This document shows positions 1 through 64,000 of a stretch of DNA of 64,000 bases, in pieces. Origin of the DNA: Luteolibacter sp. Y139 (GTDB taxonomy: Bacteria > Verrucomicrobiota > Verrucomicrobiia > Verrucomicrobiales > Akkermansiaceae); the NCBI RefSeq assembly GCF_038066715.1, contig NZ_JBBUKT010000011.1, forward strand, positions 124,001 through 188,000. Reading direction: 5' to 3'. The position numbers and the translations under genes are program-made. Below the pieces are notes generated by a model that saw nothing but the letters and a program-made list of their open reading frames with translations, had not been told where the DNA came from and made no database searches. Positions within the stretch are counted from its first letter, which is position 1. Each line of letters opens with the position of its first letter.

Positions 1-1849
1 CGACGATGATGAGGTGCTGGTCGGAAGGCGGCAGCTCCGGCGGTGAGGTCTCGTCAATGGCCTTCGGCTCGATGGAGAAGACCCGGTCGAAGGCGAGGCT
101 CGGCGTGTCGTGCTCGATGAGGTTCGCGTAGTCGCGGACCAGGGTCATCTTGCGGTAGTTGAAGTTCGCGAGGGTCATCGCGCAAAGGTCGAGCTCCCAC
201 GAGTAGGGATTTCCCTGCGATTCCTCCACCAGCGTGAACATCTTCCGGTCCGTGACGGTGCCAGCTCCCGCCATGAAGGGCGTGCGCGGTCGTGGCGGCG
301 CACCGGCGAGTTCGCGCAGCGGCAGCGGTGAAGGCACCACCAGCTTCTGGAACATCTGCAGGCCCAGCGGCCGGAAGTCGGTGCGATCGTAGCTGTAGTC
401 GAGGCTGCCCGCGCGCTTCACCCGCCTTCCCTGGCGGGCCATGCGGCGGCGATACTGATCGAGCCGCTGTTTCGCGCGCTCGTGGACGAGCTGGATCTTC
501 GGCTTGTCCGCGAGTTCGAGCGTGATGCCTGGTTCGGTCGCGTGGATCAGGCGGCAAAGGTTTTCATGGAAGGCGGCGAGGGTCGTCTCTCGCAGGTCGA
601 TGGTTTCCGGGAGATCAAGATCGTAGAGCTGCTTGAGGTGATGGCGCAGCGCCGGGTTTACCTCTGCTTCGCTGCCTTGCGGTTCGAGCGTGTAGTGGTC
701 TTTGACTCCCTTTCGCTTTACCAATTCCACCGGCAGCAGCAGCAAGGGTGAGTGGATTCGCTCGTTGGGTGCTTCCTTGAGATTGTTCCAACGCAGGAAG
801 GCGATGACCAACCGGAGCTGCGAGAAGCCATACTCAGCGCGGCTGCGTCGCGCGTCGCTGATCAGCTTGTCGAGCTGGCCGGGAAGGTATGGGGCTTCCT
901 CGTAACGCAGCCATTTTTGCAAGGGCAAGGCGCGTCCGGAAACGATCTCGGGGGCCAGGCCATCGTGCCAATAGAAGAGCTGGTCGGGCCGGATGTTCCG
1001 GAAGTCGAGCACCAGCGGGACGCTCGCCGTGGTGAGATTGAGCGTGGCCTGCGAGCTTTGGAAATAGAGTAGCCGGTTACGCCGCGAGACCTCGAACAAG
1101 CGGTCGCGCAGATGCGTCTGGATGATCCGCCGCCGTCCGCCCTTCGTCGCCGTTGCGAGGCCCGGCAACGCAAGCACGTCGGCATCCACGGGTTGATCGC
1201 GGTAGCTTTCCAAGCGCCGGATCAGCGAGGGAAGATCTTGTGCGCGCTTGCCGCGATGCAGCTCGGTCATTTCCACGATCAAGCCCGCGATCACCGGATG
1301 CAGCCGCGGCGCGATGGTAAAGAGATTCTTCCGCGAGTTCGCGAAGCGTTCCAAGTCATCGCGGTCCGTGAGATCCAGTCCGCAGGCGAGGCTGGCAAGC
1401 AGCATGCCGAGCGAATGGATGTCGGTGAGCGCGTCGTGATGGCCGATGGCGTGCTCCCAATTCGCGTAGCCTGCTAGAAAGACCGGCTTCGTGATCTCAT
1501 CGTCTGCGGTCCCGACATCGAGGTTGGAGACTTTGGTGAGATAATTCTCGTCCGACTCGCGGCGCATTTCGCCGATCACCTCCACGCCATGGCTGGCGGG
1601 AACCTGTAGCTCATAGACGCGGATCGCGTTTGACGTGGGGGCGATGCCTTCCGTCGATTTCAATCCGAGCGCGCGGTCATCGTGAACGACCAGCGCCGAG
1701 ACTCCGCGCAAGGGCGCCACCTGCGCGGCATCGTGGATGGCCACGACCTCGCGCATCAGCGGTAGCACCGCGGCAAGCACGTCATCGGTCTCGAAGCCGC
1801 CGCGCTCGTGTCCCTGTTCGAGGAAATGGAGGAAGGGATTCTCGGTCAT
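1..1849 (-). CDS. DUF4011-type large helicase with N-terminal kinase-like domain (partial, C-terminus off the window)
   Basis: The reading frame opens at ATG 1849 and stays open to base 1, giving at least 616 residues; the rest lies beyond the left edge. Residues about 20-220 resemble only the C-lobe of a protein kinase: an F-helix-like TDIHSLGMLLASL (about 142-154) is preceded by a degraded catalytic-loop region, with no glycine loop, lysine or HRD motif. Residues about 245 onward match the DUF4011 pattern (RDRLFEVSRRNRLLYF, then NFNYRKMTLVRDY near the end). The last visible residues, LPPSDQHLIIV, are where such proteins normally lead into the Walker A of a superfamily 1 (COG1112/Upf1-like) helicase. 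The ATG overlaps the stop of the upstream metallopeptidase gene (ATGA), so the two are probably co-translated. DUF4011 helicases occur in antiphage loci such as Hhe, and kinase-helicase fusions in type I Mokosh; a defence role here is inference. Confidence 0.75.
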   Translation of the reverse strand, partial: MTENPFLHFLEQGHERGGFETDDVLAAVLPLMREVVAIHDAAQVAPLRGVSALVVHDDRALGLKSTEGIAPTSNAIRVYELQVPASHGVEVIGEMRRESDENYLTKVSNLDVGTADDEITKPVFLAGYANWEHAIGHHDALTDIHSLGMLLASLACGLDLTDRDDLERFANSRKNLFTIAPRLHPVIAGLIVEMTELHRGKRAQDLPSLIRRLESYRDQPVDADVLALPGLATATKGGRRRIIQTHLRDRLFEVSRRNRLLYFQSSQATLNLTTASVPLVLDFRNIRPDQLFYWHDGLAPEIVSGRALPLQKWLRYEEAPYLPGQLDKLISDARRSRAEYGFSQLRLVIAFLRWNNLKEAPNERIHSPLLLLPVELVKRKGVKDHYTLEPQGSEAEVNPALRHHLKQLYDLDLPETIDLRETTLAAFHENLCRLIHATEPGITLELADKPKIQLVHERAKQRLDQYRRRMARQGRRVKRAGSLDYSYDRTDFRPLGLQMFQKLVVPSPLPLRELAGAPPRPRTPFMAGAGTVTDRKMFTLVEESQGNPYSWELDLCAMTLANFNYRKMTLVRDYANLIEHDTPSLAFDRVFSIEPKAIDETSPPELPPSDQHLIIV

Positions 1850-3036
1850 GGTCGGGCGGCGGCGAGCAGTTCGGAGGACTTTTCCTTGAGTCGCTTGAGG
1901 TCCTTCGCTTTCAGCTTCAGTTCCTTGGCGGCGAGCTTTTCGAAGTGGCTCAGGCATTCGAGGTCGCGGGCCCGCTCGATGGCCGCGGCTACCGGCAGTT
2001 CGTCGAGGTCGGGATCGACCGCGCAGAAGTCCAGCATCACGTGGCAAAGGAACTCGCGTCTTGGCTTCGAGAGCGCCTCGAGTTCATCCGCAAGTTCGCG
2101 ATCATTTGTGTCGGCTGGTGTGAAGTCGGGGAAATAGAGCCGAGCGTGCGCGAGCACCGCCTCGCTGCGGAACCACGTGGGACGGAGGTGCTGTTTTAAA
2201 AAGCGCTGAGTGAGTGCCGCGAGTTGGGCCTGTTGGATCAGGTCCATTTCCTCCAACCCTTCGTCTTCGACCAGCATCCGGGCGATGGCTCCTTCGAGGT
2301 CTTCGCTTTCCTCCACCCACAGATGCAGTGCCCGCGCCCTCATGAAGGTCTCGGGATGCGTGAGCTGTTCGGTCTTCGGCTTCGACTTGGAAAAGATTTC
2401 CTCGGCCTGGGTCAGGTAGCTTTTTCCGCTGACCTGTGCGAGGCCGGTGCAGATTTTGACCAGGCTCGCCACGGCGGTTTCGAGGCAACCGGTGACGAGA
2501 TAGGCGCCGCGGTCGGCGAAGAGCTCCGTTGCAAGGGCCCAAAGGCGGGCGCTTTGGCCATGGCTCGGCTCGGCGTGTGGGTGGGCAGCGGATTGGTGGA
2601 GAATCCGGTCGGCCAGATAGAAGGTGCCGTCTTCCATCTGCCAGAGGAGATGGTGAGCCAGCTCGTGGCCGATCACCGCCCGCAACTCGGCAGGAGAGAG
2701 CAGGGTCAAGATGGGCCCGGAGAAGATGAGATGAGCTTCTCCTGGGAGGTAGCAGATGGCAGCGTTCGGAGTGCTCTGCCCTTGGGCCTGATAGGCATAC
2801 ACAGTCACGTGGGATAGTCCCAGAGCCTGTTGGGCGGCGGTGATTTCCGCGAACAGCTCAGGATGGCCTTCCGCATCCATCCGGTAGGTGTCGCGTAGCA
2901 GCGAGAGTCTGACCTCCTCCGCATCCTGCGTGAGGCGCTCGGCATCGGAATGCCACTTCCATACCTCGCTCTCGCGGGTCCTCAGCCAGTCCACCAGGGA
3001 ACGGTGCTGTGGCAGGGGAGTTAGTATCCGGCTCAT
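1846..3036 (-). CDS. M48-like cytosolic zinc metallopeptidase
   Basis: A 396-residue protein with no signal peptide or membrane segment. It carries HELAHH at residues 124-129 (zinc ligands H124 and H128, catalytic E125) and an ExxxD motif at E171-D175 (ELFAD) about 43 residues on, the usual M48 arrangement for the third ligand. The C-terminal half is helical and charged and ends in a lysine-rich probable coiled coil (KLAAKELKLKAKDLKRLKEK). Classic M48 enzymes (HtpX, Ste24, BepA) are membrane or periplasmic, so a cytosolic form is notable. It is the first gene of a two-gene unit and its stop overlaps the start of the DUF4011 helicase by ATGA. The thioredoxin-like gene lies divergently 116 bp away. 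The peptidase fold is well supported. The substrate is unknown; regulation or activation of the partner helicase is speculation. Confidence 0.8.
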   Translation of the reverse strand: MSRILTPLPQHRSLVDWLRTRESEVWKWHSDAERLTQDAEEVRLSLLRDTYRMDAEGHPELFAEITAAQQALGLSHVTVYAYQAQGQSTPNAAICYLPGEAHLIFSGPILTLLSPAELRAVIGHELAHHLLWQMEDGTFYLADRILHQSAAHPHAEPSHGQSARLWALATELFADRGAYLVTGCLETAVASLVKICTGLAQVSGKSYLTQAEEIFSKSKPKTEQLTHPETFMRARALHLWVEESEDLEGAIARMLVEDEGLEEMDLIQQAQLAALTQRFLKQHLRPTWFRSEAVLAHARLYFPDFTPADTNDRELADELEALSKPRREFLCHVMLDFCAVDPDLDELPVAAAIERARDLECLSHFEKLAAKELKLKAKDLKRLKEKSSELLAAARP

Positions 3037-3152
3037 CTGGGCGCGGATTCAATCGGTCTGGTTTGGGAACCTCAATCTTCAATCCACCTCGCTTGCTCCC
3101 GCGATTCCGGGGATTCGTCACAGTGACCTTGGAGGAGGAGGGCAGGGCCGTC

Positions 3153-4103
3153 ATGGAATGGCGCGTGACCCGAACCCTTTCTCTCTTCGCCCTTTTGCTA
3201 CTGCCGCTGTCCGCCGCGACTTGGAACAGCGATTTCGATGCCGCGCTCAAGGAAGCCAAGGCTTCCAGCAAGACGGTGCTCATTGATTTCACCGGCTCGG
3301 ACTGGTGTGCGTGGTGCATCAAGCTGCATAAGGAGGTTTTCGATCAGCCCGAATTTGAGGCGGCGGCGAAGGACAAGTTCGTGCTCGTGGAGCTGGACTA
3401 TCCGAAGGACAAGGCGCTCCTCACCGAGGCCGTGGCGAAGCAGAACGAGGCGCTGCTGAAGCGTTATCCGATCAAGGGCTACCCGACGATTTTGCTGTGC
3501 GATGGGGAAGGCCGGCCATTCGCTGCGACCGCTTATCAAGAGGGTGGTCCGGCGAAATACCTGCCTCATCTGGATGAGCTGCTGGCGAAGCGTGGAGCGC
3601 GGGACAAGGCATTCACCGAGGCCGGGACGAAGGACGGGGTGGAGAAGGCGAAGGTCCTGATCGCTGCGCTGGAGGGCTTGCAGCTTGATCCGGCAATGAT
3701 CGCGTCGAACTACGCGGAGATCGCGGAGCAGATCAAAAAGGCCGATCCGCAGGATGAAACCGGCTTTGCTAAGAATGAAGGAGCCCAAGCGCGCTTCTCC
3801 GAATTCATGGCGAAGCTTGGGGAGAGTCGGCAGGCCAAGAATCTCGATGGGGAGATCAAGGCGGCGGAAGAGGCGCTCGCCGATCCAAAGATCACGGGTG
3901 AGATCCGCCAACAGGTATTCGGGCACCATGCCGCCTCATTCGCCTACGCGAAGAAATTCGATGAGGCGATCGCTGTCCTGAACCGCGCCATTTCTGAGGC
4001 CCCCGATGGCACTCGCACCGTGGAGCTGCAGAACTTCCGCACGATGCTGGAGAGGATGAAATCGGGATTGCCGCCCGAGGCCCAGCCAGCCAAAGCGGAG
4101 TAA
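3153..4103 (+). CDS. Exported thioredoxin-like protein
   Basis: The start is placed at ATG 3153 because GGAGGAGGAG lies at 3131-3140 and a signal peptide follows directly (residues about 1-22, hydrophobic LFALLLLPLSAA). The 316-residue product has a thioredoxin fold with the redox motif WCAWC (C52 and C55) and the downstream cis-proline region YPIKGYPTILL. The C-terminal half (about 150-316) is helical, resembles TPR-like repeats (EAIAVLNRAI) and ends in a proline/alanine tail. It probably acts in the periplasm as a thiol-disulfide protein of the thioredoxin_7/DsbD-gamma type. It is divergent from the metallopeptidase gene and about 76 bp before the TetR gene, with no sign that it belongs to the efflux regulon. 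The exact partner is not known. Confidence 0.8.
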   Translation: MEWRVTRTLSLFALLLLPLSAATWNSDFDAALKEAKASSKTVLIDFTGSDWCAWCIKLHKEVFDQPEFEAAAKDKFVLVELDYPKDKALLTEAVAKQNEALLKRYPIKGYPTILLCDGEGRPFAATAYQEGGPAKYLPHLDELLAKRGARDKAFTEAGTKDGVEKAKVLIAALEGLQLDPAMIASNYAEIAEQIKKADPQDETGFAKNEGAQARFSEFMAKLGESRQAKNLDGEIKAAEEALADPKITGEIRQQVFGHHAASFAYAKKFDEAIAVLNRAISEAPDGTRTVELQNFRTMLERMKSGLPPEAQPAKAE

Positions 4104-4149
4104 GCGCGGAGGCGGGAAAATTGCGGCGACGGAAAATTTCCGCTTGTAG

Positions 4150-4168
4150 TTTACCAAACGGTCAACTA
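4150..4168. promoter_or_regulatory. Operator-like site 1, upstream of the TetR gene
   Basis: The sequence TTTACCAAACGGTCAACTA is an imperfect inverted repeat (TTTACC-N4-GGTCAA). It ends 11 bases before the GTG start of the TetR gene. Two near-identical copies precede the SDR gene and the RND adaptor gene. TetR proteins usually bind such short palindromes near their own promoter, so this is probably the autoregulatory site. Confidence 0.65.
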
Positions 4169-4179
4169 TCTATTCCGGC

Positions 4180-4794
4180 GTGGGACGCAAAAGTGACGCC
4201 AAGCAACGACTGCTCGATGCTGCTCTCGATCTGATCTGGGAGAACAGCTACGGGGTCGTGACGATTGACGCCATCTGCGAAAAGGCAGGCGTCAAGAAGG
4301 GTAGCTTCTACTACTTCTTCGAATCCAAGGCCGATCTGGCTGTTGCCGCCTTGGATCACGAGTGGCAGACGGAGATCAAGCCGAAGTTCGACACCATGTT
4401 CTCGGTCTCGAACGCGCCGTTGGAGCGCATCCGCCTGATGTTCCAATCCTGTATCGACTGTCAGGCCGAGATCCAAAAGGAATACGGTCAGATCCTCGGA
4501 TGTCCTTGCTTTTCACTGGGTTCTGAGATCTGCACGCAAAACGAACCTATCCGTGCCAAGGTCCAGGAGACGCTGGGCCGCTTGGTCCGCTACTTGGAAT
4601 CAGCGATTCGCGATGCGCAGGCCGAAGGATCGATCGCTCCCGGCGACCCGTTGGTGAAGGCCAAGTCCGCTTATGCTCTCTACGAGGGTAGCCTCGCCCA
4701 AGCACGCATTGCCAATGATCTGGAGCCTCTCCGTCTGATGATGGACTCTGTCATGGATCTCCTTGGCGTGGCGGCAGAAGCCCGTCCGGGCTGA
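4180..4794 (+). CDS. TetR/AcrR family transcriptional regulator
   Basis: A 204-residue protein starting at GTG 4180. The N-terminal helix-turn-helix is typical: LLDAALDLIWENSYGVVTID, then ICEKAGVKKGSFYYFFESKADL. The C-terminal ligand domain carries an unusual cysteine-containing stretch GCPCFSLGSEIC (about 107-118), which could sense electrophiles or metals. It lies directly upstream of an SDR gene and an RND pump, and the same operator-like sequence precedes all three transcription units. It is therefore probably a local repressor of the efflux genes and of itself. The ligand is unknown. Confidence 0.88.
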   Translation: MGRKSDAKQRLLDAALDLIWENSYGVVTIDAICEKAGVKKGSFYYFFESKADLAVAALDHEWQTEIKPKFDTMFSVSNAPLERIRLMFQSCIDCQAEIQKEYGQILGCPCFSLGSEICTQNEPIRAKVQETLGRLVRYLESAIRDAQAEGSIAPGDPLVKAKSAYALYEGSLAQARIANDLEPLRLMMDSVMDLLGVAAEARPG

Positions 4795-4822
4795 GATTTC
4801 TCCCTTTTTTTTGCCTACATTG

Positions 4823-4841
4823 TTTACTAATTGGTCAACTA
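4823..4841. promoter_or_regulatory. Operator-like site 2, upstream of the SDR gene
   Basis: TTTACTAATTGGTCAACTA differs from site 1 at four positions (ACCAAACG versus ACTAATTG in the centre). It lies 23 bases before the ATG of the SDR gene, in the leader where a bound repressor would block transcription. Confidence 0.65.
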
Positions 4842-4864
4842 CACTATTCATTCCCATCCCCACC

Positions 4865-5623
4865 ATGAGCACGAACAAACTCGCAGGAAAAGTCGCCGTC
4901 GTCACCGGAGCCTCCAAGGGCATCGGAGCCTCCATCGCCAAGCACCTCGCCGCTGAAGGCGCGGCTGTGGTGGTGAACTACGCCTCCAGCCGCGAGGCTG
5001 GAGAAAAGGTCGCAGCGGAAATCAGCGCCGCCGGTGGAAAGGCAGTCGCCCTTCACGGAGACCTTTCCAAGCAGGAAGACGTCACACGCCTCTTCACCGA
5101 GGTGAAACAACAGTTCGGCAAGGTCGACATCCTGGTGAACAACGCGGGTGTCTACCAATTCGCTCCGCTGGAGCAGATCGATGCCGCGCATTTCCACTGG
5201 CATTTCGACCTCAATGTCCTGGGCCTTCTGCTCGCCACCAAGGAAGCGGTTGCCCTCTTCCCGGAAAGCGGTGGCAACGTGATCAACATCAGCTCGGTGG
5301 TTTCTACCGGCGCGTTCCCCGGAGCCGCGGTCTATAGCGCGACGAAGGGTGCCGTGGATGCGATCACCCGCGCGCTCGCCGCCGAACTTGGTTCCCGCGG
5401 GATCCGTGTGAACGCGATCAATCCCGGCATGGTGGAGACCGAAGGGACCCACACCGCCGGCATCTCCGGCAGCGATCTGCAGAAGCAGGTCGAAGCCGTC
5501 ACTCCGCTCGGTCGCATCGGCCAGCCGCAAGATATCGCCACTGCCGCTGTCTTTTTGGCCTCCGCCGATTCGTCGTGGATCACCGGACAGACATTCCAAA
5601 TCGCTGGCGGATACCGGGCATGA
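4865..5623 (+). CDS. SDR family oxidoreductase (FabG/glucose dehydrogenase-like)
   Basis: The frame is open further upstream, but the SDR fold starts at ATG 4865 (MSTNKLAGKVAVVTGASKG), giving 252 residues. Visible motifs are the cofactor loop TGASKGIG, NNAG at about 90-93, the catalytic serine in INISSVVS, the YSATK catalytic Tyr/Lys and the NPGMVETEG segment. The classical length and C-terminal SSWITGQTFQIAGG fit NAD(P)H-dependent 3-oxoacyl-ACP reductase or sugar/alcohol dehydrogenase types. An operator-like site lies in its leader, so it probably belongs to the TetR regulon and may modify the compound that induces the pump. Substrate cannot be told from sequence. Confidence 0.9.
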   Translation: MSTNKLAGKVAVVTGASKGIGASIAKHLAAEGAAVVVNYASSREAGEKVAAEISAAGGKAVALHGDLSKQEDVTRLFTEVKQQFGKVDILVNNAGVYQFAPLEQIDAAHFHWHFDLNVLGLLLATKEAVALFPESGGNVINISSVVSTGAFPGAAVYSATKGAVDAITRALAAELGSRGIRVNAINPGMVETEGTHTAGISGSDLQKQVEAVTPLGRIGQPQDIATAAVFLASADSSWITGQTFQIAGGYRA

Positions 5624-5645
5624 GCCCTCTTTTTTGGCCTAAATC

Positions 5646-5664
5646 TTTACCAATCAGTCAACTA
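5646..5664. promoter_or_regulatory. Operator-like site 3, upstream of the RND adaptor gene
   Basis: TTTACCAATCAGTCAACTA matches site 1 at all but three positions and lies 9 bases before the ATG of the efflux adaptor gene. With sites 1 and 2 it defines the consensus TTTACYAANNNGTCAACTA. Confidence 0.65.
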
Positions 5665-5673
5665 CTTACTCCC

Positions 5674-6864
5674 ATGAACGTTCCTGACCGTGACGAATAC
5701 CCTATTCCGGAAGCGCCGGAGCCGAAGTCGCGCTTTCACACCCGCTTGGCCTTGATGCTCGTTGGCATCGGTGCAGTTGCTGCGGGAGTCTACTATGGAC
5801 CGCGTGCCTCGGCTGCCGAGTCGAAGCATGAGGCTCCGGCGATGGCGCCTGCCAAGGTGACCGTTTCCACTGTCGAGCAGCAGACGCTGGCCGAGCACCG
5901 CGAGCTGATCGGCCGCGTCGATGCGCGGGAAACCGTGGAGATCCGTCCACGCGTTCCCGGCCATATCGATGACGTTCGTTTCCAAGCCGGCAGTGTGGTC
6001 GAAAAGGGCGACATCCTGTTCGTGATCGATCCTCGCCAATACCGCGCCCAAGTGGACCTTGCCGCGGCCGCCGTCGAGCGCGCCAAGGTCCGCGTGGGGA
6101 TTGCGGAGAGCGAGGCGAAGCGAACCGGCAGCCTGCTTGCCACCCGCGCCGTTTCGGTGGAGGAATCGGACACGCGCAACTCGCGTCTCGCCGAAGCCCG
6201 CACCGATCTGTCCGCCGCCGAAGCCACCCTTGTCAGTGCGAAGCTCAATCTCGAATACACCGAGGTCCGCGCTCCGATCCGTGGCAAGGTCAACCGGGCC
6301 TTGGTCACGGCAGGCAACCTCGTTTCGAGCGAGAACCTGCTGACGACGGTGGTGTCGACCGGCGACGTTTACGTTTACGCGGACGTCGATGAGAATACCG
6401 CGCTGGCCTTCGATCGCCTGCGCCGTGAGAAGAAGATGGGCGAAGGCCAGCTGATGGTGGAGATGCAGGTCGGTGACGAGAAGGATTACCCGCACAGGGG
6501 CTTCATCGAGTCCGCCGACAATCGCGTCGATGCGGCCACCGGCACCCTGGTCTATCGCATGATCTTCTCGAATGAAGACGAGTCGCTGGTCCCCGGTCTC
6601 TATGCCCGTGTCCGCCTCCCTGTTAGTGCGCCTGCGCCAGCCCTGCTGGTGAGCGAGCGTTCGATCGGCACGAATCAAAGCCAGAAGTTCGTGCTGACCG
6701 TGAAGCCTGACAACACCGTCGCCTACCGCACGGTGAAGCTCGGCCCGGTGCTGCAAGGCAAGCGTGTGATCCGCGAGGGCATCGAGCCCGGCGACCGGGT
6801 CATCGTGAATGGCCTGCAACGCGTCACCGCCGGCATGATCGTGGATCCTGCCGTCGCGAACTGA
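5674..6864 (+). CDS. RND efflux periplasmic adaptor subunit (AcrA/MexE-like)
   Basis: The start is at ATG 5674, just after operator-like site 3; a longer frame upstream overlaps the SDR gene and is not credible. The 396-residue protein has a cytoplasmic tail, one membrane anchor (about 25-42, LALMLVGIGAVAAGVYYG), then the adaptor order: barrel-sandwich half (VEIRPRVPGHIDDVRFQAGS), a helical hairpin with alanine/arginine heptads (about 125-190), the second lipoyl half (YTEVRAPIRGKVNRALV) and the beta-barrel and membrane-proximal domains (EGIEPGDRVIVNGLQRV). It links the inner-membrane pump at 7032 to the outer-membrane channel at 10247. A small inverted-repeat element separates it from the pump gene. 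Confidence 0.93.
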   Translation: MNVPDRDEYPIPEAPEPKSRFHTRLALMLVGIGAVAAGVYYGPRASAAESKHEAPAMAPAKVTVSTVEQQTLAEHRELIGRVDARETVEIRPRVPGHIDDVRFQAGSVVEKGDILFVIDPRQYRAQVDLAAAAVERAKVRVGIAESEAKRTGSLLATRAVSVEESDTRNSRLAEARTDLSAAEATLVSAKLNLEYTEVRAPIRGKVNRALVTAGNLVSSENLLTTVVSTGDVYVYADVDENTALAFDRLRREKKMGEGQLMVEMQVGDEKDYPHRGFIESADNRVDAATGTLVYRMIFSNEDESLVPGLYARVRLPVSAPAPALLVSERSIGTNQSQKFVLTVKPDNTVAYRTVKLGPVLQGKRVIREGIEPGDRVIVNGLQRVTAGMIVDPAVAN

Positions 6865-6888
6865 AGTCACCTCGCACTGAGGTTTTAT

Positions 6889-6981
6889 AGGAACCGTAGG
6901 CGCGTTCGTGAGAACGCGGAAGGGAGCTTCTTGCCCTGAGCTTGGGCTCTCCCGTGGTCTGACCACCGCGCCTACGGTCCT
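6889..6981. repeat. MITE/REP-like palindromic element between adaptor and pump genes
   Basis: A 93-bp segment is bounded by inverted ends AGGAACCGTAGGCGCG (6889-6904) and CGCGCCTACGGTCCT (6967-6981), which match except for one extra A. Inside are a perfect 7-bp stem (CGCGTTC, loop GTGA, GAACGCG, 6901-6918) and a short stem GTGGT-CTG-ACCAC (6954-6966). It has no coding capacity and there is no second copy in the window. It looks like a miniature inverted-repeat or REP-type element inserted in an operon; mobility is inferred from structure only. Confidence 0.55.
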
Positions 6982-7031
6982 TTTGCCGGCTTATCGAACA
7001 AGCCGCGCCAAGTCCCCTCTGTCCTCCTGAA

Positions 7032-10000
7032 ATGAACTTTTCCGATTTCTTCATCAAGCGCCCGATCTTTGCCGGGGTGCTATCCATCGTCATCTTCCTC
7101 GTCGGCGCGATCGCGCTGTGGAAGCTGCCGGTCAGCGAATATCCCGAGGTCATCCCGCCGACCGTTGTGGTGCGGGCGACTTATCCAGGTGCCAATCCGC
7201 AGACGATCGCGGAGACCGTTTCCACGCCGCTCGAGCAAGCGATCAACGGGGTGGAGAATTCCATCTACATGTATTCGCAGGCGACCAGTGACGGGGTGAT
7301 GACCCTGACGGTCACCTTCAAGCTCGGCACTGATCCCGACCTCGCGCAGGTGCAGGTGCAAAACCGCGTCTCGCAGGCACTGCCAAAGCTGCCCGAGGAA
7401 GTGCGGCGTCTCGGTGTGACGACGATCAAGAGCTCGCCCGACCTCACGATGGTCGTGCACTTGCTTTCGCCCGATGGCCGTTACGACGACGTCTACGTTC
7501 GCAACTACGCGACGCTCCAGGTGCGTGATGTGCTCACCCGTTTGCCAGGCGTTGGCCAGGTTCAGCTTTTCGGTTCCGGTGACTATGCGATGCGCATCTG
7601 GCTGGACCCGAACAAGGTGGCATCACGCGGCATGACGGCCGGTGACGTGGTCAATGCGATACGAGAGCAGAACGTCCAGGTGGCTGCCGGTGCGGTGGGG
7701 CAACAGCCGAATCCGCAGGCAAGCGACACGGAATTGCTCATCAATACCAAGGGCCGCCTCGTATCCGAGGAGGAGTTCGGTGACATCGTGCTGAAAGTAG
7801 GCGCGCACGGCGAGCGCACGCTTTTGAGGGACGTGGCACGCGTCGAACTCGGTGCATCGGAATACGCGCTGCGGTCGTTGCTGAGTAACAAGACTGCGGT
7901 CGCCATACCGATTTTCCAGCTTCCCGGATCGAACTCCATCGCGCTGTCGAATGCCGTCCGCACCAAGATGGAGGAACTGAAGAAGGACTTCCCGGATGGG
8001 CTCGACTATAAGATCGCCTACGACCCGACGGTCTTCGTCCGCCACTCGATCGAGGCGGTGGTGCACACGTTGCTAGAGGCAATCGTGCTGGTGGTGCTGG
8101 TGGTGATTCTTTTCCTCCAGACCTGGCGGGCATCGATCATTCCGCTGGTCGCGGTGCCGGTGTCGTTGGTGGGTACTTTCGCGGTGATGCTCGCCCTTGG
8201 GTTCTCGATCAATGCGCTCTCGCTCTTCGGGCTCGTGCTTGCGATCGGTATCGTCGTCGACGACGCCATCGTGGTGGTGGAGAACGTGGAGCGGAATATC
8301 TCGCTCGGGCTTTCGCCGTTTGAGGCGACGAAGAAGGCGATGCGAGAGGTGACGGGGCCGATCGTTGCGACCGCGCTGGTGCTGTCGGCGGTGTTCATTC
8401 CCACGGCATTCATCACCGGCTTGAGCGGCCAGTTCTACAAGCAGTTCGCGATCACGATCGCGATCTCGACGATCATCTCGGCCTTCAATTCGCTCACGCT
8501 GTCGCCAGCCCTTAGCGCGCTGCTGTTGCGTGATCACCATGCGCCTAAGGACCGGCTCACGCGGATCATGGATACATCCTTCGGATGGCTGTTCCGCCCC
8601 TTCAATCGCTTCTTCGAGTGGTCATCGAACAAATACTCCGCCGGCGTGCAACGGCTGGTGCGCCGCGGCGGGATCGCGCTGATCGTCTATGCGGGCCTTC
8701 TGTTCCTGACGTGGTCGACCTTCAAGCGCATTCCCGCGGGCTTCGTGCCGGCGCAGGACAAGCAATACCTGGTGGCCTTCGCCCAGCTTCCCGAGGGCGC
8801 CTCGCTCGAACGCACTGATGAAATCATCCGCAAGATGGGGGACATCATGCTGAAGCATCCTGGCGTGCAGGACTCGATTGCCTTCCCGGGTCTTTCGATC
8901 AACGGCTTCACCAATAGCCCGAACTCCGGCATCGCGTTCGTGAGCCTCAAGTCCTTCGAAGAGCGCAAGGGGCCGGGCATGTCCGGCAAGGAAATCGCGG
9001 CACAGCTTCAGGCTGAGTTTGGCCAGATCCAGGGTGCGTTTGTTGCGGTGTTTCCGCCTCCGCCTGTGAACGGTCTTGGTACTACGGGTGGCTTCAAGCT
9101 CTACATCGAGGATCGCAATGGTGCGGGCTACGATGAGCTTTACACGGCGGCCCAGGCGTTGCTGGCGAAGGCGAACCAGACGCCAGGGCTGGCGGGCATG
9201 TTCTCGGGCTTCACCGTGAACACGCCGCAACTCCTCGCTGACGTGAACCGCGCCAAGGCGAAGCAGCAGGGCATTCCGCTCGGTAATATCTTCGAGGCGA
9301 TGCAGGTGAACCTCGGGTCGCTTTACGTCAACGACTTCAACCGCTTTGGCCGCACGTATCAGGTGGTTGCTCAGGCCGACTCAGAGTTCCGCACCCGTGC
9401 TGAAGATGTCGCAAGGCTGCGCACCCGCAATGACAAGGGCCAGATGGTCCCACTCGGCTCGGTGCTGGAAGTGAAGGAGACCTACGGCCCCGACCGCGCG
9501 ATGCGCTACAATGGCTATCCTGCTGCTGACCTCCAGGGTGGGCCAGCGCTTGGCTTCAGCTCGGGCCAGGCAGAGGCGCTCATGGAAAAGGTTGCCGCCG
9601 AGACCTTGCCGAAAGGCATGACGCTCGATTGGACTGACCTGACCTATCAGAAGATCCTCGCGGGCAATACCGGCATGCTGGTGTTCCCGATCAGCATTCT
9701 GCTGGTGTTCCTGGTGCTGGCAGCGCAGTACGAGAGCTTCCGGCTGCCCTTCGCCGTGTTGCTCATCGTGCCGATGGCGCTGCTGTCCGCGATGGTCGGT
9801 GTGTGGCTGACCGATGGCGACAACAACATCTTCACGCAGATCGGCCTGATCGTGCTGATTGGCTTGGCGGCGAAGAATGCGATCTTGATCGTCGAGTTTG
9901 CCGTTCACTTGCGAGAGCAGGGCAAGAGCGTGGTCGAGTCCGCGGTGGAAGCCGCGCGCCTGCGCCTGCGGCCGATCCTGATGACCTCGATCGCCTTCAT

Positions 10001-10190
10001 TGCCGGTGTGTATCCGCTCGTCGCTGCGACCGGTGCCGGCGCGGAGATGCGTCACGCGATGGGTGTCGCAGTCTTCTCCGGAATGATCGGTGTCACTGTC
10101 TTCGGCCTGCTGCTCACGCCGGTGTTCTATGTGGTGCTCGCAAAAATCGGTGCCAACAAGCAAGCCGCCGCTCCTGCCATCGATGCCTGA
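7032..10190 (+). CDS. RND multidrug efflux pump, inner-membrane permease (AcrB/HAE1 family)
   Basis: A 1052-residue protein, the standard length for hydrophobe/amphiphile RND pumps. It begins with the typical MNFSDFFIKRPIFAGVLSI transmembrane helix and the porter-domain signature SEYPEVIPPTVVV. Helix 4 carries the proton-relay aspartates (GLVLAIGIVVDDAIVVVEN), and the second half repeats the layout (GLIVLIGLAAKNAILIVEF). Two large periplasmic loops and twelve predicted membrane helices are visible. It uses the proton motive force to export drugs or detergents. Together with the adaptor (5674) and channel (10247) it forms a complete tripartite pump, probably controlled by the TetR protein at 4180. 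The range of substrates cannot be read from the sequence. Confidence 0.95.
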   Translation: MNFSDFFIKRPIFAGVLSIVIFLVGAIALWKLPVSEYPEVIPPTVVVRATYPGANPQTIAETVSTPLEQAINGVENSIYMYSQATSDGVMTLTVTFKLGTDPDLAQVQVQNRVSQALPKLPEEVRRLGVTTIKSSPDLTMVVHLLSPDGRYDDVYVRNYATLQVRDVLTRLPGVGQVQLFGSGDYAMRIWLDPNKVASRGMTAGDVVNAIREQNVQVAAGAVGQQPNPQASDTELLINTKGRLVSEEEFGDIVLKVGAHGERTLLRDVARVELGASEYALRSLLSNKTAVAIPIFQLPGSNSIALSNAVRTKMEELKKDFPDGLDYKIAYDPTVFVRHSIEAVVHTLLEAIVLVVLVVILFLQTWRASIIPLVAVPVSLVGTFAVMLALGFSINALSLFGLVLAIGIVVDDAIVVVENVERNISLGLSPFEATKKAMREVTGPIVATALVLSAVFIPTAFITGLSGQFYKQFAITIAISTIISAFNSLTLSPALSALLLRDHHAPKDRLTRIMDTSFGWLFRPFNRFFEWSSNKYSAGVQRLVRRGGIALIVYAGLLFLTWSTFKRIPAGFVPAQDKQYLVAFAQLPEGASLERTDEIIRKMGDIMLKHPGVQDSIAFPGLSINGFTNSPNSGIAFVSLKSFEERKGPGMSGKEIAAQLQAEFGQIQGAFVAVFPPPPVNGLGTTGGFKLYIEDRNGAGYDELYTAAQALLAKANQTPGLAGMFSGFTVNTPQLLADVNRAKAKQQGIPLGNIFEAMQVNLGSLYVNDFNRFGRTYQVVAQADSEFRTRAEDVARLRTRNDKGQMVPLGSVLEVKETYGPDRAMRYNGYPAADLQGGPALGFSSGQAEALMEKVAAETLPKGMTLDWTDLTYQKILAGNTGMLVFPISILLVFLVLAAQYESFRLPFAVLLIVPMALLSAMVGVWLTDGDNNIFTQIGLIVLIGLAAKNAILIVEFAVHLREQGKSVVESAVEAARLRLRPILMTSIAFIAGVYPLVAATGAGAEMRHAMGVAVFSGMIGVTVFGLLLTPVFYVVLAKIGANKQAAAPAIDA

Positions 10191-10216
10191 GGCTTGATTC
10201 CTAGATTCTCAATCCT

Positions 10217-10236
10217 GGCCGACAAAAGTGTCGGCC
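10217..10236. other. Hairpin in the short gap between pump and channel genes
   Basis: GGCCGACA, loop AAAG, TGTCGGCC form a perfect 8-bp stem 10 bases before the ATG of the outer-membrane channel gene. There is no T-run, so full termination is unlikely. It may lower or delay expression of the last gene of the operon or protect an RNA end. Confidence 0.45.
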
Positions 10237-10246
10237 CTCCTTAAAG

Positions 10247-11626
10247 ATGAAAACTTCACGTATTCTGCTGCTGTCCGCAGCCCTCTTTACCTCTTGCTCC
10301 TTTGAGCCTGCGCTCGACAAGCCGGGCGTCGAGGTGGTGCCCGTCAGCTTCTCTGGCAGCGGCAGCGGTTCCGCTTCCGCCACACTGGATTGGCGCTCGT
10401 TTTTCACCGATCCGCGCTTGAAGAAGCTGGTCTCCCTCGCACTTGAGCACAACCGCGACCTGCGGGTCGCCACATTGAACGTGGAGCAAGCGCGTGCCCA
10501 GTACGGGATCTCTCGTAGTGCACTGTTTCCGACCGTTGATTTGTCCGCCACTGGCTCACGACGGCGGACACCGGGCTCGACCGTCTCCGGGGGGACGGCG
10601 GTCGAGTCCCGGAACTACGATGTCTCGGTGGGAGTCACTTCCTATGAGCTCGATCTTTTCGGACGCGTTCGCAGCCTGAATCACGCCGCGCTGGAAAGCT
10701 ACTTCGCCAGCGATGCCGCGCGGGTCGGTGCGCAGATCTCGCTCGTTTCGGAAGTAGCCTCGCGCTACCTGAATGAGCGTGCCTTGTTGGAAGAGATCGA
10801 GCTTTCCGAACAGACGCTCGTTTCGGTGAGCAAGACTTACGATCTCACCCGCATGCGTTTCGAGGCTGGCGACGTGTCGGAGCTGGATTCCCGCTCGGTT
10901 GAGATCCAGGTGAAGACCGCTGAAGCGAATCTTGCGGCCTATCGCCAGCAACTTGCGGAGACGCACAACGCGTTGGCATTCCTGATCGGCACCGCACTGC
11001 CTTCGAATCTCCCCGAAGGCAGAAGCCTGGAACAAGCGCTCGTCTCCGATTTACGTGGCGGTGTCCCGTCGGACTTGCTGGCGCGCCGTCCCGATATTCT
11101 GGAAGCCGAGCATCAGCTTCGGGTGGCGAATGCGAACATCGGTGCCGCACGCGCGGCCTTCTTCCCGCGGATCACGCTGACGGGTGGAGCTGGCACGGCT
11201 AGCAAGAGCCTTGGCGATCTGTTCCAAAACGGCAGTTCCGCGTGGGCGTTCTCGCCACAGATCAGCGTGCCGATTTTCGACGGCGGCTATAACAAGTCGA
11301 ATCTTGAGGTCGCTGAGGTGCGCAAGCAGATCGGAGTCGCGCAGTATGAGAAGGCGATTCAGACCGCCTTCCGTGAGGTGTCGGATGGCCTCGTCGCGCG
11401 CTCGGGGCTCAATGGCCAGGTTGCCGCCTATGAGGGCCTCGTTGCAGCGCAGCAAAAGCGCTTCGACCTCGCCGACGCGCGCTACCAGCAGGGGGTGGAC
11501 AGCTACTTCCAGGTGCTGGATGCTCATCAGGACCTCTACGCCGCACGCCAGATCCTGATCCGGCTGCGGCTTGCCCGCCTGACCAATGCTGTTGGACTCT
11601 ACAAGGCGCTTGGTGGCGGCTGGTGA
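10247..11626 (+). CDS. Outer-membrane efflux channel lipoprotein (NodT/OprM type)
   Basis: A 459-residue protein with a lipoprotein signal peptide (LLLSAALFTSC, lipid-modified Cys at about 19). It has the two tandem OEP repeats of TolC-like channels, with helical hairpins rich in A/E/Q (for example DLRVATLNVEQARAQYG) and the conserved DLLARRPDILEAEHQLRVAN signature. The N-terminal WRSFFTDPRLKKLVSLALEHN is also typical of the NodT family. It completes the pump as the trimeric exit duct. It follows the permease by 56 bp, with a hairpin in the gap, and is most likely co-transcribed. Confidence 0.93.
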   Translation: MKTSRILLLSAALFTSCSFEPALDKPGVEVVPVSFSGSGSGSASATLDWRSFFTDPRLKKLVSLALEHNRDLRVATLNVEQARAQYGISRSALFPTVDLSATGSRRRTPGSTVSGGTAVESRNYDVSVGVTSYELDLFGRVRSLNHAALESYFASDAARVGAQISLVSEVASRYLNERALLEEIELSEQTLVSVSKTYDLTRMRFEAGDVSELDSRSVEIQVKTAEANLAAYRQQLAETHNALAFLIGTALPSNLPEGRSLEQALVSDLRGGVPSDLLARRPDILEAEHQLRVANANIGAARAAFFPRITLTGGAGTASKSLGDLFQNGSSAWAFSPQISVPIFDGGYNKSNLEVAEVRKQIGVAQYEKAIQTAFREVSDGLVARSGLNGQVAAYEGLVAAQQKRFDLADARYQQGVDSYFQVLDAHQDLYAARQILIRLRLARLTNAVGLYKALGGGW

Positions 11627-11681
11627 ACTGAAATCGGCCTCGACCATGGCGGGTCCATGGGCACGATTGTTCCTGAAGCCC

Positions 11682-12836
11682 ATGCCCGCCACCGCCACCC
11701 GACTTGCCGCGTTCACGGAATCCGTGATTCGCGGCACCACCCGTCTCGCCAATCAACATGGCGCGATCAATCTCGCGCAGGGCTTCCCGGATTTCGATCC
11801 GCCGGAGGAATTGTTAGGCGCGTTGGAGAAGGCGGCGCGCGGACCGCATCACCAGTATGCGGTCACGTGGGGTGCGCCGCGTTTCCGGGATGCCTTGGCG
11901 CGAAAGATCTCGCGCTTCACCGGGCTGGAGGTGGATCCGGATCGTCATCTCGTCGTTACGTGCGGCAGCACCGAGGCGATGATGGTGGCCATGATGACGG
12001 CCTGCAATCCGGGCGACAAGGTGATCGTCTTCTCGCCCTTCTATGAGAACTACGCGGCGGATGCGATCTTGTCCGGAGCGGAGCCGATCTATGTCGCGCT
12101 GCATCCGCCGGATTTCGGATTCGATCGCGATGAGCTGACGAAGGCGTTCCAACAGAAGCCGAAGGCGATCGTTGTCTGCAATCCTTCCAATCCGACCGGC
12201 AAGGTTTTCACGCGCGATGAGCTGATGTTCATCCTGCAGCTTGCGGAAGAACATGATGCCTTCGTGATCATGGATGAGCCGTATGAGCACATTGTCTTCG
12301 CGCCGCATGAGCATGTCTATGCCGCGGCCTTGCCGGGTGCTGCGGAGCGGGTGATCACCTGCAACTCGCTTTCGAAGACCTATTCGATCACCGGCTGGCG
12401 GCTGGGCTATGTTCATGCGGCGCCAGAGGTGATCGCGCAGGCGCGGAAGGTGCACGATTTCCTCACCGTGGGTGCAGCGGCGCCCTTGCAAGAAGCGGCG
12501 GTTGCGGGACTTGAATTGCCGGACAGCTACTATGCTGGACTGCGTGATCTTTATACCGCGAAGCGCGATGTGTTCCTTGGCTACTAGAAGGAGCTCGGCC
12601 TGCCCTTCACTGAGCCGCAAGGCGCGTACTACGTGATGCTTGATATCTCCTCATTCGGCTTCGCGACGGACACCGAGGCGTCCGAGTGGCTGATCAAGGA
12701 GATCGGCGTTGCTGGAGTCGCAGGATCGAGTTTCTTCCGCGAGCCGGTGCACAATTTCATCCGTTTTCACTTTGCCAAGAGTGAGGGCATCCTTCGCGCA
12801 GCGGGTGAGAAGCTGCAGGCGCTTCGGGCGAAATAA
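11682..12836 (+). pseudogene. Class I/II aminotransferase interrupted by an in-frame TAG
   Basis: The frame from ATG 11682 (ATG 11646 is an alternative) to 12836 would encode a 384-residue PLP enzyme but contains TAG at 12585-12587. Before the stop are the usual type I motifs: INLAQGFPDFDPPEE, TCGSTEAMM, NPSNPTGKVF, DEPYEH and the Schiff-base lysine in NSLSKTYSITGWRLGY. After the stop the same frame continues with the C-terminal small domain (KELGLPFTEPQGAYYVMLD, then the substrate-arginine region NFIRFHFAK). Only one codon is affected and there is no other decay, so it may be a recent mutation, a sequencing error or a readthrough event. The family includes methionine/kynurenine aminotransferases. 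It follows the efflux operon closely but has no obvious link to it. Confidence 0.8.
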
Positions 12837-12869
12837 AAAAACCGCGGGCACAACGTGGTGCGCCGCGGT
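12835..12869 (-). terminator. Rho-independent terminator for the lipoprotein gene at 12896
   Basis: On the minus strand, ACCGCGG (12869-12863) pairs with CCGCGGT (12847-12841) and is followed by a run of T (A-run at 12835-12840 on the plus strand). It lies 27 bases after the stop of the minus-strand lipoprotein gene and abuts the aminotransferase stop, so it may serve both. Confidence 0.75.
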
Positions 12870-12895
12870 GAGTTGGGAGCGTTTATGCGGATGCT

Positions 12896-13612
12896 TCAGA
12901 AGCCTTCGAAGAAGTGCGACTGGACCTTGTCCGAGGAGGTTTTCACCGCGGTATCGATCGCACGATAGAGGGCATCCTTTCCATCTCCATCGATGGCGAC
13001 TCCGTCACCCGGGTTGATCACCGGGACAGCAGAGCGCCATAGGATCTTCTGATCAGTGGTGGAATACATCGCGCCCTGCATGGGAGCGATCGCACTGCTG
13101 CCTGAAAGCGGGATGAAGGCATATACCAGCTTGGCGCGACCAACGGCAGGCATCGAGAGGTAGATGGCGGCGTCGTAGCCGTTGAGATAGCTGCCAGTTC
13201 CCGGGATGGGCTTCGCGGTCGTGGGCTTGGCGGTGGTAGGATTGATGTCCTTGTAGGTCGGATGCACCGACGGCAGATGGGTGGCCTTGTAGCCGTAGCT
13301 GCTCAGGCGCTTGGCGAATTGCTTGCCGGCCTCATCCAGCTTGGCTTGAGAGGGGTATCCCTCAAGTTCGCGACGGCCGCCGGTGGCCATGGCGTGATTG
13401 GCGGCCATGTCGAGCAGGCCCTGGTTGCCCACGTGGTGAACCGAGGCGACGGGAGCTTGCATGGTGATGACGGCAACCTTCAGCTGGCGATTCGCCTTGA
13501 AGGATGAGTCCACCGGCACGGGGCCGTAGCAGCTTGCCAGCGCAAGCGAGGCGATGGCGACGGGCAGGAACAGCAGACGACGGAGTTGATGTGATAATCG
13601 GGGGAGGTTCAT
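12896..13612 (-). CDS. Predicted lipoprotein of unknown function
   Basis: A 238-residue protein with a basic N-terminus and a clear lipobox (AIASLALASC, Cys at about 28). The mature part has no motif I recognise. It has a low-complexity NPTTAKPTTAKPIPG segment near the middle, then a mainly beta-rich domain ending KVQSHFFEGF. The body (LKVAVITMQAP, YDAAIYLSMPAVGRAKLVYAF, DQKILWRSAVPV) resembles small periplasmic proteins that handle secreted proteins or pili, but I cannot assign a family. It is a single gene with its own terminator, facing the aminotransferase gene. Confidence 0.7.
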   Translation of the reverse strand: MNLPRLSHQLRRLLFLPVAIASLALASCYGPVPVDSSFKANRQLKVAVITMQAPVASVHHVGNQGLLDMAANHAMATGGRRELEGYPSQAKLDEAGKQFAKRLSSYGYKATHLPSVHPTYKDINPTTAKPTTAKPIPGTGSYLNGYDAAIYLSMPAVGRAKLVYAFIPLSGSSAIAPMQGAMYSTTDQKILWRSAVPVINPGDGVAIDGDGKDALYRAIDTAVKTSSDKVQSHFFEGF

Positions 13613-13682
13613 GCGGCCCGAAAAATCTGGTTAGGACACATGTTGTCAACTCTGGAGAGATGTCGTTTCGCTGCCGCCGCAC

Positions 13683-13720
13683 CAAAAACGCCGTCCCCTG
13701 GCTTTCCTGGGGACGGCGTT
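13683..13720 (-). terminator. Rho-independent terminator for sppA
   Basis: A perfect 12-bp stem, AACGCCGTCCCC (13687-13698) with GGGGACGGCGTT (13709-13720), and a 10-base loop. On the minus strand it is followed by TTTTT (A-run at 13684-13688). It lies 30 bases after the sppA stop codon. Confidence 0.85.
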
Positions 13721-13750
13721 ATCTTAAGCGGAGAATGCAGATGCTTCCCG

Positions 13751-15538
13751 TTACTTCAGCGGGATCGAGATGTCGGATCCAATGAGTTGGATCGCGCTGT
13801 CGGAGCAGCTTTCGATGCGCTTCAGCACGTGGCTGACAGCTTCGCGGGCAGGCTTGGGAAGGGCGGCGAGTTTTGCGTCGCCGAGGGTAGCCTTGATCGC
13901 TTCCGAAACCGGAGAGATCACGCGTCCCATCTTCACGATGTCGTCGTCCGCTGGCTTTTCAGGTTGGGCGAAGATGCCTTCGAGGGCGCTCTTCGGCTCG
14001 GGGACGAGTTTGATCGCATCGGCATCCACGCCGCACTTGCTGGCGGCGAAAGCGACCGCTTCACCGAGTCCACCGAGTTCGTCGACGAGGCCGAGTTCGA
14101 GGGCGCGCTTGCCGGTGTAGACGCGGCCGCCTGCCATGCCTTCGAGCTCGCCCTTCAGGCGCGTTCCACGGCCGGCTTCGATGCGCTTCTTGAAGGTGCC
14201 ATAGACCTGGAGCATCGATTCACGGACGAGCTTGGCTTCATCTTCGGTGAAGGGATGGAACATCGACTGCGCGCCGGCGTTCTTGCCGCGCTGGGTGGCG
14301 TCGGTGGTGATGCCGAGCTTTTCCATCGCGCCGCCGAGGACGAGCTTCATGCCGACCACGCCGATCGAGCCGGTGATGGTGCCTTCTTCCGCGAAGATGC
14401 GGTTGCCACCACTGGAAATGTAGTAGCCGCCGCTGGCTGCGACGCCACCCATGGAGACCACGAAGGGACGGCCGCTGGCTTTCCATTCATCGGTGGCTTC
14501 CCACAGCACCTCGCTGGCGAGGGCGGATCCGCCGGGTGAATCGACGCGCAGCACCAGCGCCTTCGCGTGCTGGTCCTTGATGAGCTTGAGAATCTGGGCA
14601 CGGACCGGGGCGATAGATTCGCTGGAGATTTCACCTTCGAAGGGAACCACGGCGATGTAGTCGGTCTTGGCAGACTTCGACTTGTCGCTTTCGAACATCA
14701 GCCTGAAGACATCGAGCATGCCGCTGATTTCCGGGCCGTCGAGGTCGGGAAGCTCATACTTGCGGTCGAACTTGGCACCTTCGTAGGCGGCTTTGACGGC
14801 GGTGGCGAAGTCGGTGCGGTGCTTCAGGTCATCGACGAGTCCCGCGTCTTTAGCCTGCTGCGCGGTAAAGGTGCCGAGGTCGACGAGCGAGCGGAGTTTC
14901 TCTGCGGGCACCTTGCGGCCTTCGGAAACCTCAGCGACGAGTTGGTCGAAGATGCCGCCGATCAGCTCTTCCTTCTGTTGCTTGGCAAATTCGCTGGGGC
15001 CGGTGCGGTAGTATTCTTCGCCGAAGCTCTTGAAGTCGCCGATGTGGATGACGTCGGCCACGACGCCGGCCTTGTCGAGCAGGCCCTTGAAATACATCGA
15101 CTCGGAATAGATGCCGCTGAGGGAGACATCGCCTTCCGGCATGAGGGTAAAGTGATTCGCCGCGGAGCCGAGTAGGGCGGTGCCATTGCTGAGGGAGTCA
15201 GTGTAGAGCCAGACGTCTTTCCCGGCGGCACGCACGGCCTGGAGGCGGCGGCGGAGTTCCTGAATCTGGGAGAGCCCGAGTTGGGCATCGTCGGCATCCA
15301 CCACCACGGCCTTCACCTTCGGGTCGGCGGCGGCCTTTTTCAGGCTGCGGGTCAGGTCGAAGAGGGTGAGCGGGCGGTTGGGCTCGATTTCCAGTCCTCC
15401 GAGCAGCGATGCTTCGGAGCGGCCGGATTCGGAAATGGTGCCTTCGAGGTCGTAGATGGCGACGACCGGCTTTTCTTCGGCCGCGGCGAGCGGCAGCGCG
15501 GCGAGGAGGCAGAGAGCAATGGTGGTTTTCATGATCAC
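13751..15538 (-). CDS. sppA: Signal peptide peptidase SppA, 67K type
   Basis: A 595-residue protein with tandem SppA/ClpP-like domains, the length of the long bacterial form. The N-terminal domain provides the general-base lysine (GDFKSFGEEYYR, K170). The C-terminal domain provides the nucleophile serine (GGVAASGGYYISS, S369), as in the Ser/Lys dyad of E. coli SppA (K209/S409). It starts with a hydrophobic signal peptide (IALCLLAALPLAAA); MKTT at 15532 is an equally good start. It degrades leftover signal peptides at the inner membrane. It is divergent from the alpha-amylase gene and has its own terminator. Confidence 0.92.
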   Translation of the reverse strand: MIMKTTIALCLLAALPLAAAEEKPVVAIYDLEGTISESGRSEASLLGGLEIEPNRPLTLFDLTRSLKKAAADPKVKAVVVDADDAQLGLSQIQELRRRLQAVRAAGKDVWLYTDSLSNGTALLGSAANHFTLMPEGDVSLSGIYSESMYFKGLLDKAGVVADVIHIGDFKSFGEEYYRTGPSEFAKQQKEELIGGIFDQLVAEVSEGRKVPAEKLRSLVDLGTFTAQQAKDAGLVDDLKHRTDFATAVKAAYEGAKFDRKYELPDLDGPEISGMLDVFRLMFESDKSKSAKTDYIAVVPFEGEISSESIAPVRAQILKLIKDQHAKALVLRVDSPGGSALASEVLWEATDEWKASGRPFVVSMGGVAASGGYYISSGGNRIFAEEGTITGSIGVVGMKLVLGGAMEKLGITTDATQRGKNAGAQSMFHPFTEDEAKLVRESMLQVYGTFKKRIEAGRGTRLKGELEGMAGGRVYTGKRALELGLVDELGGLGEAVAFAASKCGVDADAIKLVPEPKSALEGIFAQPEKPADDDIVKMGRVISPVSEAIKATLGDAKLAALPKPAREAVSHVLKRIESCSDSAIQLIGSDISIPLK

Positions 15539-15641
15539 GACGATACTTCGCGCCGGGGAAGCGGCAGGTTACACGGGATTTGTGCGTTGTTTCGGTTTCC
15601 AGTCAACGGAATCGCTGGATCAGACATTAGAAGGGAAACCC

Positions 15642-17522
15642 ATGCGTTGCCTCGCCGTCCTGCTGCTGACCCTTCTTTCCGCCAACGCCCGGCCGTGGAC
15701 GGACGACGTGCTGTATTTCGTCCTGACGGACCGTTTCCACGATGGCGACCCGGCGAACAACACGCCGGCGGGGAGCGACCCGCTGCTCTACGATCCGCTG
15801 CAGAAGAATATCGGCATGTACCAAGGCGGCGACCTGCGCGGCTTGGAGCAGGCGATCGAGAGCGGCTACTTCACTGATCTCGGCGTGACGGCGCTGTGGA
15901 TCACGCCGCCGGTGAAGAATGTGTGGCGTTCCGGGTATGACCTCGGGGGATGGAAGACAGGCTACCATGGGTATTGGGCGCAGGACTTCCTGGATATCGA
16001 TCCGCACCTGACCAGTGCGGTATCGATGAAGGGCGAGAAGTATCCTGATGGTGCCGAGGGGCGGATGCGGCACTACCGCGACTTCGTGGCGCTCGCTCAC
16101 TCGAAGGGCCTGAAGGTGGTGCAGGACGTGGTGCTGAACCACGCGGGCCCGGTGTTTTTCTACGACGTCAATGGCAACGGTGCCTTCGACAATCAAGCGA
16201 AGGAGGAATGGGTGCAGCCCTTCAAGCGCGATGGATTTTATCCGAACGCGATGTGGATGGACATTGCGAAGTGGAACTTGGAGAAGGCCCAGCCGGATGG
16301 ACCGCGTGAGTTGTTAGGAAAGAGGATCGCGACGAAGGGCGTGCTGGCGGATCTATCGAGCTACGGGCGGAAGGGCTTCTCGTCGGACAGTCTTGGCAAG
16401 TCGGATGGGGAGGAGATCGAGTGTGACTTCTTTTCGCTGCGCGACCTGTGGACGGCGCCGGATAGCGATCACTTCGACCGGCTGGTGAATGAGTTCGTGG
16501 AGATCTACGCGTTCTATTTGCTCAATGTGGGAGTGGATGGCCTGCGGATCGATACGGTGAAGCATGTGCACCATGAGTTCTGGGATGCGTTCACCGAGCG
16601 GCTCCGCAAGCGGCTGGGAGCGAAGGCGAAGGACAAGCTGCTGTTCGGCGAAGTCTACGATGGCGATCCGAAGAAGCTCGGTGTCTACACGTGGCGCAGC
16701 GACGCACCGGCGCGGAAGGAGCCCTGTCTCGACTCGGTGCTGGACTTCCAGACCTGTTTTGCGGCGCGGGAATACCTTCGGCATGAAGGCGGCGAGTACG
16801 GGAGTGCCGCGAAACTGGAGCGGGCGATGAAGGCTTTCCGCGGAGCTGAAGGCGACCGACCGTATTACAATCCCAACCCGGGGCCGGATGGGAAGAACGC
16901 GCGGGAGAAGTCAGTCACGTTCATCGAGAACCACGACGGCTTGAATCGTTTCCGCGTGGCCGGCGTGACAGCGGAGAGGAACGATCTGGCCCAAGCGCTG
17001 GTGATGACTTTGCCGGGGATCCCCTGCATTTACTACGGCGCAGAAGTCGCCCTGCACGATACGAAAGGGAAGGTCGGGCAAGACACGGAGTCGGGTCGGC
17101 TGACCTTGTTCCCACGTGAAGCCGAAGCAAAGCTGTCGGAATTGAAGGAGGAGCCTTCCTTCAAGGTCATCTCGCGAGCGGCGGCGCTGAGGGCGGAGTT
17201 GCCCGTGCTGCGTGACGGCGAGTTCAGGCCGCTGTGGGTGGATAGCCCGCAGAGTGGCGAGGATGACGGGGTGTTCGCCTTCTGCCGCGAGAAGAAGGAC
17301 GGGAAGGTCATAGTGGTCTTCAATGCGGCGGCCGAGCCGCGCACGCCCAAGCTACCCGCCGCGGACTTCCCCGCGGGCACGAAGCTGGGCGTCACGCCGG
17401 TCTGCGGGACGAGCCCGGTTTCCCAAGCCACGGTGGGCCCGGACGAGCGGGTTGAAGTCGCCTTGGGACCCAACACGGCCGTCATCCTCCAGCGAATCGT
17501 GGAGCCGGTTCGGGCAAAGTAG
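15642..17522 (+). CDS. Secreted alpha-amylase family glycosidase (GH13)
   Basis: The start is ATG 15642: AAGGGAA lies just upstream and a signal peptide follows (MRCLAVLLLTLLSANA). The 626-residue product has a GH13 barrel: LYFVLTDRFHDGDPANN near the N-terminus (calcium/substrate region), VVQDVVLNHAGP, nucleophile D304 in GLRIDTVKHVH, acid/base E337 in LLFGEVYDG, and the transition-state aspartate D432 in IENHDGLNRF. A C-terminal beta-domain (about 545-626) ends the protein. It hydrolyses or transfers alpha-1,4-glucans outside the cytoplasm. The extra length in the B-domain region suggests a cyclomaltodextrinase or maltogenic type as an alternative. Confidence 0.93.
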   Translation: MRCLAVLLLTLLSANARPWTDDVLYFVLTDRFHDGDPANNTPAGSDPLLYDPLQKNIGMYQGGDLRGLEQAIESGYFTDLGVTALWITPPVKNVWRSGYDLGGWKTGYHGYWAQDFLDIDPHLTSAVSMKGEKYPDGAEGRMRHYRDFVALAHSKGLKVVQDVVLNHAGPVFFYDVNGNGAFDNQAKEEWVQPFKRDGFYPNAMWMDIAKWNLEKAQPDGPRELLGKRIATKGVLADLSSYGRKGFSSDSLGKSDGEEIECDFFSLRDLWTAPDSDHFDRLVNEFVEIYAFYLLNVGVDGLRIDTVKHVHHEFWDAFTERLRKRLGAKAKDKLLFGEVYDGDPKKLGVYTWRSDAPARKEPCLDSVLDFQTCFAAREYLRHEGGEYGSAAKLERAMKAFRGAEGDRPYYNPNPGPDGKNAREKSVTFIENHDGLNRFRVAGVTAERNDLAQALVMTLPGIPCIYYGAEVALHDTKGKVGQDTESGRLTLFPREAEAKLSELKEEPSFKVISRAAALRAELPVLRDGEFRPLWVDSPQSGEDDGVFAFCREKKDGKVIVVFNAAAEPRTPKLPAADFPAGTKLGVTPVCGTSPVSQATVGPDERVEVALGPNTAVILQRIVEPVRAK

Positions 17523-17557
17523 TTCGCTTTTCCTAAATTTCGCGGTATTCCGGGGGC

Positions 17558-18148
17558 GTGACCTCCCAAGAAAAAGGCAATTGGATCCGCCGGCTCTTCA
17601 CCCTCGGCCTCCTTCTCGTCGCTGCGGCGGCGGGGGTGTATTTCGCGATGCCGGACGGGTGGGGAAAGGCTGACGGGACGAAGAAGAAATTCGGCCTGCA
17701 GCTGACCAGCCGGAACCTGGGCGAGGTCCTCGCATCGAAGAACAAGCTGACCGTCATCAACATGATGGTGGATGGGAGTCCGGACTCGAAGAAGCTTCAG
17801 GAGATCCTCGAGAAGCTGCAGCCGAAGTATGGCGAGAAAGTGGTGATGGCCGAACTCGACGTGGAGGCCGAGCCCGATTTCGCCGAGCGCCACGGGGTGA
17901 AAAAGGAAGGATTCGCCGGGCAGCTTGATTTCTACGCAAACAGTCAGAAACTCGAGCAGCTCACCGGTCAGACCGATCCGCTGGTAGTTGAAAAGACCAT
18001 CGATCGCCTGCTGGCGGGGCTGGTCCAGCGAATCAGCAAGGACTGGCTGCCGGAGGTGCCCGGCATGCAGCGCACGCAAGGAAACCAAGCGCAGGAAGTG
18101 CTCAAGATCCACCCGTCCGAACCTGCCAAACCATCCCGAAAACCATGA
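17558..18148 (+). CDS. Membrane-anchored thioredoxin-like protein without CxxC
   Basis: A 196-residue protein starting at GTG 17558. One N-terminal membrane helix (about 13-31) is followed by a region of thioredoxin-like secondary structure (LTVINMMVDGSPDSKKLQEIL, VVMAELDVEAEPDFAERHGV, GFAGQLDFYAN). The redox CxxC position is replaced by DGSPDS, so it is unlikely to be an oxidoreductase. The tail after about 165 is polar and proline-rich. Its stop overlaps the ATG of the next gene, a thioredoxin lipoprotein (ATGA), so the two are co-translated and probably act together in the periplasm, one as a docking or scaffold partner. Confidence 0.7.
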   Translation: MTSQEKGNWIRRLFTLGLLLVAAAAGVYFAMPDGWGKADGTKKKFGLQLTSRNLGEVLASKNKLTVINMMVDGSPDSKKLQEILEKLQPKYGEKVVMAELDVEAEPDFAERHGVKKEGFAGQLDFYANSQKLEQLTGQTDPLVVEKTIDRLLAGLVQRISKDWLPEVPGMQRTQGNQAQEVLKIHPSEPAKPSRKP

Positions 18149-18660
18149 GAATCCAGCTCGCGAGTTCCTTGATCCTGCTGCTTGCGGTGTCTTCTTGTGA
18201 GAGTGCCAAGGGTCCGCTTTCCAAATCGAAGACCTCCGCAGCGCCGAAACCTGCTGCCTGCACGTCCGCCGCTTCCTCGGGGCACATGCCGGCGGTGCAG
18301 GAACTGGAATCCGCCGGTTACGACTCCTTCATCACCACGCCGGGTCGCCTGATGGTGGTGGATTTCCACGCCGATTGGTGCGGCCCGTGCAGGAGGCTGG
18401 GCCCGGTGCTGGAGCAGGTCGCGGGAGAATTCCCGGGGAAGGTCTGCATCGGCAGGGTGAACGTCGATAACGCCCGCGAGATCGCGGAGCGCGAAGGCGT
18501 CCGCGGCATCCCGGACGTGCGGATCTTCCGCGACGGCAGGCAGGTCGACCAGTTTGTCGGCGTGGTCGATGCGGGAACGATTCGCGAGCTGCTCCGGAAA
18601 CACAGCGAGGATCTCCAGGTCGCACAGGCCGCGGAGCCGAAGCGGAGATCCAGCGAATAG
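18145..18660 (+). CDS. Thioredoxin-domain lipoprotein
   Basis: A 171-residue protein with a lipobox (LLLLAVSSC, Cys at about 18), a serine/alanine-rich linker (about 19-55) and a complete thioredoxin domain: VVDFHADWCGPCRRLGPVLE with the classical WCGPC, GRVNVDNAREIAEREGVRGIPDVRIF including the cis-proline, and a basic C-terminal tail. It is anchored to a membrane facing the periplasm and probably acts in disulfide reduction. It is translationally coupled to the CxxC-less partner upstream, and it ends 19 bases before the convergent GH43 gene. Confidence 0.88.
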   Translation: MRIQLASSLILLLAVSSCESAKGPLSKSKTSAAPKPAACTSAASSGHMPAVQELESAGYDSFITTPGRLMVVDFHADWCGPCRRLGPVLEQVAGEFPGKVCIGRVNVDNAREIAEREGVRGIPDVRIFRDGRQVDQFVGVVDAGTIRELLRKHSEDLQVAQAAEPKRRSSE

Positions 18661-18679
18661 GTCCGCTGCTAAGCTTGGA

Positions 18680-19603
18680 TCAGCGCTGCCGTCCGTCGGT
18701 CATCGTGATCGGTTTGATCAGTCCCTTGAGGTCGTAGTCCACTTTTTCCACGGCGATCTTCCGGCCGCCTCGGTAGGGCGGGTCTTTCCGTCCGGTTTCC
18801 CAGCGGTGATAGACGATGTACCACTGCCGGGTCACGAGATCCTCGACGAAGGAGTGATGCCCAGGGCCCTGGTGCTTGTCATCGCTACCGAGGATTTCGC
18901 CGCGGTATTCCCACGGGCCGGTGGGTGAGGGAGCGGTGCAGTAGTGGACGGAGTAGGTGCTGTCGTTCCACTTCCCGTGGCTGTAGCTGAGATAGTAGGT
19001 CTTCCCCTTCACGTGCATGAAGACTCCCTCGGTGAAGTTCTTCGGTTGCTCGATGTCCACCTCGCGCTTGAAGCTGACCATGTCGTCCGCCATTTCAAAG
19101 ACCCGCAGTTTCGCGCCCGCGCTGCCGCCGGCGTAGAACCACGATTTGCCGGTGGCGGGGTCGGTGAAAACCATCGGGTCGATGGCTTCGAAGCCATCGC
19201 CGCCGGTCAGCAGTGGCTTGCCGCTATCGGTGAATGGGCCGGCGGGCGAGGTGCCGACGGCGACGCCGATGCGGCTGGGGGTCGGGTTCTGTGGACCGAC
19301 CGAGTAGTAGAAGTAGAACTTGCCCTTCTTTTCCGCGAGCGCCGGGGCCCAGGCACCGTGGTAGGGAGCGCCATCGGCTTTCACCCACGGGATCTTGTCG
19401 AGATCGAGGATGGTGCCCTCGCGTCGCCACGAACGCAGGTCGGCGGAGCGGTAGGCGGCGAAGATCGGCTCCCGGCTGTGCGGCTCGGTGGGATACATCC
19501 AGAAGGTCCTTCCGACCACGGCGGCGTGTGGGTCTGCGCCGTCCATCACCGGATTTGCGGTGAGCGGGGAAATGAGGAGGATCAGAGGAAGGAACAGGCG
19601 CAT
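18680..19603 (-). CDS. Secreted GH43-like glycoside hydrolase
   Basis: A 307-residue protein with a signal peptide (LFLPLILLISPLTA). The five-bladed propeller layout of family 43 is visible, with the three acidic residues in order: D in MDGADPHAAV (base), D in FEAIDPMVF (pKa modulator) and E in NFTEGVFMHVKG (acid). The blade repeats include SRIGVAVGTSPAGPF and HYCTAPSPTGPWEY. It ends with the typical GPGHHSFVEDLVTRQWYIVYH segment. Family members act on arabinan or xylan. With the amylase at 15642 it suggests extracellular polysaccharide use. No transporter or regulator of a degradation locus lies beside it. Confidence 0.88.
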   Translation of the reverse strand: MRLFLPLILLISPLTANPVMDGADPHAAVVGRTFWMYPTEPHSREPIFAAYRSADLRSWRREGTILDLDKIPWVKADGAPYHGAWAPALAEKKGKFYFYYSVGPQNPTPSRIGVAVGTSPAGPFTDSGKPLLTGGDGFEAIDPMVFTDPATGKSWFYAGGSAGAKLRVFEMADDMVSFKREVDIEQPKNFTEGVFMHVKGKTYYLSYSHGKWNDSTYSVHYCTAPSPTGPWEYRGEILGSDDKHQGPGHHSFVEDLVTRQWYIVYHRWETGRKDPPYRGGRKIAVEKVDYDLKGLIKPITMTDGRQR

Positions 19604-19660
19604 GGGGTGACTACCGGAGCCGGGAAGATGATCTTCCCCGCGCGGCAGAAATCCAGCCGT

Positions 19661-20839
19661 TCATTTGGATACCGGTTCAAGCGTCTGTTCCTCGACCGTT
19701 CCGTCCTTCTGGATGATCGAGAATTTCCCGCCGCTGCGGAGGGCGAGTTCCTTCATCGGCCCGATCGCGTCGGGCTCCATCATGGCGATGGAATTGATGA
19801 TGGTCTTCTTGCTCTTGGCCCGCCGGCCCATTTTCTCGGCGATGTTCATCGACTCGCTGCCGGACACACCGTCGGTCATGAAGAAGATCAGGTCCGGCGC
19901 GGGAGAAAGTCCCAACGCCATCTCCAGCGGGCCTTCCCACGAGGTGCCGTATTGGAGGGGAGTTTGCTGGATGGCGTCCAGTGAGTCGGCGATGCGGGCG
20001 GGATCCGCCTTCGTCCAGTAGACGCTGCGCGAGTGGCCCTTTTCCATCTCCCAGACCGGACGATCCTTGGCGATCCCCCACTTGTAGGTGCGGCTGCCGG
20101 AGCGGACCGTGGCTTCGCGACGGAGGTTGTCCATTTCGACCTTGTCGCCTGCGAGCCACGCGGGGCCGGCGAAGAAGAAGATCTGGTATTCCTTGTCGAG
20201 GCCGAGTCCCGCGATGCTCCGCTTCAGCTCGGTGCGCAGCAGCTCGATGCGCTTGCCCTGCATGGAGAGCGAGTAGTCGATCACATAGGCGACGCGTTTG
20301 CCGCGAGTGGTCTGATTGAAGAAGGTGACGGCGCCGCCTTGGCCGAGTCCCTTGCCGGTGCCGACTCCGGGACCGCTGCCAATTCCGGTGCCATTTCCCC
20401 CGCCGCTGCCGCCTCCACTGCCTCCGCCGGAACCGGCACCCGCGGACAGATCCGGCAGCGAGGATGACATCGGTGTCGGATTGGAATCCGGCAGCACGAT
20501 GTCCGAAATCGCGGTGCTGACGATGGTGCGGGACATCGACGCCGCCATCTTCTGCTGAGCCCGGGCCTGCTGCTGGATGCGGTGTCCGCCATCGCCTCCA
20601 CCGCCGCCGCCCTTGCCGCTGAAATCCGGCGGTGCGTCGACCGGTGGCGTGACGAGCGTGTAGAAGGCGAAGATCGCGAGCGCGATGAAGCAGACGTGGA
20701 TGAGGATGGAGATGAAGAATGCGCCTGCTCCCAAACGAGCGAACGTTTGCTTCCAGGTTTTGGTCGGAGCATCGACGACGAGCGGCTCGTCCGGTTCCAG
20801 TTCGTCTGGCTCAAGTTCGGAATGATTCATGAATCCCAC
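19661..20839 (-). CDS. Membrane protein with von Willebrand factor A domain
   Basis: A 392-residue protein (ATG 20830 is an alternative start). An acidic head is followed by one membrane helix (about 37-62, GAFFISILIHVCFIALAIF), a TonB-like proline/glycine-rich linker with runs of GGGSGGG (about 70-170), and a VWA domain from about 185 with the MIDAS motif DYSLSMQGKR (DxSxS) and a later DGVSGSES segment. MIDAS sites bind Mg2+ and mediate protein contacts. The layout resembles Bat-type or TonB-associated VWA proteins. There is no operon partner, so the complex it belongs to is unknown. Confidence 0.82.
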   Translation of the reverse strand: MGFMNHSELEPDELEPDEPLVVDAPTKTWKQTFARLGAGAFFISILIHVCFIALAIFAFYTLVTPPVDAPPDFSGKGGGGGGDGGHRIQQQARAQQKMAASMSRTIVSTAISDIVLPDSNPTPMSSSLPDLSAGAGSGGGSGGGSGGGNGTGIGSGPGVGTGKGLGQGGAVTFFNQTTRGKRVAYVIDYSLSMQGKRIELLRTELKRSIAGLGLDKEYQIFFFAGPAWLAGDKVEMDNLRREATVRSGSRTYKWGIAKDRPVWEMEKGHSRSVYWTKADPARIADSLDAIQQTPLQYGTSWEGPLEMALGLSPAPDLIFFMTDGVSGSESMNIAEKMGRRAKSKKTIINSIAMMEPDAIGPMKELALRSGGKFSIIQKDGTVEEQTLEPVSK

Positions 20840-20921
20840 GGAGATTTACCTGCGTGGCGGAACGAGAGGGCGTTCCGCTATCTTGGAGGAAATCCCGGGG
20901 AAACTTTAGCGGCTCGTTGTG

Positions 20922-21395
20922 TCAGTGGCTAAATGCCGGAAGCACGACGTGTGGATCGCGTAACTCGTGCAAGCGGGCGAGGCCGGTCCGAACGTCGCGG
21001 AGAATCTCCCCGAGCTGGTGGCGATGGGGCGCGCCCTCATTCACCAACCGCAGCAACACGCGTTCGAGCCTGAGGTCGCAACGTTCGCACTCGCGCGGCA
21101 GACCTTCGAGGAAGGTCGGGAAACGGCGGTTCACCAAGGTCATCCACAGCTGCTGGAAATCGGCTTCGCCGCTGAAGCCGAAGTCGGGAACATCGCCGTT
21201 TTCGTCGATCAGGCCGGCGATGCGGTCGGCTTGTTCATTCCGCTCGTCAGCGAAGGTCTGGCAGACCTTGGCGAGGAGCCGGGACTCCGAAAGCCGGGAA
21301 GCGTGGCGATAGGCGATGGCCGCATCAAGGGTGCGGGTCAGGGCGGTCTGGAGGGTGACGAAGGGGGCTTGGGTTGGCAGGCGCAACTCGTACAT
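20922..21395 (-). CDS. Ferritin-like DUF2383/PA2169-type four-helix protein
   Basis: A 157-residue all-helical protein. The pattern TLDAAIAYRHASRLSESRLLAKVC, ADERNEQADRIAGLI, a linker, then FLEGLPRECERCDLRLERVLLRLV follows the four-helix bundle of the PA2169 family (DUF2383). Acidic residues recur on the helices, but the iron ligands are not obvious. The function of this family is poorly known; stress-linked expression is commonly suggested. The gene is a single unit between the VWA gene and the metallophosphoesterase. Confidence 0.6.
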   Translation of the reverse strand: MYELRLPTQAPFVTLQTALTRTLDAAIAYRHASRLSESRLLAKVCQTFADERNEQADRIAGLIDENGDVPDFGFSGEADFQQLWMTLVNRRFPTFLEGLPRECERCDLRLERVLLRLVNEGAPHRHQLGEILRDVRTGLARLHELRDPHVVLPAFSH

Positions 21396-21531
21396 GGCCG
21401 ATCATCCTCGCATGTGTCGTGCCTGATGTCATGAGCGAGATTTCAGCTATTTTCCAAGAGGTCATTTGACGTCACGATTTCGTCGCAGAGCAGGCTGCAA
21501 TTTTGGCGTCTTTCCGCGTGGCGCTTTGCCA

Positions 21532-22338
21532 TCAGGAGATAGGTTGCCAGCCGGTCCCGGCACGGCGGAAATCCATGACGCTGCATTCGATGAAACGAGT
21601 TTGATCGAAGCGATGAAGCACGATGCGGAGCGAGTCGCCGTCGTGATGAATCATGTGGAAACCGGGCGGCTCTCCCTGCAGGCGGGTGGAGCAAACGGTG
21701 GGAGCCTGGGAAACGATCGTCGACCATTTCGCGTCTTTGCCGACGATGCCGATGAGGGACTGGTGGAAGTGTCCGCACAGGACCAGATCGACGTGCGATG
21801 CCGTGAGCAGGGAAACCAAGGCGGGCAGCGGTTTCACGACGTCGCGGCGGTGGTCGGGTGGGGCCAGCAGCGGGTGATGCAGCGTGAGGATGCGGAGGCC
21901 CGGCGAGGGTGAGGCGAAGCGCGAGGCGGCGCGCTGGAGCTGTGCTTGTGAAAGAATGCCCTTCGACCAGTCCAATTGCGGACCGATGCCGCGGCTGCTA
22001 TTCAAGCCCACGATCTCGATGCTGCCCTTGCGCAGTATGGGTTCTAGGTCCGGCCCGAAGGTTTCGCGATAGCGGCGGAAGGGTCGGAAGACACGGTCGA
22101 ACGGTTGATTGAAGGCGGGGATGTCGTGGTTGCCGGGGATGACGAAATGCGGCTGGGGGAGCTGGTCGACGAAGGACTTCGCGGCAGCGAGTTCCGACCG
22201 GCGAGCGCGCATGGTCAGGTCGCCGCTGAGCACGGTGAGGTCCGGGGCGAGTTCCGCGGCACAGTCGAGGAAGGAACGGGCCGTCGCTTCATCGGCCGCA
22301 CCGAAGTGCGGGTCGGAAAGATGGAGCAGGCGGGTCAT
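21532..22338 (-). CDS. Metallophosphoesterase (cyclic-nucleotide phosphodiesterase-like)
   Basis: The start is ATG 22338, overlapping the stop of the lipid-kinase gene by ATGA; a longer open frame upstream is antisense noise of that gene. The 268-residue product carries the calcineurin-like motifs in order: LHLSDPHFG (DxH), VLSGDLTMRAR (GD), VIPGNHDI (GNH), LTLHHPLL and LCGHFHQS (GHxH). The binuclear metal centre is complete. Relatives include cpdA-type 3',5'-cAMP phosphodiesterase and other soluble phosphoesterases. Coupling to a diacylglycerol kinase-like gene suggests a lipid or head-group function, which is inference. Confidence 0.88.
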   Translation of the reverse strand: MTRLLHLSDPHFGAADEATARSFLDCAAELAPDLTVLSGDLTMRARRSELAAAKSFVDQLPQPHFVIPGNHDIPAFNQPFDRVFRPFRRYRETFGPDLEPILRKGSIEIVGLNSSRGIGPQLDWSKGILSQAQLQRAASRFASPSPGLRILTLHHPLLAPPDHRRDVVKPLPALVSLLTASHVDLVLCGHFHQSLIGIVGKDAKWSTIVSQAPTVCSTRLQGEPPGFHMIHHDGDSLRIVLHRFDQTRFIECSVMDFRRAGTGWQPIS

Positions 22339-23261
22339 TTGGCCGGGGCGAGATTTTCTGCCGTGGTCAGCACATGCAAGTGCCGTGGAAGGATGGTGAG
22401 TTTCAAGGGCAGGGCGAGGCGGAGGATTTCGCCATCGATCATCACCGAAAGGTGCTTCCGCCGACGGGCCGAGAGTTCGAGGGAAGATGCCTGAAGCATG
22501 GTCAGTTCGGGATTCTCCTCTTGCCGTCCGAAAATATAGTCCAGCATGCCGCGCAGTGCGGCGGCGGCATGGCGCTGGCGGCCGATGTAGGCGGTGAGCT
22601 TGCCGGAGGTGAAATCGGTGCGCGCCGGAACCAAGCCGGCAGTCGCGCGATAGCGGCCGGGGACGAAGGCGGAGAACTTGGTGCGCGCGCGGCCTTCGAT
22701 GCCATCGCCTTGCCATGTCAGGTCGATCGGTCGGGACTCGGCGAAGGTGCGAGGCAAGGCGGTGATTACCTTGAAGGCTTTCTTCCACCAGTGCCCGCCG
22801 TGGTCGCGGCGCTCGAAGGTCTTCGCGAACTCGGGGTAGAAGCCGAGGATGGTGGTGCAGAGGCAGGCGCGACCTGCGACTTCCAGCACGTCGATCGCGT
22901 GGACTTCGGCTTTGGCGAGGAAAGTGGCGGCACCCGGGATATCAAGCGGCACGCCGAGGTCGCGGGCGGCGAGATTGAAGGTGCCCATGGGCAGGATCCC
23001 GAGCGGGATGCCGGTGCCGCTCAAGGATTTCGCCGCGGCGGAGACGGTGCCATCGCCGCCGGCGATGATCAGGGATGCGGGCTGGATCTTCACCACCTCC
23101 TGGAGGGCGGCATTGATCTTTTCGGGAGCTACAATCTTTGACTCGATCCTGTGGCCGATCTCGCGGAAGGCGGTGGTGACGGTGGCGCAGACTTCGTCGG
23201 GTTTCAGGCCGCGGTCGTTTCCGCCAGAGCCACGGTTGAGGAGGAGAATGGACTTACGCAT
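22335..23261 (-). CDS. Diacylglycerol/sphingosine kinase-like lipid kinase
   Basis: The start is ATG 23261 (MRKSILLLNRGSGGNDRG); the open frame further upstream lacks family features. The 308-residue product has the DAGK catalytic signatures: the nucleotide loop LLNRGSGG, the GGDGTVSAAAKSL motif and the GIPLGILPMGTFNLAARDLGVP segment, then a C-terminal beta domain. It probably phosphorylates diacylglycerol or an undecaprenyl-like lipid, like YegS/BmrU proteins. It is the first gene of a pair and its stop overlaps the start of the metallophosphoesterase gene. Confidence 0.92.
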   Translation of the reverse strand: MRKSILLLNRGSGGNDRGLKPDEVCATVTTAFREIGHRIESKIVAPEKINAALQEVVKIQPASLIIAGGDGTVSAAAKSLSGTGIPLGILPMGTFNLAARDLGVPLDIPGAATFLAKAEVHAIDVLEVAGRACLCTTILGFYPEFAKTFERRDHGGHWWKKAFKVITALPRTFAESRPIDLTWQGDGIEGRARTKFSAFVPGRYRATAGLVPARTDFTSGKLTAYIGRQRHAAAALRGMLDYIFGRQEENPELTMLQASSLELSARRRKHLSVMIDGEILRLALPLKLTILPRHLHVLTTAENLAPAK

Positions 23262-23487
23262 TGGCAGCGTTGTCTCAACAGCCCGCGTGCCCGGACGCTT
23301 CCGGCAGAGCCAGCCCTGTTCTGAAAGGGTCTTTGCAGAATGAGGGGAAACGCTCTCTCGTGCGAAATGCCACCGGCGAAAAAGACGGATCGCACAATGC
23401 AATTTCGGGCAGGTTTCTCAAGGCGGTGAATCCTTGGAATTTCAACGTTTCGCCGTTTGGTCCGGGGTCTGCAAAAAAGGATCCACC

Positions 23488-23685
23488 ATGAACCCGATCC
23501 TCTTGCCCAAAACCTTCGTTTGCCGCCGCTCCGTTGAAGGAGTGCGCCTGCCCGTCCGTCTGGTCCTGGTCGCCTTGTTGCTGGGATCGGTAACCGCAGG
23601 ACTCAGCTCTTGCGCGACGACCCGCGGCGTTGGCCGCGACGTCCAAACCGCTGGTCAGAAGATTGAAAAGGCTGCTTCGCACTGA
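23488..23685 (+). CDS. Entericidin EcnA/B family small lipoprotein
   Basis: A 65-residue protein starting at ATG 23488, preceded by AAAAAAGGA. It has an N-terminal basic stretch, a hydrophobic segment (LVALLLGSVTAGL) and a lipobox-like LSSC. The mature peptide, CATTRGVGRDVQTAGQKIEK, is the hallmark of entericidins. These small membrane lipoproteins are known as stress-induced toxin/antidote proteins. Two hairpins and a T-run follow. Confidence 0.85.
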   Translation: MNPILLPKTFVCRRSVEGVRLPVRLVLVALLLGSVTAGLSSCATTRGVGRDVQTAGQKIEKAASH

Positions 23686-23695
23686 AGCTTGAGCA

Positions 23696-23736
23696 CTCCA
23701 GTAATCCAGAATGCCTCTATACTGGAATTACTGGAG
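23696..23736. repeat. Inverted repeat after the entericidin gene
   Basis: CTCCAGTAATCCAG (23696-23709) pairs with CTGGAATTACTGGAG (23722-23736) with one bulge, around a 12-base loop. It has no T-run and lies just before a proper terminator, so it may stabilise the end of the entericidin mRNA. Confidence 0.6.
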
Positions 23737-23758
23737 TAGCTGCTCCGCCCTTTAAAGC

Positions 23759-23792
23759 GCCCGCTCCGGCCAATGGCCGGGCGGGCTTTTTT
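23759..23792 (+). terminator. Rho-independent terminator of the entericidin gene
   Basis: GCCCGC-T-CCGGCC, loop AAT, GGCCGG-GCGGGC, followed by six T. It lies 73 bases after the entericidin stop and before the convergent dps stop. Confidence 0.88.
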
Positions 23793-23809
23793 GTGGACGG
23801 AGGCCGGCC

Positions 23810-24325
23810 TTATTCAAGGAAGCTGCGGAGCATCCATGCGGCTTGCTCGTGGTCTTGGAGCAGCTGGGTGAGGAAGTCGGCTGTGCCAGCGTCGCCCGCT
23901 TTATCGGTGGCGTCGACGGCCTTGCGCAATTCGCGCGCGGCGGCTTCGTGGTCATCGCGGAGGCCGGTGATGGCTTCCTCTCCGCCAATGAGGGCTCCCG
24001 AGCATTCCTTCAGTGAGGCGAGGGCCAGGAACTCCTTCATCGAACCGGGGCTGGCCGAACCGAGCATGCGGATGCGCTCGGCGGTCTTGTCGATCGCCGC
24101 GGCGAGCGCCTCGTACTGCTCCTCGAAAAAGGCGTGGAGGGTGTGGAAGCGATGCCCGGTGAGGTTCCAGTGGAAGTTGCGGGTCTTGATGTAGAGCACA
24201 TGCTGATTGGCGAGGATGCCGGACAGCGCCTTGACCGAAGTGGCGCGGGCCTTGGTGTCGAGGCCGATGTCCAGATCTTCGGTGGTGCGGGCGGCGGCGG
24301 CTTTAGGAGCGGCTTTGTTTTTCAT
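23810..24325 (-). CDS. dps: Dps family DNA-binding ferritin-like protein
   Basis: A 171-residue protein of the usual Dps length. An alanine/lysine-rich N-terminal tail (MKNKAAPKAAAA), a feature used for DNA binding in many Dps proteins, is followed by the four-helix core with the intersubunit ferroxidase region (TRNFHWNLTGHRFHTLHAFF, then DKTAERIRMLG). The C-terminal helix (FLTQLLQDHEQAAWMLRSFLE) is typical. It stores iron and protects DNA in stationary phase and oxidative stress. It stands alone, convergent with the entericidin gene, a stress-related pairing that could be coincidence. Confidence 0.93.
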   Translation of the reverse strand: MKNKAAPKAAAARTTEDLDIGLDTKARATSVKALSGILANQHVLYIKTRNFHWNLTGHRFHTLHAFFEEQYEALAAAIDKTAERIRMLGSASPGSMKEFLALASLKECSGALIGGEEAITGLRDDHEAAARELRKAVDATDKAGDAGTADFLTQLLQDHEQAAWMLRSFLE

Positions 24326-24502
24326 GATGGCACTTTCGTTTTAGCAATCGATGCGCCGATGTGACCAAAGGGGATGAGGTGAGCTCAGGGTCAATGGTTT
24401 GTGAGGAAGTGGGGTGGTGAGGGCAGAGGGCTTGGCATGGCGTTTTGCATGGTGCGTTTTCGCGTCCCTTGTCGGGGAGAGCTTCGGCGTCCAGATTCCG
24501 GC

Positions 24503-25783
24503 ATGCCTGAGCCGCTTGCTGCTGTCGCTGCCGGATTCGTGGAACTGCGCGAGCTGTCGTTTTCGCAACGCGCGTCGGGGCTGATGAGGGCTGCGAATTT
24601 GCTGGAGGCCGGACAGGACGAATTCGCGCTCTGGATGGCGAGGGAGATGGGCAAGCCGGTCACGCAAGGAGTGGCAGAGGTGGCCAAGTGTGCGGCGGCG
24701 TGCCGGCACTATGCCGAACATGGCGAGGAGATGCTCGCGCCGGTGGAGCTGGAGGAGGCGGCGCTCCTGCATCAGCCGCTGGGGCCGGTGCTGGCGATCA
24801 TGCCCTGGAACTTCCCGTTCTGGCAGGTCTTCCGCTTTGCGGCGCCGGCGCTGATGGCGGGGAACACGATCCTGCTGAAGCACGCGTCGAATGTGAGTGG
24901 CTGCGCCCAAGCGATCGTGACGGTTATTTCGAAGGCGTTCGGGCGCGGGGATTTTCTTCAGGCGGTTTTCATTCCGGGGAAGGAGGTGGAGTCGCTCATC
25001 GCTGATCCACGGATCCGGGCACTGACGTTTACCGGTAGCACGGAGGTGGGGCGCGAGGTGGCGGCGGCGGCGGGGAGGCACTTGAAGAAGTCCGTCCTGG
25101 AACTCGGTGGTAGCGATCCTTACCTGGTGCTGGAGGACGCGGATCTCGATCACGCGGCGAAGACCTGTGCCGCGGCGCGGATGGTGAATGCGGGGCAAAG
25201 CTGCATTGCGGCGAAGCGCTTCCTGGTGGTGGATGCGGTGTATGATGCTTTCGTCGAACGTTTCCGGAGTGAGCTGTCGGCTTTCGAAGCGGGAGATCCT
25301 TTTGAAGCGGCGACCAAGCTCGGGCCAATGGCGAAGGCGAGTTTGCGCGACGAACTGCACGCGCAGGTGACCGATAGTGTGAAGGCGGGCGCGCGTTTGT
25401 TGCTCGGCGGTGAGCCACTGGAACTACGGGGGAAGTCGTACTATCCGGCGACGCTGCTGGTGGATGTGGTTCCCGGGATGCGGGTCTTTGATGAGGAGAC
25501 TTTCGGACCGGTGGCAGCGGTGACCCGGGTGAAGAATGAAGCGGAGGCGATCGAGCTCGCGAATCAGACGCCGTTCGGTCTCGGAGCAGCGGTTTTCAGT
25601 GCGGACGAGAAGCGCGGGCGTCGTGTCGCGGAGCATCTCGATACCGGCACGGTGGCGATCAATGGGCAGGTGGTGTCGGATCCGCGCTTTCCCTTCGGCG
25701 GCGTGAAGGACAGCGGTTGGGGGAGGGAGCTGGGTGAGCACGGGATCCGCGAGTTTGTGAATGTGAAGACGGTCCGCGTGTAG
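24503..25783 (+). CDS. NAD(P)-dependent aldehyde dehydrogenase (succinate-semialdehyde type)
   Basis: A 426-residue ALDH from ATG 24503. Motifs include IMPWNFPFWQVFRF, LKHASNVSGCA, the nucleotide loop FTGSTEVGREV, the general-base region LELGGSDPYLVLEDADLD, the nucleophile Cys in NAGQSCIAAKR, and the C-terminal PFGGVKDSGWGRELG. The sequence matches the GabD/Sad subfamily. It is about 20-30 residues shorter at the N-terminus than usual, since the NPATGE segment is missing in this frame. Another frame just upstream reads GESFGVQIP, which resembles the missing part and may mark a small frameshift. It stands alone before the DEAD-box gene. Confidence 0.88.
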   Translation: MPEPLAAVAAGFVELRELSFSQRASGLMRAANLLEAGQDEFALWMAREMGKPVTQGVAEVAKCAAACRHYAEHGEEMLAPVELEEAALLHQPLGPVLAIMPWNFPFWQVFRFAAPALMAGNTILLKHASNVSGCAQAIVTVISKAFGRGDFLQAVFIPGKEVESLIADPRIRALTFTGSTEVGREVAAAAGRHLKKSVLELGGSDPYLVLEDADLDHAAKTCAAARMVNAGQSCIAAKRFLVVDAVYDAFVERFRSELSAFEAGDPFEAATKLGPMAKASLRDELHAQVTDSVKAGARLLLGGEPLELRGKSYYPATLLVDVVPGMRVFDEETFGPVAAVTRVKNEAEAIELANQTPFGLGAAVFSADEKRGRRVAEHLDTGTVAINGQVVSDPRFPFGGVKDSGWGRELGEHGIREFVNVKTVRV

Positions 25784-25939
25784 CAGCTACAGGGGATTTC
25801 CGGGAAAATGGTTCTTGCCAGCCCGCAAAAAGGGGGCAGTCTCCGCGCCCCGCCGCCGGAAGTGCGCGGCGTTTGTGCGATCCAGGAGGCCTAGCTGTTT
25901 GTGGTTTCCAGGATCATCCGTCCTGAAATCACTACTATT

Positions 25940-27649
25940 ATGGAAACACCTCCATTCTCTGAGCTCGGCTTATCGCCCGAGCTGCTCGCCGCCGTTGAAG
26001 TCCTCGGATTTGAACGCCCGTCGCCGATTCAAGCCATGGCGATCCCGGTCGCATTGGCTGGCCGCGACATCCTCGGTCTCTCGCACACCGGCTCCGGCAA
26101 GACCGCTGCCTTCACGCTGCCGCTGCTCGCGAAGCTCGATTTCAGCCTCCGCCGCCCTCAGGCGCTCATTCTCTGCCCGACCCGCGAACTTGCGGTGCAG
26201 GTCTGCGAGGAAGTTCACCGCCTCGGCTCGAAGCTCGGCCAACTCCGCGCGGTGCCGGTCTATGGTGGCGCGCCGATGGACCGCCAGCTCCGCGCCCTGC
26301 GTGACGGTGTCCAAGTCGTGGTCGGCACTCCCGGCCGTGTGATGGATCACCTGCGCCGCGGATCTTTCGATGTCACTGGCATCCAGACCATCGTGCTCGA
26401 TGAAGCGGACCGCATGCTCGACCTTGGCTTCCGTGAGGAGATGGAGGAGCTGCTCGGTCAGCTGCCGAAGGAGCGCCAGTCGATGTTCTTCTCCGCTACG
26501 ATGAGCAAGGGTGTGTCCCACCTCATCGGCAGGTTCGCCAACAATCCGGAGACCATCCAGATCGACCAGAAGTCGAAGACCGTCTCGACCATCGATCAAT
26601 CCTACTTCGAAGTGCGCGAGCGCTCGAAGGTGGAAGTGCTCTCGCGCTTGCTCGATATGGAGCAGGCCCGACTCGCGATCATCTTCTGCAATACCAAGCG
26701 CTCGGTGGACGAGTGCACCGAGTCCCTGTTGGCCCGTGGCTACACGGTGGACCGCCTGCACGGCGACATCACCCAGCAGATGCGCGAGCGCGTGCTGCGC
26801 CGCTTCCGCGAAGGAACCATCGAGCTGCTCGTCGCTACCGACGTTGCTGCGCGCGGTCTCGATGTGGAGAACATCGACGTTGTCTTCAACTATGACCTGC
26901 CGCAGGACCCGGAAGACTACGTGCACCGCATCGGTCGTACGGGTCGTGCCGGTCGCAGTGGTCGTGCCGTGAGCTTCGTCTTTGGGCGTGAGATCCACCG
27001 TCTGGAAATGATCGAGCGCTACACGCGCCAGGTCATTCGTCGCGAGAAAGTGCCATCCCAGGAGCAGGTCGAAGGCCGCCTTGCCGACCTTGCCTTGGAA
27101 GAGATCAAGGAACGCCTTGAGAAGGGCGAGTTCCAATCGCACGAAGAACAAGTCGACCGCTTGCTGGAGCAGGGCTACACGCCGACTGACATCGCGAGCG
27201 TGCTCTTCACGCTGCTGCGTGAATCGCGTGGCCGTGAGTTCGGCGAGATTCAGGAAGACCGCGAAGATCCGCGTGATCGTCGCAGGCCAACTGATCGCCG
27301 CGAACCTCGTGAGTTCCGCGAACGCGAGCCGCGTGACTATCAGCGCGAGCCACGTGGCCCGCGCGAACGTCGCGAAGGGCCGAGCGACAATGCGGACATG
27401 GTGCCGCTGTTCTTCTCGCTCGGGAAATTCCACGGCGTGAAGGTCGGCGAGATCATCGGCATGCTCTATGGCGAAGCCGGTCTGCCGGATGGCGCCGTGG
27501 GTCACGTGAAGCTGTTCGCCAAGCACAGCTGCATCGACGTCCGCGCCGATTGCGCCCAGCGCCTGGTGGAAATCTCCAAGGGTGCCAGCCTCCGCGGACG
27601 CAAGTTCGTCCTCGACTTCGACCGCGGTCCGAAGAGCCAGCAAGCCTGA
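25940..27649 (+). CDS. DEAD-box RNA helicase with DbpA-like RNA-binding domain
   Basis: The start is ATG 25940 ([15 protein letters not shown]), which opens with the Q-motif region; 569 residues. All DEAD-box motifs are present: Q motif ([13 protein letters not shown]), Walker A AHTGSGKT-like (SHTGSGKT), [17 protein letters not shown] in [14 protein letters not shown], and the motif [13 protein letters not shown]. After the core come a helical extension and an arginine/glutamate-rich linker (about 445-490, many RE and RR pairs). The last 75 residues ([20 protein letters not shown]) match the DbpA/CsdA RNA-binding domain. It probably acts in ribosome assembly or cold-stress RNA unwinding. A perfect hairpin follows the gene. 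Confidence 0.94.
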
Positions 27650-27691
27650 GGTGGCTTGCGCAGATCGCCTTCACGGGCATCATCGATTTCA

Positions 27692-27717
27692 GGATCTCCG
27701 GGCTGTCCCGGAGATCC
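27692..27717. terminator. Hairpin between convergent helicase and helveticin-like genes
   Basis: GGATCTCCGGG, loop CTGT, CCCGGAGATCC is a perfect 11-bp stem. It lies between two convergent genes (stop codons at 27649 and 27737). It has no clear T-run in either direction, so it is a likely but not textbook bidirectional transcription end. Confidence 0.55.
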
Positions 27718-27736
27718 CCAGCCGGCGAGGCGGCAC

Positions 27737-28714
27737 TCAAAAGATGCTATCGGAAACGCAGTAGATCTTCTGTGTGCTCTGCTTGTTGTCGGGGTCCGGG
27801 ACGATGACGAAATACACGTTACCGTTCTTGGTCTGCACGCCCTCGATCTCGTGATTGCCGACGTTGGTGATCTTGACGAGCGACTTGTAGGCGCCGGTGT
27901 TGCTGATCATGGCGATCGATGGGGTTTCGCCTTGAGCGCCTCCGCTCGTGTAGATCTCGGTGGAGCCGAGCAGGTCGGCGCCTTGGAAGGAGCCGTTAGG
28001 GCGAATGATGTCCGAGCCGCTCTGGGTGAAGCTGGAGACGCAGGCATTTTGTGCGGCGTCGCTGTCCATCTGCACCTGGGTGCTGCCGTCCAGCAACTGG
28101 TTCAGATCGACGGTATCGTAGATCGACCAAGTGACCGTTCCTCCTTCCGTTTGAACGCGGAAGGCGGTGTGGGTGCTATTGCCGCCGGCATCCACGCGAT
28201 AGGTGGTGCCCAGTCGGGCTCCGGTCTTGTTGGCGTAGTTCATGTAGGTGAACCGGTGGAGATCGGAATAGTCGACGGTGGCACCGGCGGTGTAGAGGGT
28301 CCGGGCTACCTGGAGCGACCAGTATTCGGTGGTGGCCGGATCGGCCTTGGAGCTCACGTACAGGTAGTTGATGTCGTTGTAGGTGTACATGTCCAGCGTC
28401 TGGCCGTGACCGCAGTTGGTCAGGGTCATCTCGTCCTGATAGGTGGCGTTGTTGCCGCTGATCAGGCAGCGCGACAGGTAGACCGTGCCTCCGCTGCGTT
28501 GGGTGACGTAAACGTAGGTGGAAGCAATGTAGGCCTTCTGAATGGCCAGATTGTGGTGAAGCGACTTGATGTTGTAGGCGAGTGTGGCCGCGGCGTTGAC
28601 GGTCTTGGCGGGGGTGGCTGCGGAAGCGAAGTCCGGTAACCCGAGGGAGGAGGCCGCGAGAAGAGCGAAGGCGATCTTTGAAATGCCAGAACGGCGAAGG
28701 CAATGGGTGGTCAT
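27737..28714 (-). CDS. Secreted helveticin J-like protein
   Basis: A 325-residue protein with a signal peptide (residues about 1-32, FALLAASSLGLPDFASA). The mature part follows the beta-propeller-like pattern of helveticin J class III bacteriocins: AIQKAYIASTYVYVTQRSGG, an NCGHGQTLDMYTY segment where helveticin has HxQTWEF, AARTLY/YMNYANKTGA blades, and the end segment SLVKITNVGNHEIEGVQ. Helveticin J proteins kill related Gram-positive bacteria or bind cell-wall polymers; a Gram-negative relative with a Sec signal is unusual. The family match rests on motif order read by eye, so carbohydrate binding without toxicity is possible. Confidence 0.6.
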   Translation of the reverse strand: MTTHCLRRSGISKIAFALLAASSLGLPDFASAATPAKTVNAAATLAYNIKSLHHNLAIQKAYIASTYVYVTQRSGGTVYLSRCLISGNNATYQDEMTLTNCGHGQTLDMYTYNDINYLYVSSKADPATTEYWSLQVARTLYTAGATVDYSDLHRFTYMNYANKTGARLGTTYRVDAGGNSTHTAFRVQTEGGTVTWSIYDTVDLNQLLDGSTQVQMDSDAAQNACVSSFTQSGSDIIRPNGSFQGADLLGSTEIYTSGGAQGETPSIAMISNTGAYKSLVKITNVGNHEIEGVQTKNGNVYFVIVPDPDNKQSTQKIYCVSDSIF

Positions 28715-28885
28715 TCGAAGAGTGATGTTAGATGGGTAGAGTTAATGCTCCGCTCGCATAGGCTCAGACCACCGGAGGTAGTGCATCATCTTCGGTGTGG
28801 CGATTTTCTCACGTGGCGATTGTGCCTCATGGCACGCGCGAGATCGTGGACTCGGCTGGACCCTCATGCTCGACTTCGAGCACGA

Positions 28886-29407
28886 TCAATCCGGCTCGCC
28901 GGTAATCCTGGCCGTGATGAAGACAGGGGCTCCGGCAAGTTGGTGGAGCTCTCCTCCCATCTTGGGGCGGAGGACAGGATCTCGCGAAACGATGGCTCCA
29001 TATCTGGAGCCGTAGAATTCGATCGCGCGAAGTTGGTGCTGCTCGTCGTAATGGGCGAGCACGCTATACCAATCGGCAAACGCCATGCCGCTTGAATGCC
29101 CCGACGTTCCCCAGAGGCCGTCGACGAATTCCTTTGGGATCGCGGAAGCAGGGAGCACCCGGGTTTCTGGAAACCCAAAGATTTCGGGTTCGTCGGTGAC
29201 CGCGACGAAGTCTGTCGCCGGCCTTTTTTCGATGCGCCCGAACCATTCGACGATGGTGGCAATCCGCGCGGGTGTTCCGAAATCACGATGGGCCATTCCC
29301 TCGTAACTCACGACCGATCGGATCATCGCGATGATCCCGACCACGGCCACGGTCAACACGATGAAAAGCGTGTGGACACCGAAGCGACGCCGGAATGCGG
29401 GAGTCAT
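28886..29407 (-). CDS. Unknown membrane-anchored protein, paralogue of 34952-35437
   Basis: A 173-residue protein with one N-terminal membrane helix (about 12-30, LFIVLTVAVVGIIAMI) and a soluble domain outside. The segment QLRAIEFYGSRYGAIVSRDP matches KLMAIECFSSRNGCFIHRDP in the protein at 34952-35437, and both have GFPxxxxLP about 50-60 residues earlier. I know no named family for it. It lies between the helveticin-like gene and the repeat adhesin, all on the minus strand, but gaps of 90-170 bp argue against a tight operon. It may be an immunity-like or surface-associated protein, which is a guess. Confidence 0.6.
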   Translation of the reverse strand: MTPAFRRRFGVHTLFIVLTVAVVGIIAMIRSVVSYEGMAHRDFGTPARIATIVEWFGRIEKRPATDFVAVTDEPEIFGFPETRVLPASAIPKEFVDGLWGTSGHSSGMAFADWYSVLAHYDEQHQLRAIEFYGSRYGAIVSRDPVLRPKMGGELHQLAGAPVFITARITGEPD

Positions 29408-29442
29408 TGGCCGATGGTTGCGAATGGTCCCGACGGCTGGAA

Positions 29443-29478
29443 AGCAAAATCCCCCGGCCGCTGGAGCGACCGGGGGAT
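29443..29478 (-). terminator. Rho-independent terminator of the repeat adhesin gene
   Basis: On the minus strand, ATCCCCCGG (29478-29470) pairs with CCGGGGGAT (29457-29449), followed by TTTTGCTTT. It lies 18 bases after the adhesin stop codon. Confidence 0.75.
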
Positions 29479-29496
29479 GTGAAGCAGTGGTCCCGC

Positions 29497-32400
29497 TTAC
29501 GGATTGGTGACGCTCACCTGGAGGAAGCCCTTGCCGGGAAGACCGTTCGATCCGCCGAGGCTGAACGAGCGGTATTCATAGCTGACTCCGCCTACCGGTG
29601 TGAGAGCGGGCAGGTTGGTGGTGATCGGGGCGACCGAGGTCACCGTCAGCGGGAATGACGACAGGGTGGTGCTGCCTTGCACTGCGATGCCGAAGCCAGC
29701 GAAGCTCGCAGTGGCGGGAGCACCGGCGGTGAAGGCGGGAGTGCCCACTGGAACCGCAATGGTCATGATCAGCTCCTTGTCAGTGCCGACATCATCGCTG
29801 TCCGCGGTGAAGGTGTAGATCTTCGGATTGTTCGAGCCGCTGACCGGCGAGCCGCCGAGGATGAACTCGGTGCCGTTCTGGAAGCCGTCGTTTCGAAGTC
29901 CACGCCTGCGGCACCCGGATTCGGGGTAAAGGTGGATGCCCATGAGGTGTAGCTCGGGCCGGAGGGCGCCGTCACCAGCTTGATCTGTCCTGCGGTGGCG
30001 TAGGTGATGGTGTAGCCGGGGGTGACGGTGGCGCCTTCAGCCAAGCCGGTGAAGGTGCCGGTGCGGGTACCGGTGTAGGTGGCGAGGATGTACTCCGGCT
30101 GGGTCGGAGCGCTCAGGACGGTGACGTTCAGCGAGGCGCCGTCGATGTCGAGGTTGCCGGTGACGGCGAGCTTGTCGGCGGTGGCACCGTTGATCTCACA
30201 AGCGTAGATGCCGTCGATGGTGGCGGCACCAGTGGTGAGCGTGCCCACGGTATTGGCGCCGGGGGCGATGATGCCGCCGGCCGCCACGGTGACCGTGCCA
30301 TTGACGGTTCCGGTGCCACCGAGGGTCGCATCTGTTGAAACGCTGGTAGCGCTCAATGCATTGGTGGAGCCGTTGACCAGGAGCGTTCCGACCACGACGG
30401 TGGTGGCGCCGGTGTAGGTGTTGGTGGCGGCCAGCGTCATGGTGCCGGTGCCGGTCTTGTTGATGCCGCCGACGGCACCTCCGATATTGCCTTGGGCGCC
30501 CAAGATCATGCTGACGGTGAGGTCTGTGGCAGAGGAGACGGTGACATTAGCCACGTCGAAGTTTTGCACTCCCTGAAGGTGGATGCCGCCGGTGCCGTTC
30601 ATCACTGATGGCAAGGTGCTGCCGCCGGTATTCTCGACCTTGACCGTCGCTGGCCCCGTCGAGGTGTTCGCCAGGAGGTAGTCCCAGGCGGCGAGGGTGC
30701 GGTTGGAGGTCCAAGTCGCGCCGTTCCGCAAAGTGACGTTGCCGATCCGGTTGTCGCCGGAGTTGGGGAACAACAGCGTGCCGCCATTCACCGTGAACAG
30801 ACGGGCGTTATCCATCGCCGTGCCGTGGTCGACGGTGAAGATGTTGTTCGTGGTCGTGGACAATGTCGCGCCGGGTCCGACATTGAAGCCCGACGATGTC
30901 CGGTGCTGGGCGGAGAGGGTGAGCGTGCCGGCATTCACCGTGGTGGCACCGGTGTAGGTGTTATTGTTGGTGAAGGTCACGGTGCTGTTGCTCGTGTCCT
31001 TCAGGAAGGCGCCCGCGCCGCTGATGACTCCGGAGAAGGTCTGGTTGCTGCTGGAGGCGTGCTGGAAGGTGCCGGCATTGGCGATCGCGGCCGTGTGCGT
31101 TCCGCCACCGAGGATGCCCGTGCCGATGATGCGCAGGGTGGTCCCGCCACCGATGGCCAAGGCACCGCCAGCTGACTGGCTGCCGCTGATGTCCACCACT
31201 CCTTGGAAGACGGAGGTAGTACCCGTGTAGGTGTTAGCTCCAGAAAGCAGCAGCGTGCCGGTGCCGCGCTTGGCGACGCCGAGCGTGTTGATGCCGTTGT
31301 TGGGGTTGGCGATTGCCGATGCATAGGTGAAGGAGCCGCCTGCATTCGTGGTGCTGATCCCGAGGTTCGAGCCTCTCAGGAAGCCGCCGGTGGTGGTGCC
31401 GAGTAACTTGAAGGCATCGAGATCCGCCGCGGTGAACTCTCCAGCACCGCCGACGGCGAAGGTGGCAGTTGCAGCGTTGTTGACGATCAGGTTGGCGGCG
31501 GTCCAACTGGCCGGGGTGTCATTGTAGAATGACACCCTTTTGTCGAACTGCAGGTTGCCGGTCGCGGCACGGGTGGTGCCGGTGTAGGTGTTGACTCCGG
31601 ACAAGACGATCGAAGTGCCAGTGGCTACCAGGTTACCGGTGCCAGTGATGGAGTTGGAGGGGTTGGTGAAGAGGGCACTCTTGTTGTCAGCATAGTAGGC
31701 ATTGATGGTGTTGGTGCCGCTCAGGGTGATGGTGCCGCCGTAAGTCACCACCCCGTCCTCGGAGGTCAGCGTGGCGTCGTTCAGGTTGATGTTGTTGGCG
31801 TAGCTCTGGGCATTGGCGGTGCTGGCGGTGAGGATGCGCAGGTTGCCGCCCTGATTCACCGTCACTGGTCCGGTGCCGAGGCCGGACTTGGCTCCTGCGG
31901 TGATGGGCGATGCGACGGTGAGCGTGCCACCGGTCACGGTGGTGCCACCGCTGAAGTTATTGGTGCTCGCGGCCACGGTGTTGCCGATGGTGACATTGCC
32001 AGCAGTCTTGAGGGAGACCGCGCCGCTGCCATTGTCGGTGATTTTCGCGGTGACCACCGGGGCGTTCGCTCCCGCGTTGGCGAGGAAGATGGTGCCGGGG
32101 GTATCGGCAGCGCCACCAGCGGTCAGCGAGCCGTTCTGGAATGTGACGACCGAGCTGCCGGTTCCGGAGATCAGTTCGCCGTCAGCGGCGAGCCGGAGCG
32201 TTTGGCCACCGAAGTCCACGGTGGTGGCCGTGAGGGCGGTGTGTAGCACGGTATGGACCTCCGTGGTGGGGTCGCTCAGCAGGATATTGCCGGCGGTGCC
32301 GTCACCCTCGATGGTGCGGACGATGGATCCGGTGGCCGAGGGGATGACTTTCGTGCCCGAGGACAGATTGGTGACATCGACGTAGGTGACGCCGGACGCC

Positions 32401-33969
32401 TCGACGATTTTCCCGGTGCCGTCGTTGGCGGCGAATCCGGCACCTTGGAACAAGGTGTGGGGGAGGTAGCCTTGAGCGTTGTTCGGTTTCGTCGTCGTCG
32501 CCAAGTCGGGATATTGGACGTTCAGCAAGCCGTTCGTCACGTAGTTGCCGAGGGCGATCGTGGCGAGATTCGGATCCGTTGGGTGTGATGTTCGAGACAC
32601 CGTTGATGGTGACGGGGCCGACGAGTTCCACATGGGATCCCGAAGAGCCGGTCATTTGAAGGGTGGTGTTGTTGAGGATCAGCGCGCCCGTGTCGGAGAG
32701 CTTGCTGGTGTCACTCGTCGAGTAGTCGAGCGCCAGGGTGCCACCGGTGGCGATTGTCGCACCGGTGAAAGTGTTCGCGCCGCCCAGAGTCAGGAGGGTT
32801 CCGGTCTTGTTGATGTTTCCGGTTCCGGAGATGACGCCGAGGTAGGTCTGGTTCGCACCACCCAGGAAGGTGACCATGCCATTAAGCGTAATATTGCTAT
32901 CGATGGACGATGCATTGTTGAGGTTGTAGAACTGGGATCCGGCATTCGCCACGATCGGGCGCGTGACGTTCGGGCTGACGTTTCCCCACACACCGAGTGA
33001 TCCGCCGTTGTTGATGGTGATGGTTCCGGTGCCGCCGACGGCGGTGGTCGTCTCGATGCTGAAGATACCACCATTGATCACGATGTTGCCGTTGGTGACT
33101 TGGGCGCCGACCAAGGAGACTTGGTTACCGTCGATCTTGGTCAGGGTGTTGCCCGCCAGATCCAGCGTCGGCGTGGTGCCGGGGCGGATATCGAAGCGCC
33201 CGGCGCCGCCGATCGTGGCGTCGGCGGTGAGTTCCAGGCGATTGATGGAGTTGAGCTGGTCCGCGCCGGTATTGATCATCGCGCCGCCATTGCCGACGCC
33301 GGTACCCGCGATCCGGAAGATCTCGGTGGTGGTGACGGCCTGGCTGTTCAGGTCGACGGTGGCGCCGCTGGAAACGATGGTTTCCGCCGCTGCTCCGCCC
33401 GCGCCGGTCGCGGCGCCGTTGCCGAGTTTCAGCGTGCCTGCGGTGACCAGGGTCTGGCCGGTGTAGGTATTGGCACCGCTCAGGAACAGGGTGCCGGCCC
33501 CGGCTTTGGTAAGCGAGCTGAGACCGCCGGTGTTGTTGGCGATGGTCTCGGCGATGGTGGCGGTGTCCGCGGCATTCGTCACCGTGATGGTGCTCGCCAG
33601 ATCATTCGCCAGATTGAAGGATCCGGCACCGCCGGCGATGGTGAAGCCACCGGCACCGAAGGTCATGTCGTTGAAGGTGGTGGCCGTGGTGACGGTCACC
33701 GTTTCGGGAGTGCCGTTGAAAATGGCGTTCTCATTCTGGCTCCAGGTGACGTTGCCGGGCAGCCAGTTGGTATTGCCGACTTCGGTGCCCCAGTTGTTGG
33801 TGGGGCCGGCGGCGTTCCATGTCAGATCGCCCCAAACGGGGAAGGGAAGGGCCGCAGCAGTCAGGAGCAGGGCACGACGAGTGCTCAAAGGGAAGTGGAT
33901 TTGGGTTCTCACGGGGTTCTTGTGGGTTCTGTTGGGGTCTGGTGGATTTCCCAAAATCGAGTGGTGCAA
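29497..33969 (-). pseudogene. Autotransporter-associated repeat adhesin split by two compensating frameshifts
   Basis: Three overlapping frames form one gene of about 1,490 codons. A signal peptide (TRRALLLTAAALPFPVWG; GTG 33912 is an alternative start) is followed by at least six GANTYTGxTxVxxGTL repeats, the mark of autotransporter-associated beta-strand proteins. The frame changes near 32575, where TPNG-SESR should read TPN-DPNLATIALGNY, and changes back near 29892, where GVDFETTASR should read GVDFDNDGFQNGTEF. Each point is explained by one base (an extra G and a missing C). No C-terminal beta-barrel is visible, so export by another route is likely. It may be a real broken gene, phase variation or sequencing error. 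A terminator follows. Confidence 0.75.
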
Positions 33970-34214
33970 TTTTCACTCTTTTTGGTCTAAGCATGCCTTT
34001 TTAGGGGCAATGCATGAAGGAGTGTCGCGGGGCGAACCGAGTTGACACAAAATCGTTCATGCCGGTCCGAACTACGCAGGTGGGTAGGGGTGGGAGATGA
34101 ATGGGCGGCTTTCCCAGCGGGCGCTGCCAATTCCGCACGACCGGTGTGAATCCGCCGGAACGGCCGAAACATCATGGCGGGAGGCCGGTTTTGCCGGAGA
34201 ATCGACCGCCTCGC

Positions 34215-34949
34215 ATGAAGACCTTCCCGCTCGTCCTTTTGGCCGCTTCCGCCGTGTTCGTCGCGACCGCCGGAGAAACCCGCACGTGGGTTTCGAATGA
34301 TGGGCGGCCGATCGAGGGTGAGTATCTGCGCGCGAATTCGGAAGCGGTGGTGCTTCGCAAGAAGGACGGCGGGGAGCTATCCGTGCGCTTGAGGTTTCTG
34401 AGTGCTGCCGATCAGGAGTTCGTGAAGCAGAAGCTGGCTGCGGAAGCTCCGGCGGCAAAGGAAGAGAAGGTGCGGAACGACCTGAAGTACCAGCTTTCCG
34501 GCGGAAGTGAGAAATGGCCGGAGGACCGGAAGAAGCGGATCGTGGATTCGATGGACGCGGCGGTCGCGCTCTACAACAAGATTGGCAGCTTCAAGAAACA
34601 GCTCACGGCGAACAATAGTCCCGGCACGCCGACGGCGGATGCGAACTACAACGGGTGGATCAATTGGGGCGGCACCATCAGCACCCGGGTCGCGCTGCAT
34701 GAGATCGGCCACACGCTCGGAATTGGCACGCATCCGAACTGGCAGTCGAACATCAAGGAGGGCCTGTGGACGGGGAAGCATGCGCTGGAGCAGCTTCGTG
34801 AATTTGATGGCAAGGACGCGGTGCTTCATGCCGACCGCATGCACTTCTGGCCCTACGGGCTCAATTTCGACAACGAGTCGAGCAAGGAGAACGACGTGCG
34901 CCATGTGAAGATGGTGATGGCGATGCGGAAGGACATGGGGATCGATTGA
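34215..34949 (+). CDS. Secreted SHD1-domain metzincin-like metallopeptidase
   Basis: The start is ATG 34215, followed by a signal peptide (FPLVLLAASAVFVATA); 244 residues. The N-terminal half (about 20-75, RTWVSNDGRPIEGEYLRAN, VVLRKKDGGELSVRLRFLS) is an SHD1-like (SLA1 homology) domain, common in Planctomycetes and Verrucomicrobia. The C-terminal half carries HEIGHTLGIGTH, the extended HExxHxxGxxH zinc motif of metzincins. A possible Met-turn is not obvious. It is secreted and probably acts on proteins or peptidoglycan-bound substrates. It is convergent with the unknown protein at 34952. Confidence 0.78.
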   Translation: MKTFPLVLLAASAVFVATAGETRTWVSNDGRPIEGEYLRANSEAVVLRKKDGGELSVRLRFLSAADQEFVKQKLAAEAPAAKEEKVRNDLKYQLSGGSEKWPEDRKKRIVDSMDAAVALYNKIGSFKKQLTANNSPGTPTADANYNGWINWGGTISTRVALHEIGHTLGIGTHPNWQSNIKEGLWTGKHALEQLREFDGKDAVLHADRMHFWPYGLNFDNESSKENDVRHVKMVMAMRKDMGID

Positions 34950-34951
34950 GG

Positions 34952-35437
34952 TCAGATTTCTTCGGACCACGCCGTGATGCATGGTGGGACGGTCCGGATC
35001 GGGATTTTCGAATCGAAGTTCCGCGGAAGAGTCATCGATGGATCGCGGTGGATGAAGCAACCGTTGCGAGAGGAGAAACACTCAATCGCCATCAGTTTGC
35101 CGTCCGGGCCGAAGTGCACGAGGACATTGCCGATGCCCACGAACGGCAGATCTTCACCTTTCCTGAAGCTCTGAAGGTTCGCTGGCACCATGGAGCGAGG
35201 AAGTTTCCATGACTGGGGGAAGCCGAGCTTCTCTTCCAATTTGATCAGGCCGAGTTCGGATGGCGTTGCCGATTCGAGCCGGTGGAAAAGAGCGGTCATC
35301 TCCGAGACTCGCTCTTTGTCGGAGAAATAGCGCCGGGTTTTCGATTCTCGGCTCTCCAGGATCTGGAAGGCCAAGGCGAACAGGCATGCCAAGCCGATGA
35401 TGGCGATGAGACGAACGAAAATTTTCCGAGCCGTCAT
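34952..35437 (-). CDS. Unknown membrane-anchored protein, paralogue of 28886-29407
   Basis: A 161-residue protein with an N-terminal membrane helix (about 8-26, LIAIIGLACLFALAFQI) and a soluble domain. It shares GFPQSWKLP and KLMAIECFSSRNGCFIHRDP with the protein at 28886-29407, allowing a family of two in the window. It has no catalytic motif I recognise. It lies 3 bp upstream, on the minus strand, of the ATP-grasp-like gene start region and is convergent with the metzincin gene. Its small size and surface topology suggest a regulatory or shielding role, but the function is unknown. Confidence 0.6.
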   Translation of the reverse strand: MTARKIFVRLIAIIGLACLFALAFQILESRESKTRRYFSDKERVSEMTALFHRLESATPSELGLIKLEEKLGFPQSWKLPRSMVPANLQSFRKGEDLPFVGIGNVLVHFGPDGKLMAIECFSSRNGCFIHRDPSMTLPRNFDSKIPIRTVPPCITAWSEEI

Positions 35438-35440
35438 GAA

Positions 35441-36721
35441 CTATTCAACCACGCACGGCAGCAGCACGGCATCGCGCATGCCGTGGATCTTCTTCTTGTC
35501 CGCGGGGGCGAGGGTGGCGAGTGCGCCGGCGAGGGAGGTGCGGCCTTGGTCGTCGGTGAAGTAGTAGGGGCAGAGGCGGACGCGACCTTTCATCTGATAG
35601 ACGCTGCCGTCTTCGCGGAAGACCGGGTGCTCGATCAGGCGGCCTTCGCTGAAGGACTGCATGATCCATGGCTGCTGGTCGAAGTCGTCCGTGGCGATCT
35701 TGATACGTTCGGTCCAATCGGCCTGCGAGATGTCGTGGCCGACGTGGACGCCGCGCGAGCCCCAGGCGGTCTCGTGGAAACCGCTGATCTTGAGAACGAG
35801 GCGGCGCTGCTTCTGGCTGAAGGAGGCGACTTCGTCCCATGAGTTCACGCCGAGCACGGGAAGCGCGGCTTGGGGTGGAAGGGGAGCGGGATCGACCACC
35901 CAGCCGTGGGGGACGATGTCCCTGACTCGCGACAGGTGGCTGCCGCGGAGTGCCTTTTCCCAGACTGGCTTCAAGGCAGGTGTCCAGAGCAGGGCGAGCC
36001 AGAGCTTGTCCTCCAGGTGCGGCTTGCAGGGTGGGGTGAGCTGGATTTCGCCGAGAGCGGATTGTTCCGCGAGATGGCGCGCCTCGGGAACGGATTCCCA
36101 ATCGAACCACTCGAAGAAGCGGTAGAGGGCGCGGCCGTCCGGCTGGTATTCCTCGGCGGACTCGACCGTGCGGCCACCGCCGGTTTCGCGGGCGAGCCAT
36201 TCAAGTTCACGGCGGTAATCGGCGGCCTCTTCGGCGATCAGGATGGTGCCATCTTTCGGCAGCACCGAGGAAAAGCCGACCAGCATGCCATCGCGCCCGC
36301 CGAGCACCTTGAAGCCCGCATCGGCATAGGTCCGGGAAAGCCAGGCGGTGATGCCGAGCCCGCCCGGGACGGAGTCGAGCTCGGTCAGGGAAAACTTGCC
36401 GTCCTCCATCAGGATCAGGTCCGGGCGGATGACCCGCGGCATGGCGTCGCGGAAGCTGGCTTGGCGCTGGAGGTCGGCCATCCAGGCTGGCTTGCCGGTA
36501 TCGAGCACTTCGGAGATCCAGCGGGGCATCTTTCCCGTGGCGCTGCGGCGGTAGAGGTCGTCGCAGGCGCGTTGGAACTGGGCCAGCGGATGGCCAAGGG
36601 ACCGGAGGAAACGGCCCTCTGCCTTGGTAAGCTTCAGCGGCTCCGGCGAGTACTGCCAGTTTCCTTCGAAAAGCCCGCCTTCCGGCAGTGCGGCCCGGAT
36701 TTGATCGAGGGTGAGGCTCAT
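35441..36721 (-). CDS. ATP-grasp-like protein of unknown function
   Basis: A 426-residue soluble protein. RPDLILMEDGKFSLTELDS, LVLKISGFHETAWGSRGV and the end segment PVFREDGSVYQMKGRVRLCPYYF resemble the circularly permuted ATP-grasp (DUF404/glutathionylspermidine synthetase-like) fold, where acidic residues and a lysine bind ATP-Mg. I cannot name the substrate. Its ATG overlaps the stop of ruvA by ATGA, so it is the second gene of a two-gene operon. That genetic link to a Holliday-junction protein is probably only operon economy. Confidence 0.6.
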   Translation of the reverse strand: MSLTLDQIRAALPEGGLFEGNWQYSPEPLKLTKAEGRFLRSLGHPLAQFQRACDDLYRRSATGKMPRWISEVLDTGKPAWMADLQRQASFRDAMPRVIRPDLILMEDGKFSLTELDSVPGGLGITAWLSRTYADAGFKVLGGRDGMLVGFSSVLPKDGTILIAEEAADYRRELEWLARETGGGRTVESAEEYQPDGRALYRFFEWFDWESVPEARHLAEQSALGEIQLTPPCKPHLEDKLWLALLWTPALKPVWEKALRGSHLSRVRDIVPHGWVVDPAPLPPQAALPVLGVNSWDEVASFSQKQRRLVLKISGFHETAWGSRGVHVGHDISQADWTERIKIATDDFDQQPWIMQSFSEGRLIEHPVFREDGSVYQMKGRVRLCPYYFTDDQGRTSLAGALATLAPADKKKIHGMRDAVLLPCVVE

Positions 36722-37311
36722 TGCAGCGACCGCAGTGCTCCGCGGACCAATTCTTCGACCGAGGCACCCGGAAGTGCGTCGAGCATCTGGCGGATCGCCT
36801 TGCGCGACTCGACCTGCTTGTAGCCGAGCGCCATCAGCGCCAATTCGGCATCGGCGGTGGCCGGGGCCATCTGGCCGTTGGCGACTTCCTGCCAGGTATC
36901 GGCAACGCCGACCTTGTCCTTGAGTTCCAGCACGATACGCTCGGCAGTCTTTTTCCCGAGGCCCTTGATTTTGGAAAGCTCGGCGGTGTCGCCATTGGCC
37001 ACGCAGGCCTTGAATCGACCGGCGGGCATGCCGCTGAGGATGGCCATGGCGATGGCCGGGCCGATGCCGCTGACGCGGTCGATAAGCAGCAGGAACAGGT
37101 CCCGCTCCTCCTCGGTGGCGAAGCCGTAGAGGGTGTGGGCGGTCTCGCGGATGTGGAGGTGGGTCCGCAAATCCACGGGAGAACCCTCCGAGGGATGGAG
37201 CCGGTCAAAGGTCGAGAGCGGCACGTGGACCTCATAGCCCACGCCGCTCACGTCCACCACCAGACGGTTGGGATAGGCCTCCAGCACCTTGCCGCGCAGC
37301 CGTGCAATCAT
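36718..37311 (-). CDS. ruvA: Holliday junction branch-migration protein RuvA
   Basis: The start is ATG 37311 (MIARLRGKVLE), the classical RuvA N-terminus, 197 residues. Domain I is an OB-fold (NRLVVDVSGVGYEVHVPLST). Domain II has two helix-hairpin-helix motifs (IDRVSGIGPAIAMAILSGMP and IKGLGKKTAERIVLELKDK). Domain III is the short C-terminal UBA-like RuvB contact (DAELALMALGYKQVE). RuvA binds four-way junctions and recruits RuvB. It is co-translated with the ATP-grasp-like gene and is divergent from secG by about 150 bp. Confidence 0.95.
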   Translation of the reverse strand: MIARLRGKVLEAYPNRLVVDVSGVGYEVHVPLSTFDRLHPSEGSPVDLRTHLHIRETAHTLYGFATEEERDLFLLLIDRVSGIGPAIAMAILSGMPAGRFKACVANGDTAELSKIKGLGKKTAERIVLELKDKVGVADTWQEVANGQMAPATADAELALMALGYKQVESRKAIRQMLDALPGASVEELVRGALRSLQ

Positions 37312-37461
37312 TGTGGGGTGGAGCTTGGAGCGGGTTTGCAAACTGCCAAGGGCGAAGTTCAGTCATGCTTTCCGGAGGAGAAAACGGGCCGTTTTTCCCC
37401 TGATTTTCCCGTGAAAAACCCGGCTTTACACGGGGGAGGTCGCCCCTATAGTGCGCGCCCC

Positions 37462-38007
37462 ATGACCGTTCTCGGCACCCTGCTCGGCATCAGCATCAAC
37501 CTGCTGCTGTTCGTTTTTGTCATCGTCTGCCTGCTGATGAGCATGATCATCCTGATGCAGCGTCCGAAGAACGAGGGCCTCGGAGCCGCGTTCGGCTCGA
37601 ACACGACTGACCAGCTTTTCGGCGCCCGCACGACCAACGTGCTGCAGAAGGCCACGGTCTATCTTTCCACGCTGTTCTTCGTGATCACGCTCGCGCTGGC
37701 CGTTCTCATCGGAAAGCGCAACGCCAGCCAGCTGAGCTTGCAGGCTGCCGTGCCGACGCCGCCAGCAAAGGTGGAGGAAAAGCCCGCCTCGATCGCCGAG
37801 GAAGCGGCGAAGGAAGAGAAGCCAATCACGCCGGAGGCCGTGACGCCGCCGGTGCAGGTGCCGACCGAGACGCCGACCCCGGCGCCTGTCCCTACTCCGG
37901 CTGAGGAAACCAAGCCTGAAGCCGAGTCGAAGCCGGAAAGCACGCCGGCCGAGGAGACCAAGCCCGAGGAAACGAAGCCCGCCGAGGAGAAGCCTCCCGG
38001 GCAGTAA
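37462..38007 (+). CDS. secG: Preprotein translocase subunit SecG
   Basis: The start is ATG 37462. The first 80 residues are SecG: two membrane helices around the loop MQRPKNEGLGAAFGSNTTDQLFGARTTNVL, matching the family signature. The remaining 100 residues are a proline/glutamate/lysine-rich tail (KPEAESKPESTPAEETKP) that is unusual for SecG and probably cytoplasmic or extended periplasmic. SecG assists SecYE protein export. A terminator follows. Confidence 0.93.
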   Translation: MTVLGTLLGISINLLLFVFVIVCLLMSMIILMQRPKNEGLGAAFGSNTTDQLFGARTTNVLQKATVYLSTLFFVITLALAVLIGKRNASQLSLQAAVPTPPAKVEEKPASIAEEAAKEEKPITPEAVTPPVQVPTETPTPAPVPTPAEETKPEAESKPESTPAEETKPEETKPAEEKPPGQ

Positions 38008-38030
38008 GCGGCAGATCACCTTTTTCAAGC

Positions 38031-38067
38031 AAGGCGCGTGGCGGAAGAGCCCCGCGCCTTCTTTTTT
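38031..38067 (+). terminator. Rho-independent terminator of secG
   Basis: AAGGCGCG (38031-38038) pairs with CGCGCCTT (38053-38060) and is followed by CTTTTTT. It lies 24 bases after the secG stop codon. Confidence 0.85.
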
Positions 38068-38120
38068 GGCGGGGATTTCGCCTTGGCCACCGGCACGGAC
38101 CGCGCTTGATTCGCCCCAGC

Positions 38121-39377
38121 ATGACCCCTGATGCCGAGCTTCCCGTCTGGGCGCGCGAAGACGCCTTCCCGGAAGCCGGTCCCGGTTGGGGTTGGGTGGA
38201 TCGCAAGGGCCGGCGCATGCAGGTGGATGGCTTCGAGGAGCTTGCCCGGGCCATCGTCGAGGATGCCGGAGCGCGGGTCGATCTGGTGTGGACGCCGGAG
38301 GCGCGCGGCTACGTGCTGCCGGAGGAAATCCCCGAGCTTCATTCCGCTCTCCGCGAGTCCCGCATCCGCTGGGCGCGCTGGGAGATCGAGGAAGGGAAGC
38401 GGCAGATGACGATGTTCGGCGGATTTTTCGCCGTGATGGTGCTGTGGAGCTTTTTCACGACCGGCCGGATTCTGGCCAGCGGGTCGGTGGGCCTAGCGCT
38501 GATCCTCTTTTTCATCCTCGGATTTCTCCCGTGGTATCAGGGGCACAAGCGCCTGAAGCGAGCCAAGCGCTGGGCGGCCGGTGAGATGGCGGCGGACGCG
38601 CAGGTGCTGCGTTTCGAGACCTGGCTAGCGATTCAGAAAGCGCCGGTCACCCGGCTGGTGTTTTGGCTGATGGCAGTGGTGGGGATTGTCCAGTTCCTTG
38701 CCGAACTCCAATTTTACAACGCCCGGCATGGATTGGAGGGAGCCAGGGCCTTGCTCGGAGTGTGGAACTATGTGCTGAGCTTCGGTTCGTTCGACACCTT
38801 TGGGATCACGATCGCGAAGGCGGGCCTGACGAAGCACGATGGCGTGGTGACGGAGTGGTGGCGGTTGCTTACCGCGCCCTTCCTTCACGGGCATTGGCTG
38901 CACTGGCTGATGAATGCCTCGGCCATGGTCTACCTCGGCAAGCGGGTCGAGTGCTTCGCCCGCTGGCCGCACATGGTGATGGTGCTGCTGCTCTCGATGT
39001 GGATCGGCGGCGAGGCGTCGGCGCGCTTCCTAGCGATGAAATCGGTCGGTATTTCAGGCGGGCTGATGGGGCTGCTCGGGTTCCTGCTGGTGTTCGAGTC
39101 GATGCACCGGCGGTTGGTGCCGGAGAGTGCCCGCAAGCGTCTGCTCGCGGGCATCGTGATGACGGGTGTGCTTGGCTATGTGTTCCGCCACTTCATCGAC
39201 AATGCCTGCCACGCCGGCGGTCTGATCGCGGGGATGGTTTACGCCGCGGTGGTGTTTCCAAGGTCGTCGTCGACGCACCGGCCGGGGACTACTTCGCCAG
39301 ACCTAGTCCTGGGCGGGGCAGCGCTTGGCTTGCTGGTCGCTTCCGCGCTGCTGGCGTGCGTGAAGATGTTAGGTTAG
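38121..39377 (+). CDS. Rhomboid family intramembrane serine protease
   Basis: ATG 38121 is preferred over the TTG at 38106; 418 residues. The N-terminal cytoplasmic domain (about 1-95) is followed by two membrane helices and then the six-helix rhomboid core: LHGHWLHWLMNASAMVYLG (conserved H and N), the nucleophile serine in KSVGISGGLMGLLGF (GxSG) and the catalytic His in DNACHAGGLIAGMVY. The catalytic Ser-His dyad is complete. It cuts single-pass membrane proteins. It ends 4 bases from the convergent M50-like gene, another membrane-associated protease candidate. Confidence 0.9.
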   Translation: MTPDAELPVWAREDAFPEAGPGWGWVDRKGRRMQVDGFEELARAIVEDAGARVDLVWTPEARGYVLPEEIPELHSALRESRIRWARWEIEEGKRQMTMFGGFFAVMVLWSFFTTGRILASGSVGLALILFFILGFLPWYQGHKRLKRAKRWAAGEMAADAQVLRFETWLAIQKAPVTRLVFWLMAVVGIVQFLAELQFYNARHGLEGARALLGVWNYVLSFGSFDTFGITIAKAGLTKHDGVVTEWWRLLTAPFLHGHWLHWLMNASAMVYLGKRVECFARWPHMVMVLLLSMWIGGEASARFLAMKSVGISGGLMGLLGFLLVFESMHRRLVPESARKRLLAGIVMTGVLGYVFRHFIDNACHAGGLIAGMVYAAVVFPRSSSTHRPGTTSPDLVLGGAALGLLVASALLACVKMLG

Positions 39378-39381
39378 CTCG

Positions 39382-40302
39382 TTAGAAAGAGCCGTAGCGG
39401 ATCTGCCTCATCACCTGTAGCGCGCCTTCCATGGTGCGAGCTGCATTGGCCACCCACTCCTGGCCGTACTCGGTGAAGCCCATCGGCTTGGCCGCCGCGC
39501 ACAGCAGGGCCGCGAGCACGAGCTGGTTGGCGAAGTAGATGATGACCAGCGAGAGGAAGGTGCCGTTCTCCCGCAGGTCCGGTTGGTCGCGGGGAATCAT
39601 CCAGAGTGTCCACAAGAGGTGGAAGGCCCAGAAGAAGCCGACCCAGCCGAAGAGGATCTTGTCCGTTACCGGCGGCAGGTCGAAGGCCAGGCCTAACAGC
39701 AGGTGAACGATCACGCCGAGCGCTGCCCAGAGCGGCACGAAGTACGGCGAGAGGGCGATGAAGATGTTCGACTTGTCGGTGGTCACGTAGCCGCCGTCGA
39801 GGCTCACGCCCCAGTCGCTGACGCGGCCTTGGAAGGCCCAAATGGAGAGGATGTGGGTGAGCTCGTGGCCGAGCACGTAGAGGTAGAGGAAGAACGACCG
39901 GAGCAGGCCGGAGAAGAACCAGCCGGTCATGAGCAGCACGCCGGTGGCGAAGTACCAGAAGGCGGGCATTTCCCAGAACAAGCGGGTCTGGGCCGCATCG
40001 CTGAACTGCTGGAAGAAGGTCCACGTACTGATCCAGCACAGCGGCAGCAGGAGCAGGCCAAGGGTCCAGCGGATCAGGCGTGTCAGGATCCCCGTGGGAG
40101 GATCCTCGTAGCCGAGGACCGCGGTGCCTGCGATCGCGGCGCGCACGTGCTTGAGCTCGCGCTGGTTCAGGCGGCGGTTGATCCGCTCGTGGGCGCGGGC
40201 ATTCGCGCGGGACAAGACTTCCGAAAAAGACTGGCGGCGCTTGCGACGGGCATTTCCCGTCGTGGAGCCGAGCCGGATCTTCTTCTTGGGGGTCCTCGCC
40301 AT
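39382..40302 (-). CDS. M50-like membrane metalloprotease
   Basis: A 306-residue protein with a strongly basic N-terminal head (KKKIRLGSTTGNARRKRRQ) and about six membrane helices. A zinc motif lies within a membrane helix: LYVLGHELTHILSIWAF (HExxH). It is followed by SLDGGYVTTDKSNIFIALSPYFVPLW, which resembles the second metal-ligand region of site-2 protease-like M50 families. It may be a regulated-proteolysis enzyme for membrane regulators, for example anti-sigma factors, or a non-catalytic relative. It is convergent with the rhomboid gene and upstream of kdsD in the opposite reading order. Confidence 0.7.
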   Translation of the reverse strand: MARTPKKKIRLGSTTGNARRKRRQSFSEVLSRANARAHERINRRLNQRELKHVRAAIAGTAVLGYEDPPTGILTRLIRWTLGLLLLPLCWISTWTFFQQFSDAAQTRLFWEMPAFWYFATGVLLMTGWFFSGLLRSFFLYLYVLGHELTHILSIWAFQGRVSDWGVSLDGGYVTTDKSNIFIALSPYFVPLWAALGVIVHLLLGLAFDLPPVTDKILFGWVGFFWAFHLLWTLWMIPRDQPDLRENGTFLSLVIIYFANQLVLAALLCAAAKPMGFTEYGQEWVANAARTMEGALQVMRQIRYGSF

Positions 40303-40356
40303 GCGCGCGGACCTGATTACTTCGGGAAACTTAAGGAATCAAGAGCGAAGAGGTGT

Positions 40357-41328
40357 TCAAACGATCTTGAGGCGGGCGAGGTCTTGGGTGTCGACGAGCC
40401 CGACCGCGCGGCCTTCGGCATCAAGGACCACCACATCGTCCACGCGGTGCGAGCCGATGGTCTGTACCGCCTCTACCGCCAGCGAATCGGCGGAAACGCT
40501 GATCGGCCTGCGGGTCATGAATTCCGCCACCGGGCGATCGCCGACGTGGGGGTCGGTTTGATAGCAGCGGGCGAAGTCGCCGTGAGTGAAAATGCCTCCC
40601 AGCTTGCCGTCGGCGGCGGTGACGACGCAGGCACCGGAGCGGGCCTTGGTCATGGCGACAAGGGCTTCGCGGACGGTGGCGCCTTCGAGGACCTGGGCGA
40701 GTTGGTCGCCGGCGCGCATGATATCGGAGACTTTCGTGAGCAGTGCCCGGCCGAGGGCGCCGCCGGGGTGGAAGCGGGCGAATTGTTCCTCGGTGAAGCC
40801 GCGGGCTTCCAGCAGGACCATCGCGAGCGCGTCGCCCATGACCAGCATGGCGGTGGAGGAGGAGGTCGGTGCGAGATTCAGCGGGCAGGCCTCGCGGTCG
40901 ACGGAGGTATCGAGCGTGACGTGGCTGTGATCGGCGAGGGTGGAGCTGGGCTTGCCGGTGAGGGCGATGACCTGGACATCGAAGCGCTTCACGTGCGGCA
41001 ACAGGTCGAGCAGCTCGGAGGTTTCGCCGGAGTAGGAGAGCATCAGCACGGCATCGCCATCGGAGAGGATGCCGAGATCACCGTGGAGGGCGTTCTGGGA
41101 ATTCAGGACCACGGCGGTGGCGCCGGTGGAGTTCAGGGTGGCGGCGATCTTGTGGCCGATGTTGCCGGACTTCCCGATGCCGACGACGACGATCTTGCCG
41201 CGGCGGTCGAGGGTGTCCTTGAGGATTTCCACGGCGCGGGTGAAGCCGCCGTCGAGCCGCGCCGCCATTCCTTGCAGCGCTTCGGTCTCGATCTCGATGA
41301 CTTGCCGTGCCTTCGCCAGAACGTCCAT
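40357..41328 (-). CDS. kdsD: Arabinose-5-phosphate isomerase (KpsF/GutQ family)
   Basis: A 323-residue protein of the usual length. It has a SIS domain (VVVGIGKSGNIGHKIAATL, then SYSGETSELLDLLPHVKR) and two C-terminal CBS domains (VSDIMRAGDQLAQV onward and FMTRRPISVSADSLAVEAV onward). It converts ribulose-5-phosphate to arabinose-5-phosphate, the first step of Kdo for lipopolysaccharide. This fits a Gram-negative outer membrane. No other Kdo gene is adjacent. Confidence 0.93.
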   Translation of the reverse strand: MDVLAKARQVIEIETEALQGMAARLDGGFTRAVEILKDTLDRRGKIVVVGIGKSGNIGHKIAATLNSTGATAVVLNSQNALHGDLGILSDGDAVLMLSYSGETSELLDLLPHVKRFDVQVIALTGKPSSTLADHSHVTLDTSVDREACPLNLAPTSSSTAMLVMGDALAMVLLEARGFTEEQFARFHPGGALGRALLTKVSDIMRAGDQLAQVLEGATVREALVAMTKARSGACVVTAADGKLGGIFTHGDFARCYQTDPHVGDRPVAEFMTRRPISVSADSLAVEAVQTIGSHRVDDVVVLDAEGRAVGLVDTQDLARLKIV

Positions 41329-41400
41329 GGGCGGAGGATGGACGGTGGGGGCGGGGGATGGGAATGAGGAATTCCGCAGAACCCAGCCGAGCAGGAAGTG

Positions 41401-41868
41401 CTACTCTCCGATCAAGTTCTCTGCCTCGACGGCTTCCTGCTCCATCGGTGCTGCCGGATATCCGATCTCGATACACTCTCTGAGATATTGAGCGAGGAAC
41501 TGCTCAATTCCGCCCATCCGCTCATATTGGGCAGTGTGAGCACATTCATGGGCGATAAGCCGGCGGTCATTCCAGCAATCACTTCGAATGAAGATGCCAT
41601 GCCTGATCGTGAGCCCTGCGGTCGCCGGAGTAAGGAGTTCTGCTACCGCTGCTGCTTGCGCGAGGATTGGATCCTCTGGAACCGGGATCGCATCGATCTT
41701 CAGCAAGCGGATCCTTTCCGGGAACTCAACGCCAATGAGGCGGGCGTCGGCCAAGGAAACCGAGGAGAGAGGAACACCATCCTGGAGGATGCGGAGCTCC
41801 TGTTTTGCGGCCCATTGAGCTGCCAGCGGTACTAACTGCGGCAGAAGAGCGATTAATTGAGAATTCAT
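41401..41868 (-). CDS. Small DUF4157-like zinc-metallopeptidase protein
   Basis: The start is ATG 41868 (MNSQLIALLPQLVPLAAQW); 155 residues, no signal peptide or membrane helix. The central motif is HECAHTAQYERMGG (HExxH followed by Q), the same arrangement as in DUF4157, a small metallopeptidase-like domain found in toxins and contractile-injection effectors. A conserved-looking acidic C-terminus (EQEAVEAENLIGE) follows. The fold is supported. Whether it is a toxin, a housekeeping peptidase or an orphan is not known. Confidence 0.65.
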   Translation of the reverse strand: MNSQLIALLPQLVPLAAQWAAKQELRILQDGVPLSSVSLADARLIGVEFPERIRLLKIDAIPVPEDPILAQAAAVAELLTPATAGLTIRHGIFIRSDCWNDRRLIAHECAHTAQYERMGGIEQFLAQYLRECIEIGYPAAPMEQEAVEAENLIGE

Positions 41869-41896
41869 GCTACAGGATAATGGGAGACCGGCTTCA

Positions 41897-42766
41897 CTAG
41901 TCGCGTTTGCCGGAGGGACTTTCATCCGGCCGGGCAGCCGAAGGTTCCGATGGCTTTTCCAAGTAGCCGAGGCGGACAAGGAAGGCATCCGCCTGGGCTG
42001 TGGTCTTTTCCTGCCACGGGGCTTTGTTGAAGAAGCCGTGCGGCTGGCCTTCTGCTTCGAAGATTTCCACCTTGGCTCCGGCGGCGACGGACTTGTCGAC
42101 GAAGGAGCGGATCTGCGGGTGGAAGCGGTCCTTGGTGCCGACCATCACGAGGGTGGGAGGCAGGGTTTTGATGTCGAGAAGAGCGGGGGAGATGCGGCGG
42201 GCTTCGGCTTCTTCGAGTCCCCGTGTCAGGCCATTGTCGCTGGTGCTCCCGAGTTCTGTTAGGTCGACCACCGGGTTGTAGAGGAGCAGGGCATTCGGCT
42301 TTGGTGATACCGCTGCGTCGCCGCCGTTTACGAGAAAGGTGCAGGCGGCGAGGTGGCCACCGGCGGATCCGCCCGCGGCGATGATCTTGCCGGGATCGAT
42401 GCTCCATTCGGCGGCGTGGCTGCGGACCCAGCGCATGGCATCAAGCGCATCCTCGACACAGGCGCTGGGCAACACGCCGTCGCGCGATTTCACGCGGTAG
42501 TCGGCGCGGAAGCAAACGAGTCCGCGTTTTGCGAAGTGTTCGGCTTGGGGTTGGAACTGCTCCGGCTTGCCGCTTGTCCAGCCGCCGCCGAAGAAGAAGA
42601 CGATGGCCGGGCGCTTGTCCGCGGCGGTCCAAGCCGCTGGGCGATCCACTTCAAGGGTCAGCTCGCGGGTGCCGATGGTCTTGTAGACGACACGTTCTGG
42701 TGCAGTCTCGGCCTTGGCTGCCGTCAGCAGCAGAAGTGCGGCGAAAAAGGGGCGGATCGCGTTCAT
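41897..42766 (-). CDS. Secreted alpha/beta hydrolase (esterase/lipase-like)
   Basis: ATG 42766 is chosen because a signal peptide follows at once (MNAIRPFFAALLLLTAAKA); ATG 42778 would add four residues. The 289-residue product has the HSL/BD-FAE-like features: oxyanion loop FFFGGGWTSG, nucleophile elbow GGSAGGH, acid in GTKDRFHP and His in GQPHGFFN. It is exported and hydrolyses short esters, perhaps removing acetyl groups from polysaccharides, as many similar Verrucomicrobial enzymes do. The C-terminus is a charged, disordered tail. Confidence 0.86.
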   Translation of the reverse strand: MNAIRPFFAALLLLTAAKAETAPERVVYKTIGTRELTLEVDRPAAWTAADKRPAIVFFFGGGWTSGKPEQFQPQAEHFAKRGLVCFRADYRVKSRDGVLPSACVEDALDAMRWVRSHAAEWSIDPGKIIAAGGSAGGHLAACTFLVNGGDAAVSPKPNALLLYNPVVDLTELGSTSDNGLTRGLEEAEARRISPALLDIKTLPPTLVMVGTKDRFHPQIRSFVDKSVAAGAKVEIFEAEGQPHGFFNKAPWQEKTTAQADAFLVRLGYLEKPSEPSAARPDESPSGKRD

Positions 42767-42802
42767 CGAGAAACCCATTTCGCTCGCTTCGGGGGTGTTC
42801 CT

Positions 42803-43825
42803 TCACTGCTTCGGCTGAGGGTTCACCTGCAGCGAAAGATCATCCAGATAGAAGACCGAGCCTTGGCTGCCACGCGAGTCGAGGGAAAGGGTCATTTCCC
42901 GGCCGGTGAGGTCGAGGACAGGACGGTGCTCGACGGTTACGTCGCTGGGTGTGCGCTCGAGGTTATCGCCGAGATCGAATTCGATGCGGAATTGCTGCCA
43001 GCCGGGTTTGGGAGCCAGTTCGAGCTGCTGGTGAACGGCTTCGTACTGAATCATGGCGGGACGGCTGCTGGCTACCACGCGGAGGGCGGTGCGAAGGAGG
43101 GGAACGGCGGTGCCTTCGACGTAGGCCCAGCCGGTGAGGACGTAGCGGGCACCGGGTTGGGCGGTGACCGGCTTGTTGTTCTCATCCCCCAAGCGCTGGG
43201 TGAGATAGGCAGCCTTCTTCAGCCGGGCGACGTTCTTGCCGGACTTGGCGAAGATCCGCCCTTGGGTCACCCGGGCGATGTCGCAGAGATCCACGTCCCC
43301 GGAGGTGAAGTAGTCCTGCCAATCGATGAGGGCATTGGTGCTGCCGGTGGGGTTCAGCGAGAGGTCGGTGGTTTCAAAGCCGGGATTCTTCAGGACGGGG
43401 AGGCCATGGGGCTTGAGAAGCCGCGGGACGAAAATCGTGGCCGCGATTCCGAGGACCAAGGCGGTAACGCCGCCGGTGATGGCGAGCAGGCGGCGCTTTT
43501 TCCGGGCGGTGCCTTCCAGTCGGGCGCGGGGGCCGACGCGGAGTTCCTGGCTGCGCTGGATTTCCATCGCCGGCCGGCCATCGCGGCGGGCGAGGACCAC
43601 GCGGCGGGTTTCCGACCATTCCAGCTCGCTTGGTTGGACGGCGTCCTTGAGATCGGATTCGAAGAGCAAGCGTTGGGCGCAGCGGTCGCGAGCGGTGGGA
43701 TCCTGACGGAGCAATTCCTCCAGACGCTGGTGGCCGGCCTCGTCCAGGCGCTGGTCGATGAATCTGGCGAAAAGCTCGGCGACCTCGTCGTCGGCCTCGG
43801 AAGGATGGGCGGGCAATTCGCTCAT
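42803..43825 (-). CDS. Membrane-bound regulator with FecR/anti-sigma-like layout
   Basis: The start is ATG 43825, overlapping the stop of the sigma-factor gene by ATGA; 340 residues. A cytoplasmic helical segment (about 1-105, SEADDEVAELFARFIDQRL) is followed by one membrane helix (about 112-132, LLAITGGVTALVLGIAATIF) and a periplasmic beta-rich domain (NPGFETTDLSLNPTGST onward, likely a carbohydrate-binding or lamin-type fold). This layout is what is seen for LamG/anti-sigma partners of ECF sigma factors in Verrucomicrobia. It probably holds the sigma factor at the membrane and senses the periplasm. Confidence 0.7.
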   Translation of the reverse strand: MSELPAHPSEADDEVAELFARFIDQRLDEAGHQRLEELLRQDPTARDRCAQRLLFESDLKDAVQPSELEWSETRRVVLARRDGRPAMEIQRSQELRVGPRARLEGTARKKRRLLAITGGVTALVLGIAATIFVPRLLKPHGLPVLKNPGFETTDLSLNPTGSTNALIDWQDYFTSGDVDLCDIARVTQGRIFAKSGKNVARLKKAAYLTQRLGDENNKPVTAQPGARYVLTGWAYVEGTAVPLLRTALRVVASSRPAMIQYEAVHQQLELAPKPGWQQFRIEFDLGDNLERTPSDVTVEHRPVLDLTGREMTLSLDSRGSQGSVFYLDDLSLQVNPQPKQ

Positions 43826-44436
43826 GCCGACGGGGAAAGCTGCCGGGTGACACACTCGCGGAGCAGGGAGCGGAGCCGCTCGAGGCGTTTGTAGAGGGTC
43901 AGGAGGTTTTTTCCGGCGCGCTTGGCCTCGTCGGAAAGCGCGGCGGGATTATCATCGGAGTAGCGCATCCGGATCAGCTCCTGCTGGTCGGGGCTGAGCT
44001 TGCCGATGCAGCTCCGCAGCGCTTCCACCCGGTCGGTGGGTTCGGTGGAGGCGGGTCGCTCTTGGGCGGCCACGGCGTCGGCCAAGGACTGGGCGACATC
44101 TGGCGCGAGGAGTTGCAGGCGGCTGCCGTGGAATTTCCGGCGCGCGGCCATGCCGACGTGCCGGGCGCAGGCGAGGGCGTGATGGAGGAAGGCTTGGTCG
44201 CCTTCATCGAGCGGACCCTTTTTCCAAGCGACGAGAGCGACTTCCTGCACGCAGTCATCCAGTAGGCTGCCATCGGGGACGAAGCTGGCGAGGTAGGCGC
44301 GGACGGAGCGCTGGGACTGCTGCCAGTATTCGGAGAACCGGCGCATGCGGTCGGCGTCCTGCCCAGCCAGCGCGTTCTCCCCGCCGCCCGCCAGCAGGCG
44401 TTCGGGGGAATTGGCGAGGCTGAGGGAATGGGACAT
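43822..44436 (-). CDS. ECF RNA polymerase sigma factor
   Basis: ATG 44436 is chosen over 44529 because family homology starts near MSHSLSLANS; 204 residues. Region 2 (YWQQSQRSVRAYLASFVPDGSLLDDCVQEVALVAWKK) with the DDCVQEV core, and region 4 (LSPDQQELIRMRYSD, then a helix-turn-helix, AKRAGKNLLTLYKRLERLR) are clear, and there is no region 3. It is co-translated with the membrane regulator downstream (ATGA), forming a sigma/anti-sigma pair. It lies divergent from, and 288 bp from, the large ThuA gene, a possible target. Confidence 0.9.
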   Translation of the reverse strand: MSHSLSLANSPERLLAGGGENALAGQDADRMRRFSEYWQQSQRSVRAYLASFVPDGSLLDDCVQEVALVAWKKGPLDEGDQAFLHHALACARHVGMAARRKFHGSRLQLLAPDVAQSLADAVAAQERPASTEPTDRVEALRSCIGKLSPDQQELIRMRYSDDNPAALSDEAKRAGKNLLTLYKRLERLRSLLRECVTRQLSPSA

Positions 44437-44724
44437 GATGGCGGGCCCGCGGGTATACTCTACCCATGCCCCGCATGTAGCGCGGATGCGATTTAAAAAA
44501 CCGGGTTGGAAACGGCGGATGCCGAGCATGTCCCGGTGGCGTTGCTGACGCTGTAAGAAGCGATTGGCGCTTTTTTCCGCAGAAAAATGTCAGGTTCCCT
44601 ATCCGGGGGAACATTTCTCCCCGCGGCCTACCCTCAACGTGGAGGCTTCCCGTTTTTCTCAAGACCGATTAAGACTGACCTCACGTCTGCCGTAGACCAA
44701 ACCCACTATTTCCGCCCGAAACCG

Positions 44725-47700
44725 ATGAAACCACCCTTGCCGGGCTTCGCCCGCTTCCTCGCTGTCACTGCGCTGATGCTGGCGCAGGCCCATGCCGCGA
44801 ACAAAATCGTCTTCCTCGCCGGCGGCAAAAGCCACGGTCCGGGCGAGCACGAATTCCGCGCCGGCTGCATGCTGCTGGCCAAGGAGCTCAATGAGAGCGG
44901 CCTCGACGTGCAGGCGGAGGTCTACAGCGGCTGGCCGTCCGACGAGAAGGTGCTGGATGGCGCCAAGGCGCTGGTCATCTACGCCGATGGCACCAGCGTG
45001 GTCGGCAAGGGTTGGGACAAGGTCGACCAGATGGCGAAGAGTGGCGTCGGCCTGATGTTCATGCACTACGCGGTGCATCCGGACAAGGCGGAGGCGGACA
45101 AGTACTACCGTCCGTGGATCGGTGGCGCCTTTGAAACCGACTTCTCAGTCAACCCGCACTGGGTCGCCGATCTCAAGCCGCTGCCGAACCATCCGGTGTC
45201 GCGCGGCGTCGGCTCGCTGGTGGAGGCGTACGACGAGTTCTACTACAGCATCCGTTTCATGGCCGACCGGTCCAAGGTCCTCGATCTCGCGACCGCTGTG
45301 CCGGACCGTGAGAGGATCAAGCGCTACATCAACCTGTGGACCCCGTATGGTGTTCAGGAGCTCGGCAAACCGCAGGCGCTGATGTGGGGCATCGAGCGTC
45401 CCGGCGGTGGCCGCGGGGTCGGCTTCACGGGTGGCCACTATCATCGCAACTGGTCGATCGACGGCTTCCGCACGCTGGTGCTGAATGCGATCGTCTGGAC
45501 CGCCGGCGTGGAAGTTCCAAAGGACGGCGTGAAGTCGAAGCCGCTCACCGAGGATGAGCTCAATGCGAACCTCGATGACAAGGGCAAGGCAGATCGCCTG
45601 ACCGTGGTGAAGCCGGGCGAGTTCAAGAAGATCCCGACCGCGCCGATCGATACCAAGCGCGAGGCGGCTTTCCCGCAGGATGGTCCGCGGAAGTTCGAGA
45701 ACGCGGGCAAGAGCCCGACGGTTCGCAAGGGCGGCGTGGTCAAGCCGGTCGCGGAGAGCCCGAACATGAATGCGAAGTCGGCGCGCCTGCACGAGATCAA
45801 GGCGAAGATCGAGGACGCGAAGGAACTTTACCTGGTCGTTTCCGACAATGGTGACATGGGCTTCGATTGGTCGGACTGGATCGAGCCGAAGATCTATTTC
45901 AAGGACGGCACCTCGAAGGACCTCGGCGACCTGCAATGGACCTCTGCAACTACAGGCTATGGCGAAGCGAAGGTGGGCAAGAACATCAATGGCGACGCGC
46001 TGACCGTTGACAAGAAGACCTATGACAAGGGCATCGGCACGCATGCCTCATCGGTGATCGTTTACCAACTGCCGCCCAACGTGCGCGGCTTCACCGCCAA
46101 GGTGGGTGTGGATGACGGTGGGATGTTCCAGGGCGGCAAGACGCAGGGTTCGGATGTGAAATTCTCGGTTTACACCGAGAAGCCGCCGGCGGCCGGTGAT
46201 CAGGGCGACACGATGGTGCCGGAAGAGATGTTCACGACGCCGGACAACAATCTGGAAGTGACCGTGTGGGCGACCACGCCGATGCTGAAGAACCCGACGA
46301 ACATCGACTTCGATGCCGAGGGCCGGATGTATGTGGCCGAAGGCGTGAACTACCGCCATGCTGCGGGCACGCGGCCTGAAGGCGACCGGATCGTGATCCT
46401 TTCCGACACTGATGGCAACGGCCAGGCCGACACCAGCGAGGTCTTCACGCAGGACAAGAACCTGGAGTCGCCGCTCGGCGTGGCAGTGCTGGAGAACAAG
46501 GTGATCGTTTCCCAGCCGCCGGACCTGATCGTTTACACGGACGTCAATGGCGACCGGAAGTTCGATCCCGCGGTGGACAAGCGCGAGGTGCTGCTGACCG
46601 GCTTCAATGCCCGCCAGCATGACCACTCGCTGCACAGCGTGACGGCTGGTCCCGATGGCCAGTGGAACTTCAACAACGGCAACACCGGCGGCATCTTCAC
46701 CGACAAGTCGGGCAAGACCTTCCGCATGGGGAGCGGCTACTACAAGGATGGTGGCGGCACCTGGTATCAGGATACCAAGGCGATCGCCGGCAAGCCGAGT
46801 GATGATGGCAACGTGTGGGTCGGCGGCTTCTCCGTCCGAATGAATCCGGACGGCACCAATGCCCGCATCGTGGGCCACAATTATCGCAACTCGTATGAGC
46901 AGGCGCTGACTTCATTCGGCGACATGTTCCAGAGCGACAATGACGACCCGCCGGCCTGCCGCGTGGCCGAGGTGATGGAAGGTGGCAATGCCGGCTTCTC
47001 GTCTGCCGATGGCCAGCGCTCGTGGGGTGCGGATCGCCGCCCGGGTCAAGACGTTCCGACGGCCGAGTGGCGCCAGGAAGATCCGGGCACGATGCCTTCC
47101 GGCGATGTCTACGGCGGCGGTTCGCCGACCGGTGTCGCTTTCTATGAAAGCGGTGCGCTTGGCGACAAGTGGCAGGGCCTGTTGCTCGCTTGCGAAGCGG
47201 GCAAGAACGTGGTCTTCGGTTACCTGCCGGTGCCAGAGGGGGCGGGCTTCAAGCTCCAGCGCATCGACTTCCTCACGTCTAACAAGGAGAAGGAATTCGC
47301 CGGCTCCGACTTCCTCGGCGGCAAGGCGAACGGTGAGCTCAAGACGCTGTTCCGTCCTTCCGACGTGGCCGTCGGTCCCGATGGCGCGCTCTATGTTGCC
47401 GACTGGTTCGACCAGCGCGTCGGCGGTCACGGCACGATGGACAAGTCCGGTTCGGGCACGATCTATCGCATCGCGCCGAAGGGCTTCAAGCCGGTGGTGC
47501 CGAAGTTCGACCTGAACACGACCGAAGGCCAGATCGCGGCGCTGAAGAGCCCGGCGGTGAATGTCCGCAACAGCGGCTTCGTTCGCCTGAAGGCCCAGGG
47601 TGACAAGGCGGTGCCTGCGCTCGTGGAGTTGCTGAACGACAAGAATCCTTACATTGCCGCTCGTGCGGTGTGGTTGCTCGCTCAGGTCGGACCTTCTGGT

Positions 47701-48804
47701 GAGAAGGTCGTGGCGGATCTGCTTTCGTCTGACAATGCACGGACTCGTCTGGTCGCTTGCCGTGCGGTGCGCGCTGCCGGTGGTGATGTCGTGAAGCTGG
47801 CCGAGAAGATGGCGGCGGATCCTTCCCCGATGGTGCGCCGTGAGATCGCCCTCTCGCTGCGCCCGGTGGCGGCGGACAAGGCGCTGCCGTTCCTGGTGAC
47901 GATCGGTGAGAAGTTCGATGGCAAGGACCGCGCCTACCTTGAAGCCTTCGGCCTCGGCTGCTCCAACAAGGAGGCCGCGGTGTACGATGCCCTTCGTAGC
48001 AAGGTGACTGCCTCCCCTGAGATGTGGACGGATGCCTTCGCCTGGCTCGCCTGGCGCTTGCATGCGCCGCAGGCCGTGGCCGACCAGAAAGCGCGCGCGC
48101 TTTCGAAGAAGGTCAGCCCGGATCAAGTGAAGCTCACGTTGACCGCGCTCGGCTTTACCAATAGCGCCGCGGCCGCCACCGCGATGATCGAACTCGCGAA
48201 CACCGCGGGCTTTGAACAGAAGGACTTGGCGAACTGGTGGGTGAACAACCGCAAGGGCAACCTGTGGAAGGCCTTCGACGTGGATGGCATCCTCAAGGCG
48301 ATGGGCCAGGATCCTACAAACGTGAAGCTGACCGCCGTGGAAATGCCGGCCGAGCCTGCGAATGCGCCGAAACTGCCGCCCGCCGCCGAGATCGCGAAGC
48401 TGCAGGGTGACCCTGCCAAGGGCAAGACCGCGGTGGCCGCCTGCTACATGTGCCACCACATCGGTGACACCGGTGTCGAGTATGGCCCGGACCTCACGAG
48501 CTTCGGCAAGCAACAGCCGACGGAAGTCATCGTGAATGCGATCGCGAATCCCTCCGCGGATGTTTCGCACGGCTATGACGGCAGCGAGATCAAGACCAAG
48601 GATGGCATCACCATCATGGGCATGGTGCTCAGCGAAGGCGACCCGATCATCGTGAAGTGCCTGGGTGGCCAGACGCAGACCATCGCCAAGTCGCGCATCG
48701 CGAGCGTGAAGAAGATGGAGAAGTCGCTGATGTATACCCCCGCCATGCTCGGCCTGACCCCGCAGTCCATCGCCGACATTGCGGCCTATTTGAAGAGCCT
48801 GTGA
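44725..48804 (+). CDS. ThuA-NPCBM-dehydrogenase-HEAT-cytochrome c protein (PVC type)
   Basis: The start is ATG 44725 with a signal peptide (FARFLAVTALMLAQAHA); 1,359 residues. Domains in order: ThuA-like glutamine-amidotransferase fold (about 25-260, KIVFLAGGKSHGPGEHEF, GVGFTGGHYHRNW); NPCBM carbohydrate-binding domain (about 395-515, TYDKGIGTHASSVIVYQL); a PVC-type membrane-bound sorbosone/glucose dehydrogenase-like propeller (about 520-910, TNIDFDAEGRMYVAEGVNYR); HEAT repeats (about 925-1100); and a C-terminal heme c domain with CYMCHH at 1240-1245. It is probably a periplasmic sugar oxidase that passes electrons to heme. Such fusions are typical of Planctomycetes/Verrucomicrobia. It is transcribed away from the ECF sigma gene. 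Confidence 0.9.
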   Translation: MKPPLPGFARFLAVTALMLAQAHAANKIVFLAGGKSHGPGEHEFRAGCMLLAKELNESGLDVQAEVYSGWPSDEKVLDGAKALVIYADGTSVVGKGWDKVDQMAKSGVGLMFMHYAVHPDKAEADKYYRPWIGGAFETDFSVNPHWVADLKPLPNHPVSRGVGSLVEAYDEFYYSIRFMADRSKVLDLATAVPDRERIKRYINLWTPYGVQELGKPQALMWGIERPGGGRGVGFTGGHYHRNWSIDGFRTLVLNAIVWTAGVEVPKDGVKSKPLTEDELNANLDDKGKADRLTVVKPGEFKKIPTAPIDTKREAAFPQDGPRKFENAGKSPTVRKGGVVKPVAESPNMNAKSARLHEIKAKIEDAKELYLVVSDNGDMGFDWSDWIEPKIYFKDGTSKDLGDLQWTSATTGYGEAKVGKNINGDALTVDKKTYDKGIGTHASSVIVYQLPPNVRGFTAKVGVDDGGMFQGGKTQGSDVKFSVYTEKPPAAGDQGDTMVPEEMFTTPDNNLEVTVWATTPMLKNPTNIDFDAEGRMYVAEGVNYRHAAGTRPEGDRIVILSDTDGNGQADTSEVFTQDKNLESPLGVAVLENKVIVSQPPDLIVYTDVNGDRKFDPAVDKREVLLTGFNARQHDHSLHSVTAGPDGQWNFNNGNTGGIFTDKSGKTFRMGSGYYKDGGGTWYQDTKAIAGKPSDDGNVWVGGFSVRMNPDGTNARIVGHNYRNSYEQALTSFGDMFQSDNDDPPACRVAEVMEGGNAGFSSADGQRSWGADRRPGQDVPTAEWRQEDPGTMPSGDVYGGGSPTGVAFYESGALGDKWQGLLLACEAGKNVVFGYLPVPEGAGFKLQRIDFLTSNKEKEFAGSDFLGGKANGELKTLFRPSDVAVGPDGALYVADWFDQRVGGHGTMDKSGSGTIYRIAPKGFKPVVPKFDLNTTEGQIAALKSPAVNVRNSGFVRLKAQGDKAVPALVELLNDKNPYIAARAVWLLAQVGPSGEKVVADLLSSDNARTRLVACRAVRAAGGDVVKLAEKMAADPSPMVRREIALSLRPVAADKALPFLVTIGEKFDGKDRAYLEAFGLGCSNKEAAVYDALRSKVTASPEMWTDAFAWLAWRLHAPQAVADQKARALSKKVSPDQVKLTLTALGFTNSAAAATAMIELANTAGFEQKDLANWWVNNRKGNLWKAFDVDGILKAMGQDPTNVKLTAVEMPAEPANAPKLPPAAEIAKLQGDPAKGKTAVAACYMCHHIGDTGVEYGPDLTSFGKQQPTEVIVNAIANPSADVSHGYDGSEIKTKDGITIMGMVLSEGDPIIVKCLGGQTQTIAKSRIASVKKMEKSLMYTPAMLGLTPQSIADIAAYLKSL

Positions 48805-48826
48805 TCAAACGCCTGATCGATTGATC

Positions 48827-48861
48827 AAAGCCCGGCATTCCCCAAGGATGCCGGGCTTTTT
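48827..48861. terminator. Bidirectional rho-independent terminator
   Basis: AAAGCCCGGCAT (48827-48838) pairs with ATGCCGGGCTTTT (48848-48860), with T-runs possible on both strands. It lies between the ThuA gene stop (48804) and the convergent SDR stop (48874). Confidence 0.88.
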
Positions 48862-48873
48862 CGTGCCGGGATC

Positions 48874-49629
48874 TCAGGCAGCAAAGCCACCGTCGATCAG
48901 CAGGCTGGCACCGGTGATGTAGGCGGACTCCGGGCCTGCGAGGTAAGCGACAAAGGAAGCGATCTCATCGCCGGTGCCGTAGCGGGGCAGTGCCATGAGG
49001 CCCTTGAGCGATTCAGCGAAGGGGCCGTCCGCAGGGTTCAATTCCGTGTCCACCGGGCCGGGCTGGATGTTGTTCACGGTGATGCCGCGCGGTCCGAGAT
49101 CTCGGGCGAGACCTTTGGTCAGGCCAGCCACTGCCGCCTTGCTCGCGGCATAGACGCCGCCTCCGGCGAAGGGCATGCGCTCGGCATTCGTGCTGCCGAT
49201 GGTGATGATGCGGCCGCCCTCCTTCATGTGATTCGCCGCTTCCTGCGAGGCGACAAAAACGCCGCGGACGTTGATGGCCATGAGGCGGTCGTAGTCGGCG
49301 AGGGAGAATTGGTCGAGCGGAGCCATGACGGCGATGCCGGCGTTGTTGACGAGGATATCGAGGCCGCCGAGCTGCTTGACGGTGTCGTTCACGGAGCGCT
49401 TCACGGCTTCCGCATCGGCTGCGTCCGCTTGGATGGCGATGGCTTTGCCGCCGGCTGATTCGATTTCCTTCACGACGGCTTCGGCGCGGTCGGGAGAGCT
49501 GCTGTAGGTGATGGCGACCGCGGCTCCTTCGGCGGCGAGGCGTTTCGCGATGGCGGCGCCGATGCCGCGCGATGCTCCGGTGACGAGGGCGATCTTGCCG
49601 GTGAGCTTGTTGGTCGATTCGGTTTTCAT
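48874..49629 (-). CDS. SDR family oxidoreductase (FabG-like)
   Basis: The start is ATG 49629 (MKTESTNKLTGKIALVTGAS); 251 residues. It has the TGASRGIG cofactor loop, NNAG, the catalytic serine in IITIGSTNAE, YAASK and NNIQPGPVDTELNP segments. It is similar to the SDR at 4865 in the N-terminal motif (NKLxGKxAxVTGAS), so the two may be paralogues. The substrate cannot be deduced. It is a single gene, about 150 bp from a divergent-looking NAD(P)-binding gene on the same strand. Confidence 0.88.
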   Translation of the reverse strand: MKTESTNKLTGKIALVTGASRGIGAAIAKRLAAEGAAVAITYSSSPDRAEAVVKEIESAGGKAIAIQADAADAEAVKRSVNDTVKQLGGLDILVNNAGIAVMAPLDQFSLADYDRLMAINVRGVFVASQEAANHMKEGGRIITIGSTNAERMPFAGGGVYAASKAAVAGLTKGLARDLGPRGITVNNIQPGPVDTELNPADGPFAESLKGLMALPRYGTGDEIASFVAYLAGPESAYITGASLLIDGGFAA

Positions 49630-49775
49630 GATGTGTGTCCTGGGGTGGGTCGGTGGTGTTCGTTCCGGCGAGTTGTCAGCCGTGGAAGAGGAATGACATG
49701 CCGCTGCCGGTTTGCCCAATGCCGTGATCGTTGGCTGGGCATGCTTATTTGGAATGGCAGCGGTTAGGGCGTGGG

Positions 49776-50420
49776 CTAGACCCCGAAGACTTGGTCCAGC
49801 TCGATCACGTGCTTGCCGGGGCCGAATGTGACGGGTGCCTTGGCCAGCTTCTCGGCGAGGATCGAGGTGGGCAATGGCCGGAACTTCCGGATGAGGCCGA
49901 GGCTATTCACGAATTTCAACACGTGGGCCGTGAAGCGTTCGCTGGCCCGGTCGGTGTCCTTCCGGAGCAGGAACCCCGGTCTGAATATGAGGCATTGGTC
50001 GAAGCCGAGATTGGCAATGTGCTCGTCGAGTGTGCCTTTCAGCTTGGAGTAGAACACTTTGCTGGTGGCGGATGCACCGTAAGCAGACACCACCACGGCC
50101 CGGGAAACTCCATTCCGCTTGGCGATCGCGGCGAACTTCGCGGGGATGTCATGATCGATCTGCCACTGCTTTTCCTTGGAGCCGGCGGCTTTGAGCGTGG
50201 TGCCAAGGCATGAAAACCAGACGTCGCCTTTGATGGATTCGGAAACCTCTTCGAGTTTATCGAAGTCGGTGATGACTTCTGAATACTTTGGATGCTCCAG
50301 CCCGCTGGAACGACGCACGAAGGCCACCACTTCCGTGTAGCCATGATCCTGTAGCAAGACCTTCACGAGGTCTTTGCCCGTGGCGCCGGTGGCTCCGATG
50401 ATCAACGCTTTCATGTTCAT
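49776..50420 (-). CDS. NAD(P)-binding atypical SDR (HTATIP2/TIP30-like)
   Basis: ATG 50420 or 50414 (MNMKALIIGATGATG); about 214 residues. The N-terminal GATGATGKDLVKVLL loop is the extended-SDR NAD(P) site, followed by a conserved YGASATSKVFYSKLKGTLDEHI with a possible YxxxK. The short size and C-terminal RPGFLLRKD match the HTATIP2 family. It is on the minus strand, downstream of the exported unknown gene at 50458 by 38 bp. The substrate is unknown. Confidence 0.82.
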   Translation of the reverse strand: MNMKALIIGATGATGKDLVKVLLQDHGYTEVVAFVRRSSGLEHPKYSEVITDFDKLEEVSESIKGDVWFSCLGTTLKAAGSKEKQWQIDHDIPAKFAAIAKRNGVSRAVVVSAYGASATSKVFYSKLKGTLDEHIANLGFDQCLIFRPGFLLRKDTDRASERFTAHVLKFVNSLGLIRKFRPLPTSILAEKLAKAPVTFGPGKHVIELDQVFGV

Positions 50421-50457
50421 CTGGGCCCCATGCAACCTGAATGGTCAAACACCTAGT

Positions 50458-51786
50458 TCATGCCGGGAGTGGAGGACAGATCAATTTGGGCCGTGCTTTC
50501 TTGAACAGCCACCTGACCAAGCGCAGCAGCAGGACCGAGAAGATGAATTCGAATCCGAGGATCAACCACACGATGCCGGTGAGGGGGCTGCGTTTCACGG
50601 GTTCGCTGCCGCCGTTCAGGGAGAGTTGGTGGAGGATGGCCGTCTCGGCGAAATGGGGTGCATGTTCGACATCGGAGACCAATCGCGGCAAGAGCAGCGA
50701 TCCATCCGGCAGCGGGATGCTTCCGGCGATCATTTCGGCACCGAGCATGCCGGCTTTTTCATGATCTCCGTGCAGGCGCGTGGAGCCGATGCCGAGCCCG
50801 GTGGCGCCGGTGCCGAAGCCCCAAATCACCGGGCCGGAGTCGGCGTCGATGTAGAAGTCGGGTTGCTTCGAGCCGCGCGAGAACTCGCGCCAGCCGGCCG
50901 CGAGGCTGTCGACCTGCCAGAAGTCGCTCACCAGTTTCTGATAGAGTGCATCGGCTGCCACAGGATCGAGGTCGCGGGCATAGGAAAAGAAGAAGCCATT
51001 GGTGCAACCGCGCGATGGTCCCCACGCTTCGCCGCTTTCTATCGTGGCCATGTAAGGTGGCAGGTCTCCGGCGAAGTTTGCCATCACGCGTTGGAAGGCG
51101 TGCTTCGCCCAAGCGCTGCGCGATGTATCGGCTCTTTTGATCATGGCGATGCCTGCGACGACGTCGGCGGGAAAGCATTGCCCGGGGTAGTCATCGACCA
51201 GGCCATGGGCGGAGGCATCGATGTCCGCGGCGAGATCGTCGGTGAGTTGCTTGAGAAAAGGGAGGTGCTCGGTTTTACCTGTTAGATGGTGGTGGGCGGC
51301 GAGCGATCCGATCACGAGCATGCGGTAGAAGCAGTTCGGGTCGTCGAGGTAGTCATCGCCCCAGTAATTCTTCACCCACGAGGCGTGGCCGGGATCGAGG
51401 ATGATGCGGGCGCAAGCCTCGATGGCGTTTTTGCCGGTTTCCTTTGGCGGGCGTTTTGCCAGAGATGGATCCTTCTCCCACTGGGCTTGCAGATTCTCGG
51501 TGGCCAGCAGGTAGAAGAAGGCGCCGTAGACCGGTGACTCGGTGGCGGTGATCTGATTCGAGCGCACGCTTTCCGCGATGCCGGAGGCAATGCGCCGGTC
51601 CACGTAGCCGGGAAGGCGGCGGGACAGTGAGGCGTGCAGATTGAAAGCGAAGGTGGAAGGCACCGCCGAGCGGAGGCCGCGATCCGTGAGAAGATACCAT
51701 GATGTCTTCGCGAACGGGAAGACCACGAAGGCCAACGTGGGAATCAGGATCAGGAGGGCGAGGGTGCGCAGGACCAGCTTCTTCAT
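50458..51786 (-). CDS. Membrane-anchored alpha-helical-barrel protein of unknown function
   Basis: A 442-residue protein with an N-terminal membrane helix (about 8-28) and a C-terminal one (about 400-425, GIVWLILGFEFIFSVLLL), with a large domain between, probably in the periplasm. Segments such as YGAFFYLLATENLQAQW, NYWGDDYLDDPNCFYRMLVIG and ACARIILDPGHASW suggest an (alpha/alpha) barrel, and the linalool dehydratase/isomerase-like fold is one candidate. No catalytic motif is certain. It lies 38 bp upstream of the NAD(P)-binding gene on the same strand, so an operon is possible. Confidence 0.5.
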   Translation of the reverse strand: MKKLVLRTLALLILIPTLAFVVFPFAKTSWYLLTDRGLRSAVPSTFAFNLHASLSRRLPGYVDRRIASGIAESVRSNQITATESPVYGAFFYLLATENLQAQWEKDPSLAKRPPKETGKNAIEACARIILDPGHASWVKNYWGDDYLDDPNCFYRMLVIGSLAAHHHLTGKTEHLPFLKQLTDDLAADIDASAHGLVDDYPGQCFPADVVAGIAMIKRADTSRSAWAKHAFQRVMANFAGDLPPYMATIESGEAWGPSRGCTNGFFFSYARDLDPVAADALYQKLVSDFWQVDSLAAGWREFSRGSKQPDFYIDADSGPVIWGFGTGATGLGIGSTRLHGDHEKAGMLGAEMIAGSIPLPDGSLLLPRLVSDVEHAPHFAETAILHQLSLNGGSEPVKRSPLTGIVWLILGFEFIFSVLLLRLVRWLFKKARPKLICPPLPA

Positions 51787-51871
51787 GCGTGCGCTTGAGA
51801 ACGCCGCAGACGCGGGGACTTGCCGTGAGGTGCGCGTGAAAAAGCGGTGAAGTACGATGGCCGTCGTATCT

Positions 51872-53362
51872 TCACAGCGCAGCCCGCGTCCTCGCCACCA
51901 GGGTGGAGTCCGGTGCCGATGATCCTTTCAGCCAATGCACGCTCGCGGCGAGGAAGCGGTGGCGGAATGCCGGCGACAGTGTCTGCCAGTCCTCGATGAC
52001 GGCGCCGCTGAACTTGTAGTCGTGGGAGTCGGTGCCCTTCATGTAGATGAGACGCTGGGCGGCATCGACGAAGGCCTTGGGGTCACCGCCAGCATCGAGG
52101 TAGGCGAGCGTCCGGCGTGCTGCGAGCGGACGATCCCCCATGAGGCCGGAGAAGATTTCCTCCACGGCTTCGGGGCCGGGTTTGATGCCGGACACGGGCT
52201 CGAAGGTATCGATCTGGGGGCCTTCCTTCGCTCCGGCATCGTCACGGAAGAGCGGGAGGAAGGAGGCATTCTGGAGCATCAGGAAGCGGCGCGTCTCATC
52301 ATTGGCGGCATGGTGGAAGGCGTAGTGCAGCGCATTGGTGGTGGTGGAAGCATGGAGCGCCACGATGCCGGGCTGGCGCATCAGCAATTCGGCTGCGGCG
52401 TGGAACATGGCGTCCCAGATTGGTTGCGGGCTGGCACCGGCATTGATGAGCTGGACGACCTTCGCCGAGGTTTCGTCCCAAGTGCCGGTGCGCAGGGTGG
52501 CGAGCATGTCGGCGGCGACTTCGGGCCGGTTTTCGCCGCCGTTCCAAGTGGCGCGGAGTTCCTTGAGGCGTTCGAGATTTTTGCGGCCGGGACGATCGGC
52601 GAGTTCGTCGCTTTCGGCAGGGTTCGCCTCATCGTGCGCGAGCAGGGCGTAGGAGAGTGAACGCAGGACCGGTTCGGCGTGCTGCCAGCCGATGAGGTGC
52701 AGAAGTCGCCAGGAATTGGCGACGTAGATGGCCTTGTGCCCGATATCCCGGTAGTCGCGCGCGCCGTAGCGGCAGAAGAGATCGAAGGCTGCCTGGGTAT
52801 CGCCGCCGCGGGCGAGGGCGGCGGCGGCGGTGTCGGCGCAGGAGACATCCCACGAATCCATGCCCATCGTGAACGCCGCGGCGGCACGATCCGAGGCGGG
52901 CACGGCGGGCTCGAAGACGCTCTCCATGGTCCAATCGCCGGACTGTTTGTCGCGGTCCTGTGACGATTTGAACTGATCAAGTGCCCAAAAGACCGGGAGC
53001 CAGCGGTCCGAGTCAGGGGCATTCAAGCTGGCAATGTGGGCGGAATTCACCACCAGCACGGCGTGGAATTTGAAGCCGACCGGGCGTGGCTGGATATTGC
53101 GGATGCCGGCCAGCAAGAGGGCGGCGACGATTTCCCGATGAGTGGTGCCGGCCTTGATCTTCGCGCCGACTTCCTCCAGCAGCCGTTCACGTGGAGTGTC
53201 TTCCAGCAGGCGGACGAGGGGCTCGATCTCCGGGCGGAAGCGGACGATGGATGGGTCGACCTTTGCCTCTTGGGCGGAAACGCGCGGCAGTCCTGCGAGA
53301 AAGCCGAGACCACCGAATGCGCCCGTGCCGATGAAGTCCCGCCGTGTGAAATCGCCGCTCAT
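51872..53362 (-). CDS. Tat-exported unknown protein
   Basis: The start is ATG 53362 (MSGDFTRRDFIGTG), which begins a twin-arginine signal (TRRDFIGTGAFGGLGFLAG); the frame further upstream is not needed. The 496-residue product is helical. The mature part includes AALLLAGIRNIQPRPVGFKFHAVLVVNSAHIA and several histidine-containing helices (HIGW, HASTTTNALHYAFHHA), but I know no family. The Tat signal suggests that it folds with a metal cofactor before export. Its leader holds a structured region (53481-53570). Confidence 0.6.
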   Translation of the reverse strand: MSGDFTRRDFIGTGAFGGLGFLAGLPRVSAQEAKVDPSIVRFRPEIEPLVRLLEDTPRERLLEEVGAKIKAGTTHREIVAALLLAGIRNIQPRPVGFKFHAVLVVNSAHIASLNAPDSDRWLPVFWALDQFKSSQDRDKQSGDWTMESVFEPAVPASDRAAAAFTMGMDSWDVSCADTAAAALARGGDTQAAFDLFCRYGARDYRDIGHKAIYVANSWRLLHLIGWQHAEPVLRSLSYALLAHDEANPAESDELADRPGRKNLERLKELRATWNGGENRPEVAADMLATLRTGTWDETSAKVVQLINAGASPQPIWDAMFHAAAELLMRQPGIVALHASTTTNALHYAFHHAANDETRRFLMLQNASFLPLFRDDAGAKEGPQIDTFEPVSGIKPGPEAVEEIFSGLMGDRPLAARRTLAYLDAGGDPKAFVDAAQRLIYMKGTDSHDYKFSGAVIEDWQTLSPAFRHRFLAASVHWLKGSSAPDSTLVARTRAAL

Positions 53363-53701
53363 GAAGGAGATGGCCTGCTTGGGAAGACCAAGCGGCACTC
53401 TGGACGAGAACGCCTTATACTGCAAGTTGCCCGGTGAGATCTTCGGGGGCGGCTGATTGCTTTCGCCGTACAAAACTCACGGCCGGCACGGGGGTAAACC
53501 CAAGAAACCCCGTGCCGGCCGTGTTCTGAACGGTTGCTACAAACTGGAAGGTGAAACCCAAGAAACCAACCGCTCGCCACAACCTATGTGGGTTCAAATT
53601 AAGCGGTAGGCGTGCCAAGTCTCTCCCAACGTTATGGAAAAATCGTCACAAAAGTCGGTGAATTGAGGTAGACATGAACGCCGTAAATCGAATTGGGGCG
53701 A
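53363..53701. other. Structured non-coding region between kefB-like gene and Tat-exported gene
   Basis: This 339-bp gap holds no gene I can support. It has a 13-bp perfect hairpin, GGCCGGCACGGGG with CCCCGTGCCGGCC (53481-53520), a weaker stem CGGTTG with CAACCG (53531-53572), and a 14-base direct repeat AAACCCAAGAAACC at 53496-53509 and 53554-53567, once in each loop region. A small stem CCACA/TGTGG (53577-53591) follows. It may be the 5' leader of the minus-strand Tat-exported gene, a small RNA or a terminator without T-run. Confidence 0.55.
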
Positions 53702-55498
53702 TCACTTGCGGTCCACAATTGCGAGCACGGCATCGTGCGACAGATCGGCTCGCTGGTAAGCTCCCATCGCGTTTTCGATCATCGCGATGGAGGTTTCGCG
53801 CTCGTCATGAATGACCTGCACGTCGTGGGCGCGGAGTTGGTCGACCTCGGTCTGGAACTTGGCGCGGGCGAAGATGAGGATGCCGGGATTCTTTTCACGG
53901 ACCAGCGGCAGGGCGGCGAGGGTGATGGCGACGGAAGGGAAGGTGAAGGCGACGAAGCGCGCGCGCTCGATGCCGGCGAGATCGAGTGCCTCCGGATGGG
54001 CTGCATCCGCGAAGAGCACCGGCTGGCCGGCGGCCTTGAGCTCGCGGACGGTGTCGGCATTCAGCTCCATCACCAGCGTGGGGATGTCGCAGCGGCGCAT
54101 GGCTTCATTGAGGCTCAGGCCGACCGGGCCGTAGCCGCAGATGATGGCGTGGTCGGCGATTTTGCGGACGGCGGCGGTGGGGGCCATGTCGGGCGCGGGC
54201 CGGGACGAGGACTTGAGGCCCTTGCTTTCCAGCCAACGGCCGAGCGGTCCCGCGCCGCGCATCAGGGAGGGGACGAGGCCCATGGTGACAGCGGTGCAGG
54301 CGAGCAGGAGCTGCTCGACGCCGGGATCGAAGAGCCGGAAGCCGCCGGCTTTTTTTACCAGCACGAGTGAGAATTCCCCCGTGCTCGCCAAGCTGGCGGT
54401 GGCCAAGAGGGCGGGCCGCAGCGGCACCTTCATGATCTTGGTCACGGCGAAGACGATGCCGCCCTTCACCGAGAGGATGAGGATGGTCCCGAGCAGGACG
54501 AAGGCCCACTGGTGAGCCAGCGCACCGAGGTCGATCATGAGGCCGACCGAGACGAAGAAGATTGTGAGGAACAGGTCCTTGAACGGCAGGATGTCCGCCA
54601 TGATGCGGTGCGAGTAGATCGACTCGCTGAGCACGAGGCCCGCGGCAAAGGCCCCGAGGGCGAGGCTGAGCTGCAGGGCTTCGCCTGCCAACGCGACTGC
54701 GGCGCAGGTGCCGATGATGGTCAGCGTGAAGAGCTCGCGGCTGCGGGTGCGGGCGACGGCGTGGAGGAGGGGGGTATTGCCGTAGCGGCCGAGCAGTACC
54801 GCTCCGCCGAGGAACAGGACGCCTTTTCCGATGGCCCACGCGATATTGCCCACCGTGGATCCCGTGCCGGTGCCGTAGATCGCCGGCAGCATCAGCATGA
54901 AGAGGATGACGAGGAGGTCTTGGAAAAGCGCGACGCCCAGCGAGAAGCGGGCACCGGGGTTATTCGGCTGGCCGATTTCCTGGAAGGACTTCATGGCCAC
55001 GGCGGTGGAGCTGAGGGCGATGGCCACCGACATGACGATGGTTTCCGGCCACGGCAGGCCGGTGAATCGGGAGACTCCGCCGGCGATGAGGGCGGTGAGT
55101 GCGACCTGGAGTCCTCCCCCGAAAAGCGACAGGCGCCAGAGATGGCGGAATTCCTCGACGGAGAACTCCAGGCCGAGGGTGAACATCAGCAGGATCACAC
55201 CGAGCTCGCCGAGGTTCGCGATCGTGGGGTCCTGCGGGCCGATGCCGACCAGAAGCAGCACCCCGCTATTGGCAATCAACACGCCGCAGAGGAAATAGCC
55301 GACGAGCAAGCTCTGGCGCAGCTTCACCAAGGCCAGCGAGACGAAGACTGCCAGCACCAGCACCATGGCCAGCATGCCGAAAAACGGCGTCACGCTGGAG
55401 CCACCGGCGGCGAGAGGGAGTTGATCGATCCAAGGCACGGGCATCGCCTCCAGCATTTCCGATGCACGGCGCGGAGGGAAGCTTTGCGTCACGGCCAT
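53702..55498 (-). CDS. Cation:proton antiporter with RCK domain (KefB type, CPA2)
   Basis: A 598-residue protein. About 12 membrane helices include the conserved GVILLMFTLGLEFSVEEF, ALSSTAVAMKSFQEIG and LGVALFQDLLVILFML segments of CPA2 antiporters. The C-terminal RCK/TrkA-N domain carries HAIICGYGPVGLSLNEAM (GxGxxG) and ends RADLSHDAVLAIVDRK. KefB-type proteins exchange K+ for H+ and respond to redox or glutathione state. MLEAMPVPW about 40 bases on is an alternative start. It is followed by a structured gap on the same strand, and faces away from tRNA-Leu. Confidence 0.88.
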   Translation of the reverse strand: MAVTQSFPPRRASEMLEAMPVPWIDQLPLAAGGSSVTPFFGMLAMVLVLAVFVSLALVKLRQSLLVGYFLCGVLIANSGVLLLVGIGPQDPTIANLGELGVILLMFTLGLEFSVEEFRHLWRLSLFGGGLQVALTALIAGGVSRFTGLPWPETIVMSVAIALSSTAVAMKSFQEIGQPNNPGARFSLGVALFQDLLVILFMLMLPAIYGTGTGSTVGNIAWAIGKGVLFLGGAVLLGRYGNTPLLHAVARTRSRELFTLTIIGTCAAVALAGEALQLSLALGAFAAGLVLSESIYSHRIMADILPFKDLFLTIFFVSVGLMIDLGALAHQWAFVLLGTILILSVKGGIVFAVTKIMKVPLRPALLATASLASTGEFSLVLVKKAGGFRLFDPGVEQLLLACTAVTMGLVPSLMRGAGPLGRWLESKGLKSSSRPAPDMAPTAAVRKIADHAIICGYGPVGLSLNEAMRRCDIPTLVMELNADTVRELKAAGQPVLFADAAHPEALDLAGIERARFVAFTFPSVAITLAALPLVREKNPGILIFARAKFQTEVDQLRAHDVQVIHDERETSIAMIENAMGAYQRADLSHDAVLAIVDRK

Positions 55499-55576
55499 GC
55501 GTCACCAAAGCGCATTCCGGCTCGACGGCTCCGCGGCCCGGCCCATAGTCGCCCGCGTTCCCCGGAAGCGGGCGAT

Positions 55577-55662
55577 GCCACCGTGGCGGAATCGGTAGAC
55601 GCCGCGGACTTAAAATCCGTTGGGAGGTAACTCCCGTGCCGGTTCGAGTCCGGCCGGTGGCA
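55577..55662 (+). tRNA. tRNA-Leu (anticodon TAA)
   Basis: An 86-base tRNA, read by eye. Acceptor GCCACCG pairs with CGGTGGC, followed by discriminator A. The D-loop region GGCGGAATCGGTAGACGC is typical. The anticodon stem/loop GCGGA-CTTAAAA-TCCGT gives anticodon TAA. A long class II variable arm (TGGGAGGTAACTCCC) and the T-stem/loop GCCGGTTCGAGTCCGGC complete it. No CCA is encoded. No integrase lies nearby, so it is not an obvious insertion site. Confidence 0.95.
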
Positions 55663-55911
55663 CTGATGATCTCCAGAGCGGCGTTACCTCGCCGTCGAAA
55701 TGCCCGTTAGAGATGTGGCGGAGATCTGGGCGGCGTGATCCGAGCCGACCTTTACTAGATTCTCAGCGCGGGTCGCCTTGGTGAGGTCTTTATCGCGGAG
55801 CAAGTCAATTGCTGCAGGCGCTGGCGGGCGAGGAGGTCGATCGCAAGACCGTGGCCGCCCGGGCAGGGATAGGGTAGCGGGGAATGTTGAGGCCCGGGGG
55901 GGCTTTTGGTT

Positions 55912-56154
55912 TCAGACCAGCGACCGCAGGGCGCGGCGGACGAGGTCGGCGAGGTTCTTGCCGTTGATGGAGTGGGAGGCGTACTCGGCTTCCGGGATTT
56001 CCTTCACGCGGTCGGAGGCGCAAGACTCGGCAAAGACGGTCACTTTCCGGACGCGGCACTTTTCGCCCTCGTCCGTCACCAGGATATAATGATGATCCGA
56101 TCCACGTTCTCCGCGAATGGATCCCAAGTATATCTCACGCATGGTCTGGTACAT
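55912..56154 (-). CDS. Small hypothetical protein
   Basis: An 80-residue protein, mostly polar, with no signal peptide or membrane helix. The core (HHYILVTDEGEKCRVRKVTVFAES) suggests a small beta-sheet domain and the end (INGKNLADLVRRALRSLV) a helix. No family is recognised. The gaps of about 250 bp to the tRNA and 200 bp to the sigma operon hold no supported gene. Confidence 0.55.
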   Translation of the reverse strand: MYQTMREIYLGSIRGERGSDHHYILVTDEGEKCRVRKVTVFAESCASDRVKEIPEAEYASHSINGKNLADLVRRALRSLV

Positions 56155-56355
56155 AGGAAGGGAAAGTATGCGATTTGGGCGTCGGGTTCGGTTGCCTGGG
56201 AGGCCGCCCTCAAAAGGTTCGACGCAGCGGGATATCCGGCGGTTACAAGGTGCGCCGGAATTCGGGAGATTTCCCGGGTAGGGTCCGGTTTAGGCCGGAA
56301 AGAGTTCGCTCAAGCAAAACGGGCGGCTCCGCGAGAGCGGCAAGCCGGGCTTCCG

Positions 56356-57249
56356 TTATTCGGCAGGGATCAGATCGAAAAGGTTCCGTCCGCCGTGTGA
56401 CTCGGGCGGGGTGGGGGGATCGGCCGCTGGTGTGGCTGGAGAGTCGCCTGCTCCGGTCGCCGGCTGTCCGGGATCGACTGACGGTGTGGAAGCAGGGGCC
56501 TGGGTGGGAACCGGCGTGACCTCGGCCACTTGGCCAGGCGTGGCCTGATCCAATTGCCGGGTGAGGTCGTCGATGAGCTCTTCCCAGATCATGAGGTCGC
56601 TGGAGGAGAGGTTTGCCAGCGCGTTGGCTTGTGGCAGGTCGAGTTGCTCTTGCAGCGCCTCTTGCTGTTGCTTCGAGTCCAGGGGCTTGGTATCAGCGGC
56701 AGGCTTTGCGTCGGCGATGTTTTCGCTGGCTGGCTTGGAGCTGCCGTTGCTGCCGCGGCCATCGACGATCTGCATGCCCGGGTCGTAGGACTGGGCGCCC
56801 CGGACCAGGATGGGGAAGATGCGTGTCTGCTGGTCAGACGTCAGGTCGAGCTCGCCCGTGAGTTTTGCCAATTGCCGGAGCGCATGGGCTTCGACCCGGC
56901 TGGCACTGGCCAGGAGTTCGTCATGCCGCGGGTGGCCGGGTTTGACCTGAACCTTCAAGTCCGTCCGCAGCTCGGCTGCGGCTGGTCCAGAAGGCGTGTT
57001 CCGGTCTGCTCGCGGACGATTGGGACGGCTGGACTTGCCAGAACCCGCCGAACGGGCACCGCTTGCCTGGGATTCCGGTTGCCAGGCACCGGAGGTGGCG
57101 AATTCTTCCTTCGCGCTCTTGCCGCGATTCGTCCGCGATGTTCCCGCTTCCATGCCGCCGGCCGCGTCACCATGGGTGACGACGAAGGTCACCGTGCCGG
57201 CTAGCACCAGCATGACGACTCCGGTTATGAATGGAAGGCGGTGGACCAT
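56356..57249 (-). CDS. Periplasmic Spy/CpxP-like protein of a sigma-factor operon
   Basis: A 297-residue protein with an N-terminal signal/anchor helix (ITGVVMLVLAGTVTFVV), a polar basic segment, then a helical part containing LTGELDLTSDQQTRIFPILV, which resembles the LTxxQ motif of Spy/CpxP-type periplasmic sensors. A glutamine-rich coiled part and a proline-rich tail follow. It is the last gene of a five-gene unit, 11 bp after the smaller protein at 57261. It may sense envelope stress or metal for the ECF sigma factor, which is inference. Confidence 0.6.
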   Translation of the reverse strand: MVHRLPFITGVVMLVLAGTVTFVVTHGDAAGGMEAGTSRTNRGKSAKEEFATSGAWQPESQASGARSAGSGKSSRPNRPRADRNTPSGPAAAELRTDLKVQVKPGHPRHDELLASASRVEAHALRQLAKLTGELDLTSDQQTRIFPILVRGAQSYDPGMQIVDGRGSNGSSKPASENIADAKPAADTKPLDSKQQQEALQEQLDLPQANALANLSSSDLMIWEELIDDLTRQLDQATPGQVAEVTPVPTQAPASTPSVDPGQPATGAGDSPATPAADPPTPPESHGGRNLFDLIPAE

Positions 57250-57260
57250 CGTGACGTCAG

Positions 57261-57650
57261 TCAGGTCTGCGGGCGGAGTTTCTGGATCTTCTCATCCAGG
57301 CTTTGCTTCTCCTTCTTCAGCTTCGCGGCATTCGGGCCATCGAGTTCCTCGATGAGCCGTCCGTAGAGCTCGGAGATTTGTTCGTGATAACTGAGAATGG
57401 TTTCGTCGCGCTTGAGGCGGATGCGCGTGGCCGCGCGCTGGATCTCACGCTCCACGGAGACTTGCTCCTGGGGTGCGAGGTCGAGCGAGTGCTTCAGGAG
57501 CGAGAGCGTCTCTTCTTCCCAATGGGCAGAGACCTCGGGCTTGGGCGCAGAGGCTTTCTTGCCCTGAATCTGGCCGACGCCGAAGCCGCAGGCGAAGACG
57601 GTCGCGAGGGCGAGAAGGATCACGAGATGATCGCGGAAACTTGGCTTCAT
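57261..57650 (-). CDS. Small membrane-anchored helical protein
   Basis: A 129-residue protein with one N-terminal hydrophobic segment (LVILLALATVFACGFGVG) and a long charged helical part (LLKHSLDLAPQEQVSVEREIQRAATRIRL), resembling periplasmic heavy-metal-resistance (CnrR/Spy) sensors. Its ATG overlaps the stop of the gene upstream (ATGA at 57647-57650). With the protein at 56356 it could form a periplasmic sensor couple. Confidence 0.65.
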   Translation of the reverse strand: MKPSFRDHLVILLALATVFACGFGVGQIQGKKASAPKPEVSAHWEEETLSLLKHSLDLAPQEQVSVEREIQRAATRIRLKRDETILSYHEQISELYGRLIEELDGPNAAKLKKEKQSLDEKIQKLRPQT

Positions 57651-57943
57651 GGTGCTTCAGGGATCGGGATTCGTGGGGAAGGAAGATGGCTCGAAGGCGT
57701 CAGGCGGTCCGCCAACAAGAGCCAAGCGAGGATGCCTGCCAAAACGGCCAGACCGGCCACGGTCCAGCGGCGCCAGATCTGGCGCAGGAAGCCGGCATGA
57801 ACCTGAGCGCCGAGCTCAGGCAGCCAGCCGATGGGATTGTCTTCCGGTGCGGCTCCTGAGGCCGACTCGGTCATCGTGCGGCGGAGCTTTTGCCGGCCGG
57901 CGGCCGCGAGCTTCTGCCAGGATGGCGGGGTATCGGGCTTCAT
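57647..57943 (-). CDS. Small single-pass membrane protein, probable anti-sigma partner
   Basis: A 98-residue protein with a cytoplasmic head (about 1-58), one membrane helix (about 62-80, VAGLAVLAGILAWLLL) and a short periplasmic tail rich in proline. Its start overlaps the stop of the ECF sigma gene (ATGA at 57940-57943). This order and size fit a minimal anti-sigma factor, with the head binding the sigma factor. No zinc-binding ZAS motif is present, so the binding mode is unknown. Confidence 0.6.
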   Translation of the reverse strand: MKPDTPPSWQKLAAAGRQKLRRTMTESASGAAPEDNPIGWLPELGAQVHAGFLRQIWRRWTVAGLAVLAGILAWLLLADRLTPSSHLPSPRIPIPEAP

Positions 57944-58644
57944 GGCGATTCGAGTTGTTTGAGCAATGTGTTGAGTTTCTTGCGGGCGCGGAAGGCGGTC
58001 ACCTTGACCTTTGATTGGCCCCAGCCGGTCAATGCGGAGATCTCGGCGACCGAGCGCTCTTCCAGGTCGAGCAGACGGATGACGATTTGTTCGTGGGGCT
58101 TCAGTGCGGCGATGAGGCGGTCGAGAAGGCCGGACACCAGATCCGGGTCATCATTGCCGCCGTGATCTTCCGCCTGGGATTGGATGTGCTCGAGGGCGAT
58201 GCGCTCGGCGTCCGTTAGATCGCTCGCCATGACGGCGGGGCGGGCCTTCTGACGGCGCAGCCAATCGTAGCAGGTGGTGACCGCGAGGCGGCTAACCCAG
58301 TGACTGAAAGGCTGCGGGCCCCGGTACTGGTGCATCTTCACGAAGACCTTGATGAAGACTTCCTGGAGGACGTCTTCCAGATCCGCATTCCGGCGGATCT
58401 GGCGGCTGACGAGGCGCGCTACCAGGGGATGGAGGAGAGTGACGATTTCCTTGCCCGCGGCTTCTTCGCCCCTGCGCGCCGCTTCCAGCAGGGCCATCGA
58501 TGGCTCCTGGGATGAAGCGGCGTCATTGACCGGGGCGGCCATGCCCGGTGCCGGGCAGGCACCTGCCTGCGGCGCGTGGCCGAAGACCTCCGGGGTCGCC
58601 CAGAGCCCGTGCTCGATCCGTCCGCTATGGAGGTAGCCGCTCAT
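57940..58644 (-). CDS. ECF RNA polymerase sigma factor
   Basis: ATG 58644 overlaps the stop of the exported protein gene (ATGA); 234 residues. A later start (MAAPVNDAAS) is possible because the first 45 residues are not conserved. Region 2 (LVSRQIRRNADLEDVLQEVFIKVFVKMHQYRG, with DVLQEVF) and region 4 (ALKPHEQIVIRLLDLEERSVAEISALTGWGQSK) are clear. It is coupled upstream and downstream and heads the membrane genes at 57943, 57650 and 57249. Confidence 0.88.
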   Translation of the reverse strand: MSGYLHSGRIEHGLWATPEVFGHAPQAGACPAPGMAAPVNDAASSQEPSMALLEAARRGEEAAGKEIVTLLHPLVARLVSRQIRRNADLEDVLQEVFIKVFVKMHQYRGPQPFSHWVSRLAVTTCYDWLRRQKARPAVMASDLTDAERIALEHIQSQAEDHGGNDDPDLVSGLLDRLIAALKPHEQIVIRLLDLEERSVAEISALTGWGQSKVKVTAFRARKKLNTLLKQLESP

Positions 58645-59624
58645 GGGGTGGGCGTGCGTTGCACGCGGTAGTAACGATGGGCCGGCGCGGGCGAGGTGGT
58701 ATCGGTGAAGGAAAGGGAGGCGGTGATCTTGTTCGCGGCGAAGCGTGATCCGGTCAGGGCATTGCTCCACGACTTGAGATCGTCGGAGCACTGGACCTGA
58801 TAGTCGAAGCCGGTATGGGCAGGCCACCGGAGCAGGCTGCCTCCACTGGACGGCTTGGTGACGCTCTCCAAGGCAAAGGGCTCCGGCGGGATGGAGGCCA
58901 CCAGCCAATCCGCGACGAGCAGCCAGTTGTCCCCGGCCTGGCCAGGAGAACCGGCCGCGATCTCCCACTCGGCGGCGACGGGTCCGAGATTCATCGCGGC
59001 CGAGACGGAGGTGAATTTCTGACTGAAAAGCGGTATGGAATCCAATTCCGCGGACCACACGTTCTTGGTGAAATTGATCGAAACACTCAGCGTCTGGAGG
59101 GCGGCGATGCCTAACAACTGGTCGCCGCGCAGGAAGGCGATGCCGGTGTCGCGGACGGTGACGCCGTCGTCGGTCATGACTTTCCCGGAGGTGTTGTCGA
59201 AGACCACTGCGGCGAGGAAGGTGCCCGCGATGTTGTAGAACGAGATGTAGAAGCGGTCGCGTTTCGAATTGGTGGAGTCTTGCACTCCCAGCAGGGAATC
59301 GAACTGCACCTCCGGGAAGCCGGTGGTGACGGGATTGAAATTGACCGGGCGGTAGACCAGAGTGGTTGCACTATTCGGCGAGGCATAGCCCAGCCAGGCG
59401 GTCTTTCCCAAGGGCAGATCGGCCACTGCATTCTGGGCGATCCCTTGCACTGCGTTGACCGAATTGGTGGAGACCCAACTGTTGCTGCCGCCCCACTTGT
59501 TGTTGCCCACGGTGAACTCCTCGAACTGCGTGGAATACAGCGTGCCCGCCTCCGACACCGGCGTCAGGATCGACGTCGAGAGGAGGAAGACCGCTTGGGC
59601 GGCAGTGAGGAGAGGGCGCTTCAC
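58641..59624 (-). CDS. Secreted protein of unknown function, first gene of the sigma operon
   Basis: A 327-residue protein with a signal peptide (LLTAAQAVFLLSTSILTPVSEA) and a mainly beta-rich mature part (PEP-CTERM-like repeats are not visible). Segments such as GTLYSTQFEEFTVGNNKWGGSNSW and RDRFYISFYNIAGTFLAAVVF suggest a concanavalin-like or carbohydrate-binding domain. The C-terminus (FDYQVQCSDDLKSWS) is a common Verrucomicrobial exported ending. Its stop overlaps the ECF sigma start (ATGA), so it belongs to the operon. Confidence 0.65.
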   Translation of the reverse strand: MKRPLLTAAQAVFLLSTSILTPVSEAGTLYSTQFEEFTVGNNKWGGSNSWVSTNSVNAVQGIAQNAVADLPLGKTAWLGYASPNSATTLVYRPVNFNPVTTGFPEVQFDSLLGVQDSTNSKRDRFYISFYNIAGTFLAAVVFDNTSGKVMTDDGVTVRDTGIAFLRGDQLLGIAALQTLSVSINFTKNVWSAELDSIPLFSQKFTSVSAAMNLGPVAAEWEIAAGSPGQAGDNWLLVADWLVASIPPEPFALESVTKPSSGGSLLRWPAHTGFDYQVQCSDDLKSWSNALTGSRFAANKITASLSFTDTTSPAPAHRYYRVQRTPTP

Positions 59625-59684
59625 AAGTCAGTTAGCCGGGCTTCGCCAAAAGCAACGCTGGGTGGGATTCATCCTGGCGGGGAT

Positions 59685-60203
59685 TCAGGGTGAAGTGGTG
59701 GATTTGGGATCCTTGTCTGACTTGTCCTTGGTCTGGCCTGGCGGTGCCGGAGGTTTTCCGCGGCCGGTTCCCTTGAAGAATTCCTCGAGGGTCACGAAGC
59801 CATCCTCATTCTCATCCATGTGGTTGAAGTGGTTCGCGGGGACGTGCGGAGGGACGTGGCTGTATCTCGGCAGGGTGGAGAACTCTTCCAACGTGAGGAG
59901 CTGATCATCACCGGCCAGATCGAGGAAGAGGGATGCGACCTTCTGGTCCATGCGGTTCTTCAATTCCACGACCGCGGCCTGACGCTCGGTCTCATCGACC
60001 TGTCCATCGCCATTCGTGTCCCAGATCTTGTTGCCCTGGCCGCGGGAGCTATTGCGGGCCTCATCGTATGCCTGGCGCTCCAATTCGGAGATGTTCCCGT
60101 CTCCATTCACATCGAGGAACGCGGCGGTGGAGGTCGTCATGCCCGGTGGCACGGCGACGCAAACTCCGGCGAGAACAAGCCACGGGAAGAGTGGAGTTTT
60201 CAT
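59685..60203 (-). CDS. EF-hand calcium-binding secreted protein
   Basis: The start is ATG 60203 with a signal peptide (FPWLVLAGVCVAVPPGM); 172 residues. Four EF-hand-type loops are visible: DVNGDGNISELE, DTNGDGQVDETE, a degenerate DLAGDDQLLTLEE, and DENEDGFVTLEE. It probably binds calcium in the periplasm or outside. A proline-rich, lysine/aspartate tail ends it. It lies about 60 bp upstream of the sigma operon and 180 bp from the dehydrogenase gene, with no obvious partner. Confidence 0.85.
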   Translation of the reverse strand: MKTPLFPWLVLAGVCVAVPPGMTTSTAAFLDVNGDGNISELERQAYDEARNSSRGQGNKIWDTNGDGQVDETERQAAVVELKNRMDQKVASLFLDLAGDDQLLTLEEFSTLPRYSHVPPHVPANHFNHMDENEDGFVTLEEFFKGTGRGKPPAPPGQTKDKSDKDPKSTTSP

Positions 60204-60383
60204 GATTGAATGCGGGGACAGCTTTCGAGAATGGCCGTCTGGCGGGGCATCGGTTTCCAACGATGCAGGGCGCAAACCGGGGTCCATACCGGCCCGCAGG
60301 ATAGGGGATGGGGGGCCGCAAGGCAATGCCGAGCATGCGTAGGGTCCGGCGGTGGGAGCCGGCCTGAATCCGGGGGCCGGGAT

Positions 60384-62552
60384 TTACTTCGCAGGCACCC
60401 GCGTGCGGGCGGCGGTGTAGCCGGCGGCTTCGGCGGTGATTTCCCAGGCACCGCCCGGCTGGGCGCTGCCAACCGGCGAGAGGTGGAGCTTGCCGGAGTC
60501 GGTGCCGCGGGTTTCGGCCATGCCCTGGGCGAGGGCGAGGATGGCGCGGATGATGGTTTCACCTTCGGCATCCGACACGGCGACCTGGGGAGGCATGGGG
60601 ACCTCGCCCCAGACGCCGCCGCCGCCGGTTTTGACCTTGGCTTGCAGGCGGGCGGCCTCGTCGGGTTTGCCGCGGTATTTCATGGCGACGTCGAGATAGG
60701 CGGGGCCGACGGAGGTCTTGTCGACCTGATGGCAGGCGAAGCATTGGCGGGAGGTGACCAGCTTCTCGATGTCGGAGGAGAACTGGGGGCCGCCGGCGTC
60801 GTGGCCGGTGGGGGGGATGTAGCGGGCGCGGACGACGATCTTCGAGGGATCGGCGGCGCCTTTGACGGTGAAGGGGACTTCTTCGTCGAAGCCGAGCTTG
60901 TCGGGCTTGCCGGTGAGATCGAGGGTGAGGGGTGGTAGCGTCTTTTCCGCTTCAAGGGGGACACGGGCGATCGCGATGGCGCCTTTCGCATCGGTGGCGA
61001 CGGCGCGGAGTTCGGAGCCGCTGCTGGTCAGGGTGACGGAGGTGCCGGTGCCGACCTTGGTTTCGTTGACGCCCTGGGTGAGCCACCACTCGATGGTCAC
61101 GCGGTCGTTGTCAGGGTCGCTGGCGGTGGCGGTGTAGGTGGTGCCGCTGGTGGCGACGGTGATCGTGGGAGGCTGGTTGCCATCGGCGGCGTGGAAGCTG
61201 CGGATGCGGCCGTCCTTGTTGAAGTACCAGTCGCCGCCGTATTCGAGCAGCCAGAGGGTGCCATCCGCGGCCATCTCGAGGTCCATCGGGTGCTTCAGCT
61301 TGTCCATGACGGGCTCGAGCTTTTCGAGCTTCTCCTCGCGGCCGAGCTTGGCCTTCCACATCTTGCTGCGGGCCCAATCGTAGGTCAGCAGCGAGTGGTC
61401 ATCCTCCTTGCCGAGGAGATTGAACTTTCTACGAGCATCATAGTAGAAGACGGGGCCGGCCATCGCATTGCGGCCACCGCTGCCCATGACGGGGAACTCG
61501 GGGCTGTCCGCATAGGGATACCAGATGAAGGCCTTCTGGGCCGGTGGCAGGTCGACGAGGCCGGTATTGCGGATGCTGGGGTTCTTCGGCTTGGCGGGGT
61601 CGGTGATTTCGCCGGGCTTGCCGGTATTGAAGTCGACGATGGCGTAGGGCTTGTTGTCGGCGATGACGAAGGGCCAGCCGAAGTTGCCGGCTTGCTTGGC
61701 CTGGTTCACTTCATCGTGACCGCGGGGACCCTTGGAGCCTTCGTTGCCGGCGTCGGGGCCGACTTCTCCCCAGTAGAGTACGCGGGTTTTCGGGTCGATG
61801 GAGATGCGGAAGGGATTGCGGCAACCCATCACGTAGATCTCGGGGCGGGTCTTTGCGGTGCCGGGTGGGAAGAGATTGCCCTTCGGGATCTCGTAGCCGT
61901 TTTCGGTGGGCTTGATGCGGAGGATCTTGCCGCGGAGGTCATTGGTATTGCCGGCGCTGCGCATCGAGTCGGCGTGCTCGTGGCCATCGCGGTCATCCAT
62001 GGGCGCGAAGCCATCGCTCTCGAAGGGGTTCGTATTGTCGCCGGTGCTGAGGTAGAGGAGGCCATCCGGACTGAAGGTGAGCGAGCCGCCGTGGTGGCAG
62101 ACCCGGTCGCGGCGGTCGGTGGGGATATCGAGCAGGACCTTCTCCGAGGAGAGGTCGAGCTTTCCATCCTTCAGCTCGAAGCGGGAGAGGCGGTTCAGCA
62201 TCTCCTTGGGATGGCTGTAGTAGAGGTAGAGGCGGCGATTCTTGGCGAAGGCTGGATCGAGGGTCACGCCGAGCAGACCGTCCTCGCGGGCCCATGGCGA
62301 ATTGCGGTCGGCTTCGCGCAAGGCGGTCACTGGCACCTCGCCGATTTCGAAGACGCCGCCGGTGGATGGGCGAACGCGCAGCACCCGGCCCTCGCGCTCG
62401 ATGACGATGATGTCGCCATTTGGAACGAGGGTGATTTCCATCGGGTCGCGGAGGTTATCGACGATGGTGGTGCTCTGGATTTCGGCGGCCGGGGTGCAGG
62501 TGATGGCGAGGCCGGAGAGGAGGACGGAGCGAAGGGTGAGTGACGAGCTCAT
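60384..62552 (-). CDS. PQQ-type sugar dehydrogenase with C-terminal cytochrome c domain
   Basis: A 722-residue protein with a signal-like N-terminus (SVLLSGLAITCTPAAE). The first 460 residues are a six-bladed propeller of the soluble glucose/sorbosone dehydrogenase type (IVDNLRDPMEITLVPNGDI, HHGGSLTFSPDGLLYLSTGDN, YGGDWYFNKDGRIRSF). A central Ig-like segment (about 470-590) follows, and a C-terminal heme c domain (QCFACHQVDKTSVGPAY, CxxCH). It probably oxidises a sugar or alcohol in the periplasm. The layout is like other Verrucomicrobial dehydrogenase-cytochrome fusions. No PQQ synthesis gene is in the window. Confidence 0.85.
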   Translation of the reverse strand: MSSSLTLRSVLLSGLAITCTPAAEIQSTTIVDNLRDPMEITLVPNGDIIVIEREGRVLRVRPSTGGVFEIGEVPVTALREADRNSPWAREDGLLGVTLDPAFAKNRRLYLYYSHPKEMLNRLSRFELKDGKLDLSSEKVLLDIPTDRRDRVCHHGGSLTFSPDGLLYLSTGDNTNPFESDGFAPMDDRDGHEHADSMRSAGNTNDLRGKILRIKPTENGYEIPKGNLFPPGTAKTRPEIYVMGCRNPFRISIDPKTRVLYWGEVGPDAGNEGSKGPRGHDEVNQAKQAGNFGWPFVIADNKPYAIVDFNTGKPGEITDPAKPKNPSIRNTGLVDLPPAQKAFIWYPYADSPEFPVMGSGGRNAMAGPVFYYDARRKFNLLGKEDDHSLLTYDWARSKMWKAKLGREEKLEKLEPVMDKLKHPMDLEMAADGTLWLLEYGGDWYFNKDGRIRSFHAADGNQPPTITVATSGTTYTATASDPDNDRVTIEWWLTQGVNETKVGTGTSVTLTSSGSELRAVATDAKGAIAIARVPLEAEKTLPPLTLDLTGKPDKLGFDEEVPFTVKGAADPSKIVVRARYIPPTGHDAGGPQFSSDIEKLVTSRQCFACHQVDKTSVGPAYLDVAMKYRGKPDEAARLQAKVKTGGGGVWGEVPMPPQVAVSDAEGETIIRAILALAQGMAETRGTDSGKLHLSPVGSAQPGGAWEITAEAAGYTAARTRVPAK

Positions 62553-62741
62553 GCGAGGGTTCGGACTGGGCTAACGGGGCGGAAGGATTTGGTGGGAGGC
62601 GATACTTTCTCAGCTAATAAAACGTTTCAGGCGGCCGGGGCCCAAGCGAAAAAAGATGGCCTTGGGAGGGCGCGCAGGGGCCTCGGGAGGGGGCCAGTCG
62701 AGTCCGTTGACGCATCCGGGGGCTGGTGATGAAATACGGGC

Positions 62742-63803
62742 ATGAGGTTTGCGTGTGTTCTGTTGGTTTTCCTGTCGGCGGCCTTGTTCGCCGAGCCTGT
62801 CGAGCTGGTGACGCCCGAGTTGCGGGATGCGATCCAGCCGCAGCTCGCGGTCGGGGTGGCGGGGGACATCCATGTTGTCTTCGGCAAGGGCAATGCGGTG
62901 TATCATACGGCCTCGGCGGATGGCCGGAAGTTCTCCGCGCCGGTGAAGGTGGGGGAGCTGGAGAAGCTGGCGCTTGGCAGGCGGCGTGGTCCGCGGGTGG
63001 CGGTGAGTGACGGGCTGGTGCTGGTCACCGCTATCTCGCATGCGGATGGGAATTTCCATACGTGGACTTCTTCCGACAAGGGCCAGAGCTGGCAGGAGGG
63101 CGAATCGCTCAACTCCAAGGATGGCACTGCGGGGGAAGGCATGCACGCGCTCGCAAGTGACGGCCGTGGCCATGTCGTGGTGGCGTGGGCAGCGAAGCGT
63201 GCCGGCGGGATGGAGGAGCGGGACCGCGTTTCCCATGATGGGGGAAAGACGTGGGGGCCGGAAGAGAGTGTCTATAGCTCGCCGAGCGGCAGCATCTGCC
63301 CGTGCTGCGTGCCGAACGTGGCGATCTCCTCGAAGGGGCAGGTCGCGGTGATGTGGCGGAATTCGCTGGAGGGGTCGCGCGACCTACACGTGGCGTTCCG
63401 CGAGGGTGATCAGCCTTTCTCACCGGGTATGAAGCTTGGCGATGGAACCTGGAAGATCGAGGGCTGCCCGATGGATGGCGGCGGTCTGGCTTTCTCGCCC
63501 ATGGGGCAACGATTTGCGGTCTGGCGTCGCGAGAAGGCGGTTTATGCCAGCTCTTATACGTACCGGGAGAAGCTTTTGAGCGAGGATGCCAGCCAGCCGG
63601 TGGTGGCTTTTGCTGGCGACACGCCGGTCATCCTTTGGGAATCGGGTGGGAACCTGATGATGAAGCAGGGGGAGGAGGCGGCCGAGAAGTTCGCTGAGGG
63701 AGGGAAGTTCGCGAGTATCGTCGGCGAGAAGAATGGTGCGTGCATCGTGTGGGAAGGCACGAGGGGGGAGGGGAAGACGCTGCTTTTCGAGAGGCTGCGT
63801 TGA
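62742..63803 (+). CDS. Secreted sialidase-like protein with Asp-box repeats
   Basis: A 353-residue protein with a signal peptide (MRFACVLLVFLSAALFA). Two Asp-box-like repeats (SSDKGQSW and SHDGGKTW, SxDxGxTW) in beta-propeller blades point to an exo-alpha-sialidase fold. A cysteine-rich SICPCCVPNVA segment is a trait of the Verrucomicrobial members. The catalytic arginine triad and nucleophile are not certain, so it may be a carbohydrate-binding relative. It is divergent from the dehydrogenase gene by about 190 bp and ends 8 bp before the convergent partial gene. Confidence 0.75.
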   Translation: MRFACVLLVFLSAALFAEPVELVTPELRDAIQPQLAVGVAGDIHVVFGKGNAVYHTASADGRKFSAPVKVGELEKLALGRRRGPRVAVSDGLVLVTAISHADGNFHTWTSSDKGQSWQEGESLNSKDGTAGEGMHALASDGRGHVVVAWAAKRAGGMEERDRVSHDGGKTWGPEESVYSSPSGSICPCCVPNVAISSKGQVAVMWRNSLEGSRDLHVAFREGDQPFSPGMKLGDGTWKIEGCPMDGGGLAFSPMGQRFAVWRREKAVYASSYTYREKLLSEDASQPVVAFAGDTPVILWESGGNLMMKQGEEAAEKFAEGGKFASIVGEKNGACIVWEGTRGEGKTLLFERLR

Positions 63804-63810
63804 GAGTCGG

Positions 63811-64000
63811 CTACCAACCGAGCACCATCAAACGGGGCTTGGATGGATCGCCCTCGATGAAGCTGATCCAGATTTCGTGAGGATTGGATTTGGGAGCGAA
63901 GCCGAATCGGAAGATCACCTCGCGAGGTTTCTCCGGCTCGATTCGAAATCCGCGATAGGCTCCGATTCCCTGCCAGTCCTTGAGAGTCGCGTAATGCTTC
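63811..64000 (-). CDS. Unknown protein, C-terminal end only
   Basis: The minus-strand frame enters from the right edge and ends at TAG 63813-63811, giving 63 residues: HYATLKDWQGIGAYRGFRI, then EVIFRFGFAPKSN and ending LMVLGW. The start is off the window. No family is recognised, and the gene continues past 64000. Confidence 0.65.
   Translation of the reverse strand, partial: KHYATLKDWQGIGAYRGFRIEPEKPREVIFRFGFAPKSNPHEIWISFIEGDPSKPRLMVLGW

What the first reader, a model, noticed from the sequence alone, without database searches (positions are those of the whole stretch)
1..3036. Metallopeptidase coupled to a kinase-like DUF4011 helicase: candidate undescribed defence unit
A cytosolic M48-like peptidase (HELAHH, ExxxD) is translationally coupled (ATGA) to a very large helicase-type protein with DUF4011 and an N-terminal kinase-like region. 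Large DUF4011/COG1112 helicases are known in antiphage loci such as Hhe, and kinase-helicase fusions in type I Mokosh, but I know of no described system pairing such a protein with an M48-type peptidase. A protease next to a large NTPase is a recurring immunity design (sensor plus cutter). That this one is immune-related is inference; the rest of the helicase and further genes lie outside the window.
Basis: partly seen in the sequence, partly recalled or inferred. Interest (0 to 1): 0.78.

Follow-up and report, generated by a model that had tools for sequence, protein, structure and literature searches.

The report
Protease-coupled DUF4011 helicase gene pair
The finding is real: a two-gene unit, found in several bacterial phyla, ties an apparently active metal-dependent protease to a giant helicase whose own nuclease and kinase parts look dead, which suggests that this relative of anti-phage helicases cuts protein instead of DNA.

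Summary
Confirmed and extended. Window 1846-3036 (-) encodes a cytosolic M48-type peptidase overlapping by ATGA a 1,821-aa protein that runs out of the window: kinase C-lobe-like region, DUF4011, SF1 helicase, MTES/Vsr-type nuclease fold, WGR. The pair is a unit: 72 of 75 close M48 homologues from several phyla have the helicase next downstream; in 189 genomes of the order the peptidase and the kinase-like region occur strongly in the same 13; distances correlate at r=0.95; single-ORF fusions exist. HExxH...E is intact in 75/75 and Walker A in 67/67, but the presumed nuclease glutamate is lost in 64/64, against 2/14 other DUF4011 helicases. So the protease is probably the effector. Closest profiles are antiphage helicases (PDC-S37, ProA, Hhe), far below the ProA and Hhe cut-offs. 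Against defence: ordinary neighbours, no match in plasmids or phages. For it: patchy, block-wise presence, and type XIII retron genes downstream in three loci (two clades). An immune role is my first choice, at about even odds; it is not shown.

The parts
1846..3036 (-). M48-type (gluzincin) peptidase gene, 396 aa, cytosolic
   Evidence: AlphaFold pLDDT 94.7; VIA-align Z 9.8 (rmsd 4.5, 170 aligned) to 3c37, 9.3 (4.3, 189) to ZMPSTE24, 8.6 (4.2, 156) to BepA
2653..2667 (-). HELAH zinc-binding/catalytic motif (residues 124-128)
   Evidence: H124, E125, H128 in 75 of 75 rows
2512..2526 (-). ELFAD: presumed third zinc ligand Glu171, and Asp175
   Evidence: both in 75 of 75 rows
1846..1849 (-). ATGA stop/start overlap of the two genes
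   Evidence: -4 overlap in 35 of 72 pairs elsewhere
1..1849 (-). N-terminal ~616 residues of the 1,821-aa DUF4011 helicase; the gene continues outside the window to C11:120384 (Walker A GPPGTGKS ~638, AAA_12 1341-1553, MTES_1575 1614-1703, WGR 1756-1820)
1196..1849 (-). degenerate protein-kinase C-lobe (residues 2-218), no N-lobe, no HRD
   Evidence: PknB 1o6y Z 14.5, rmsd 3.5, 157 aligned
635..1102 (-). DUF4011 domain (residues 250-405)

Best explanation
A two-component, ATP-driven nucleic-acid surveillance protease. The large subunit is the sensor/motor: an SF1 DUF4011 helicase that engages abnormal nucleic acid (the WGR domain, where present, probably at DNA ends or structured DNA), with a kinase C-lobe and an MTES/Vsr nuclease fold kept only as binding or structural parts. 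The small subunit, a cytosolic zinc metallopeptidase of M48 type, is the cutter: it is held by the large subunit, probably through the pseudokinase lobe, and switched on or fed when the helicase is engaged, cleaving proteins on that nucleic acid or a cell target. Biological role most likely anti-phage/anti-element immunity. Shown: gene anatomy, strict pairing, intact protease and helicase motifs, loss of the presumed nuclease glutamate and of the kinase catalytic loop, block-wise presence/absence. Inferred: physical complex, activation, substrate, immune role.
For: Pairing 72/75; reciprocal co-occurrence in the same 13 of 189 genomes; distance correlation r=0.95 over 65 loci, 0 of 999 permutations as high; natural single-ORF fusions of M48 and helicase (L031 1,933 aa; L109, L110; G352). 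Peptidase catalytic residues 75/75, Walker A 67/67; nuclease Glu absent in 64/64, present in 12/14 other DUF4011 helicases. Nearest profiles are antiphage or candidate antiphage: PDC-S37 688 bits, ProA 696, Hhe 449. Block-wise presence: a non-carrier relative (G791) has the carrier's flanking genes side by side where G532 has exactly these two genes. Patchy: 13/189, 18/81 (one partial), 8/249 counting one broken copy and not two hits at E~1e-3. Type XIII retron genes (RT_XIII 432 bits in L023, SWIM_XIII 477 bits in L043) downstream in 3 loci of 94 scanned, against strong SWIM_XIII hits in only 2 of 387 genomes of the phylum.
Against: Ordinary neighbours: 120 neighbours of 34 pair loci gave 57 PADLOC families, none matching more than 2 proteins, while 68 neighbours of 13 other DUF4011 loci gave 231 families with E=0 hits such as BrxC, PglX and a type IIG enzyme (there too no family matches more than 2 proteins, so a few proteins drive it). 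No match in plasmids or phages, none confirmed in viral contigs. Tree broadly follows host phyla, as for a long-resident gene. In the 387-genome sample neither of the two strong type XIII retron genomes carries the pair. The fused form in G154 has no kinase-lobe match, so that lobe is not needed by every peptidase-coupled helicase. Two of 14 other DUF4011 helicases also lack the nuclease Glu. No direct evidence of complex formation or of a substrate.
Confidence: 0.45

Rival explanations
1. DNA-protein crosslink (DPC) or nucleoprotein repair: the helicase, guided by WGR to broken or blocked DNA, unfolds protein adducts and the peptidase digests them, a bacterial analogue of SPRTN/Wss1 with a helicase.
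For: Soluble HExxH peptidase with weak SprT-like similarity in 53 of 75 members at E<=0.1 (best 2e-7); a weak Foldseek hit to a DPC-repair protease structure, 6mdw, E 2.0; WGR in at least 46 of 67 helicases by motif; lost nuclease Glu; ordinary chromosomal sites; not found on plasmids or phages.
Against: Patchy within genera and present or absent as a block; SprT-like stays below Pfam's cut-off for the window protein (21.3 of 25.6 bits); no LexA-like box upstream (best match 2-3 mismatches of 8 in 42 of 42); relatives are antiphage; retron linkage.
Confidence: 0.3
2. Abortive-infection or regulatory protease: the helicase senses phage nucleic acid and releases the peptidase, which cleaves a host protein or a repressor (IrrE/ImmA-like logic, recalled), not DNA-bound protein.
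For: Sensor-plus-cutter layout; presumed nuclease site lost; two-gene block that is present or absent as a whole.
Against: No partner gene recurs across phyla among neighbours; substrate unknown.
Confidence: 0.15
3. Known system under another name (Hhe, ProA, Mokosh or PDC-S37) with an accidental peptidase neighbour.
For: Helicase core matches these profiles.
Against: 72/75 pairing, reciprocal co-occurrence, fusions; Hhe and ProA scores far below the NCBIfam cut-offs; paired helicases form one clade, SH-aLRT 99, in a quick tree.
Confidence: 0.05

Closest known systems
PDC-S37 (PADLOC phage-defence candidate) / NCBIfam ProA NF058533
   Same: DUF4011-type SF1 helicase plus MTES-type C-terminus; best profile matches (688 and 696 bits)
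   Different: Best stretch covers only residues 537-1724 (PDC-S37) and 601-1730 (ProA); 696 of 1500 bits needed for ProA; two other DUF4011 helicases of the order score 1100 and 1196 on PDC-S37; here a peptidase partner, kinase lobe, WGR, lost nuclease Glu
Hhe (NF042953)
   Same: DUF4011 antiphage helicase
   Different: 449 of 2000 bits; Hhe is found on Klebsiella plasmids, the peptidase of this pair on no plasmid searched
Mokosh type I (MkoA)
   Same: helicase with a kinase-like region (recalled description)
   Different: MkoA matches 123 bits, best stretch 1263-1583 in the helicase; no PLD partner recognised beside the own gene (by eye); kinase here is a C-lobe without its catalytic loop
Type XIII retron (WGR-HEAT protein, SWIM protein, RT)
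   Same: WGR domain; genes lie downstream of the pair in 3 loci
   Different: No such genes recognised at the window's own locus; pair-linked versions show no WGR in their first protein
M48 and M48-like peptidases: 3c37, ZMPSTE24, BepA, HtpX, selecase
   Same: gluzincin fold, HExxH...E
   Different: cytosolic, no membrane span seen, extra C-terminal helical domain; distant (9-19% identity over the aligned part; Foldseek alone gives no match at E<=0.001, best 0.059)

Membership tests
Peptidase M48 (Pfam PF01435) | profile over gathering score; HExxH plus downstream Glu | tested here: met
   33.6 bits, cut-off 20.3; 75/75 members match at E<=0.1; residues invariant
SprT-like / SPRTN DPC protease | SprT-like profile over gathering score | tested here: not met
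   21.3 bits, cut-off 25.6
Hhe (NF042953) | NCBIfam cut-off 2000 bits | tested here: not met
   448.8 bits
ProA (NF058533) | NCBIfam cut-off 1500 bits | tested here: not met
   696.2 bits
PDC-S37 | full-length PADLOC profile | tested here: inconclusive
   688 bits, best stretch covers profile 204-1356 of 1550; no cut-off given
Mokosh type I | MkoA profile and PLD-type MkoB partner (recalled) | tested here: inconclusive
   MkoA 123 bits, best stretch in the helicase; neighbours of the own gene are the peptidase and ilvC (by eye); no MkoB profile was run on them
Active protein kinase | N-lobe and HRD catalytic Asp | tested here: not met
   top match covers the C-lobe only; Asp position L/F/I in 66/66 (loop aligned by eye)
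Active MTES/Vsr-type nuclease | Glu of the GxECDG motif (catalytic role recalled) | tested here: not met
   domain detected, 44.1 bits, cut-off 38.2, but Glu absent in 64/64
WGR domain protein | Pfam WGR over gathering score | tested here: met
   65.6 bits, cut-off 22
TerB-like C-terminal domain on the peptidase | profile similarity to TerB | tested here: inconclusive
   hhalign probability 2.9%; one of 75 members hits Pfam TerB at 0.011
Antiphage defence system | protection against phage in a cloned host | not testable with these tools
   needs plaque assays
Antiphage defence system | location in defence islands | tested here: inconclusive
   mostly ordinary neighbours in 34 of the paired loci; exceptions L055, L048, L095 (type I R-M by eye) and the retron loci L023, L038, L043

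The most novel reading that the evidence does not exclude
A previously unnamed class of helicase-coupled proteases in bacteria: a defence-type DUF4011 helicase-nuclease that lost its nuclease and took on a dedicated metallopeptidase as output, with a pseudokinase lobe as the peptidase's dock, used as a WGR-guided nucleoprotein protease and, in some Verrucomicrobiota, as the WGR-bearing arm of a type XIII retron.
Probability: 0.35. Interest if true: 0.87.

Novelty: new variant of a known kind. Interest (0 to 1): 0.72.

Why it matters
Several large DUF4011 helicases of bacterial immunity carry a nuclease fold. A branch found in several phyla in which the presumed nuclease site is lost and a protease is fixed as partner would show a switch from cutting DNA to cutting protein, give a bacterial model for nucleic-acid-triggered or DNA-crosslink proteolysis, and add a protease to retron-linked loci. 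It can be tested with one two-gene cassette of about 6.6 kb and two point mutants.

Tried and rejected
Literature: searches on DUF4011, PDC-S37, ProA, Hhe, WGR domain plus helicase plus phage, metalloprotease plus helicase plus anti-phage, MoxR/WGR, retron type XIII/SWIM and retron/WGR/SWIM/protease. Among the titles and abstract beginnings listed (some lists were capped: 25 of 4,912, 10 of 47) I saw none that describes a peptidase-DUF4011 pair. Only PMC10250203 was opened, by passages: it reports a DUF4011 gene as a core flank of a P. aeruginosa defence hotspot; 'metallo' does not occur in it. The retron-classification paper that I recalled is not held.

SOS control: the best match to CTGT-N8-ACAG in the 200 bases upstream had 2 or 3 mismatches of 8 in 42 of 42 peptidase genes; dropped. 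TerB-like domain: tempting by eye, not supported by hhalign. Fold of the peptidase's C-terminal domain: not tested alone; VIA-align rows mostly span residues 13-254. Recurrent third gene: none across phyla in the clusters, which are lineage-specific. tRNA-anchored islands: 1 tRNA in 18 loci. Phylum search: 47 of 387 genomes match the peptidase profile at E<=1e-3, but only 5 at E<1e-90, one fusion (G352, 1e-24) and two at 1e-12 to 1e-13; the rest, at E>1e-7, I take for other HExxH proteins, unchecked. L111 and L112 have only a short weak match and no helicase. L032 is an M48-TerB protein next to an unrelated gene. L058 and L060 end at contig ends; L087 is a true exception. The tree is a quick one with long-branch warnings, so whether fused and paired forms share one origin is open. 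The number of distinct PADLOC-positive neighbours was not obtained; 3 of 10 scanned singly were positive.

Rows dropped before counts: from the contig loci the peptidase set (75 rows) leaves out L035, L046, L058, L060, L100, L106, L108-L112 (truncated, broken, fused, weak or for length) and adds the window and 5 of the 12 other order loci. Helicases under 1600 aa were left out (67 kept); 3 of these (L097, L101, L103) lacked the DEASQ anchor, hence 64. One genome is in these sets twice (L028 = L104). 'Other' DUF4011 helicases: 14 fetched of 45 matches that are neither paired nor fused; 10 entered the tree. PADLOC control: 68 of the 73 neighbours found were given.
Full report
What is there. The window is G000:C11:124001-188000. 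On the minus strand, 1846-3036 encodes a 396-aa peptidase with HELAHH and ELFAD; its stop overlaps the start of the next gene as ATGA. I took the contig to the left: the second gene is complete at C11:120384-125849, 1,821 aa. Pfam finds DUF4011 (250-405), AAA_11, AAA_12 (1341-1553), MTES_1575 (1614-1703) and WGR (1756-1820), all over cut-off. Downstream on the same strand lies ilvC, upstream a divergent thioredoxin-like gene, then TetR, SDR and RND genes (named by eye); the TetR/SDR/RND side is the same in G100 and G064, the two other genomes of the genus with the two-gene form.

The pair is a unit. In 189 genomes of the order, 15 have the peptidase at E<=1e-3, 13 of them at E<1e-40; all 13 have the helicase N-terminus next downstream, in G131 after about 0.9 kb. 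The converse: a profile of the kinase-like N-terminus finds 14 of 189, 13 of them at E<1e-60, and these are the same 13 genomes. DUF4011 as such is in 54 of 189 genomes, so pairing is specific to one branch. Of the 75 with E<=7e-45, 72 have the helicase next downstream on the same strand, within about 0.9 kb (in L106 it is broken); of the three others two stop at contig ends and one (L087) shows no helicase in the 10 kb held. The -4 (ATGA) overlap is seen in 35 of 72. By record titles, not checked further, hosts include Verrucomicrobiota, Planctomycetota, Variovorax, Pseudomonas, Cupriavidus, sphingomonads, Chitinophagaceae, and single Oceanobacillus and Kineosporia records. Pairwise distances of the two proteins correlate at r=0.95 over 65 loci. 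In a genome of the same genus (G154, L031) one 1,933-aa ORF holds M48, DUF4011, helicase and MTES domains; similar single-ORF forms are in L108-L110 and G352.

Which parts are alive. Peptidase: H124, E125, H128, E171 and D175 in 75 of 75; AlphaFold mean pLDDT 94.7; Foldseek alone gives no match at E<=0.001 (best 0.059, ZMPSTE24), VIA-align puts M48 peptidases on top: 3c37 Z 9.8 (rmsd 4.5, 170 aligned), ZMPSTE24 9.3, BepA 8.6. Helicase: seven motif patterns in 55 to 67 of 67, Walker A in 67. Nuclease: the Glu of GxECDG, present in 12 of 14 other DUF4011 helicases of the order, is L, Q, F or M in 64 of 64 paired ones and L in 3 of 3 fused ones; the YH that follows is not kept as such (His in its column in 0 of 64, though 25 have a His one column before), the RDRD run is mostly changed, and two Asp positions are mostly kept. 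That this Glu is catalytic is my reading of the Vsr/PD-(D/E)xK pattern, recalled. Kinase: residues 2-218 fold as a kinase C-lobe (PknB 1o6y Z 14.5, rmsd 3.5, 157 aligned; all 50 rows shown are kinase structures by title; model of 625 residues, mean pLDDT 78), with the catalytic-loop Asp position hydrophobic in 66 of 66 while Asp143 and Gly148 are invariant. By sequence alone Pfam Pkinase is reached by 5 of 24 members, best 0.016. WGR: at least 46 of 67 by motif (L027, without the motif, still matches Pfam WGR); not seen in the Variovorax rows and some Verrucomicrobia.

Mobility and context. The unit is patchy: 18 of 81 genomes in the genus of the Variovorax carrier, one match partial; in the genus of the Pseudomonas carrier 10 of 249 match, 7 intact, one broken (G614) and two weak at E~1e-3. 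Seven Variovorax-group non-carriers were compared with the carrier G532: in G791 dnaE, a small OB-like gene and a penicillin-binding gene lie in a row with about 28 bases between the aligned ends of the last two, and G532 has exactly the two genes in that gap; in G798 the penicillin-binding gene abuts dnaE; in the other five it is not there. So the two genes are present or absent as a block. Yet it is not a typical island gene. Neighbours are mostly ordinary. Of 120 neighbours of 34 paired loci (60-900 aa, two per side, 7 longer ones dropped) no PADLOC family matched more than two at E<=1e-10, 57 families in all; of 10 scanned singly three were positive: a PtuA-like ATPase (L055), a TnsB-like transposase (L076) and a Fic-like protein (L048). 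L095 has type I R-M genes within 10 kb (by eye). The same test on 68 neighbours (three per side) of 13 other DUF4011 loci gave 231 families, with E=0 for BrxC, PglX and a type IIG enzyme, again at most two proteins per family; the sets differ in size and a few proteins can drive the numbers, so only the direction should be read. No peptidase match in 72,556 plasmids or 50,697 phages at tblastn E<=1e-5, none confirmed in a pattern-based IMG/VR scan, while the helicase finds related helicases on 413 plasmids, none over 80% of its length. The quick helicase tree puts 65 paired rows in one clade (SH-aLRT 99) that largely sorts by phylum; fused forms fall elsewhere, with long-branch warnings.

The retron link. 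In L023 (G131), L043 and L038 the pair is followed by homologous genes: a 622-628-aa protein, a SWIM protein and, in L023 and L043, a reverse transcriptase (in L038 the stretch held ends inside the SWIM gene, and an opposite-strand ORF lies in between). The L043 SWIM protein matches PADLOC SWIM_XIII at 477 bits, the L023 RT matches RT_XIII at 432 bits. L038 and L043 belong to one clade of the tree; G131 is placed in another family by its titles' relatives and was not in the tree. In L023 the first gene starts 3 bases after the helicase stop codon, and the gap before the RT folds strongly, z -4.2. SWIM_XIII hits strongly in only 2 of 387 genomes of the phylum, neither with the pair, so three cases among the 94 loci scanned (14 re-cut from the order search, several the same genomes as contig loci) are hard to put down to chance. 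In those two stand-alone retrons the first protein carries a WGR, one also HEAT repeats; in the pair-linked ones no WGR is detected there, and the helicase next door ends in a WGR (Pfam for L023; alignment or motif for L038 and L043). This suggests, no more, that the helicase supplies the WGR part.

How it most likely works. Intact ATPase and peptidase motifs, with the presumed nuclease and kinase sites lost, point to proteolysis as the output and to the helicase as sensor/motor. In the order sampled the pseudokinase lobe occurs only with the separate peptidase, so I guess it is the dock; the fused form in G154 lacks it, as a dock made needless by fusion would, but that is one case. Immune role: about one in two; DPC or nucleoprotein repair: about three in ten. 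Helicase relatives, block-wise presence and retron linkage favour the first; ordinary chromosomal sites, absence from mobile elements and WGR favour the second.

Novelty. By profile the helicase is not Hhe or ProA (cut-offs missed), PDC-S37 matches in part, and no PADLOC model matches the peptidase at E<=1. My literature searches listed nothing that I recognised as describing the pair, in an open-licence library and partly capped lists. I file it as a new variant of the large DUF4011-helicase kind.

Noticed in passing
L023:11177-16080; L038:11219-14728; L043:16789-21176: Type XIII retron-like genes downstream of the M48-helicase pair in three Verrucomicrobial loci (two groups; in L038 only the first protein and part of the SWIM gene are held); the first protein shows no WGR, which stand-alone versions (L284, L285) carry.
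   Followed up: partly
L023:5396-5788: 130-aa ORF without Pfam match between peptidase and helicase genes; starts like a TIGR02996-type protein (recalled, not tested).
   Followed up: no
L032:5773-7089: Another M48 protein, carrying a Pfam TerB domain, beside an unrelated gene with a borderline DUF3604 match.
   Followed up: no
L257:5057-11700: A genome of the Pseudomonas carrier's genus (G614) holds a broken copy: both genes of the pair are disrupted.
   Followed up: partly
L250 and L256: Empty and filled sites of the two-gene unit between an OB-like gene and a penicillin-binding gene in close Variovorax-group relatives.
   Followed up: yes
L055:17977-21131: PtuA-like ATPase followed by an HNH-like ORF (by eye) close to the pair in Pseudomonas sp. 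T1-3-2, a possible Septu-type neighbour.
   Followed up: partly
L076:5774-8466: TnsB-like transposase and TnsC-like ATPase (by eye) near the pair in a Pseudomonas.
   Followed up: partly
L178 and L186: Two other DUF4011 helicases also lack the presumed nuclease Glu, so its loss occurs outside the peptidase-coupled clade too.
   Followed up: no
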